30,785 nt of DNA, from IMG/VR virus record IMGVR_UViG_3300043446_000438, positions 1-30,785 of that record; one strand, given 5' to 3'. Positions 1 through 30,785 of the stretch are shown here, piece by piece. The notes beneath the pieces were generated by a model. That model had not been told where the DNA came from, did no database searches, and saw only the letters and a list, made by a program, of their open reading frames with translations. Both the position numbers and the translations under genes were made by a program. Each line of letters starts with the position of its first letter. The first letter of the stretch is position 1. Origin of the DNA: a virus.

Positions 1-1
1 T

Positions 2-373
2 GAGCGCATCGTCTATCCGTTGGTGTTTGCGGACGTTCAGTCAGCGACTACGGATGCGGGTACTCTTAGCCTTGTGGTGGGGGTCTATTTCTCTGACAGG
101 GTGGAATCCATTGCCTCGATGGGCGGAGTGGTTTCGGGCAGTCCGACATTGGGTTGGCAGGATAACGAAGATGAGGTTCTAAGCGACCAACTGCAAATCG
201 CTCAGGACTTCATTAGCTCGCTTACAAACGACCCAAGCCAAGAATGGACGCTAAGTACCAGCGTTAACCTGACGCGCTTCGTAGAGAGCCGAGATGACCG
301 TACGGCAGGGTGGGTAGCTACGCTACAGTTCCAAATACCCTACAGCCACTCCGTTTGTGAAATTCCCTCTTAA
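2..373 (+). CDS. Neck/tail-completion-like protein, 5' end missing
   Basis: This is an open frame running in from the left edge; no convincing start is visible, and it reads ERIVYPLVFADVQ from base 2. The visible 123 residues alternate hydrophobic and polar stretches (VVGVYFSDRVESIASM, WTLSTSVNLTRFVESRDD, WVATLQFQIPY), as expected for a beta-rich virion protein, and it ends in a PYSHSVCEIPS-type tail. It lies just upstream of small structural genes and the fibre, and in a circular map it would directly follow the head-tail connector at 30145, so a neck or tail-terminator role is the best inference. I recognise no named domain with certainty. The truncated gene starting at 30732 may be its missing N-terminus. 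Confidence 0.7.
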   Translation, partial: ERIVYPLVFADVQSATTDAGTLSLVVGVYFSDRVESIASMGGVVSGSPTLGWQDNEDEVLSDQLQIAQDFISSLTNDPSQEWTLSTSVNLTRFVESRDDRTAGWVATLQFQIPYSHSVCEIPS

Positions 374-375
374 TT

Positions 376-383
376 TACATTTA
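376..383 (+). promoter_or_regulatory. Possible -7 promoter element (TACATTTA)
   Basis: TACATTTA lies in the short gap before the gene at 405 and differs from the Bacteroidetes -7 consensus TAnnTTTG only at the last base. No clear -33 TTTG is seen at the right distance. The same octamer recurs before the gene at 27070. Confidence 0.25.
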
Positions 384-404
384 CCCTAAAGCAACCCATA
401 CAAA

Positions 405-680
405 ATGCCAACTCCAATTCTCCAACAAATGCTCGGCCAAGGTGGTACGATGCAATTCATTGACGCAGCCGTAAGCGGTGCGAACTTCGACTTCATCGTG
501 GTCAACGCTGCTGCAACCTTCACGACTCTGACGGGTACAGGTGGCGAGAACCTGCTGACTGCCTACTCCATGAGCGGCAAGTCCGTTTCCGCTGGAATAG
601 TTATCAGCGGAAGGAACGGCGGGAAGATTACTGCCGTCACTCCATCGGTCGGAAGCGTCATCGGATACACCTTCCTCTAA
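405..680 (+). CDS. Small structural protein, 91 aa
   Basis: A 91-residue protein rich in Gly, Ser, Thr and Val, with alternating beta-strand-like segments (FDFIVVNAAATFTTL, SAGIVISGRNGGKI, VGSVIGYTFL) and no charged helices, signal peptide or membrane span. This composition and its place between the neck gene and the fibre suggest a virion component, such as a small tail or fibre-associated protein or a head-decoration protein. Its stop codon overlaps the start of the next gene by one base (TAATG), so the two are probably translationally coupled. No domain family is recognised with confidence, and the structural role is inferred from composition and position. Confidence 0.65.
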   Translation: MPTPILQQMLGQGGTMQFIDAAVSGANFDFIVVNAAATFTTLTGTGGENLLTAYSMSGKSVSAGIVISGRNGGKITAVTPSVGSVIGYTFL

Positions 681-853
681 TGCTGATAGGCTACGGTTAC
701 GGCTATCCAATAACCACCCTGCAAGGCGGTGGCTTATCGGCATCTGCTTGGGCGGCATTCAATGCTCGTGCTGATGCTGATGGCGCATCCACGGCAGAGG
801 CAGCGGTGAGCGGTTGCCTGTTCGGTCGCTTTGCTACGATTTACAACTTCTAA
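680..853 (+). CDS. Small protein, 57 aa, upstream of fibre
   Basis: A 57-codon frame starts at the ATG that overlaps the previous stop codon by one base (TAATG) and ends 2 nt before the fibre ATG. The N-terminus is Gly/Tyr-rich (MLIGYGYGYP) and is followed by an Ala-rich probably helical part (ASAWAAFNARADADGASTAE) and a short hydrophobic end (FATIYNF). The tight coupling on both sides supports real expression. It could be an adaptor or connector for the fibre. No family is recognised and the function is unknown. Confidence 0.6.
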   Translation: MLIGYGYGYPITTLQGGGLSASAWAAFNARADADGASTAEAAVSGCLFGRFATIYNF

Positions 854-855
854 GA

Positions 856-2136
856 ATGCCGACACCTTCCCTCCTGATAGTACCCGCACGATTCAAGTCG
901 GGCAAGTTATACTCCCAAATCCCAACCAGCGGAGCAGGTGACTTCACGGTTACCCGTGCGACTGCGGCAACCCGTGTGAATGCGAGCGGCTTCATTGAAT
1001 CGGTTGCGAGCGGAATACCAAGGCTGGACTACTTCGCCAGCGGTGGGGTGGTCGGGTGTCCTGCGTTGCTCGTGGAGCCGAGTGGGTCGAATTTGGCTTT
1101 GCAGAGTGAGAACTTTGTCACGACTTGGGCGGCAAATAACTTAAACATTACATCTGGATTCACATCACCATTTAACAATGCAAATGGAACACTAATTGAA
1201 GCAACATCAGTTGCAGGGAGATTAAGACAAACCATTGCGGCAATTACCAGCGGAACAACGCACACATTCTCTTTATTTGCAAAAGCTGATAGCTTTGCCC
1301 TTACAAGTGGTATTACTTTAACTGTCAATGATGGAACTTCATCAAACTATGCATCAGGCGTTTGTCAAGCATTTCGACTTGACACAGGGGCATTAGGTAC
1401 AAGTGGAACTGTTGGCGCAGGGTTTACTCTTACAAGAGCAAGCATCGAAAATTACGGCAACGGATGGTATCGATGTAACATGACTGTTACCGCATCTTAC
1501 ACGCCTGCTACCAGTATTATAGGAGTTCGTGCTACATCAACAATCTCAGCTGGTCTTCCATCTACGGCAAGTGGTTCTACGGTTTACATCTGGGGCGCAC
1601 AACTCGAAACAGGCTCGGTTGCAACCTCCTACATCCCCACCACCACAGGGTCAATAACCCGCAACGCCGATGTGATTTCGGTCAGCGGAGCGGTCAGCGG
1701 TGCGATAGGGCAGACGCAGGGAACGATTTATGCGGAGGTAGATGTCAAAAATCTTACAAATGGTACAAGGATTTTTGTTATAAACGATGGAACTCAAACT
1801 AATAGAATAGCCTTATTATTTAATTCAACGAACAGGATTCGTCTTTTAGCAACAGTTACCAATACAACCCAAGCCGACATAAACACGGCAACAAATCAAC
1901 CTGCTGGCATTTACAAAATAGCCGCCGCATACGCTCTAAATGATTACGTTTTGTATGTTAATGGAGTGCAGATTGGAACGGATACAACCGCTTTAGTTCC
2001 TGCTTGTTCATCGGTTTTTATTGGTACGCTTGAAACTGGAACTGGCCTATCCTCTCTCAACGACCGCATCCGTGCCGCTGCCCTCTACACCACCCGCCTG
2101 ACCAACGCAGAACTCGCAGCCCTAACAACCCCGTAA
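856..2136 (+). CDS. Tail fibre / receptor-binding protein with two lectin-like domains
   Basis: A 426-aa protein. The N-terminal ~70 residues (FTVTRATAATRVNASGFIE, then PRLDYFASGG and PALLVEPSGSNLALQSENF) match a pattern common in phage fibres. Next comes a carbohydrate-binding-module-like beta domain (about residues 80-260) ending in YIWGAQLETGSVATSYIPTT, then a concanavalin A/LamG-like domain (about 280-426) with GTIYAEVDV, YVLYVNGVQIG and the ending AALYTTRLTNAELAAL. It probably sits at the tail tip and binds host surface glycans. An upstream in-frame TTG at 814 is less likely as start because ATG 856 directly follows the previous stop. The body (about 1137-1590 and 1740-2040) is more AT-rich than its ends, suggesting modular exchange. 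Confidence 0.85.
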   Translation: MPTPSLLIVPARFKSGKLYSQIPTSGAGDFTVTRATAATRVNASGFIESVASGIPRLDYFASGGVVGCPALLVEPSGSNLALQSENFVTTWAANNLNITSGFTSPFNNANGTLIEATSVAGRLRQTIAAITSGTTHTFSLFAKADSFALTSGITLTVNDGTSSNYASGVCQAFRLDTGALGTSGTVGAGFTLTRASIENYGNGWYRCNMTVTASYTPATSIIGVRATSTISAGLPSTASGSTVYIWGAQLETGSVATSYIPTTTGSITRNADVISVSGAVSGAIGQTQGTIYAEVDVKNLTNGTRIFVINDGTQTNRIALLFNSTNRIRLLATVTNTTQADINTATNQPAGIYKIAAAYALNDYVLYVNGVQIGTDTTALVPACSSVFIGTLETGTGLSSLNDRIRAAALYTTRLTNAELAALTTP

Positions 2137-2399
2137 TGCCTACCTTTCGCAAATTCGCATTCCCATCGCAGAAGGTTGCAGACCAGTTGCTCGCATCCCT
2201 GCAACCGCTTGACACGGCAGTTCCGCTCGGAGAAATGGATGGATTGGTTTGCTTTGACATACTATTCCAAGACGCTTGCCCCAAAGAACTGACCTCGTAC
2301 ATCGTATGGCCCACGCCTTGCGGAGTGCATTCCTTCCTCGGTTGGGATGAGCAATACACCGCCGACTACCAAGAATTTGCAACACCGCAAACGAAATAA
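2136..2399 (+). CDS. Conserved-looking small phage protein, 87 aa
   Basis: Starts at the ATG overlapping the fibre stop by one base. The 87 residues are globular with no membrane span: MPTFRKFAFPSQKVADQLLA suggests a short strand followed by a helix, and the C-terminal half is rich in aromatics and Cys (CFDILF, YIVWPTPCGVHSFLGWDEQY). Its position between fibre and holin-like gene fits a fibre chaperone or accessory tail protein, but nothing in the sequence proves this. I know of no named family for it. Confidence 0.6.
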   Translation: MPTFRKFAFPSQKVADQLLASLQPLDTAVPLGEMDGLVCFDILFQDACPKELTSYIVWPTPCGVHSFLGWDEQYTADYQEFATPQTK

Positions 2400-2410
2400 C
2401 ATCTACCAAT

Positions 2411-2638
2411 ATGCGACTATTTCGCCGCCGTAACCCCGACAAACCCAACATCATGCAATCAGCAATCATCGCCCTTCTTCGCCATCTACTTACCTTCATC
2501 GGTGGCACACTCGTAGCCAAAGGGTTACTTGACGCAACCGCTTTGCAGGAAATCATCGGCGCATTAATAACCTTGCTTTCAGTAGGTTGGATGGCCGTAG
2601 AGAAAGTAAAGGCTAAACCCGAAGTTCCCAAGGCGTGA
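2411..2638 (+). CDS. Holin-like small membrane protein, 75 aa
   Basis: The basic N-terminus (MRLFRRRNPDKPN) is followed by two hydrophobic segments, about residues 16-38 (AIIALLRHLLTFIGGTLVA) and 45-65 (LQEIIGALITLLSVGWMAV), and a short charged tail (EKVKAKPEVPKA). Size and two-helix topology fit a class II-type holin that permeabilises the inner membrane so that endolysin reaches the cell wall. The next gene overlaps by 4 nt (GTGA) and looks spanin-like, which supports a lysis role. The endolysin itself is nearby but on the opposite strand. The assignment rests on topology and context, not on a recognised family motif. Confidence 0.65.
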   Translation: MRLFRRRNPDKPNIMQSAIIALLRHLLTFIGGTLVAKGLLDATALQEIIGALITLLSVGWMAVEKVKAKPEVPKA

Positions 2639-2907
2639 ACTTAATCGAAACGACCATCATCGGCACGGTCAGCGCAGTCGTTGGCGGTGCAGTCGCTTGG
2701 CTAACCAAGGGCAAATTCACGGCAGATTCATTGCAGGTGAAGCAAGCCCAAGCGGTGCTGGCGATGTGGCAGCAGACCGCAGAGGCCCAGCAGAAAGAAT
2801 TGGCGCAACTAAGGAATGAAATCGTAGCTTTGCGGGAGCGGATAGAACATTTGGAGAACACAATCCAAGTGCTTGAAGCCGAAAACGCAACCCTACGACA
2901 AGCCTGA
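2635..2907 (+). CDS. Membrane-anchored coiled-coil protein, possible inner-membrane spanin
   Basis: Starts at GTG 2635, overlapping the holin-like stop. An N-terminal hydrophobic segment (about residues 3-22, LIETTIIGTVSAVVGGAVAWL) is followed by a long heptad-patterned coiled coil to the end (QQTAEAQQKELAQLRNEI, RERIEHLENTIQVLEAEN). An N-terminal membrane anchor plus periplasmic coiled coil is the i-spanin layout of phages of Gram-negative bacteria. I see no nested or adjacent o-spanin lipoprotein with a lipobox, so a unimolecular mechanism or another scaffold role is also possible. Confidence 0.55.
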   Translation: MNLIETTIIGTVSAVVGGAVAWLTKGKFTADSLQVKQAQAVLAMWQQTAEAQQKELAQLRNEIVALRERIEHLENTIQVLEAENATLRQA

Positions 2908-3791
2908 TGCTGCTACCACTAACCAAGCATTCCCGTAACATCCACGAAGTATCCTGCCAATCGGGGCAGGAATTTCTCCTTATCAGCGACCTGCACTGGG
3001 ATAATCCCCACTGCGACAGGGGTCTGCTGACCAACCATCTTAAAGAGGCGCAACGCCGTAATGCGGGCATTATCGTTAATGGGGACTGCTTTTGCCTGAT
3101 GCAAGGGCGTGGCGACCCACGGCGAAGCAAGGAGGACATCCGCCCCGAACACAACAACGCACGCTACTTGGATTCTATCGTCAATACGGCGGTGGAATGG
3201 TTCAGCCCATACGCCAAGAACCTGCTCCTGCTCGGCTACGGCAACCACGAAACCTCCATCATCCACCACCAAGAAACCGACATCCTGCAACGCTTCGCAA
3301 GCACGCTGAACTACGCCACAGGGTCAGCAGTCGAAGTTGGTGGCTATGGCGGCACGCTGGATATTCGGGTAAACCACGACCCTCTGCGGTCCAAGAACTT
3401 CGTCGTGCATTATTTTCATGGTGCAGGTGGTGGAGCGTTCATCAGCAAGGGAGTAATTCACGATTCACGCATATTGATGACCACCGAAGGCTACGACTTG
3501 ACTTGGATGGGCCACGTCCATGAATTATACTATCATCAAAATATCATCCACCGCTATGACCGTGCGACCAAGACCCTCATTCAAAAGCCTGTTCACCAAC
3601 TGCGTACGGCGACTTACAAAGAGGAATGGGATGCCGGATACATGGGCTTTCATACTGAGCGAGGAAGAGGCCCGAAACCTTTGGGAGGCTATTGGATGAA
3701 ACTCGAAACAAGCAGAAATGGCAGTAAGGACAATAACGGCCCAGAGGTCCAAGTCCACGCAACCTTCACCCCTGCGGATAGGTTGTACTAA
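2907..3791 (+). CDS. Calcineurin-like metallophosphoesterase
   Basis: A 294-aa protein with the full metallophosphoesterase motif series: D28-x-H30 (SDLHWD), G59-D60 (VNGDC), G112-N113-H114-E115 (GNHE), a His around 168-171 (VHYFHGAGG) and G202-H203-x-H205 (GHVHE). These residues bind two metal ions that hydrolyse phosphomono- or phosphodiesters. The C-terminal part (about 215-294) is positively charged. The ATG overlaps the spanin-like stop by one base, so it belongs to the rightward lysis-side operon. The substrate cannot be told from the sequence; DNA ends, nucleotides, cyclic nucleotides and phospho-proteins are all possible. The family assignment is firm, the role open. Confidence 0.85.
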   Translation: MLLPLTKHSRNIHEVSCQSGQEFLLISDLHWDNPHCDRGLLTNHLKEAQRRNAGIIVNGDCFCLMQGRGDPRRSKEDIRPEHNNARYLDSIVNTAVEWFSPYAKNLLLLGYGNHETSIIHHQETDILQRFASTLNYATGSAVEVGGYGGTLDIRVNHDPLRSKNFVVHYFHGAGGGAFISKGVIHDSRILMTTEGYDLTWMGHVHELYYHQNIIHRYDRATKTLIQKPVHQLRTATYKEEWDAGYMGFHTERGRGPKPLGGYWMKLETSRNGSKDNNGPEVQVHATFTPADRLY

Positions 3792-3845
3792 TTTGGGGAA
3801 TCAATTCTCCATTATACCCCCCAAAAAAGAGATTATTTCCCATAA

Positions 3846-3862
3846 GTAGCGAAAACCGCTAC
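3846..3862. terminator. Hairpin in convergent intergenic region
   Basis: GTAGCG and CGCTAC pair perfectly around a 5-nt loop (AAAAC) between the convergent metallophosphoesterase and amidase genes. On the plus strand it is followed by CTTTCG rather than a true U-tract. It may stop or stabilise 3' ends from either side. Confidence 0.35.
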
Positions 3863-3890
3863 CTTTCGCAAACTATTCCTCCTGCTAACC

Positions 3891-3909
3891 TGTACGATTC
3901 CTTCGTACA
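3891..3909. terminator. Hairpin directly after the amidase stop codon
   Basis: TGTACGA and TCGTACA form a 7-bp stem with a 5-nt loop, 1 nt beyond the leftward amidase stop codon (3911-3913). There is no U-tract on either side, so it may act as an mRNA 3'-end stabiliser or weak terminator. Confidence 0.35.
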
Positions 3910-3910
3910 A

Positions 3911-4336
3911 CTATCCCTCCTGCGGTCCTGCGGCAGTCAGGTAAAGGTAGCCGTATTCCTTCTCTGCGCTGAATTGAGGGCAAGCCTTGGTCACGTTCGG
4001 GAAATCCCTGTGTCCGCAAATGCGAGCCGTCGGGTACTTCTTGAGCCATTCCAACAGTACCCCTGCAATCGCTTGGCGTTGCTGGATGGTGCGGTCATCC
4101 TTATCCTTGCCGCCGATGTAGGACACATGGAGCGATGTTGAGTTGTGGCCCTGCACCCCGTTGGTAATGGCCGAATCGGGTGCGAGTTGCACGATATTGC
4201 CGTTGGCCTCGACTATCTTATGGTAGCCCACGGACTTCCAGCCAAGGGCTTCCTTCCAGTACTTGCGGATGGATGCGATGGTGGTGTTCTTCGGTGTAGC
4301 CGTGCAATGGACGACAAGGTGGGTGATGTTTCTCAT
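3911..4336 (-). CDS. Endolysin: T7 lysozyme-like N-acetylmuramoyl-L-alanine amidase
   Basis: A 141-aa Amidase_2 protein collinear with T7 lysozyme. Zinc ligands are H10 (VVHCTATP), H109 (GHRDFP) and C119 (KACPQF). Catalytic counterparts are Y38 (VGYHKIV) and K117. The conserved VSYIGG strand follows H64 and H70. It would cut the amide bond between N-acetylmuramic acid and L-alanine in peptidoglycan. There is no signal peptide, so it depends on a holin for export. It is the second gene of a two-gene leftward operon, 2 nt after the upstream stop. T7 lysozyme also inhibits T7 RNA polymerase, but no such polymerase is seen here. Confidence 0.93.
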   Translation of the reverse strand: MRNITHLVVHCTATPKNTTIASIRKYWKEALGWKSVGYHKIVEANGNIVQLAPDSAITNGVQGHNSTSLHVSYIGGKDKDDRTIQQRQAIAGVLLEWLKKYPTARICGHRDFPNVTKACPQFSAEKEYGYLYLTAAGPQEG

Positions 4337-4338
4337 GG

Positions 4339-4590
4339 CTATTCTTCGGGGTTTAGGAGATAGTAGTAGTCAACGGTATGGGGTTCATCGTTCGGCAGTC
4401 CTGACGCATTCACGCCCTCAACGTTACTCCATTGAGCCTTCGCCGGGTCGTAGCCCAGCAGGTCGCAGGCACGCCTGTACTCGCACAGGAGGACGTGGTT
4501 CTCTTCCAGTTCTTGGGTGGATATGGAAATCATCAGCCGCTCCAAGGCATTCGTGAGGGCTTTTGCGGGTCTTGTGGAGTGGTAGGTCAT
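4339..4590 (-). CDS. Unknown small protein upstream of endolysin, 83 aa
   Basis: Leftward 83-aa protein ending 2 nt before the amidase start. The N-terminal half is helical with amphipathic patterning (ALTNALERLMISISTQELEE, HVLLCEYRRACDLLGYDP); the C-terminal half is acidic and ends DYYYLLNPEE. A -7-like box (TAAATTTG, read leftward at 4602-4595) ends 4 nt before the ATG, so the transcript may be leaderless. Nothing identifies its function. Co-transcription with the endolysin suggests a lysis-timing or early regulatory role, but this is only inference. Confidence 0.6.
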   Translation of the reverse strand: MTYHSTRPAKALTNALERLMISISTQELEENHVLLCEYRRACDLLGYDPAKAQWSNVEGVNASGLPNDEPHTVDYYYLLNPEE

Positions 4591-4594
4591 GATG

Positions 4595-4602
4595 CAAATT
4601 TA
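4595..4602 (-). promoter_or_regulatory. Leftward -7 promoter element for the endolysin operon
   Basis: On the minus strand the sequence is TAAATTTG, an exact match to the Bacteroidetes -7 consensus TAnnTTTG. It ends only 4 nt before the ATG at 4590, implying a very short or absent 5' leader. A good -33 TTTG is not evident. Confidence 0.5.
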
Positions 4603-4646
4603 TACCCTTACGGTTCTAATTATGGCGAAATTTAGGAATTTATACC
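4597..4646. repeat. 10-bp direct repeat pair in the divergent control region
   Basis: AATTTATACC occurs at 4597-4606 and again at 4637-4646, exactly 40 bp apart (about four helical turns). The first copy overlaps the leftward -7 box. The spacing suggests a pair of operator sites for a regulator controlling the divergent promoters. Confidence 0.4.
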
Positions 4647-4710
4647 GCTTCGGGTGCAATGCCCTGAAAAAAAATTTGACGCAAGAGGTCGCAAAAAGGA
4701 AAAGCCGTTG

Positions 4711-4718
4711 TAACTTTG
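4711..4718 (+). promoter_or_regulatory. Rightward early promoter -7 element
   Basis: TAACTTTG matches TAnnTTTG exactly and lies 23 nt before the ATG at 4742, the first gene of the long rightward operon. A TTTG at 4675-4678 is too far upstream to be a normal -33 box, so a regulator may be needed. Confidence 0.5.
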
Positions 4719-4741
4719 TCGGACACTAAACCCAATAAGCC

Positions 4742-5068
4742 ATGCCTTTTTACCGCAAATCAACTTATAAGTCGACCTTAACCGCCGAGCAACGTGCCGC
4801 CAAAGCCGATGCTGCCTTCGCCAAGAAAGTAGCCAAGATGGAAGCCAATCGTGCAAAAAGTCAGTTCAACTACTCGACCGCTGGCGGTGCTTACATTCCA
4901 ACCGAAGAGCAATACAAAGCCGCATCTGCAATGCTTTGGAACGGTGTTTGCGAGGCTGATGCCTCCAAAGCGACATCCGCAGAAATGGTGCAAATTGCCT
5001 ATATCACCCAAACCAAAGTCCACCACGACCACATCCACGTTGTCAACGAATACCGTCGCTCACTTTAA
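4742..5068 (+). CDS. First early gene, unknown 108-aa protein
   Basis: The N-terminal half is strongly basic and Ala/Lys-rich, probably helical (TAEQRAAKADAAFAKKVAKM), and the rest is globular (YIPTEEQYKAASAMLW, MVQIAYITQTKVHHDHIHVV). As first gene after the rightward early promoter it is well placed to act on host functions or to bind nucleic acid. No family is recognised, so no function is proposed beyond early expression. Confidence 0.65.
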   Translation: MPFYRKSTYKSTLTAEQRAAKADAAFAKKVAKMEANRAKSQFNYSTAGGAYIPTEEQYKAASAMLWNGVCEADASKATSAEMVQIAYITQTKVHHDHIHVVNEYRRSL

Positions 5069-5093
5069 TTTCCACCCACTAAACCACAAACCC

Positions 5094-5213
5094 ATGAACA
5101 AACTCGAACGCTACCTCGATGCCGCTATGACGGTAATCACCTACCTCGCCGCCGCTGGTGGCTTCTATTGGATTTTTGTACGCTTCTTTATCACCTATCT
5201 CAAAACCCTCTAA
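5094..5213 (+). CDS. 39-aa single-span membrane microprotein
   Basis: A 39-codon frame begins at ATG 5094 after the A/C-rich leader ACCACAAACCC and ends 10 nt before the next ATG. It encodes a short amphipathic N-terminus (MNKLERYLDAAM), a hydrophobic span (VITYLAAAGGFYWIFVRFFI) and the short tail TYLKTL. Location in the early operon and the same leader style as neighbours support it as a gene. Function unknown; superinfection exclusion or membrane tethering would be guesses. Confidence 0.55.
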   Translation: MNKLERYLDAAMTVITYLAAAGGFYWIFVRFFITYLKTL

Positions 5214-5223
5214 ACCCTAAACC

Positions 5224-5790
5224 ATGCACAAGTTCAAAACCACCAACATCAAAGGCAAGGATTACGTCGAAGTAAACCAACGCCTGCTCTTTTTCCGCAA
5301 CGACAAAGCCTACACAGGGTGGAGCATCGAATCGGAACTTGTTGACCTGCAACCCGACCGCTGCTGCATTCGTGCCGTCATCCGTGACGCAGAAGGCCGC
5401 ATCCGGGCAACAGGCCACGCCCATGAGGACCGCACCAGTTCCATGATAAACAAGACTTCCTATGTCGAGAACTGCGAAACCTCTGCCTTCGGTCGCTGCC
5501 TTGCCGCTCTTGGAATCGGAATCGAAACGAGCATCGCATCAGCCAACGAGGTGCAGATGGCTATCGCCCAGCAGGCCAACCTTGATGACTTGAGCGACCG
5601 CCTTGGCTTGGTTGCGACATACGATGACCTCGACGTTGCTACCCTCAAAGCCGACTTCATGGCTCTCGTTGAGCAACTCCCCGAAGACCAGCGTTTCAAG
5701 TATCAGGACCACAAGGGCATGACCCCTGCCCGGTACGAGAAAGGCATCAAGTTCCTCCAAGACCAAATTGCTAAATACAAGAAGCCATGA
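5224..5790 (+). CDS. ssDNA-annealing/recombination-like protein
   Basis: A 188-aa protein. Its core (about residues 10-115) contains KDYVEVNQRLLFFR, YTGWSIESELVDL, ATGHAHED and the signature SYVENCETSAFGRCLAALGIG. This resembles phage proteins usually linked to ERF/Rad52-like single-strand annealing and found in recombination clusters. The C-terminus (about 118-188) is helical and ends in a basic tail (IAKYKKP). It sits upstream of a winged-helix protein and an SSB-like protein, a typical recombination neighbourhood. The family link is from memory of the ENCETSAxGRxLAxLG motif. A non-enzymatic DNA-binding role is fairly likely; annealase activity is not proven. Confidence 0.65.
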   Translation: MHKFKTTNIKGKDYVEVNQRLLFFRNDKAYTGWSIESELVDLQPDRCCIRAVIRDAEGRIRATGHAHEDRTSSMINKTSYVENCETSAFGRCLAALGIGIETSIASANEVQMAIAQQANLDDLSDRLGLVATYDDLDVATLKADFMALVEQLPEDQRFKYQDHKGMTPARYEKGIKFLQDQIAKYKKP

Positions 5791-6029
5791 GCAACCTACT
5801 GACCAAATGCAATGCCGATGTATTCAAGGCTATCCTTGATATCAAAAGCGAACAACCTCAAATCGGTGAAAACCTTCTCGCACTTTTACAAAAGCACGAA
5901 TACTGGTGGCAGTTGGATGGCCAAGAAATTCTTTGGTTTGCTGCAAACCTGCCCTACGAAGTTTGGAATATGAAAATCCATACCTTCTACCTCCTATTTG
6001 AATCTCAACCCACAACCACAATGCCATGA
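5787..6029 (+). CDS. Unknown early protein, 80 aa
   Basis: Starts at an ATGA overlap with the previous gene and itself overlaps the next by 4 nt. The 80 residues are mostly helical with many aromatic residues in the second half (EYWWQLDGQEILWFAANLPYEVW). No motif is recognised. Because it is co-translated between a recombination-type gene and the gene at 6026, it is probably an accessory of that module, but the function is unknown. Confidence 0.6.
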   Translation: MSNLLTKCNADVFKAILDIKSEQPQIGENLLALLQKHEYWWQLDGQEILWFAANLPYEVWNMKIHTFYLLFESQPTTTMP

Positions 6030-6475
6030 ACCAAGAACTCGTAACCATTCCAAAGTCGGACATCAGCAAGGCTGACATCGCCGACATCGCTGCTAACCTC
6101 ATCCTCCGAATAGAGGAAGGAGAGGTCAATCCCATCGCCGCCCATGTGCGCCTCAAAGCCGTTGTCAAAGCCGTTGAGCAGGTCCTCAAAGCCACCGAGC
6201 AAACGGTGTGGGATGAAGCCGAAAAGAACGGCAAGACCTTCTCCGCATTCGGTGCTGACATCCAACTCAAGGAGGGGGCGATTACTCCCGACTATTCGCA
6301 CGACCAAGTTTGGAGTGACCTGCAAGCCTCCATGAAAGCGAGGGAAGAGCAACTCAAGATGGCCTTCCGCAACGCTGGCAAGATGACGGTCATTGACGAA
6401 GCAACTGGCGAGGTCGTTCCTGTATGTCCCGCAAAAGGCACAAAACCATCCATTTCTGTGACTTTTAAGGGATGA
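6026..6475 (+). CDS. Unknown early protein with helical core, 149 aa
   Basis: A 149-aa mainly helical protein (IADIAANLILRIEEGEVNP, KAVVKAVEQVLKATEQTVWDE) with an acidic-basic pattern suggesting a coiled coil around residues 35-70, a central part with charged helices (WSDLQASMKAREEQLKMAF) and a short beta-like C-terminus (KPSISVTFKG). ATGA overlaps link it to both neighbours. A role in recombination or DNA metabolism fits its position, but no family is recognised. Confidence 0.6.
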   Translation: MNQELVTIPKSDISKADIADIAANLILRIEEGEVNPIAAHVRLKAVVKAVEQVLKATEQTVWDEAEKNGKTFSAFGADIQLKEGAITPDYSHDQVWSDLQASMKAREEQLKMAFRNAGKMTVIDEATGEVVPVCPAKGTKPSISVTFKG

Positions 6476-6744
6476 TACAACCAACACCACCCAAGAAGAA
6501 GAAAGGCGTGCAAAAGATTGGCAGGGTGGCGGGATTACAAGCCGCCATCCTGCTCCTTGAAAAGCCTTACAAGGCAAAGGAGTTAGCCAAAGTCCTTGGG
6601 ATGCATATGCGCATCACCTATCGTATTCTTGATGACCTACGGGCTACAGGACACCTTTACTCGCACCGTTGCTATTACTGGTTCGACCCCAAAAAGAACA
6701 ACGACCTCCAACATTTAATTCCAGTCAAAGACCCTTATCTTTAA
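6472..6744 (+). CDS. Winged-helix DNA-binding protein
   Basis: A 90-aa protein with a lysine-rich N-terminus (PPKKKKGVQKI), then a helix-turn-helix (about residues 28-62: LLEKPYKAKELAKVLGMH, then TYRILDDLRATG) and a wing ending HLYSHRCYYWFDP. This is the MarR/ArsR-like winged-helix layout in which the second helix reads DNA. It is a candidate regulator of nearby promoters, including the tandem 13-bp repeats at 7000-7025 one gene downstream. It could instead be a recombination accessory protein. Start overlaps the previous stop (ATGA). Confidence 0.65.
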   Translation: MIQPTPPKKKKGVQKIGRVAGLQAAILLLEKPYKAKELAKVLGMHMRITYRILDDLRATGHLYSHRCYYWFDPKKNNDLQHLIPVKDPYL

Positions 6745-6762
6745 TTTTTTAACCCAAAACCC

Positions 6763-7008
6763 ATGAGCAACTACACCCCACAACCCAACACCTTCTCCCT
6801 GTTCGCTAACGACAAAGGCGACAACCCCAAGCGTCCTGACTACAAGGGCGACATCATCCTGCCCGATGGCACTAAGATGCGCCTGTCCGCATGGGTGCGT
6901 GAATCCCAAGGCGGCAAGAAGTTCCTGAGCGGCAAAGTCGAGCCGATGCAGGACCGCCAAGATTCTGCACCATCACCACAAAAAGATGGAGATGACTTGC
7001 CATTTTAG
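6763..7008 (+). CDS. SSB-like small protein with DDLPF tail (DUF736-like)
   Basis: An 81-aa protein with NTFSLFANDKGDNPKRPDY, then DIILPDGTKMRLSAWVRES and GGKKFLSGKVEP, resembling the small OB-like DUF736 proteins of phages and plasmids. It ends in an acidic tip, GDDLPF, very like the bacterial SSB tip (DDDIPF) that recruits replication proteins. Thus it probably binds single-stranded DNA or mimics the SSB C-terminus to attract helicase, primase or nuclease. It immediately precedes the replication-initiation block. The stop codon lies inside the first copy of a 13-bp tandem repeat. Confidence 0.7.
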   Translation: MSNYTPQPNTFSLFANDKGDNPKRPDYKGDIILPDGTKMRLSAWVRESQGGKKFLSGKVEPMQDRQDSAPSPQKDGDDLPF

Positions 7009-7032
7009 TGTACCATTTTAGTGTAACTTTGC
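6997..7032 (+). promoter_or_regulatory. Promoter for the 7038-7151 RNA and replication operon
   Basis: TTG at 6997-6999 could be the -33 element, followed 24 nt later by TAACTTTGC (7024-7032), an exact TAnnTTTG match. The spacing is slightly longer than usual for Bacteroidetes. Transcription should start near 7036-7040, ahead of the structured RNA. Confidence 0.55.
7000..7025 (+). repeat. Perfect tandem 13-bp repeat between promoter elements
   Basis: CCATTTTAGTGTA is present twice without a gap, at 7000-7012 and 7013-7025. The repeats fill the spacer between a TTG at 6997-6999 and the -7 box TAACTTTG at 7024-7031. This is the expected place for an operator bound cooperatively by a dimeric regulator; the winged-helix protein encoded at 6472 is a candidate. 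Confidence 0.6.
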
Positions 7033-7037
7033 ACGAA

Positions 7038-7151
7038 ATTCACATTTACCAATAAAGGCGGTTTGCTGAAGTAGAGGTCAGCAAGTCGTTTAGAAAAAAG
7101 GGTACATCTTAACCCTGCCCCGACTGCCTCTACCAGTTGGGGCTTTTTTTT
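7038..7151 (+). ncRNA. Structured RNA with predicted kissing loops, ends in terminator
   Basis: About 114 nt between a -7 box (ends 7031) and a terminator. Hairpin 1 spans 7056-7091: a continuous 14-bp stem (four G-U pairs) with loop AGTAGAGG (7070-7077). A small hairpin AGGGT/ACCCT (7099-7116) follows. Hairpin 2 (7117-7143) is the terminator stem with loop CCTCTAC (7127-7133). Loop 2 is the exact reverse complement of GTAGAGG in loop 1, predicting a 7-bp kissing interaction. AGTCG (7084-7088) could also pair with CGACT (7121-7125), giving an alternative fold that would break the terminator. It may be a free sRNA or an attenuator leader of the gene at 7156. Confidence 0.7.
7117..7151 (+). terminator. 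Intrinsic terminator before helicase-loader gene
   Basis: GCCCCGACTG and CAGTTGGGGC form a 10-bp stem (one G-U) with a 7-nt loop, followed by eight T residues. It ends only 4 nt before the ATG at 7156, so read-through must be needed for expression of the downstream gene from this promoter. Confidence 0.85.
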
Positions 7152-7155
7152 ACTC

Positions 7156-7860
7156 ATGAAACAAATATCATGGTTTAAGTTCTGCCCAGCCGATTGGATG
7201 ATGGGCCGAATCTCACGGCAACCCGCCGAGGTGCAGGTAGCCTTCATCCGACTTTGCTGCGTCTATTGGAACGCTGAATGCGAGATGTCAACCGAGCACG
7301 CCGAACTGGAAGCCGATGGGCATCTGCAAAGGCTACTGCAAACCCGTTTGGTAGAAACCAATGGTCCGTCCGTGTTTATCAAATTCCTTGACATTCAATG
7401 GGAAGACGCAAACCTGCACCGTACCAAGATGTCCGAAGCAGGGAAAAGAAGTGCCGAAAGAAGGTCAACTAAGGTTGAAGAAAATCCAACTAAGGTTGAA
7501 CCTATGTTGAACCTACCTTCAACCTATGTTGAACCTACGTTCAATAGAGAAGAGAAGAGAAGAGAAGATAAGAGGGAGAAGAAAGATTGTGTCCTTTTTG
7601 ACCAATTTTGGGCCTTGTATCCGCGCAAGACCTCCAAGCAGTCCGCACTCAAAGCCTTCGCCAAGTTGAAAGATGAAGACCAGCAGAAGGCTATCAACAA
7701 CGTTGCACGCCTCTACTCCGATACCCCCGTTGAGTTTATTCCCCATGCCGCAACCTACCTGAACCAAGCCCGATGGGAGGACCAAACCATTATCCGTGGC
7801 AATACTTTTGCAAAACCACTAAACCAAACCGATGACGCAGACCTACCTCATTTCCGCTGA
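7156..7860 (+). CDS. Replication initiation / helicase-loader-like protein (DUF1376-type N-terminus)
   Basis: A 234-aa protein. The N-terminus (SWFKFCPADWMMGRISRQ, then VQVAFIRLCCVYWN) is the DUF1376-like domain common in phage replication initiators. A hydrophilic linker (about residues 95-147) carries the repeats TKVEENPTKVEP and STYVEPTFN and a very basic/acidic run (EEKRREDKREKKD). The C-terminus (FDQFWALYPRKTSKQSALKAF and IPHAATYLNQARWED) resembles helicase-loader or DnaD-like C-terminal domains. It overlaps the DnaB-like helicase by 29 nt, as expected for a loader-helicase pair. The linker DNA is an iteron array, so the gene probably contains the origin it acts on. ATG 7156 is preferred because the conserved WFKF motif lies at residue 6. 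Confidence 0.8.
   Translation: MKQISWFKFCPADWMMGRISRQPAEVQVAFIRLCCVYWNAECEMSTEHAELEADGHLQRLLQTRLVETNGPSVFIKFLDIQWEDANLHRTKMSEAGKRSAERRSTKVEENPTKVEPMLNLPSTYVEPTFNREEKRREDKREKKDCVLFDQFWALYPRKTSKQSALKAFAKLKDEDQQKAINNVARLYSDTPVEFIPHAATYLNQARWEDQTIIRGNTFAKPLNQTDDADLPHFR
7465..7545. repeat. Iteron array, candidate replication origin
   Basis: CAACTAAGGTTGAA occurs at 7466-7479 and 7487-7500 (21-bp period). A 17-bp unit, ACCTATGTTGAACCTAC, occurs at 7500-7516 and 7522-7538 (22-bp period). GTTGAA half-sites start at 7474, 7495, 7506 and 7528, with the inverted form TTCAAC at 7518. TCAAC-N4-GTTGA palindromes are seen at 7465-7478 and 7519-7532. The array lies in the linker-coding part of the helicase-loader gene. 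Confidence 0.7.
7546..7586 (+). other. Polypurine tract next to the iterons
   Basis: About 40 nt consist almost only of A and G (repeating AGAGA units) with hardly any pyrimidine on this strand. It follows the iterons directly. Such strand-asymmetric DNA can unwind or form triplexes and could serve as the opening region of an origin; it also encodes the charged EKRREDKREKK linker. Confidence 0.5.
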
Positions 7861-9121
7861 ACGCAGGCTCCTGTCCTGCCTGATGGATTCCTTTATTGAC
7901 CGTGCATCCCTGCTGATGCAGATTCCCGAAAGGTTGTTCACAGGGAATAACGTCTTCATATACCGAGCCATTGAAGCCCTTCACCGGGCAGAGCGGCCCG
8001 TGGACTTGGTAACCGTTCACCAACAACTTGTCAGCCAAGGTCAGGCGTTTGTAGTCATTGAACTCGCAAACGTAGCCGATGGCATTACCATCACATCGGA
8101 CTGGAAGACCTACGCCGCAGACTTGAACCAAGCGTGGAAGGTAAGGGAAGAGCAAGCTATTATGGCAGACCTTGCCGTTGACCGGGACATTCCAAGAGCA
8201 TTCGCACGCTACCAAGCGATGCAGGCCGTGGAAACCAATGCCTCCGAATCAACCGCTCATGAACTCGCCAAGGACTACTTGCTCAACATGAACGAAGTCC
8301 GGGAAGGAAGGCGCAAGGATTCTATCTATCCCTGCTACATTGCACCAATAGACCGAATGTTTACTGGATTTAAGCCATCCGAGTTTATTCTTCTTGGTGG
8401 TCGCCCTGCAATGGGTAAGACCCTGCTTGCCTTGCAAATCGCCATGAACCAAGCCATGGCTGGCATTCCTGTGGTGTTCTTTAGCCTTGAAATGAGTGCA
8501 GACCAACTGACCCAGCGGATGCTTTCTAACTTGGCCGAGATGGATGGGGCATCGTTTCTAAACCCAAGCGAAAGGATAGGCGACGACGAGTTTCTAACGC
8601 TTGCCCAAAAAGCGGACCTTCTAAAGTCAAAGCCCCTGTACATCGTGGACCTCCACCAAGCCAACCTTGACCGCATCGAAGGCGAAATCGCAAAACTCAA
8701 AACCAAGTACGGAGTTTGCGGATTCTACCTTGACTACCTGCAACTGGTAGAGCCAACAAAGATGGACAAGCCCAAACCTAAAATTGAGCAGATGACCAAC
8801 ATATCCAAGACCCTTAAATCTATCTGCAAGCGGCAGAAGGTGTTTGGGGTCGTGGTGTCATCCCTATCCCGTGCAACGGAAGGCAGGGCAGACCATCGGC
8901 CAATCATGTCCGACCTGCGAGAAACGGGGCAACTTGAGTTTGATGCGGATAAAATTGCGTTTGTTTTCCGACCTCACCAACACGACGATGCAAAACCCGA
9001 AGATTTGATGGAGGTCATCGTACGCAAGAACCGAAACGGTATGCTTGGTATCGCAGACATCCAATGCCATCTTCCATTCACCAAAGCCAACGAGTTCCCA
9101 CCAAATAGAATCGATTTATGA
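7832..9121 (+). CDS. dnaB: DnaB-family replicative helicase
   Basis: A 429-aa protein close to the usual DnaB length. The N-terminal domain (about residues 5-110) has the ISAERRLLSCLM start and IYRAIEALHRAERPVDLVTV typical of DnaB-N. The RecA-like ATPase domain follows, with Walker A GGRPAMGKTLLA (189-200), FFSLEMSADQLTQRM, Walker B YLDYLQL (D301) and the SLSRATEGRADHRPIMSDLRE region with later RKNRNG. It unwinds DNA 5' to 3' at the fork, loaded by the upstream initiator whose gene it overlaps by 29 nt. No primase is fused, and I see none elsewhere, so host primase is probably used. Confidence 0.93.
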   Translation: MTQTYLISAERRLLSCLMDSFIDRASLLMQIPERLFTGNNVFIYRAIEALHRAERPVDLVTVHQQLVSQGQAFVVIELANVADGITITSDWKTYAADLNQAWKVREEQAIMADLAVDRDIPRAFARYQAMQAVETNASESTAHELAKDYLLNMNEVREGRRKDSIYPCYIAPIDRMFTGFKPSEFILLGGRPAMGKTLLALQIAMNQAMAGIPVVFFSLEMSADQLTQRMLSNLAEMDGASFLNPSERIGDDEFLTLAQKADLLKSKPLYIVDLHQANLDRIEGEIAKLKTKYGVCGFYLDYLQLVEPTKMDKPKPKIEQMTNISKTLKSICKRQKVFGVVVSSLSRATEGRADHRPIMSDLRETGQLEFDADKIAFVFRPHQHDDAKPEDLMEVIVRKNRNGMLGIADIQCHLPFTKANEFPPNRIDL

Positions 9122-9447
9122 TGGAAGAGTACAACCTCCAAGCGGCCTGCGTCAAGTTGTTCGCAATGCTTCGACCAAACGAGCAGGGCTTGCTATTCTT
9201 GAACCTCAACAACCCTCGCTCCCGCTCCAATGGATTCTTCCTCAAAGGAATCGGGCTGACCGCTGGCGTTGCCGACATGACCTACCTATCCCCCAAGGGT
9301 GCGGTGTTCTTGGAGTTCAAAGCCCCGAAGGGCAAGCAATCCCTGTCGCAGAAGTGGTGGCAGGGAGTCGTGGAGGCAGTTGGCTACAAATATGTAGTCA
9401 TCAGAAGTGTGGAAGATTTCCAAAGGATATTGGATGAATGTTCCTAA
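9118..9447 (+). CDS. VRR-NUC domain nuclease
   Basis: A 109-aa PD-(D/E)XK-type protein: GIGLTAGVADMTYLSP contains the catalytic Asp, GAVFLEFKAPKGKQS gives the E-x-K, and QKWWQGVVEAVGYKYVVIRS completes the VRR-NUC core. These nucleases cut branched or flap DNA and often sit beside phage helicases. It overlaps the helicase stop by 4 nt; ATG 9118 and ATG 9121 are both possible starts. A role in resolving replication or recombination intermediates is likely. Confidence 0.88.
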   Translation: MMEEYNLQAACVKLFAMLRPNEQGLLFLNLNNPRSRSNGFFLKGIGLTAGVADMTYLSPKGAVFLEFKAPKGKQSLSQKWWQGVVEAVGYKYVVIRSVEDFQRILDECS

Positions 9448-9463
9448 CTTGTGTATATCTTTG
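9430..9463 (+). promoter_or_regulatory. Promoter for the DNA methyltransferase gene
   Basis: TTG at 9430-9432 (-33) and TATCTTTG at 9456-9463 (-7, exact TAnnTTTG) are 23 nt apart. Transcription would start about 15-17 nt before the ATG at 9484. An own promoter fits the view that this AT-rich gene is a recently acquired unit. Confidence 0.55.
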
Positions 9464-9483
9464 CTAAACCTAAACCAAATAGT

Positions 9484-10569
9484 ATGAAACATAGGTTTCC
9501 ATATAACTGGACCTTAAAAGATGCGATTTTTACCAAAGACAAAGGCACGGTATTTAGTTGTTTTGCATGTGGTGGTGGTTCTACAATGGGATATAAGTTG
9601 GCTGGTTTTGATGTGCTTGGTTGTAATGAGATTGACCCTAAAATGATTGATGCATACAAAATTAATCACAATCCTAAATATGCTTATTTAGAACCAATTC
9701 AAACATTCAAAATGCGAGAAGATTTACCAAAAGAACTTTACGAACTTGATATTTTGGATGGGTCACCTCCTTGCAGTAGTTTTTCAATGGCAGGAAATAG
9801 AGAAAAAGATTGGGGCAAAGAAAAATTATTTAGAGAAGGTCAAGCCGAACAAGTTTTAGATACCTTGTTTTTTGATTTTATTGATTTGGCAAAAAGGCTA
9901 CAACCAAAAGTAGTAATTGCTGAAAACGTAAAGGGATTGCTTTTAGGTGAAGCAAAAGGCTACGTAAGGAAAATTTATAGGGAATTTGATTTAGCCGGTT
10001 ATTATGTACAACATTGGCTTTTGGATGCCTCAAAAATGGGAGTACCACAACACAGGGAAAGAGTGTTTTTTATTGCATTGCGTAAAGATTTAGCCGCTCT
10101 ATTTATGGAACAGGTTGATATGTTTACAATGTTGCCTAAATTAAAACTTGAATTTAATGAACCTCAAATACCTTTTAAGCAAATTGATGAATTTCACATT
10201 GAAATTGATGACTATTCAATATGTCCAAGTTATATGAAATGTCTGGAAATTTGTGAAGAAGGCAAAAGTTTTAGTACGGTTCATCATAAAGGAATGCTGC
10301 ATAATGCATATAGGGTAAATAGAAATAAACCTATTTCTACAATAGTTGCACATAACGACGGAACAGCTTATCATTATAAACATAATCGAAGATTAATAAA
10401 AAACGAATTTTGCCAAGCAGGCACATTTCCCTTAGATTATGCTTTTAATAAATTAAGACCAAATTATTTAATAGGAATGAGTGTTCCGCCTGTAATGATG
10501 GCACAAATAGCTGAGCAGGTATATGAACAATGGCTATCAAAAATCAATCACCAAACCCTAAACCCATGA
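9484..10569 (+). CDS. C5-cytosine DNA methyltransferase
   Basis: A 361-aa protein with the ordered motifs of the family: motif I CFACGGGSTMGYKLAGF (about residues 26-42), motif IV DGSPPCSSFS with catalytic Cys97, motif VI ENV (147-149), motif VIII QHRERVFFIA (189-198) and motif X near the C-terminus (YLIGMSVPPVMMAQIAEQVY). It transfers methyl from SAM to C5 of cytosine; the target site cannot be read from sequence. No partner restriction enzyme is present, so it probably protects phage DNA from host restriction. The gene is clearly more AT-rich than its neighbours and prefers A/T third positions, a sign of transfer. A GTG at 9451 lies within the promoter and is a less likely start. Confidence 0.93.
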   Translation: MKHRFPYNWTLKDAIFTKDKGTVFSCFACGGGSTMGYKLAGFDVLGCNEIDPKMIDAYKINHNPKYAYLEPIQTFKMREDLPKELYELDILDGSPPCSSFSMAGNREKDWGKEKLFREGQAEQVLDTLFFDFIDLAKRLQPKVVIAENVKGLLLGEAKGYVRKIYREFDLAGYYVQHWLLDASKMGVPQHRERVFFIALRKDLAALFMEQVDMFTMLPKLKLEFNEPQIPFKQIDEFHIEIDDYSICPSYMKCLEICEEGKSFSTVHHKGMLHNAYRVNRNKPISTIVAHNDGTAYHYKHNRRLIKNEFCQAGTFPLDYAFNKLRPNYLIGMSVPPVMMAQIAEQVYEQWLSKINHQTLNP

Positions 10570-10718
10570 AACCAACCCCCACCGATTTCCGCCGCTGGCA
10601 AATCCACATCCGCAAGGAATGCCTCAACTGTCAACGCCCTGACCATGCCGAAACCATTTCCCCTTGGAAGGTGAATTGGGTGCTGCTCGGCCATGTCCTC
10701 AACGCTAAAAAAGCCTAA
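10566..10718 (+). CDS. Unknown small protein, 50 aa
   Basis: Starts at the ATG of an ATGA overlap with the methyltransferase and after CTAAACCC, the leader seen before several genes. It has a short basic, aromatic N-terminus (DFRRWQIHIRKE), a CLNC pair followed by a HAE that might bind metal, and a hydrophobic end (WVLLGHVLNAKKA). Its base composition returns to that of the phage backbone, so the AT-rich insert ends near here. Function unknown. Confidence 0.5.
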   Translation: MKPTPTDFRRWQIHIRKECLNCQRPDHAETISPWKVNWVLLGHVLNAKKA

Positions 10719-10721
10719 GCC

Positions 10722-10907
10722 ATGACGTGGACACGACTTACCAAATACACGATGCCGATTCCGATGGAAGAGGTATTTCTTGCCCTTGAAGACGGTAACT
10801 ACGCAGTTGGATGGCTCACGAAAGGGCAAATCACCTTCACCAACATTCACGGCGAAGCGTGGTGGACGCATGAAGTAACCGCTTGGATGTACCCTAAAAA
10901 GCCATAA
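10722..10907 (+). CDS. DUF551-like small protein, 61 aa
   Basis: A 61-aa protein (WTRLTKYTMPIPMEEVFLAL, YAVGWLTKGQITF, HEVTAWMYPKKP). The closing V-T-x-W-M-P pattern and overall plan resemble the small DUF551 proteins found in many phage early regions. Those have no known biochemical role. It is tightly packed between neighbours, 3 nt after and 2 nt before them. Confidence 0.6.
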   Translation: MTWTRLTKYTMPIPMEEVFLALEDGNYAVGWLTKGQITFTNIHGEAWWTHEVTAWMYPKKP

Positions 10908-10909
10908 CC

Positions 10910-11236
10910 ATGACACCAGCACTCATCAACCATATCGTTGACAGTACCGCAACGATTCTCGGAATCAGCCGAGAAGCCATCTGCTCCAGTTCCCGCAAGC
11001 GAGCCAACGTCATCGCTCGCAACATCATCACCGACGTTGCTTACAACGACTTCCTGTTCAAGTACCACGAAATCGGGGCAGTCCTCAAGCGCAACCACTC
11101 CACGCTGATAAAAAATAAACTCTCTTACGAGCAGGACATCATCGCCACGCCCGAAATCAAGTACATCCGCAGACAAGTTTTGCACAATGCGCAGGATTTT
11201 TTGTTAAATCTTTACGGAGGTTATACTTCTAAGTAG
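10910..11236 (+). CDS. Stand-alone DnaA domain IV-like DNA-binding protein
   Basis: A 108-aa protein resembling only the C-terminal DNA-binding domain of DnaA: ILGISREAICSSSRKRANVIARN matches the start of domain IV, and IGAVLKRNHSTLIKNKL matches the DnaA signature (IG..F.RDHSTV). No AAA+ ATPase or N-terminal domain is encoded. It probably binds DnaA-box-like sites in the phage or host origin, helping to recruit or to block host replication. It is the last gene of the early operon, followed by a structured region and terminator. Confidence 0.8.
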   Translation: MTPALINHIVDSTATILGISREAICSSSRKRANVIARNIITDVAYNDFLFKYHEIGAVLKRNHSTLIKNKLSYEQDIIATPEIKYIRRQVLHNAQDFLLNLYGGYTSK

Positions 11237-11293
11237 GTGCGACTTATGTCGTCGGTGAGCCTACGATAATCGGCAAATCCGTGAGATTCGGAT
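11233..11293 (+). ncRNA. Structured segment between early operon and sigma-like gene
   Basis: Two hairpins precede the terminator. The first pairs GTAGG (11233-11237) with CCTAC (11260-11264) and has an inner CGAC/GTCG stem (11240-11251). The second pairs ATCCG (11277-11281) with CGGAT (11289-11293). No promoter is seen immediately upstream, so this is more likely a folded 3' UTR than an independent RNA. Confidence 0.35.
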
Positions 11294-11294
11294 G

Positions 11295-11327
11295 GGGGGG
11301 TGCTTAACCGCATCCCCCTATTTTTTT
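11295..11327 (+). terminator. Intrinsic terminator of early operon
   Basis: GGGGGGTGC and GCATCCCCC form a 9-bp stem (one G-U) with a 6-nt loop, followed by TA and seven T residues. It closes the rightward operon that ends with the DnaA-like gene. Confidence 0.85.
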
Positions 11328-11330
11328 GCA

Positions 11331-11338
11331 TACCTTTG
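11331..11338 (+). promoter_or_regulatory. -7 element directly before the sigma-like gene
   Basis: TACCTTTG is an exact -7 match, begins 3 nt after the terminator T-run and ends 3 nt before the ATG at 11342. A leaderless transcript is implied. No -33 box is visible because the terminator hairpin occupies that position. Confidence 0.45.
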
Positions 11339-11341
11339 CGT

Positions 11342-11893
11342 ATGCAGTCAGCCGAAACCGTAATCCTTGACCTGTACCGTTCAGGGGAAATCAAGAAGGC
11401 TTGCATTACCATCACAGGCGGCGACCCGCTTTGGAGGGATTTGGAGCAGGAATGCGTCCTCATACTGCTGGAAAAAGACCCTGCAAAGATTCTGCAAATC
11501 CAAGGGCAGGGCTATTTCAAGTTCTATGTGGTGCGTTTGCTCCTGAACCTGTACCGGGGAAAGAATAACCAGTTCGCCCAAAAGTACCGCCACCACGACA
11601 TCACCGAAGAAATCGACCCCAACGCTGATATGACCCACGAAGAGTACAGTTCCATTGTTGACGATATGTGGGCCATTGCCGAATCGGAGATGGATTCTTG
11701 GGCGAAGGAGGGTGCGTTTCCGTATGACAAGGAACTGCTCAAGTTGCACATGGCGACGGGGAACATGAAAAAACTATCCCGTGACACAGGCATTCCCTAC
11801 CGCTCGGTGATATACTCAATCGAACAAGCCAAGGCCAAAATCAAAGCCGCAATCCTCAAAACCCATGGAAGTAATCCTGACGCTACTCGTTAG
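11342..11893 (+). CDS. Sigma-70-like transcription factor
   Basis: A 183-aa protein. The N-terminal half contains a helical part like sigma region 2 (WRDLEQECVLILLEKDP, YFKFYVVRLLLNLYRG, NQFAQKYRHHD). After an acidic linker the C-terminus has a region 4-like helix-turn-helix (LLKLHMATGNMKKLSRDTG, PYRSVIYSIEQAKAKIKAAI). Together these suggest an ECF-sized sigma factor that could direct host RNA polymerase to late promoters. It follows a terminator and has its own -7 box and precedes the packaging and structural genes, as expected for a late-gene switch. ATG 11342 is chosen over an upstream TTG (11300), which lies inside the terminator. Confidence 0.65.
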   Translation: MQSAETVILDLYRSGEIKKACITITGGDPLWRDLEQECVLILLEKDPAKILQIQGQGYFKFYVVRLLLNLYRGKNNQFAQKYRHHDITEEIDPNADMTHEEYSSIVDDMWAIAESEMDSWAKEGAFPYDKELLKLHMATGNMKKLSRDTGIPYRSVIYSIEQAKAKIKAAILKTHGSNPDATR

Positions 11894-12113
11894 TTCACTG
11901 ACCGCCCTCGCCATTGCCGAGTACCACGTTTTGCCGCAGGCTTGGTATCGCACATGGCTTGGAAGGAACAAGCCATTCTCCTGCGTGACCTGCCTCACCT
12001 TTTGGACAGGATTTGTCCTCACCCTGCTCACCTGCGACTGGATGCTTGCCCCTGTTTACGGCATTGCCTCGGCAGGGCTAACCGTTGTAATCCTGCAAAT
12101 TACCAACCGATGA
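11865..12113 (+). CDS. DUF1360-like membrane protein, 82 aa
   Basis: An 82-aa protein with two hydrophobic segments (about residues 2-19, EVILTLLVSSLTALAIAE, and 50-77, VLTLLTCDWMLAPVYGIASAG) separated by a loop with the CVTCLTFWTGF motif typical of DUF1360-like membrane proteins. The two Cys might bind metal or form a disulfide. It overlaps the sigma-like gene by 29 nt. Function unknown; a membrane role during infection is all that can be said. Confidence 0.6.
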   Translation: MEVILTLLVSSLTALAIAEYHVLPQAWYRTWLGRNKPFSCVTCLTFWTGFVLTLLTCDWMLAPVYGIASAGLTVVILQITNR

Positions 12114-12373
12114 CCCAAGCCGAATACCTGCTGGCGCAAAAGCATCGCCATTATTGGGAGCAATACCAAGCCGCCCTGTTCATGCGGCTATCCCCGGAAG
12201 CAGTCCACGACTTGCAGACCATCCTCGTTGCTCATGGCAGGCCGAACACGAATTGGTGGTGTGCTGACTGCGTAAAATCTGCGCTCTCCTACATTTACGA
12301 ACAGGCAGACCTATTCGCCCAAGCCAATCAGCAGACCGTTACCCATGCCCTTACCAACACCCCAACCCAATGA
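12110..12373 (+). CDS. Unknown protein, 87 aa
   Basis: ATG 12110 overlaps the previous stop (ATGA). The protein is helical (QAEYLLAQKHRHYWEQYQAA, SPEAVHDLQTILVAHG) with a WWCADC motif around residue 49 that might bind metal, followed by another helix (VKSALSYIYEQADLFAQAN). No family is recognised. Its overlap with the next gene (29 nt) shows it is part of the packaging-side operon. Confidence 0.55.
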   Translation: MTQAEYLLAQKHRHYWEQYQAALFMRLSPEAVHDLQTILVAHGRPNTNWWCADCVKSALSYIYEQADLFAQANQQTVTHALTNTPTQ

Positions 12374-12812
12374 AACCAGCGACCAGTTCCTCGGTCGTTG
12401 CATGACCAACGCCGCAACCAATGCAGAGTTTCCTGATGTCCAGCAACGGCTCGCAGTATGCGGCAACATCTACGCCAACCACAAGCGTCAGGCATTCCAA
12501 TCCTATGCCGACTATGGCGAAGGTGTCCGCAACAACGCCAAGCGGGGGATTGAACTTAACGAGCGTAACGGCAACAAGTGTGCTACCCAAACAGGCAAGG
12601 TCAGGGCGCAGCAACTCGCCAATGGTGACGCAATTTCCCTTGAAACTATCAAGCGGATGCACTCCTACCTTAGCCGGGCAGAAACCTACTACGACAACGC
12701 TGACAGTACCAGCGACTGCGGTTACATCAGTTACCTGCTTTGGGGCGGCAAAGCGGCCCTTGGATGGAGCAGGAATAAACTACGAGAACTTGGCGAACTC
12801 GACGAAGGCTGA
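12345..12812 (+). CDS. Phage protein with EFPD-type motif and helical repeat-like C-terminus, 155 aa
   Basis: A 155-aa protein. The N-terminal part DQFLGRCMTNAATNAEFPD, then QQRLAVCGNIYANH resembles a short motif often found in phage head-gene neighbourhoods. The C-terminal domain (VRNNAKRGIELNERNGNK, VRAQQLANGDAISLETIKRM, ARAETYYDN-like region, CGYISYLLWGGKAALGWSRN) matches a domain I know from phage portal and protease neighbours (pattern VRxNAxRGLxL...LSxETIxRMxSYxxR...WLLWGGxxxxxW). Its biochemical role is not known to me. It lies just before the terminase genes. Confidence 0.65.
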   Translation: MPLPTPQPNETSDQFLGRCMTNAATNAEFPDVQQRLAVCGNIYANHKRQAFQSYADYGEGVRNNAKRGIELNERNGNKCATQTGKVRAQQLANGDAISLETIKRMHSYLSRAETYYDNADSTSDCGYISYLLWGGKAALGWSRNKLRELGELDEG

Positions 12813-12837
12813 CACGGAAGCGCAGAAGCAGGCGAGG

Positions 12838-12978
12838 ATGGATTCGCTGATGATGGTCATCACGACCCTCTGCGACTGCATTGGTGCAGTTGATGAATCC
12901 AATTCGCCCAACGCTTTTGCCGTGAAGATGAAGATAGTGGACAAGATTGATTCGCTGATTGATAAAATTGAATACTGA
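12838..12978 (+). CDS. Unknown small helical protein, 46 aa
   Basis: ATG 12838 gives 46 residues, MDSLMMVITTLCDCIGAVDE followed by an amphipathic helix (AVKMKIVDKIDSLIDKIEY). It ends overlapping the terminase small-subunit ATG (TGATG). An in-frame TTG at 12790 would give 62 residues and overlap the previous gene, which would fit the dense packing equally well. Small helical proteins here can assist terminase assembly, but there is no direct evidence. Confidence 0.5.
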   Translation: MDSLMMVITTLCDCIGAVDESNSPNAFAVKMKIVDKIDSLIDKIEY

Positions 12979-13385
12979 TGGCAGGCCGACCGCCAATATG
13001 GAAGACCCCCGAAGAACTGTGGGAGGCATTCGAAAAGTACAGGGCCGAAAACAAGGCCAACCCGTACCGAGTGCAGGACTATGTCGGAAAGGATGGGGTC
13101 ATGGTTTACAGGGATAAGGAGCGGCCTATTACCTTTCGGGGCTTCGAAGGATGGCTTGCGGAGAACGGTGTTTGCTTTGACCTTTCGGACTATCGGAAGG
13201 GAACTTCCGAGATGCACAAGGAATTTTCCCCAATCATTACACGCATACGAGCCACCTGCGACAAGGATATGCTGGAGGGTGCAAGTTCGGGCGTTTACTC
13301 GGCCAACATCGCCTCCCGCCTCCTTGGGTTGGTAGACAAGCAAGAGAATACCGTAACCATCGAGCAACCCCTATTCGGTGAGTGA
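12978..13385 (+). CDS. terS: Terminase small subunit
   Basis: A 135-aa protein with the pattern MAGRPPIWKTPEELWEAFEKY, ITFRGFEGWLAENG, EFSPIITRIRATCDKDMLEGA and a conserved end (YSANIASRLLGLVDK), known from small terminase (Terminase_6-like, DNA-packaging) proteins. It recognises the packaging site on phage DNA and activates the large subunit. The N-terminal helices carry the DNA-binding part and the central helices oligomerise. It is followed, after one small gene, by the large subunit. Confidence 0.82.
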   Translation: MAGRPPIWKTPEELWEAFEKYRAENKANPYRVQDYVGKDGVMVYRDKERPITFRGFEGWLAENGVCFDLSDYRKGTSEMHKEFSPIITRIRATCDKDMLEGASSGVYSANIASRLLGLVDKQENTVTIEQPLFGE

Positions 13386-13566
13386 TTCAATCGTTGAGAG
13401 CGTGGTTCAGCAGTTCCACGACAGGGCGGCCAAAGGTGAGGCCAAGTACGGCACGACGATGGACCGAAATGACCTGACCCCGATGCAATGGCTTCAGCAC
13501 TTGCAGGAGGAGTTGATGGATGCGGTGGTTTACTTGGAGAAAGTGAAGCAGACGGATGGAGTTTAA
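13378..13566 (+). CDS. MazG-like small protein between terminase genes, 62 aa
   Basis: Starts at GTG 13378, overlapping the terS stop by 8 nt. The 62-aa sequence (FHDRAAKGEAKYGTTMDRND, MQWLQHLQEELMDAVVYLEK) resembles small phage proteins related to MazG-type nucleotide pyrophosphohydrolases, with the EELMDAVVYLEK helix carrying the acidic metal-binding residues. At this length only a half domain is present, so activity would need an oligomer. Such genes are frequent near phage terminases. Confidence 0.6.
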   Translation: MSDSIVESVVQQFHDRAAKGEAKYGTTMDRNDLTPMQWLQHLQEELMDAVVYLEKVKQTDGV

Positions 13567-14734
13567 GTACACGACCGCTATCAAGAAGATTCGGGCGATG
13601 ACTGCTCGGAAGAAAGTCATCCAGGGCGGAACGAGTGCATCCAAAACCTTCGGCATCCTTGCGGTCCTGATTGACCACGCCGCCCGCCATCCAAAGTCCG
13701 AGATTTCGGTAGTATCCGAATCCGTGCCTCACCTACGCAGGGGTGCGATTAAGGACTTCGCCAAGATTATGCAATGGACGCACCGATGGGTTGCAGACCG
13801 CTGGAACAAGACGCTCCTGCAGTACAACTTCGCCAATGGTTCAACGATTGAGTTTTTCTCTGCTGATTCCGAGGCAAGGCTACGAGGGGCAAGGCGGCAA
13901 ATCCTTTACATCAACGAAGCGAACAACATCGACTTTGACTCCTACTACCAACTTGCCATCCGTACAAGTCAGGAGATTTACATCGACTTCAACCCCACGC
14001 ATGAGTTCTGGGCGCATACCGAAGTCCTGCCCGAAGCGGATGCGGAGTTCCTGATTCTCACCTATCAGGACAACGAGGCCCTGCCTGATACGATTCGAAA
14101 CGATATTGAACTAAACCGAGCCAAAGCGGAAACCTCTGCCTATTGGGCGAATTGGTGGAAGGTCTACGGCATGGGTCAGGTTGGAACCCTCCAAGGTGCG
14201 ATATACGGCGACTTCTCGGTAGTTGAGGGCATAGACCCATCCACGATGAAATTCGTCGCCTACGGGCTCGACTGGGGCTTTAGCAACGACCCAACGGCAT
14301 TGGTCGCCGTGTACCGCAGGGGGGATGACTTGTTCGTGCATGAACTCCTGTACAACCGTGGCCTCACCAACTCGGATATTGCCGCCAAGTTGAAGGAATT
14401 TGGCATCACAAGGGCGTGGGAGATTGTAGCTGATTCGGCCGAACCAAAGTCCATCGAGGAGATATACCGCCTTGGCTTCAACATTAAGCCAGCGAGCAAA
14501 GGGCCCGATAGCGTCAGGCAGGGGATTGACATCGTGAAGCGGTTCAACCTGCACATCACCAAGGATTCGACAAACCTGATAAAAGAACTCCGCAGTTACA
14601 CTTGGGCCACCGACAAGGAGGGCAAGGACACAGGGGTTCCCATCGATTCGTTCAACCACGCCTGCGATGCCCTGCGTTATGTGGCTCTCAACAAACTTGC
14701 GGTCAGTAACTCGGGAAGGTATTTGGTGGTTTAA
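13556..14734 (+). CDS. terL: Terminase large subunit
   Basis: A 392-aa two-domain packaging motor. The N-terminal ATPase has a Walker A-like loop QGGTSASKT (23-31), the strand ISVVSESVPHLRRGA and Walker B ILYINEANN (E121). The C-terminal RNase H-like nuclease has the catalytic acids D239 (YGLDWGF), D294 (VADSAEP) and D365 (PIDSFNHACDALRY). It pumps DNA into proheads and cuts concatemers. Its start overlaps the previous gene by 11 nt. Length and motif order are normal. Confidence 0.95.
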   Translation: MEFKYTTAIKKIRAMTARKKVIQGGTSASKTFGILAVLIDHAARHPKSEISVVSESVPHLRRGAIKDFAKIMQWTHRWVADRWNKTLLQYNFANGSTIEFFSADSEARLRGARRQILYINEANNIDFDSYYQLAIRTSQEIYIDFNPTHEFWAHTEVLPEADAEFLILTYQDNEALPDTIRNDIELNRAKAETSAYWANWWKVYGMGQVGTLQGAIYGDFSVVEGIDPSTMKFVAYGLDWGFSNDPTALVAVYRRGDDLFVHELLYNRGLTNSDIAAKLKEFGITRAWEIVADSAEPKSIEEIYRLGFNIKPASKGPDSVRQGIDIVKRFNLHITKDSTNLIKELRSYTWATDKEGKDTGVPIDSFNHACDALRYVALNKLAVSNSGRYLVV

Positions 14735-14739
14735 CTTTA
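14732..14739 (+). promoter_or_regulatory. Possible -7 element after terL (TAACTTTA)
   Basis: TAACTTTA overlaps the terL stop and differs from TAnnTTTG at one base. It ends 5 nt before the ATG at 14745. Like other boxes in this window it is very close to the start codon. Confidence 0.3.
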
Positions 14740-14744
14740 CCCCC

Positions 14745-14834
14745 ATGAACCTCGAATCCTTCCTTGATTTGCTTTTGATTTTTGGCAGATTCGCCCTGTT
14801 ATTGGTCTTGCTTTTTGCTTTTGCCTCGCTATGA
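14745..14834 (+). CDS. 29-aa hydrophobic microprotein
   Basis: ATG 14745 starts a 29-codon frame, MNLESFLDLLLIFGRF followed by ALLLVLLFAFASL, a single hydrophobic span with almost no charge. Its TGA overlaps the ATG of the glycosyltransferase-like gene (ATGA at 14831-14834). That coupling makes translation plausible; it may be a real membrane microprotein or a leader peptide that couples translation of the next gene. Confidence 0.45.
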   Translation: MNLESFLDLLLIFGRFALLLVLLFAFASL

Positions 14835-15490
14835 AACTCATCCACTATTACCACATCTACTGCGGAGGGGGAGGCCAATGGCAACTCATCCTGAACCAGC
14901 ACATGATGGCGCTCTGCAACTACGGCCTCATCGAGCAGTTGGACGAGATTCGGGTGGGCATCGTTGGGCCGCCAGAACAGCGGAAAGCGGTCAAGGAAAT
15001 ACTTGACAATTCCCTGATAAAAGACAAGGTAAAGGTTGTCGTTACTCGTACCAACGCTTGGGAGCAGGCCACCCTGACCGAGATGTACAAGGCAAGCCAA
15101 GACGAGGATGCGGCCTACCTGTACGCTCATACCAAGGGCAGTTCCGACCCATCACTGATAAACCAACTGTGGTGCAGGTCGATGATTTTCTTCAATGTCG
15201 TGGCTTGGGAACGGTGTCTTGCCGAACTGCAGAACGTAGATGCCGTGGGAGCCTATTGGCTGACCAAGGAGGAATTCCCCCAAATTGCGGACCACAACAA
15301 CCCCGATGGCTACCCATATTTTGCTGGCACGTTCTGGTGGGCCAAGTCATCGCATATCCGCAAACTTGGCGAACCTGTGAGGGAACACCGCTGGCAGGCC
15401 GAGCATTGGATTGGAAAAGCCGAAGGGATGACCGTGTACAACTCCTGCAAGGGATGGCCTGCGCCTGACAAGTTCATCATCACGTTTTAG
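14831..15490 (+). CDS. Glycosyltransferase-like protein
   Basis: A 219-aa protein. HYYHIYCGGGGQWQLILNQH opens it, followed by a Rossmann-like part (IRVGIVGPPEQRKAV, KVKVVVTRTNAWEQ) and the motifs AYLYAHTKGSSD, AYWLTKEEFP and YFAGTFWWAKSSHIRKLG. The latter pattern is seen in phage and capsule-type glycosyltransferases. It is the first of three adjacent sugar- or SAM-dependent modification genes inserted between terminase and tail genes, so it probably modifies a surface glycan or a virion protein. The donor and acceptor are unknown. Confidence 0.6.
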   Translation: MKLIHYYHIYCGGGGQWQLILNQHMMALCNYGLIEQLDEIRVGIVGPPEQRKAVKEILDNSLIKDKVKVVVTRTNAWEQATLTEMYKASQDEDAAYLYAHTKGSSDPSLINQLWCRSMIFFNVVAWERCLAELQNVDAVGAYWLTKEEFPQIADHNNPDGYPYFAGTFWWAKSSHIRKLGEPVREHRWQAEHWIGKAEGMTVYNSCKGWPAPDKFIITF

Positions 15491-15492
15491 CC

Positions 15493-16242
15493 ATGGCCAA
15501 GATACCCGTCATCATCACCAACTTCAACCTGTACACTTGGCCCAAGGCCATGGTCAAGAAATTGAAGCAGATGCAAGATGTCGGGCCAATCTTAATCTTG
15601 GATAACGGCACAACCTACGCCCCAACGCTAGAATGGTACGAGCAACTGAAACTGGAGGCCAACGATGTTGCGGTCATTCGCACAGGAGGGAACTTCGGCC
15701 ACCTTGTCGCATGGCAAGCCCAAATCCCAATGCAGTTGTTTCAAATGGGATACCCCGACTACATCGTAACCGACCCTGACCTTGACCTTTCGGCTCTACC
15801 TGATGATACGCTAATACGGATGCGGGAGGCGTGGTACGACTTGCCTGTCAAGACGTATATGTACGAGCAGGAGGAAGGCGACCCGTTCAACGGCGTTATG
15901 TTCACGGTCAAGGACAAAATCGGGCTTGGCATTCGGACGGACGATATTCCTGCTGATGCCCTGTTCTTCCAGCAGGCAGAACTACGCTACAAAAAGCAGC
16001 CGACTTGGAATGGATTGCAACTTGCGCCCGTTGACACAACCTTCGCATTCTACCATCACGAACACTATCAACGGGTCTGCATAAGCGGGGCAAGGATGGT
16101 CGCACCCTATGAGTGCAGGCATCTTCCCTACTACCTGACCGCCGAGGACTTGAATGCGGATTGGGAGTTCAGGCAGTACCTCGACAAAGCCAACCACGCC
16201 AGTACCGCCAAGAAGATTGCGGATGGCCTTCAAATCTTTTGA
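15493..16242 (+). CDS. GT-A type (family 2-like) glycosyltransferase
   Basis: A 249-aa protein with a GT-A start (IPVIITNFNLYTWPKAMVKK, ILILDNGTTY), a nucleotide-sugar-binding TGGNFGH region and a DxD-type motif TDPDLD (93-98), which binds the metal and nucleotide sugar. Later parts include AFYHHEHYQRVCISGARM and a helical end. It would transfer a sugar to an unknown acceptor. It lies 2 nt after its partner and 2 nt before the methyltransferase, so all three are probably translated together. Confidence 0.78.
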   Translation: MAKIPVIITNFNLYTWPKAMVKKLKQMQDVGPILILDNGTTYAPTLEWYEQLKLEANDVAVIRTGGNFGHLVAWQAQIPMQLFQMGYPDYIVTDPDLDLSALPDDTLIRMREAWYDLPVKTYMYEQEEGDPFNGVMFTVKDKIGLGIRTDDIPADALFFQQAELRYKKQPTWNGLQLAPVDTTFAFYHHEHYQRVCISGARMVAPYECRHLPYYLTAEDLNADWEFRQYLDKANHASTAKKIADGLQIF

Positions 16243-16244
16243 CC

Positions 16245-16739
16245 ATGCCGTTTTCGCATCCATTCTACAAAGACCGAATCGCCGCTCACATCAGGTCAGT
16301 ATTGCGACCCGATGACCGTGTTCTTGACGTAGGTGTGGGATGCGGAACTTACGCCCAACTGCTTCCCGAAGTTGCCATGGATGGCGTGGAAATTTACGAG
16401 CCGTATGTTGAGCGGTTTGACCTTCGGGCCAAGTACAAGCAACTATTCATCACCGACATTCGGGATTTTGATATTTCGCCCTATACATACCTAATTCTCG
16501 GCGATGTCTTTGAGCATCTCAACCTCAAGGATGCAAGGGATTTGCTAAACCGAATCGGAAGCAAAAGAGCGATGATTGCCGTGCCTTACCTTTACGAGCA
16601 GGGGGTGTGGGAGGGGAATGTTCACGAAACGCACTACCAACCCGACCTGACCCCTGAAATCGTTGCGTCAAGATACCCCGAACTGAACCTAATCGTTGGG
16701 GATGCGATTTACGGATATTACACAAACTACCCAGCATGA
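16245..16739 (+). CDS. SAM-dependent methyltransferase
   Basis: A 164-aa class I methyltransferase. Motif I is VLDVGVGCGTYAQLL (26-40) and the acidic end of the second strand is VEIYEP. The downstream YLILGDVFEHLNLKDARDLL matches the motif IV/V region of small-molecule methyltransferases. Neighbouring glycosyltransferases suggest that it methylates a sugar, but a protein or small molecule cannot be excluded. ATG 16245 follows the previous stop by 2 nt; no better upstream start exists. Confidence 0.8.
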   Translation: MPFSHPFYKDRIAAHIRSVLRPDDRVLDVGVGCGTYAQLLPEVAMDGVEIYEPYVERFDLRAKYKQLFITDIRDFDISPYTYLILGDVFEHLNLKDARDLLNRIGSKRAMIAVPYLYEQGVWEGNVHETHYQPDLTPEIVASRYPELNLIVGDAIYGYYTNYPA

Positions 16740-17302
16740 AACTCCAAGACCTGACCATCGACCAATTCCAGCGGATTGCCGCCTTGGAACTATCCCCTGC
16801 CCTCAACGACGCAGACAAGCGATTGGGCGTGGTTGCGATTGTCGAGGGAGTGGATGTCGCCATCGTCAGGGATATGCCTGCTGCTTCGCTTACTAAGCGC
16901 TACAAGGCCATCATCAAGGAGTGGAACGAACTGCCTGCACTGGCTTACAAGCGCAAGTTCAAAGCCGGGGGCAAGTGGTGGATTCCGACTGTGTTCACGG
17001 ATGAGTTAACTGCCGGGCAACTCATCGACCTCATGGAGATGAACACCACGGACGAGCGGCAACTGGTACAGAACCTGCATCGCATCATGGCAACCCTGTG
17101 CAGGGAGGCTGCTTGGCTTGGATGGTTTCCCAAGAAATACGACGGGGCGAGCCATGCCGAGCGAGCAGAACTGATGAAGAAGCACGCCAAGATTGGCGAT
17201 GTTTGGGGGGTCGTTAGTTTTTTTTTGTTAAGTTCCGAGAGTTACTTGCAAATTTTGAGCGACTATTCCAAGCACCTGACGAAGAAGGCGCAGGGCCAGT
17301 AA
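16736..17302 (+). CDS. Tail-assembly chaperone, 0-frame product
   Basis: A 188-aa soluble helical protein (LQDLTIDQFQRIAALELSPA, RQLVQNLHRIMATLCREAAW). A run of nine T at 17218-17226 lies near its 3' end. The short form ends at 17302, while a -1 shift on this run extends it to 17481. Two products in a fixed ratio are the hallmark of tail chaperones (lambda gpG/gpGT), which coat the tape measure protein during tail assembly. The tape measure gene is about 4 kb downstream rather than adjacent. The start overlaps the methyltransferase stop (ATGA). Confidence 0.7.
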   Translation: MKLQDLTIDQFQRIAALELSPALNDADKRLGVVAIVEGVDVAIVRDMPAASLTKRYKAIIKEWNELPALAYKRKFKAGGKWWIPTVFTDELTAGQLIDLMEMNTTDERQLVQNLHRIMATLCREAAWLGWFPKKYDGASHAERAELMKKHAKIGDVWGVVSFFLLSSESYLQILSDYSKHLTKKAQGQ

Positions 17303-17481
17303 CGAACCCGCTCGCAGGGTACGGTTGGCTGATGGTCGTTTGGAGGATGGCCAACAAGGACGTGCTGAAATTCGATGCCATCTTTGCGATGAAGGCGGTG
17401 GAGTTCCTGAACTACGCCCTGCTCATTCACGACATCTTGGAGGCCGAACGGCAAGAGGCAGAGCGGATGAGGAGGCGGTAG
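17218..17481 (+). CDS. -1 frameshift extension of tail-assembly chaperone
   Basis: In the -1 frame a TAG (17215-17217) is followed directly by the T9 run and then 87 sense codons to TAG 17479-17481. The predicted fusion runs from SFF into FVKFRELLANFERLFQ and on through NPLAGYGWLMVVWRMA and FDAIFAMKAVEFLNYALL. The total fusion is about 248 aa. The slip would read T-TTT-TTT, the X-XXY-YYZ pattern of phage frameshifts. The alternative, separate translation from ATG 17332 (49 aa), cannot be excluded, but it would not explain why the frame is open exactly from the slippery run. Confidence 0.65.
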   Translation, partial: FFFVKFRELLANFERLFQAPDEEGAGPVTNPLAGYGWLMVVWRMANKDVLKFDAIFAMKAVEFLNYALLIHDILEAERQEAERMRRR

Positions 17482-17513
17482 GACACTATTTGCGTGGCTG
17501 GACATTTACCAGC

Positions 17514-18113
17514 ATGGAGTTTGATGTATTTGTCGGTGGGTCAGGGAAGAAACTGACCAACGTGCAGAGGCAAGCGTTGCCCGATTTCGGGGTCAACCTC
17601 GAAGTTGGGGCGATTGACAATAAATCCTACGCAATAGTCAAGAAATGGTTGGACGGGGTCATTAAATTGGCCAAGCAGAACCTCGCAAATTCAGGGGCTA
17701 TTGCAAGCGATTCGCTATCTGCCAGCATTGAGTTTGAACCAATAAGCCTCACCGACACTTCCTTCGTGGTCGCTATTGTGGCCAACGACTACTGGAAGTT
17801 CGTGGACCTCGGTGTCAAAGGTGCAAAAAGCAGCAGTCGTGCGCCGAACAGTCCCTTTCAGTACAGGGACAAGCGGCCACCTATCCGACCCATCCAAGAA
17901 TGGATTGCCTTCAAAAGCATTCCTTTGCAGGGCAGGGATAAGATTGCCGCAAACCGTTCCTTCGCCATCAACATCGCTAATAAGATTCGGAGGGAAGGAT
18001 TACGAGCCACCAACTTCATGAGCAATGCGGTCACCGAGGATATGGTCGCAGTACTTACCGAAAACATCGCCGAAGTCCTCGGCAAATCCATCAGCGTAGC
18101 AACAGTCCGATAA
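17514..18113 (+). CDS. Tail-completion / head-tail joining-like protein
   Basis: A 199-aa protein from ATG 17514: MEFDVFVGGSGKKLTN at the start, a middle beta part (FVVAIVANDYWKFVDLGVKG), the charged motif RDKRPPIRPIQEWIAFKS and a helical end (FAINIANKIRREGLRATNF, EDMVAVLTENIAEVLG). The layout resembles HK97 gp10-like tail-completion proteins, in which YWxFVDxGVKG and the RPIQEWI region recur. It should act at the head-tail interface or early tail assembly. The assignment is by pattern and position. Confidence 0.6.
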   Translation: MEFDVFVGGSGKKLTNVQRQALPDFGVNLEVGAIDNKSYAIVKKWLDGVIKLAKQNLANSGAIASDSLSASIEFEPISLTDTSFVVAIVANDYWKFVDLGVKGAKSSSRAPNSPFQYRDKRPPIRPIQEWIAFKSIPLQGRDKIAANRSFAINIANKIRREGLRATNFMSNAVTEDMVAVLTENIAEVLGKSISVATVR

Positions 18114-18114
18114 T

Positions 18115-19293
18115 ATGGCAATAACAGTCCTTTCGGGTTCGCCTCAAGCGGCAACCCCCGTATACAACAAGATGCTCTTCAAGGTCAGCGGCTCGCTGAC
18201 AAGTGGCACGAATTACCGCTACGTCTGCGATGTCAAGGACGCAGCAGGAACGACCACGCTGGCAAGATTGAAATGCGACAAACTCCCGACCACCAACTAC
18301 GGTTTCTTTGATGTCAGCAGGGTGGTGGAGACGTTGATTGCGCCAACCGTTCCAACCTTGACGCAGACAGGCTTCGCTGACCATGCGGGGTTTTATTCGG
18401 GGTATCGCCTGACGTTCATGGAAGAGTACGGTTCAACGCCTGTCGTGCAGACGGGAACGACTACGAACGTAACGGGGAATATCGCTTTTGCAGGCAATTT
18501 GGAGCAGTTGGAACTTGCCGATTGGAGTGGCGGTGTGTACTTCAACTCATATATTTTTGACGGCGTGAGCAGGGCATTGACCACCCCTACAACTCGCACG
18601 GTGTACGGCTCGGATTACGGATTCCTCTGCATGGGGCAGTCGGGAACTCCGTTTGACCGAGCGGAAATCACTTACCCAACCCGCACGTTTACTGTCAACA
18701 TTCCTGCATCCGTCAGCGGGTCAATCGCTCGCTTTGGCGCAGGGCCGATGAACCTCAAGGCACTCACGTCAGGGCAATGCTCGGACGGTCAGGCAGGTTC
18801 GGTGGGATTCCCAACGGCAGAGGGGTCATCCTATACCATCGCTTTTGAGGATTCAGGTGCAGGTAATTTCTCGGTTTACTACACCTACACCATCGGACCA
18901 TGCCAGCGGTTCAACTCGCAACCTGTGCATTTCATCAACAAATACGGCGGGATAGATTCATACACCTTTACCCTAAAGAACCGCAAGCGAGCCAACGTTG
19001 AGCGAGATACCTTCGGCTACAACTCGGACGTTTACGCTACCCTCACCTACGACAAAGTATGGGCAGGGTCGTTTGACTATGTGTATGCGCTCAACTCCGA
19101 TTGGCTGACCGATGCAGAATCGGAGTGGCTCATTGAGATGGTCCGAAGTGGGCAGGTATGGCTTGAGATTAACGGTGAACTTGTGGAAGCGGTGGTCAAC
19201 GCCAACCAGTATCAATTTGTAACCAGACGAAATGACCAACTCCAGCAGTTGCAAATCGAGATTGCCGTGGCTTACAAGAACAACATCCTATGA
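18115..19293 (+). CDS. Large tail structural protein, 392 aa
   Basis: A 392-aa protein rich in Thr, Ser, Gly and Tyr, with many beta-like segments (YRYVCDVKDAAG, RTFTVNIPASVSGSIARFG, SYTIAFEDSGAGNFSVYYTY) and a C-terminus that ends QLQIEIAVAYKNNIL. The motif HFINKYGGIDSYTFTLKNR followed by RANVERDTFGY recalls baseplate or tail-tip proteins of Bacteroidetes phages. It is coupled to the next gene by overlap (ATGA). A tail-tip or tail-tube-associated role is likely; no enzyme motif is seen. Confidence 0.6.
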   Translation: MAITVLSGSPQAATPVYNKMLFKVSGSLTSGTNYRYVCDVKDAAGTTTLARLKCDKLPTTNYGFFDVSRVVETLIAPTVPTLTQTGFADHAGFYSGYRLTFMEEYGSTPVVQTGTTTNVTGNIAFAGNLEQLELADWSGGVYFNSYIFDGVSRALTTPTTRTVYGSDYGFLCMGQSGTPFDRAEITYPTRTFTVNIPASVSGSIARFGAGPMNLKALTSGQCSDGQAGSVGFPTAEGSSYTIAFEDSGAGNFSVYYTYTIGPCQRFNSQPVHFINKYGGIDSYTFTLKNRKRANVERDTFGYNSDVYATLTYDKVWAGSFDYVYALNSDWLTDAESEWLIEMVRSGQVWLEINGELVEAVVNANQYQFVTRRNDQLQQLQIEIAVAYKNNIL

Positions 19294-21557
19294 GCGTCAC
19301 GCTGATTGCTTACCCGCTTAACGATAGCAACGTCGAAGTGCCTTACGTCCTTGACACGATGGGCGGCACGGACGTGGCCATCACCTACTCAATTTCCGAC
19401 ATTGAAGACGTAACCAAGCGCAGGGGGTCGTTCTCCAAGACCATCACCCTGCCGAACACACCGACCAACGAGAAGTGCTTCGGGTTTGCGTACAATATCC
19501 AGTCATTCGTGGGTGGCTTTACTCCGAACAAGAAGATAAGGGCGGCGATGTGGGAGGATGGCGTGCAGGTGTTCAGCGGAGTGCTGCAACTGCTATCCAT
19601 GGCCAAGACGAGGGGCAAAGTCACCTACGAGGTTGGCTTGTTCACGGATGACGTGGGACTGTACCAAGCCATCGAGGGGAATCTTCTTGTAAACACGGCA
19701 GGGGTTACCGGGATGAACCACACGCCAACAAGCGGCCACGTCAGCGGAACTTGGACGGCAAGCGGTGCGGCATCGAGTGGCTACGTCTATGGGGTGATTG
19801 ATGCAGCAGGATTCACCGATGTTTATTCGCAAGGAGGTGGCGTTTTATTAGCAGGTTGGTGGCAGTTAGGGCCAAGCATCTACGTCAAAAAGATGATTGA
19901 CTTAATCTTCAGTCAAGCGGGATACAGGTACTCCAGCAACTTCTTCAACTCAGCAACTTTTGGTAAGTTGGTCATTCCATATGCGGCAGGAACGATGCCC
20001 GTCAACCTTTCGGGGTCAAACATCTTTGCACAAAGCACAGGAACGGTCACCGCATTAAGCGGAACTAATACAGTTTTACGATTCCCAAAAGACACTCCTG
20101 CGCCTTTCTATGATAATGGCGGATACTGGGTGGCATCATCAAGCACCTTCGTTGCACCGACTGAACTTCCAACTCTTTGGAATGTAAACCTATCCCTTAA
20201 AATTGGAAACGTTTCAGGATACCCAATTTTAGCGGCTATTTTTGACGTTTATGATACAATAACGTCAAGCGTAATAACAACCCTTGGAGGAACTACTGGA
20301 GTAAGAAGTGCGCCAAATACAACAATCGCTCTTAATTTCAATAATTTAACTATCCCTGCTGGCTCGGCGGTTCAACTTAGAACTCGCCCAGTAATTATTG
20401 GCAATAACGGTCCAAGTGCATTTGCCGTGTTGTCAGGGTCAACGATGCAATGGACTTGTCTGCAAAATGCAACAAGTATCGGAACGCTTGATATGCGGAC
20501 TGCTCTGCCTGCTGACGTGAAGCAAGGCGACCTTCTGCAAGACCTGCAAAAGATGTTCAATTTGCATATCATGGCCGATGCTCAAGACCCGAAACTCCTG
20601 TACATCGAGCCTTGGGTGGACTTCTATTCTTCGGGTGTGGTGGATTGGTCGCAGAAAGCGGATGAGAACGCAGAGCAAATTCTCACCAACGGCGACCCGA
20701 ACGCAAGCACCAACCTCATCTTCAAGTACAAGGATATGAGCGATTACCTGTCCAAGACCTACAAACAGTCCTATCCTCTTGCAAGGGAAGGCTATGGGGG
20801 CAAACTATTCCCGACGCAGAACTTCTACGGCAAGGGGGATAAAGTCGTGGAAACCTCCTGCGGCACGCTTATACCAGCATCGTTTGCTTCGGATAAGGTT
20901 GTTGGTAGGACTTGGGATTTGGAAGGTACGATTGCAAGCGGAACAATCAAACCGCTACAAACAGGGTATAGAATCGCTCAATACAATTTAATTTCAAATC
21001 AAACGCCTTGGCTTTATTGGTACGGCATTAACAATGCGGATGGGTCTGCGCTTATTGTTTCTCAAAACAATCTGCCCTTTGTCAGCCACATCGACAATCC
21101 CTACGCTCCGACCTTTGACCTTGCCTTTGAGATTCCTCGCTTGGTGTACTACAACGCCGTGAACGCAAGCGGCAGCACCATTACCTACACCAACAACAAC
21201 CTGTTCAACAAGTACTGGAAGAACTACGTGAACGAAACCGTCAGCAAAGAAGCCCTGCAGTTGGAACTCACCATGATGCTCTCATCGGTGGACATCTACC
21301 AACTGGACTTTCGCAAGCCGATTTATTACGGCGGCATCCGTTGGCGGTTACTTGAAATTCGAGATTACTTGGTCGGGCAGATGAAGCCGTGCAGGGTGAC
21401 GCTACGCCGCATCCTGAACCTTGCAGAATTTGCACCTGTGACCAACGTGCCGATTGCAAACGACCCCGCATTCCTGTACAACGGGCCGATAACAAGCGAC
21501 CCATCCGACCCGAACTACGAACCACCTATAAACCCTGAACTACCCTCCGAAGGATAA
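19290..21557 (+). CDS. Large tail/baseplate protein, 755 aa
   Basis: The second largest protein of the late region. It begins with SVTLIAYPLNDSNVEVPY, RRGSFSKTITLPNTPTNEK and FGFAYNIQSFVGGFTPNKK, a pattern I associate with tail proteins of Bacteroidetes phages. The middle (about residues 180-400) is beta-rich and partly encoded by AT-richer DNA (20040-20450). The C-terminus (LRRILNLAEFAPVTNVPIAN) ends in a Pro/Asn-rich tail. Its place before the tape measure suggests tail-tip hub or side fibre, with host contact possible in the variable middle. Confidence 0.6.
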   Translation: MSVTLIAYPLNDSNVEVPYVLDTMGGTDVAITYSISDIEDVTKRRGSFSKTITLPNTPTNEKCFGFAYNIQSFVGGFTPNKKIRAAMWEDGVQVFSGVLQLLSMAKTRGKVTYEVGLFTDDVGLYQAIEGNLLVNTAGVTGMNHTPTSGHVSGTWTASGAASSGYVYGVIDAAGFTDVYSQGGGVLLAGWWQLGPSIYVKKMIDLIFSQAGYRYSSNFFNSATFGKLVIPYAAGTMPVNLSGSNIFAQSTGTVTALSGTNTVLRFPKDTPAPFYDNGGYWVASSSTFVAPTELPTLWNVNLSLKIGNVSGYPILAAIFDVYDTITSSVITTLGGTTGVRSAPNTTIALNFNNLTIPAGSAVQLRTRPVIIGNNGPSAFAVLSGSTMQWTCLQNATSIGTLDMRTALPADVKQGDLLQDLQKMFNLHIMADAQDPKLLYIEPWVDFYSSGVVDWSQKADENAEQILTNGDPNASTNLIFKYKDMSDYLSKTYKQSYPLAREGYGGKLFPTQNFYGKGDKVVETSCGTLIPASFASDKVVGRTWDLEGTIASGTIKPLQTGYRIAQYNLISNQTPWLYWYGINNADGSALIVSQNNLPFVSHIDNPYAPTFDLAFEIPRLVYYNAVNASGSTITYTNNNLFNKYWKNYVNETVSKEALQLELTMMLSSVDIYQLDFRKPIYYGGIRWRLLEIRDYLVGQMKPCRVTLRRILNLAEFAPVTNVPIANDPAFLYNGPITSDPSDPNYEPPINPELPSEG

Positions 21558-21560
21558 ACT

Positions 21561-23057
21561 ATGGCAGACGTAACCAAAGAAATAGCATTAGAAGTATCGC
21601 TCAAGGATAGCACCAGCACAGGAACGCAAAGCGCAAAGCAACGCTTGCGTGAAATGCAGAAGGAATTGATTGCAATGGCCGAAGCAGGTCAGCAAGGCAC
21701 GGATGCGTTCAAGCGGCTTGAGCAACAGGCAGGGCGATTAAAGGACGAGATTGCAGACGTAAACCAGCGGGTCAAGAACCTTGCCTCGGACACCAAGCGA
21801 ATCGATGCTTTTGTCGGTGCCGTGCAGGGCATTGCAGCAGGATTCCAAATAGCACAGGGAGCGGCGGCGTTGTTCGGCGATGAGAACGAGGACTTGCAGA
21901 AGGCTATGCTGAAAGTGCAGGGAGCGATGGCCCTTGCCAACGGTGTGCAACAGGTGGCCAACCTCTTGCAGAAGGAATCGGCGGTCATGATGGGAATCAA
22001 CACGGCGGCAACGAACCTCTACACCGTAGCCGTAGGAACGGCGACTGGAGCGATGCGAGCGTTCAGGATTGCTCTCCTTGCTACTGGTATCGGCGCAGCA
22101 GTTGCGGCCATTGGCCTATTGATAGCCAAGTGGGATGAATTGACTGCGGCAGTACGGCGTTTCTTGGATTTGCCTGACCCAAAGGAGGAAGCGGCCAAGC
22201 AAGCGCAAGCGCTGAAAGACCAAGAGGCGCAGTTGAACCGCTACCGCAACGCATACGAAGAACATACCGATAAATTAATTGCCGCAGACAAAAAGAGGGA
22301 GGAACAACGCAAGAAAGCGGCAGAGGCAGAACGCCAACGCTTGCAGAAATTAAGGGATGACAACAAAGCGTTCATCGCCTTCATGGAGGAAACCAACCTC
22401 CTGCTATACGAGGAAGAACTGGATTCACAGGCACGCAAGGAGCGGTCTTTGGAGGCGGCGATGCAACGGGAGGGTGCAAGACGAAAAGCCCAAGCAAACA
22501 ATGAATTAGAGGGGCAAAAGAAAAGGCTCGAAGATGAAAAGTTTATTCAAGACCAAAAGGTTAAACTGGCAAGTGATGGTTTCAGTGCTATTGGCGAACT
22601 TGCCAACGCATTTGCAGGAAGCAGCGAGGAATCGCAAAAGAGAGCATTCAACATCAACAAGGCGGCGGGTATAGCGCAGACCATCATTGACACCTTTGCC
22701 GCAGCACAGGGGGCGTATAAGTCGCAGATGACCGTTCCTGACCCATCTGCACCAATTCGTGCGTCCGTTGCGGCGAGCATTGCTATTGCCCAAGGTCTTG
22801 CGAGGGTTGCCGCAATATCCAAAACGCAGTTCAAATCAACAAGCACTGCAACACCGCCTCCAACTCCATCGGGTGCATCTTCTTCAACGCCTGCCCCCAC
22901 GTTCATAAACCCACAAACCACTAACCTCGGAACTGGCGAACTGTCGGCAGGCCAAGGTCAAGGGATGCAACCCATGCGTGCCTATGTGGTAGAGCGTGAC
23001 ATCCAGCAGACCACCAGCAGGGTGCGGAGGTTGTCCGAATTTGCAACATTGGGCTAA
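21561..23057 (+). CDS. Tape measure protein
   Basis: A 498-aa protein with N-terminal coiled coils (AKQRLREMQKELIAMAEAGQ, FKRLEQQAGRLKDEIADVNQ), a membrane-like hydrophobic segment (about residues 164-190, FRIALLATGIGAAVAAIGLL), long Glu/Lys/Gln coiled coils (about 200-330) and a Ser/Thr/Pro-rich C-terminal part. This is the usual tape measure plan; its length would predict a tail of roughly 75 nm at 0.15 nm per residue. It sets tail length and probably enters the host with DNA. Tail chaperone products from 16736 would bind it. Confidence 0.78.
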   Translation: MADVTKEIALEVSLKDSTSTGTQSAKQRLREMQKELIAMAEAGQQGTDAFKRLEQQAGRLKDEIADVNQRVKNLASDTKRIDAFVGAVQGIAAGFQIAQGAAALFGDENEDLQKAMLKVQGAMALANGVQQVANLLQKESAVMMGINTAATNLYTVAVGTATGAMRAFRIALLATGIGAAVAAIGLLIAKWDELTAAVRRFLDLPDPKEEAAKQAQALKDQEAQLNRYRNAYEEHTDKLIAADKKREEQRKKAAEAERQRLQKLRDDNKAFIAFMEETNLLLYEEELDSQARKERSLEAAMQREGARRKAQANNELEGQKKRLEDEKFIQDQKVKLASDGFSAIGELANAFAGSSEESQKRAFNINKAAGIAQTIIDTFAAAQGAYKSQMTVPDPSAPIRASVAASIAIAQGLARVAAISKTQFKSTSTATPPPTPSGASSSTPAPTFINPQTTNLGTGELSAGQGQGMQPMRAYVVERDIQQTTSRVRRLSEFATLG

Positions 23058-23074
23058 GTCCTACATCTCCCCGC

Positions 23075-23668
23075 ATGGAACTTCCTGTTTACCGAATGAC
23101 TGTGGATGAGGTGGATGAAGGCGTGCAATTCGTGGCCCTCGTTGACATGCCTGCCATCGAAAAGCCCTTCCAAGCCTTTGCCAAGACCCCGCAACGCTTT
23201 GCCGAAACGGGTGAACGCAGGGTGCTGACCGGGCCGCTGATGCTTGCCGACACCCCCATCTTCCGCAAGGATGACACATACGGCGAGTACTATGTCGTAT
23301 TCGACAAGGCAACGATTCGCAAAATCGTGCAGAAGTACTTCAAGCAGGGCAACCAGCACAACGTCAACGCTTACCACAACGCCGAACTCGATGGTGTGTT
23401 CATGTTTGAATCTTACATCACCGACGCAGAACGGGGCATCCTTGCACCAAAAGGCTACGAGGACACTCCCGACGGGTCATGGTTTGGCTCGTTCAAGGTG
23501 GAGAACGACGAGGTGTGGGATAATCGCCATGCCTTCAAGGGTTTCTCGGTGGAAGGCTTGTTCGGAATGAAGAACACGGGAACCGAACTTGAGGTCGCTC
23601 TTGCTGGCCTTGCAGATGACTTGACACATTTTTTGCAACATATCAACCCCACCTACAAATCCCAATAA
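23075..23668 (+). CDS. Prohead protease, XkdF/S78-like
   Basis: A 197-aa protein that matches phage XkdF-type serine proteases: FVALVDMPAIEKPFQAFAK, then RVLTGPLMLADTPIFRKD, VNAYHN with catalytic His101, FESYITDAER and GFSVEG with catalytic Ser158. It cleaves scaffold and capsid proteins inside the prohead and later itself. It directly precedes the scaffold-like gene, as expected. The start at ATG 23075 has no overlap with the previous gene but is the first good one. Confidence 0.88.
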   Translation: MELPVYRMTVDEVDEGVQFVALVDMPAIEKPFQAFAKTPQRFAETGERRVLTGPLMLADTPIFRKDDTYGEYYVVFDKATIRKIVQKYFKQGNQHNVNAYHNAELDGVFMFESYITDAERGILAPKGYEDTPDGSWFGSFKVENDEVWDNRHAFKGFSVEGLFGMKNTGTELEVALAGLADDLTHFLQHINPTYKSQ

Positions 23669-23671
23669 TCT

Positions 23672-24313
23672 ATGAACTTAAAATCAGCCATTGAAACTTT
23701 GCGGACCGAACTCCGCAAGTTCACAACCCAAAAGCAATCCTTCGCCGACTACAAGTTGGCCGATGGCACGGTCATCCGTGTGGATGGCGACCTCGTTGCA
23801 GGTACTCCCGTGTATGTATTGACCGAAGACGAAACCTTGCCCGCTCCTGATGGAGAGCATCAAGTGGAGGGCGTTGGCGTAGTCAAAACCGAAGGAGGCA
23901 AAATCACCGAGGTCGTTGTAGCCGAAGCCCCTGCCGCAGAAGTTGCAGCGCAAGAAGTTGAAATCGAGGTTTCTCCCGAAGGCGAAGCACCCGAAGCCCC
24001 CGAAGCCCCTGCTGCCGCTGGTGTAGGCTTGACCCCTGAAGCCGTGCAGGAAATCGTTGCCAAGCATCTTGCCGCCATCGTTGAAGAGATGAAGGCCGCA
24101 ATGGAGGTGGAGATGGGCAAGATGAAGGAAAAGATGGCATCCTTTGCAAGCCAAATGGAAACCATGACCGACATCGTTGAGAAGGTCGCCGAACTTCCTT
24201 CCGAAGCCCCAAAGCCAACCGCATCCGCTATCGTGGAGCAACGGAAGGCCGCAACGCAGCAGAACTTCAACGCACTCGCACAAGCAATTCAAACCCTCAA
24301 AAAATCCAATTAA
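23672..24313 (+). CDS. Head scaffolding-like protein
   Basis: A 213-aa, acidic, low-complexity protein. A short N-terminal domain (AIETLRTELRKFTTQKQSF, then YKLADGTVIRVDGDL) is followed by an Ala/Glu/Pro-rich linker (EAPEAPEAPAAAG) and a long coiled coil (IVAKHLAAIVEEMKAAMEVE, MGKMKEKMASFASQMETM). Such a plan between protease and capsid genes is typical of scaffolds, which guide capsid assembly and are then degraded. No sequence motif proves it. Confidence 0.75.
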   Translation: MNLKSAIETLRTELRKFTTQKQSFADYKLADGTVIRVDGDLVAGTPVYVLTEDETLPAPDGEHQVEGVGVVKTEGGKITEVVVAEAPAAEVAAQEVEIEVSPEGEAPEAPEAPAAAGVGLTPEAVQEIVAKHLAAIVEEMKAAMEVEMGKMKEKMASFASQMETMTDIVEKVAELPSEAPKPTASAIVEQRKAATQQNFNALAQAIQTLKKSN

Positions 24314-24338
24314 TCCTTAACCCCCCAAAAACAAAGCC

Positions 24339-25277
24339 ATGGCTTATTCATTCGTTGCACCGCTGACTACTTACACCGAGCAGCAGCGCCTCCCCCTCAT
24401 CACCAAAGCGGTATTCGCCGCTCGTTCTGCCGCCTTGTTCACCAAGCAGGTGGGCATCAAGTCAGCCGCTGCCCTTAACCTCATGGACACCGATGCCAAC
24501 ATCGGGTCAGGAACGGTTTGCGGATGGTCTGCAACAGGCAACACCTCATTCACCCAGCGCAATATCACCGTTGGCGTGATGAAAATTCAAGAGGCTCTTT
24601 GCCCTCGTTCCTTGGAGCAATACTGGATGCAGTCGCAGTTGACTGCTGGCTCTACCTACGACGGCGTTCCTTTCGAGCAGGCTTTCAGCGAGCAGAAGGC
24701 TCTCCGCATCGCCGAGGCTTTGGAAACCGCCATCTGGCAGGGTAACTCCTACTTCAGCGGTGTAAACCAACTGCTGAACGCTGCATCGGGTTCTACCGTT
24801 CTCGCCAACGCTTCCAGCACAACTTGGAATCCAGTATCGGCTTCCGTTGGTATCACCACAAGCAACGTCATCAGCATCTTTGACAAGGTGTACAATGACA
24901 TCCCACAGGCAATCCTGACCCGCAACGACCTCGTAATCTTCTGCGGTTGGAATAACTTCCGCACTTTGATTGGCGCAATGAAGTCGCAAACTGGTGTCAT
25001 GTACAACCAAGTTGACCTGCAAGGTTTGGCTGATGGTGACATCGTCTATCCCGGAACGAACGTCCGCATCGTTGCAGTACCCGGCTTAACTGGTACTAAC
25101 CGCATCGTTGCAACCTACCTCGGCAACTTGTTCTACGGAACTGACTTGTTGAGCGACGAAGAAAACTTCTCGATGTGGTATTCACAGGACAACGACGAAG
25201 TCCGCTTCCAAGCCGCCTTCAAAGCAGGTGTCCAGTTCGCCTATCCCGACTTGATGGTTGACTTTAGATTGGCCTAA
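24339..25277 (+). CDS. Major capsid protein
   Basis: A 312-aa protein between scaffold and terminator, of the size and style of HK97-fold capsid proteins. It has helical N-terminal regions (QQRLPLITKAVFAARSAALF), an E-loop-like part, a long central helix (FEQAFSEQKALRIAEALETA) and an A-domain-like end (YLGNLFYGTDLLSDEENFSM, VRFQAAFKAGVQFAYPDL). Strong codon regularity and a good terminator right after the stop suggest high expression. The assignment depends on position and fold-like pattern; it is the best capsid candidate in the window. Confidence 0.85.
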   Translation: MAYSFVAPLTTYTEQQRLPLITKAVFAARSAALFTKQVGIKSAAALNLMDTDANIGSGTVCGWSATGNTSFTQRNITVGVMKIQEALCPRSLEQYWMQSQLTAGSTYDGVPFEQAFSEQKALRIAEALETAIWQGNSYFSGVNQLLNAASGSTVLANASSTTWNPVSASVGITTSNVISIFDKVYNDIPQAILTRNDLVIFCGWNNFRTLIGAMKSQTGVMYNQVDLQGLADGDIVYPGTNVRIVAVPGLTGTNRIVATYLGNLFYGTDLLSDEENFSMWYSQDNDEVRFQAAFKAGVQFAYPDLMVDFRLA

Positions 25278-25283
25278 GTGTAA

Positions 25284-25313
25284 GGGGGGAGGGCAACTTC
25301 CCCCCGCTTTTTT
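25284..25313 (+). terminator. Intrinsic terminator after the capsid gene
   Basis: GGGGGGA and TCCCCCC form a 7-bp stem with an 8-nt loop, followed by GC and six T. The T-run overlaps a near-match -7 box (TATTCTTG, 25313-25320) for the next gene. Confidence 0.8.
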
Positions 25314-25320
25314 ATTCTTG
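25313..25320 (+). promoter_or_regulatory. Possible -7 element (TATTCTTG)
   Basis: One mismatch to TAnnTTTG; it starts at the last T of the terminator T-run and lies 23 nt before ATG 25344. It may let the next structural gene be made separately from the capsid. Confidence 0.3.
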
Positions 25321-25343
25321 CAACTCCTAAATAAAAATACACT

Positions 25344-25874
25344 ATGTCCTGTTCACTCACCACGGGCTACGCCCTCGGATGCCGCGATTCAATCGGCGGC
25401 ATCAAAACTATCTATGTCCAAGCCTTCAACGCCACTGGATCGGTTAATACCAACGGCAGCGGAACGGTTACTGGATTCACAGGCTATGCGTCAGGGTCAT
25501 TCTTCGAGTACGACTTGACCAAGGCTACCTCTTCGATGACCGAAACGCTGAACGCCAGCGTTGAGAATGGCACTTTGTTCTACACTCCAGAAGTCACCTT
25601 CACCATCAACAAGTTGCAAGTTGCGGTCCGCAATGAATTGCGCCTCTTGGCTCGCAATCGTTTGATTGTCATCGTGCAAGACAATAACAGTCGCTACTGG
25701 TTGCTCGGAGCTGACAACGGATTGGAGTCAACTGCGGGTACTGCTGGAACTGGTACTGCATTCGGTGACCGTAGTGGCTACGAGATGACTTTGTCGGGGA
25801 TGGAGACAAACCCGATGCTGCTCATCCAAAGCACAACTTTCTCTGCCTCCGCAACGCAAATCAGCGGTTCGTAA
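25344..25874 (+). CDS. Structural protein, probable tail-tube or head-decoration protein
   Basis: A 176-aa protein rich in Ser, Thr, Gly and Asn. It contains GYALGCRDSIGGIKTIYVQ at the start, a middle YDLTKATSSMTETLNASVEN and an end SRYWLLGADNGLESTAGTAG followed by GDRSGYEMTLSGMETNPMLL. This pattern suggests a major structural protein, such as the tail tube, and it lies directly after the capsid gene with its own terminator/promoter. I cannot decide between tail tube and capsid-associated protein from the sequence alone. Confidence 0.65.
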   Translation: MSCSLTTGYALGCRDSIGGIKTIYVQAFNATGSVNTNGSGTVTGFTGYASGSFFEYDLTKATSSMTETLNASVENGTLFYTPEVTFTINKLQVAVRNELRLLARNRLIVIVQDNNSRYWLLGADNGLESTAGTAGTGTAFGDRSGYEMTLSGMETNPMLLIQSTTFSASATQISGS

Positions 25875-25876
25875 AG

Positions 25877-25884
25877 TATCTTTG
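25877..25884 (+). promoter_or_regulatory. -7 element of a small RNA (TATCTTTG)
   Basis: An exact TAnnTTTG match just after the stop codon of the preceding gene. No convincing -33 box is seen. A transcript starting about 4 nt downstream would run into the UUCG terminator at 25921-25952. Confidence 0.4.
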
Positions 25885-25887
25885 ACC

Positions 25888-25952
25888 TGCGGCACTCATA
25901 CTCCGCATGGTTTAGTGGTTAAGGCCATCTCTTCGGGGGTGGCCTTTTTTTT
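25888..25952 (+). ncRNA. Candidate 65-nt small RNA
   Basis: The segment between a -7 box and a terminator folds into hairpin 1 (TGCGG 25888-25892 with CCGCA 25903-25907, 10-nt loop), a short linker (TGGTTTAGTGGTTAAGG) resembling a tRNA D-arm, and an 11-bp terminator hairpin with UUCG tetraloop. No ORF of note is inside. It might be a regulatory RNA or just a 3' UTR with an insulated promoter; expression is not demonstrated. Confidence 0.45.
25921..25952 (+). terminator. Strong intrinsic terminator with UUCG tetraloop
   Basis: AAGGCCATCTC pairs with GGGGTGGCCTT (two G-U pairs) around a C(UUCG)G tetraloop, and the stem runs into eight T. It separates the structural gene at 25344 from the glycosyltransferase gene. 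Confidence 0.9.
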
Positions 25953-25953
25953 G

Positions 25954-25961
25954 TACCTTTG
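25954..25961 (+). promoter_or_regulatory. -7 element directly before the GT-B glycosyltransferase gene
   Basis: TACCTTTG starts 1 nt after the terminator T-run and ends 3 nt before ATG 25965, the same octamer and the same distance as at 11331. A leaderless mRNA is implied. Confidence 0.45.
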
Positions 25962-25964
25962 AGC

Positions 25965-27038
25965 ATGAGAATTTGCATCGTTTACAACGCCCATCCAACA
26001 GGGTGTTCCTTTTATCGGTTGGAAATGCCCAATGCCTACCTTGGCGACAACTTCACGGAGTTCGACTATGTGTGCGTGGACAACATCGCCAACGTCAACG
26101 ATGAAGACCTAAAGACGGTCGATATTTGGCTTTTCAATCGTCTTTGGTGTCAAGGTACTCTCGAACAAATTCGAGGCGTCTACAAGGCTCTCACGGCGTT
26201 TGGAGCGAAGGTCATCTTGGACCTTGACGACTACTGGGTGCTGGAATCCGGGCACATCATGTACAGGCACTATTTGTCCACGAAATTGGATGAGCAGATT
26301 CGTGAGCATATCCGCTTGGCGGACCATGTGACCACCACGACCGAACACTTGGCGCAGAAGATTCGCCTGCTGAACAAGAATGTGACCATTCTACCGAACG
26401 AGCCGTACGAAGCCTATCAGCAGTATCAGGCCAATCCTGACGAAGAGCCTGAGAAAGATAAGTTCAAGATTGGATGGTTTGGCGGGGCGCAGCATCAGGA
26501 GGATATTGCGCTTGTGGAGCATTCCTTCGGCTTGCTCGCCCATGACAAGTCGCTGGATGGCAAGTACAAAATCTACCTTGGTGGATGGAACGAAAACCCC
26601 GTATATGTGGACTACGAGCGGATGCTATCCTGCAACGGCAAGAATGCGAACTACGGCAGAATACAAGCCGCTGACATCTACTCCTACGTTGGAGGGTACA
26701 ACTTCATCAACGCCACCATCGCACCCTTGCGAGATACCAAGTTTAACCGCCTCAAATCCGAGTTGAAGGTCGTGGAAGCAGGGTGGATGTACAAGGCTAT
26801 CATTGCAAGCGAAACCATCCCCTACACCGATATTTTGGTGCATGGTCACAACGGTCTGCTCATCCCCTACGGGAAGAAGGACGCTTGGTACAAGGCCGTC
26901 CGCAAGTTTGTGAACGAACCCGACTACGCTCGTTCCTTGGCCGTGCAGTTATCCAAGGATGTGCGGGAACGCTTTGACATCAGCAAGACGGCAGAGCGCA
27001 GAGCCGAACTGTACCGAAGTATCGGGCGCAAATTGTGA
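25965..27038 (+). CDS. GT-B type glycosyltransferase
   Basis: A 357-aa protein with a GT4-like plan: RICIVYNAHPTGCSFYRLEM at the start, VILDLDDYWVLESGH and ADHVTTTTEHLAQKIRLL (N-terminal Rossmann domain), then KFKIGWFGGAQHQEDIALVE and KVVEAGWMYKAIIASETIPY with HGHNGLLIPYG (C-terminal donor-binding domain, in which the E of VVEAG and the GLL segment contact the nucleotide sugar). It lies within the head gene cluster behind its own terminator and -7 box, so it seems an inserted, independently expressed gene. The acceptor could be a virion protein or host surface sugar. Confidence 0.82.
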   Translation: MRICIVYNAHPTGCSFYRLEMPNAYLGDNFTEFDYVCVDNIANVNDEDLKTVDIWLFNRLWCQGTLEQIRGVYKALTAFGAKVILDLDDYWVLESGHIMYRHYLSTKLDEQIREHIRLADHVTTTTEHLAQKIRLLNKNVTILPNEPYEAYQQYQANPDEEPEKDKFKIGWFGGAQHQEDIALVEHSFGLLAHDKSLDGKYKIYLGGWNENPVYVDYERMLSCNGKNANYGRIQAADIYSYVGGYNFINATIAPLRDTKFNRLKSELKVVEAGWMYKAIIASETIPYTDILVHGHNGLLIPYGKKDAWYKAVRKFVNEPDYARSLAVQLSKDVRERFDISKTAERRAELYRSIGRKL

Positions 27039-27053
27039 AATTCAGGCGCAAAG

Positions 27054-27061
27054 TACATTTA
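27054..27061 (+). promoter_or_regulatory. Possible -7 element (TACATTTA)
   Basis: The same octamer as at 376-383, 8 nt before ATG 27070. It differs from the consensus only at the last base. Confidence 0.25.
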
Positions 27062-27069
27062 GGGGTAGG

Positions 27070-27468
27070 ATGATATACCTATCCCCCAATACCACGAACA
27101 CCATCGTTGTGACTTGGACGCAGCGAGCGTCATCGGGCGACCGCTATATCTTGCGGCTCACGAACATCGCCAAGAACGTCAGCACCGACTACACCCTGCT
27201 GAAATCGGACAACCTTTCGAACTACACCGAACGCTATGACAAATTTTCGCTTACCGTGGGGTCGCTTGAAACAGGCTCGTATAAGTATGAAGTTTACGAT
27301 ACCTCTTCCACGATTGCTGCAGCCGTTGCGGTGGTTGAAACGGGCTTGGCGTATGTACAGGTCGTGAGCCTGACGTATAACACCTACAGCAATACCATCA
27401 CCTACCAACCCTATGCGGCAAGTGCCGTGAGGGTATTCGATTCCACCTTTGACCCATCCTTCGCATGA
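27070..27468 (+). CDS. Beta-rich structural protein, 132 aa
   Basis: ATG 27070 starts a 132-aa protein of fibronectin-like alternation (TNTIVVTWTQRASSGDRYIL, then SLETGSYKYEVYDTSS and LAYVQVVSLTYNTYSNTITY). It has no signal peptide or helix-rich part. Its place between the glycosyltransferase and the portal, with an ATGA overlap to the next gene, suggests a virion component such as a decoration or neck-fibre protein. It is not a recognised family. Confidence 0.6.
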   Translation: MIYLSPNTTNTIVVTWTQRASSGDRYILRLTNIAKNVSTDYTLLKSDNLSNYTERYDKFSLTVGSLETGSYKYEVYDTSSTIAAAVAVVETGLAYVQVVSLTYNTYSNTITYQPYAASAVRVFDSTFDPSFA

Positions 27469-28019
27469 GCGTACAAACCCGAAGCCAGTTGCAGGCAAGT
27501 GCCGCAACCATCACCACCGAAACCGCCGCAGGGGCGAATACCGCCGCCCGTGTGGGTGGTTTGTTCGATGACCTTGCAGACACCGCAACGCTTGACCGTG
27601 AGCGTGGTGTGGCCAACCTTTACCTCGATAGCCCGACCAACTGGACACCAACGCAGGGGCAGGCGGTGAAGCTGACTGCTGCAATGAAGTCGGGGGTCAT
27701 CAGCACGTACAACTTCACTCGCACGACTACGGCTATCACCTACACGGGCACAACGCAGGCAATGCTTCGGGTATCGGTCAACATGGTGCTATCGCAGGTC
27801 AACAGCGCACAGGTGAAAATTTACATCGCTAAGAATGGCACAATCATTGCCCAGTCCATGGCTGACCTTACGCTATCGCACGACAACGGCCATGCGGTAT
27901 TTACCGAAACGGTACTGCAAGGCACGGACAATGCAGAGTTCTCGGTGTACATCAACGCTATGGATAGTGGCTCTGCCATCACGATTTCAGCACTCACCTT
28001 TACCGTACAGACAATATGA
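27465..28019 (+). CDS. Structural protein upstream of portal, 184 aa
   Basis: A 184-aa protein. The N-terminus is helical (TRSQLQASAATITTETAAGA, then NTAARVGGLFDDLADTA), and the rest is a beta-sandwich-like domain (VANLYLDSPTNWTPT, MLRVSVNMVLSQVNSAQVKI, EFSVYINAMDSGSAITISAL). A helical attachment part plus beta head is typical of small fibre or decoration proteins. It is coupled to both neighbours by ATGA overlaps. The exact role is not known. Confidence 0.62.
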   Translation: MSVQTRSQLQASAATITTETAAGANTAARVGGLFDDLADTATLDRERGVANLYLDSPTNWTPTQGQAVKLTAAMKSGVISTYNFTRTTTAITYTGTTQAMLRVSVNMVLSQVNSAQVKIYIAKNGTIIAQSMADLTLSHDNGHAVFTETVLQGTDNAEFSVYINAMDSGSAITISALTFTVQTI

Positions 28020-30148
28020 GCAGTGTAAAGCAATCGTTCACCCAGTGGCTTGGGATAGAGCATAAAGTCCCCGTAATGCTCGAAAACAAAGCGGGCAAGT
28101 ACATCACTTACGGGGCGTTCAACGAGTACCCATATTACCTGCTGGACAACTACCGCAGGAGCAGCAAGCACAATGCTATCGTGAACGGCAAGGTCAACTA
28201 CATCGTAGGCGGTGGATGGAAGCCGAATGACAAGATGACCGTGGAGCAGCAGGCAAGGTATGCCAAGTTTTTTGACGGCTTATCCGAACACGATGACCTC
28301 AACGACATCACCGAGAAACTCGTTTTGGACTTGGAGATTTTTAACGGCTTTGCGGTGTGCGTTCATTGGAATAAGATGGGAACGATTGCGAAGATGGAAC
28401 ACATCCCCTTTGAGAAAATTAGGGTTGACAAGGAAGAGCGGATGTTCCAAGTTGCCGAATGGTACAACGACGACATGGTGCAACTCTACCCCAAGATTGG
28501 CGATGTCGAGAAGATTCCTGCCTTTGACCCTGACAACCGCATTGGTAAGCAACTGTTCTACTACCGGGTGTATGCGGCAGGCGTGAAGTCCTATCCCCTG
28601 CCCGAATACATGGGCGGCTTGGCTTGGATAGAAGCGGATGTGCAGGTTGCGAACTTTCACAACAACAACCTGCGCAATAATTTTTGGGGCGGGTATCTCA
28701 TAAACTTCAATAACGGCATCCCGACACCCGAAGAGCAAGGCGACATTGAGCGTCAAATCAAACGCAAGTTCAGCGGCACGGACAACGCTGGCCGCTTTGT
28801 GGTGACCTTCAACGATGACGTTAGCAAAGCACCGACGCTTGAACCGCTGACCCCGTCCGACATGGACAAGCAGTTTGAGATTCTAAACAAGGCTATCCAG
28901 CAAGAAATCTTTATCTCGCACCGGGTCGTGAACCCGATGTTGTTCGGCGTGAAAACCGAGGGGCAACTTGGTGGCAGGCAGGAACTGGTCGAGGCTTACG
29001 AGTTGTTTAAGGCAACGTATGTGAACGACAGGGTTCGCAAGGTGGAGCGCATGATAAACTACTTGGGGTCGTTCAACGGTGTTGAGGGCATGGAACTTAT
29101 CCCCGTTGAACCGATTACCGAGCGATTGAGTGAGCAAGCCCTGCTGACCATCATGACCCCCGAAGAATTGCGGGAGAAAGCAGGCCTTCCTCCCTTGGAA
29201 AAGCAACCTGCTGACGTGGTTGGACCGAATCCGCAACCTGACGAGCAACCGCAAGCACCTGCGCAGTTGAGCAACGACAACATCAAGAAGTTGTCGGGCA
29301 GGGAATACCAAAACCTCATGCGAATCGTGCGGCACTATGCACAGGAAAAGATTACCTTGGAGATGGCTCGGACCATGCTATCGGCTGGATTCGGATTGAG
29401 CGCAGAAGAGGTGAACACTTTGCTCGGAGTTCAGGAGCAGAAGTTCAGCAACCCTGCCGAACCGTGGTGGGGCGAGGAAGATGACGAGAGCGACCTTGGA
29501 TGGGGCGATGAGGAGTACAAGGTGCTTGAGGTCGTTGCAAGCAAATTCGGCAGCAATGCGGATGAGTACGTGGTAATGCACTCCAAGCCAATGCGCTTCG
29601 ATTCCGACTTAGACACCCAAGTGCGTCAAGCGTTTGCCGAACTGGGCGAGGAAGAGAAAGAACTTGACAAAAAGATTGAGGCCTACCGCAAGAAGAACCG
29701 GGATGCCAGCGTTGAGGAAATGGCCAAGGAGTTCGGAGTCAGCAAGGCGAAAATCGCCAAGCGTGTGGCGTACTTGATAAACAAAGACCGCTATCCCATC
29801 GCAAGGGCTGCTGACCAAATCGTTGAGAAGAACCTGCCCAAGGGCGTGAAGGAAGTGGCCGAACCTGTACTGGAAGTCCGCTACAAATACGCATGGGCCG
29901 CAGGGTTCAGCGACAAGGACAAGCGCACAAGCCGTGAGTTCTGCAAGGTCATGATGGACTTGGCTGACCAAGGCAAGGTGTACACAAGGGATGACATCAA
30001 CGGTATTTCCAGCATCATGGGCTACTCCGTTTGGAATCGTAGAGGCGGTTGGTATCACACCGCAAGCGGAGTGAATCGCCCGCAATGCCGCCATGTATGG
30101 GAGCAGCAAATCGTCATCCGCAAGGGCAATAAAATCACAAAAGCATGA
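28016..30148 (+). CDS. Portal protein with long C-terminal extension
   Basis: A 710-aa protein. Residues 1-400 look like an HK97-type portal (YPYYLLDNYRRSSKHNAIVN, GKVNYIVGGGWKP, the stem/clip region with NLRNNFWGGYLINFNNG, FISHRVVNPMLFGVKTEGQL). It forms the dodecameric ring through which DNA passes. A ~300-residue extension follows: Gln/Pro-rich linker, an acidic stretch (WWGEEDDESDLGWGDEEY), a helix-turn-helix-like part (ASVEEMAKEFGVSKAKIAKR) and an end with SREFCKVMMDLADQGKVYTR and NRPQCRHVWEQQIVIRKG. That end resembles the C-terminal motif of MuF-like minor head proteins, suggesting a portal-minor head fusion. Confidence 0.85.
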   Translation: MSSVKQSFTQWLGIEHKVPVMLENKAGKYITYGAFNEYPYYLLDNYRRSSKHNAIVNGKVNYIVGGGWKPNDKMTVEQQARYAKFFDGLSEHDDLNDITEKLVLDLEIFNGFAVCVHWNKMGTIAKMEHIPFEKIRVDKEERMFQVAEWYNDDMVQLYPKIGDVEKIPAFDPDNRIGKQLFYYRVYAAGVKSYPLPEYMGGLAWIEADVQVANFHNNNLRNNFWGGYLINFNNGIPTPEEQGDIERQIKRKFSGTDNAGRFVVTFNDDVSKAPTLEPLTPSDMDKQFEILNKAIQQEIFISHRVVNPMLFGVKTEGQLGGRQELVEAYELFKATYVNDRVRKVERMINYLGSFNGVEGMELIPVEPITERLSEQALLTIMTPEELREKAGLPPLEKQPADVVGPNPQPDEQPQAPAQLSNDNIKKLSGREYQNLMRIVRHYAQEKITLEMARTMLSAGFGLSAEEVNTLLGVQEQKFSNPAEPWWGEEDDESDLGWGDEEYKVLEVVASKFGSNADEYVVMHSKPMRFDSDLDTQVRQAFAELGEEEKELDKKIEAYRKKNRDASVEEMAKEFGVSKAKIAKRVAYLINKDRYPIARAADQIVEKNLPKGVKEVAEPVLEVRYKYAWAAGFSDKDKRTSREFCKVMMDLADQGKVYTRDDINGISSIMGYSVWNRRGGWYHTASGVNRPQCRHVWEQQIVIRKGNKITKA

Positions 30149-30726
30149 AGGCACTATTCATAAGCGAGCAAACGCTCTTGGACAATTCGGTCATCAACGA
30201 AAACGTCAGCTTTACGCAGATACGGCCTACCATCGTAAAGGTTCAGGAAATGCGGATTCAGCCAATCGTAGGCTCTGCCCTGTACAACGAAATGGTGGGG
30301 CAAGTGGTCAGCGGAACGACTACGGCACTCAACAACACGCTCTTGGAGGACTACATCCAACCCGCTATGGTGCAATGGCTTTACTACGAACTCCCGATGG
30401 TTCTTGCCTTTAAGTACATGAACAAGGGCATGGTTCGCCGTACCAGCGAGGAATCCAACCAAATGAGCATGGACGAAATCACTCGCCTGACCGACAAAGT
30501 CAAGAACGATGCGGAATGGTACTCGGAACGCATCACTCGGTACCTGATGGAGAACCGCACCGACTACCCCTTATTCAACTCCCCTCCTTCGGCTTTGGAT
30601 ACTATCTACCCGAACGGCACGAATTACAACACGGGCATGGCCTTGGATGCTCGGACCTTGCGCCGTGGTGCTGGCTTGGATAGACCTTGGCCGTATGGCT
30701 ACGACCCCTACTGCAATAACTGCTAA
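30145..30726 (+). CDS. Head-tail connector-like protein (DUF6712-type)
   Basis: A 193-aa mostly helical protein that follows the portal by ATGA overlap. Its sequence (LDNSVINENVSFTQIRPTIV, MRIQPIVGSALYNEMVGQVV, YIQPAMVQWLYYELPMVLAF, GMVRRTSEESNQMSMDE) matches the pattern I associate with DUF6712, found next to portals in Bacteroidetes phages and thought to be a head-tail adaptor. The C-terminus (RRGAGLDRPWPYGYDPYCNN) is aromatic and may insert between portal and neck. Confidence 0.78.
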   Translation: MKALFISEQTLLDNSVINENVSFTQIRPTIVKVQEMRIQPIVGSALYNEMVGQVVSGTTTALNNTLLEDYIQPAMVQWLYYELPMVLAFKYMNKGMVRRTSEESNQMSMDEITRLTDKVKNDAEWYSERITRYLMENRTDYPLFNSPPSALDTIYPNGTNYNTGMALDARTLRRGAGLDRPWPYGYDPYCNNC

Positions 30727-30731
30727 ACTCT

Positions 30732-30785
30732 ATGGGAGCGCACTCTAAAAACATTTTGAAACTACAAGCCTATGTCTTGGATAAA
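30732..30785 (+). CDS. Start of neck gene, truncated by window edge
   Basis: ATG 30732 begins 5 nt after the connector stop and 18 codons are visible (MGAHSKNILKLQAYVLDK) before the window ends. This helical start is normal for a neck or tail-completion protein. It may be the beginning of the gene whose end is seen at 2-373, which would follow naturally if the genome is circular; simple joining of the window ends is out of frame, so some bases would have to be missing. Confidence 0.55.
   Translation, partial: MGAHSKNILKLQAYVLDK

Follow-up and report, generated by a model that had tools for sequence, protein, structure and literature searches.

We describe here an RNA element with three hairpins, the first and last of which carry loops that are exact complements of each other, located directly ahead of an initiator-type replication gene in a 30.8-kb virus record, IMGVR_UViG_3300043446_000438 (positions 1-30,785; this full stretch of 30,785 nucleotides is called the window in what follows). 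The same RNA with different loops recurs 5' of the initiator gene in relatives, the loops changing as matched pairs, and we regard it as very nearly certain that this is a structured RNA with a kissing interaction. The best overall explanation that we can offer, with some reservation, is an attenuator of replication whose loops would also set specificity between co-infecting phages.

The RNA element and its gene neighborhood

The terminase encoded in the window is ∼50% identical to those of Flavobacterium phages, and searches of named phages returned no close DNA match. The element lies on the + strand, as do the genes that flank it, between an ssb-like gene directly on its 5' side (6763..7008; PHROG 18154) and the initiator-type gene (7156..7860; PHROG primosomal/replication initiation families), after which comes the gene for a DnaB-type replicative helicase (7832..9121; PF03796, PHROG 19). 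Iterons with an 11-bp period inside the initiator gene (7487..7544, + strand) are a probable origin, and the arrangement, with iterons within the initiator gene and a helicase gene next to it, is like that of lambda O. The first-pass annotation had taken the downstream genes to be helicase loader and helicase; DnaB is indeed there, and the gene before it is an initiator-type gene with in-gene iterons rather than just a helicase loader. No sequence relative of the initiator was found in the PDB, and a low-confidence structure model, used for comparison with lambda O, gave weak winged-helix matches only and no significant fold match. The initiator types that were looked at carry type-specific 10-11 bp repeats inside the gene, and at least five initiator types begin a few nucleotides past the U-tract of the RNA in the relatives. 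Several types of N-terminal part (window 7156-7480; contigs L049 and L050), namely MKQI, MENS, MRDS (= DUF6291), MAEI and MATI, sit on a shared C-terminal part; L049 and L050, which have other initiator types, carry different in-gene repeats at the equivalent place. Farther along the window are a gene with a DnaA C-terminal helix-turn-helix domain (10910-11236; PF08299) and, at ∼11291, a further terminator-like hairpin with the loop TTAACC (CTAACC or TTAACT in relatives) that has no complementary upstream loop.

Folding of the + strand RNA gives hairpin 1 (H1, 7056..7091), a 14-bp stem closed by the loop AGTAGAGG (7070-7077) within which the kissing core L1, GTAGAGG, occupies 7071-7077; a small middle hairpin (H2, AGGGT...ACCCT, 7099..7116); and, directly abutting the latter, a terminator hairpin (H3, 7117-7143) of 10 bp with the loop L3, CCTCTAC, at 7127-7133, followed at once by a U-tract of eight T (7144-7151). 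The minimum free energy is -39.9 kcal/mol, compared with a mean of -25.9 for shuffled sequences (z = -3.95), and 0 of 200 shuffles were as stable. L3 is the exact reverse complement of the core of loop 1, and the chance that a 7-nt loop finds a full complement in an 8-nt loop is ∼1/8000. The fold bears out the positions and pair counts that the first-pass annotation had given for H1 and the terminator hairpin, the eight-T tail and the exact complementarity of the loops; its picture of a ∼110-nt RNA with two hairpins retains both of these and gains H2, which it had missed. It had further proposed that AGTCG (7084-7088) pairs with CGACT (7121-7125) in an alternative fold (5 + 7 bp) that would open the terminator. 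This pairing can form in the window, but of 54 distinct RNAs just five have 5 bp or more of it, each with the window's loop version, and the fold, private to that version, was rejected. It is the one candidate considered for an antiterminator that would pair with the terminator's 5' arm, and across the 54 RNAs it is not conserved. Leader-peptide attenuation was also rejected, since the window RNA has no ATG and there is thus no conserved leader peptide, and no tRNA-like element was found.

Just past the stop codon of the ssb-like gene lies a conserved promoter-like element, TTTTAGTGTAACTTTGC (7016..7032, + strand), the only such site in the window, which includes a -7-like box, TAACTTTG (7024-7031). 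The box ends at 7031, as had been noted earlier, and TAnnTTTG/A is conserved at the same position in relatives; it has no -33 box in the window, and a full Bacteroidota-type promoter pattern, which the sense promoter-like element itself fails, found no site on either strand of the window. A perfect 13-nt tandem duplication, CCATTTTAGTGTA, is located just 5' of the -7 box (7000-7025), and its first copy contains the ssb stop codon. An unpaired 5' leader with a predicted start (7036..7055, + strand) would precede H1, and a (T/C)ACATTTAC.AATAA-like leader is common to most relatives. Only 4 nt separate the U-tract from the ATG of the initiator gene, leaving no room for a separate promoter, and transcription into the initiator, the origin and the helicase must therefore pass H3. 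Judged by its sequence, the RNA is a terminator-leader.

Loop versions among the relatives

Protein searches with the initiator and with DnaB led to 68 and 80 viral loci, respectively, to which DNA patterns added more; a DnaB search seeded with a divergent sequence recovered mainly the same family. In bacterial genomes a protein scan found no relative, and a degenerate terminator pattern returned two chance matches lacking the structure and no prophage form. A covariance model built from 20 sequences, with the loop-loop pairs left out, matches 133 viral loci (recognised overlaps left out), and the loops are complementary in all 133. Because the model was trained on matching sequences, members found with loop-blind patterns, in which the 7-nt loop is free, were scored as well in order to reduce circularity, and a perfect loop match was seen in 81 of 82 complete family members. 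There are ∼14 loop versions, with L3 reading CCTCTAC, CCTGAAT, CTGGAAT, CTGCAAT, CTGCTAT, CTGCGAC, CCGGAAT, CCGGAA, CCGTAAT, CCTCAAT, CCAGCA, CCTCACA, a CCGCTT core or a GCTGCC core. The relatives are metagenomic contigs throughout, among which chimeras are possible, and contig counts are not counts of independent events; it is the ∼14 versions and their matched pairs that carry the argument. A change in one loop alone, singled out in the first-pass annotation as the case that would speak against the pairing, occurs in 1 of the 82 members, contig L385 (RNA near 6277-6420, minus strand), where loop 1 is ATAGCAG and loop 3 CTGCGAC. This RNA combines half of one common loop version with half of another, and its -7 box has TCAATTTG in place of TAnnTTTG, so that it is either chimeric or a defective copy. 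A second locus without matching loops, L404, has an unrelated terminator and lacks the RNA.

The compensatory changes that one would look for in relatives are present in the loops and in the stems alike. In an alignment of 20 distinct sequences all 138 cells in the kissing columns are Watson-Crick pairs, and sliding the register by 1-3 columns reduces the number of paired cells to 12-66. With the pseudoknot written out the covariation is 0.425, compared with 0.187 for shuffled alignments (0 of 500 as high) and 0.04-0.16 for the slid structure. Changes on both sides are seen in 5 of 7 kissing pairs and in 6 of the 7 scored pairs of stem 1; the terminator stem shows compensatory and G-U changes, with double changes in both stems 1 and 3. 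G-U pairs make up 75 of 605 pairs in stem 1 and 82 of 571 in stem 3 (12-14%), indicating that the folded molecule is the + strand RNA, and there are none in the kissing helix. The mean loop-loop energy is -8.8 kcal/mol for cognate and -2.1 kcal/mol for non-cognate loops. These are 7-nt loops that are fully complementary and covary, as in a ColE1-like kissing pair. A second subfamily (L003, L042, L063 and L378) has different stem sequences and loops that are still matched; the AAGGG/CCC of H2, nearly invariant in the first subfamily, is GGTC/GACC in the second, which also has GACCC at the base of H3.

Several relatives carry insertions. The same ∼40-nt insertion lengthens hairpin 2 in L005 (1084-1223) and L260 (9456-9588), which have different loop versions. 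Genes are inserted between the RNA and the initiator in L003 (1407-2990), L025 (1191-2990) and L042 (291-1990); these encode ParB-like proteins, one with DUF4326 and one with a DNA methyltransferase-like part. In L039 (2230-2970), and in L040 and L041 as well, the terminator hairpin itself is interrupted by a methyltransferase-like gene, with the 5' arm on one side of it and the loop and 3' arm on the other.

The RNAs of L241 and L299 are identical save for a single loop-loop pair, which is swapped from C-G to G-C, and those of L007 and L008 show five differences, of which four fall in the loop cores and the fifth lies beside loop 1. When changes are counted on a tree made from the RNA without its loops, positions in the middle of the loop have 4-8, compared with a mean of 2.6 elsewhere. 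Loop versions are scattered almost randomly on the DnaB tree (59 changes vs 68 shuffled), unlike the ssb-end clusters (24 vs 45) and the initiator C-terminal clusters (22 vs 56), a comparison that is qualitative because the clusters of the control segments are of unequal size. DnaB genes can be nearly identical and yet the loops differ, as in L108 and L046 (99.5% at the nucleotide level). The type of initiator N-terminus is fully random on the same tree (50 vs 49), and hitch-hiking with this equally scattered segment could partly explain the scatter of the loops. Loop version is in fact partly linked to initiator type, CTGCTAT occurring with MENS in 20 of 27 cases; the two also recombine, CTGGAAT being found with five types. 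Two or more loop versions were present in 17 of the 18 samples that hold two or more contigs, and avoidance of the same version within a sample, 4 cases vs 7.2 expected, was in the right direction and not significant (P = 0.15).

A probable attenuator and competing explanations

Going from this conserved structure to transcription, attenuation and action in trans means reading function from sequence. We consider it probable that the RNA attenuates the initiator operon; that the loops set specificity in trans between phages is a tentative proposal. In the mechanism that we favor, an RNA of ∼110 nt would start from the promoter-like element where the ssb-like gene ends and would fold into H1, H2 and the terminator H3. 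The short terminated RNA would be the default product, read-through being needed for the initiator, the in-gene origin iterons and DnaB. A 7-bp kissing helix would join loop 1 to the loop of the terminator. In cis, this kiss would form on the growing transcript when its terminator loop appears, and it would hinder completion of the terminator so that there is some read-through; with rising numbers of genomes, free copies of the RNA would present the same two loops in trans and capture those of the nascent RNA, whereupon the terminator could form and synthesis of the initiator would stop. Phages with the same loop pair would then inhibit each other and those with different pairs would not. Since the RNA bears both partners, each terminated copy would automatically come with the specificity to act on the next nascent one, and a changed loop pair would change self-recognition; cross-inhibition by version would explain why there are many interchangeable loop versions, much as in plasmid incompatibility and phage immunity groups. 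A trans-acting RNA and an attenuator, which the first-pass annotation had put forward as alternatives, are not mutually exclusive.

The direction of control in this mechanism, with a kiss in cis leading to read-through and one in trans to termination, is rather doubtful. By our estimate a kiss in cis would require that the 7-9 nt linker and H2 span a stacked helix of 27-31 bp, which they can hardly do, suggesting that contact in cis strains H3 or H1 and that contact in trans does not; the geometry is tight and the full kiss may not form in cis. The terminator looks strong on its own, and the kiss could equally stabilize it. Were the direction reversed, an alternative that is not exclusive with our preferred explanation, the kiss would promote termination and an antiterminator factor would give read-through. 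In its favor, ColE1-type kissing complexes have full 7-nt loop pairing with both stems intact, but no factor is known and the tight cis geometry again weighs against it, and we find this direction unlikely too.

The scatter of loop versions bears on a further possibility, namely that the contact is purely internal and tunes termination of its own RNA, perhaps with a host or phage protein, while the loop sequences drift in compensated steps and play no part between phages. A single RNA holds both partners, a cognate loop is always at hand in cis and contact in cis suffices for perfect covariation, and that loop versions partly track initiator type fits as well. Less easily accommodated are a scatter on the DnaB tree that is near random when neighboring segments are not, the 4-8 changes at central loop positions vs 2.6 although each needs a change in the partner, and the lack of G-U intermediates, and we take an RNA acting only on itself to be possible without being likely. 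It is improbable that the true target of the RNA, acting in trans, is some other transcript of phage or host and that its place before the initiator is incidental. It does have its own promoter-like box and terminator and is intact despite the ParB-like and methyltransferase insertions before the initiator in L003, L025 and L042, but it always heads the initiator operon, and in 71 contigs the 7-mers of a phage's own loop version are not enriched elsewhere (65 vs 114 for other versions); targets elsewhere in the phage recognised by the same 7-mers were rejected on this count. Terminators before operons are common, and one could suppose an ordinary terminator with an unrelated hairpin, the complementarity arising by chance or from an inverted repeat at the DNA level. 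The covariation already excludes this; apart from the terminator of this RNA, those in the first set of loci lacked a 7/7 complement in an upstream loop, and with ∼14 different matching loop pairs, and G-U pairs in both stems marking the + strand RNA as a folded molecule, this explanation has almost no likelihood.

Related systems and implications

The window and eight relatives match no Rfam 15 family at the gathering threshold, the best sub-threshold match being Spot 42 (25.9 bits vs 80), and the C4 antisense RNA (P4 CI RNA) model gives no match even at E ≤ 5. Among the papers searched, none had this RNA layout, in agreement with the first-pass annotation, which knew of no described class with it. 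ColE1 RNA I and RNA II interact through 7-nt fully paired loops, and compatible replicons have different loop pairs. The present loops are alike in both respects; here, however, there are in-gene iterons and the phage's own initiator, and the gene layout gives no sign of an RNA primer or an opposite-strand inhibitor. The CI RNA of P4, which comes from a leader, pairs with leader segments and terminates transcription of the replication genes (PMC4825925). Both cases have an untranslated leader of a replication operon with complementary segments in one leader (PMC4825925); premature termination 5' of the replication genes would be a further likeness, given the structure and position of the terminator here, as would action on copies of the RNA's own leader, which we propose. 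The CI RNA differs in being processed out of the leader and pairing with flanking targets, whereas the present RNA is compact, with three hairpins, both partners being hairpin loops and one of these the loop of the terminator; nor are lysogeny genes recognised here, as distinct from P4.

In attenuators of the pT181 type a kissing contact decides termination (PMC4878617). Those of pT181 and pIP501 likewise have a terminator before rep, hairpin loops that start recognition and a loop sequence that sets specificity (PMC4878617), but their second RNA is a distinct antisense transcript complementary to the whole leader, and both loops here belong to one strand and one RNA. A plasmid that carries lambda oop together with the iterons excludes phages sharing this replication type, rep-lambda (PMC3349717), and origin decoys block lambda (PMC4488673). 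Like the present RNA, oop is small and terminated and lies beside an initiator gene that contains iterons; it differs in being transcribed in the opposite direction, antisense to cII mRNA, and in having no kissing hairpin pair. Given the P4, pT181 and lambda precedents, we favor negative feedback and version-specific exclusion. With no match to the C4 model, a candidate antiterminator that is not conserved and a partner loop on the same strand, we have not placed the RNA in any of the known families, and we consider it an RNA family of its own and a novel form of replication control by RNA, one that works like those already known.

The RNA is probably a switch for the timing of phage DNA copying and may also serve in recognition of self and other. 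We regard it as possible, if somewhat doubtful, that this is an undescribed phage system for telling self from non-self in which lock and key reside on one RNA and control replication. If this is true, phages of the same version would be mutually exclusive and, with the initiator/iteron type shuffled alongside, would form incompatibility groups in all but name. The ∼14 natural loop pairs, several on near-identical scaffolds and some only one swapped base pair apart, open two questions to direct test, whether an intrinsic terminator can be gated by contact between loops and whether recognition of their own kind by RNA takes place in phages at the level of replication, and the versions are ready-made orthogonal attenuator parts. 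They suggest that phages diversify the specificity of replication control much as plasmids do.
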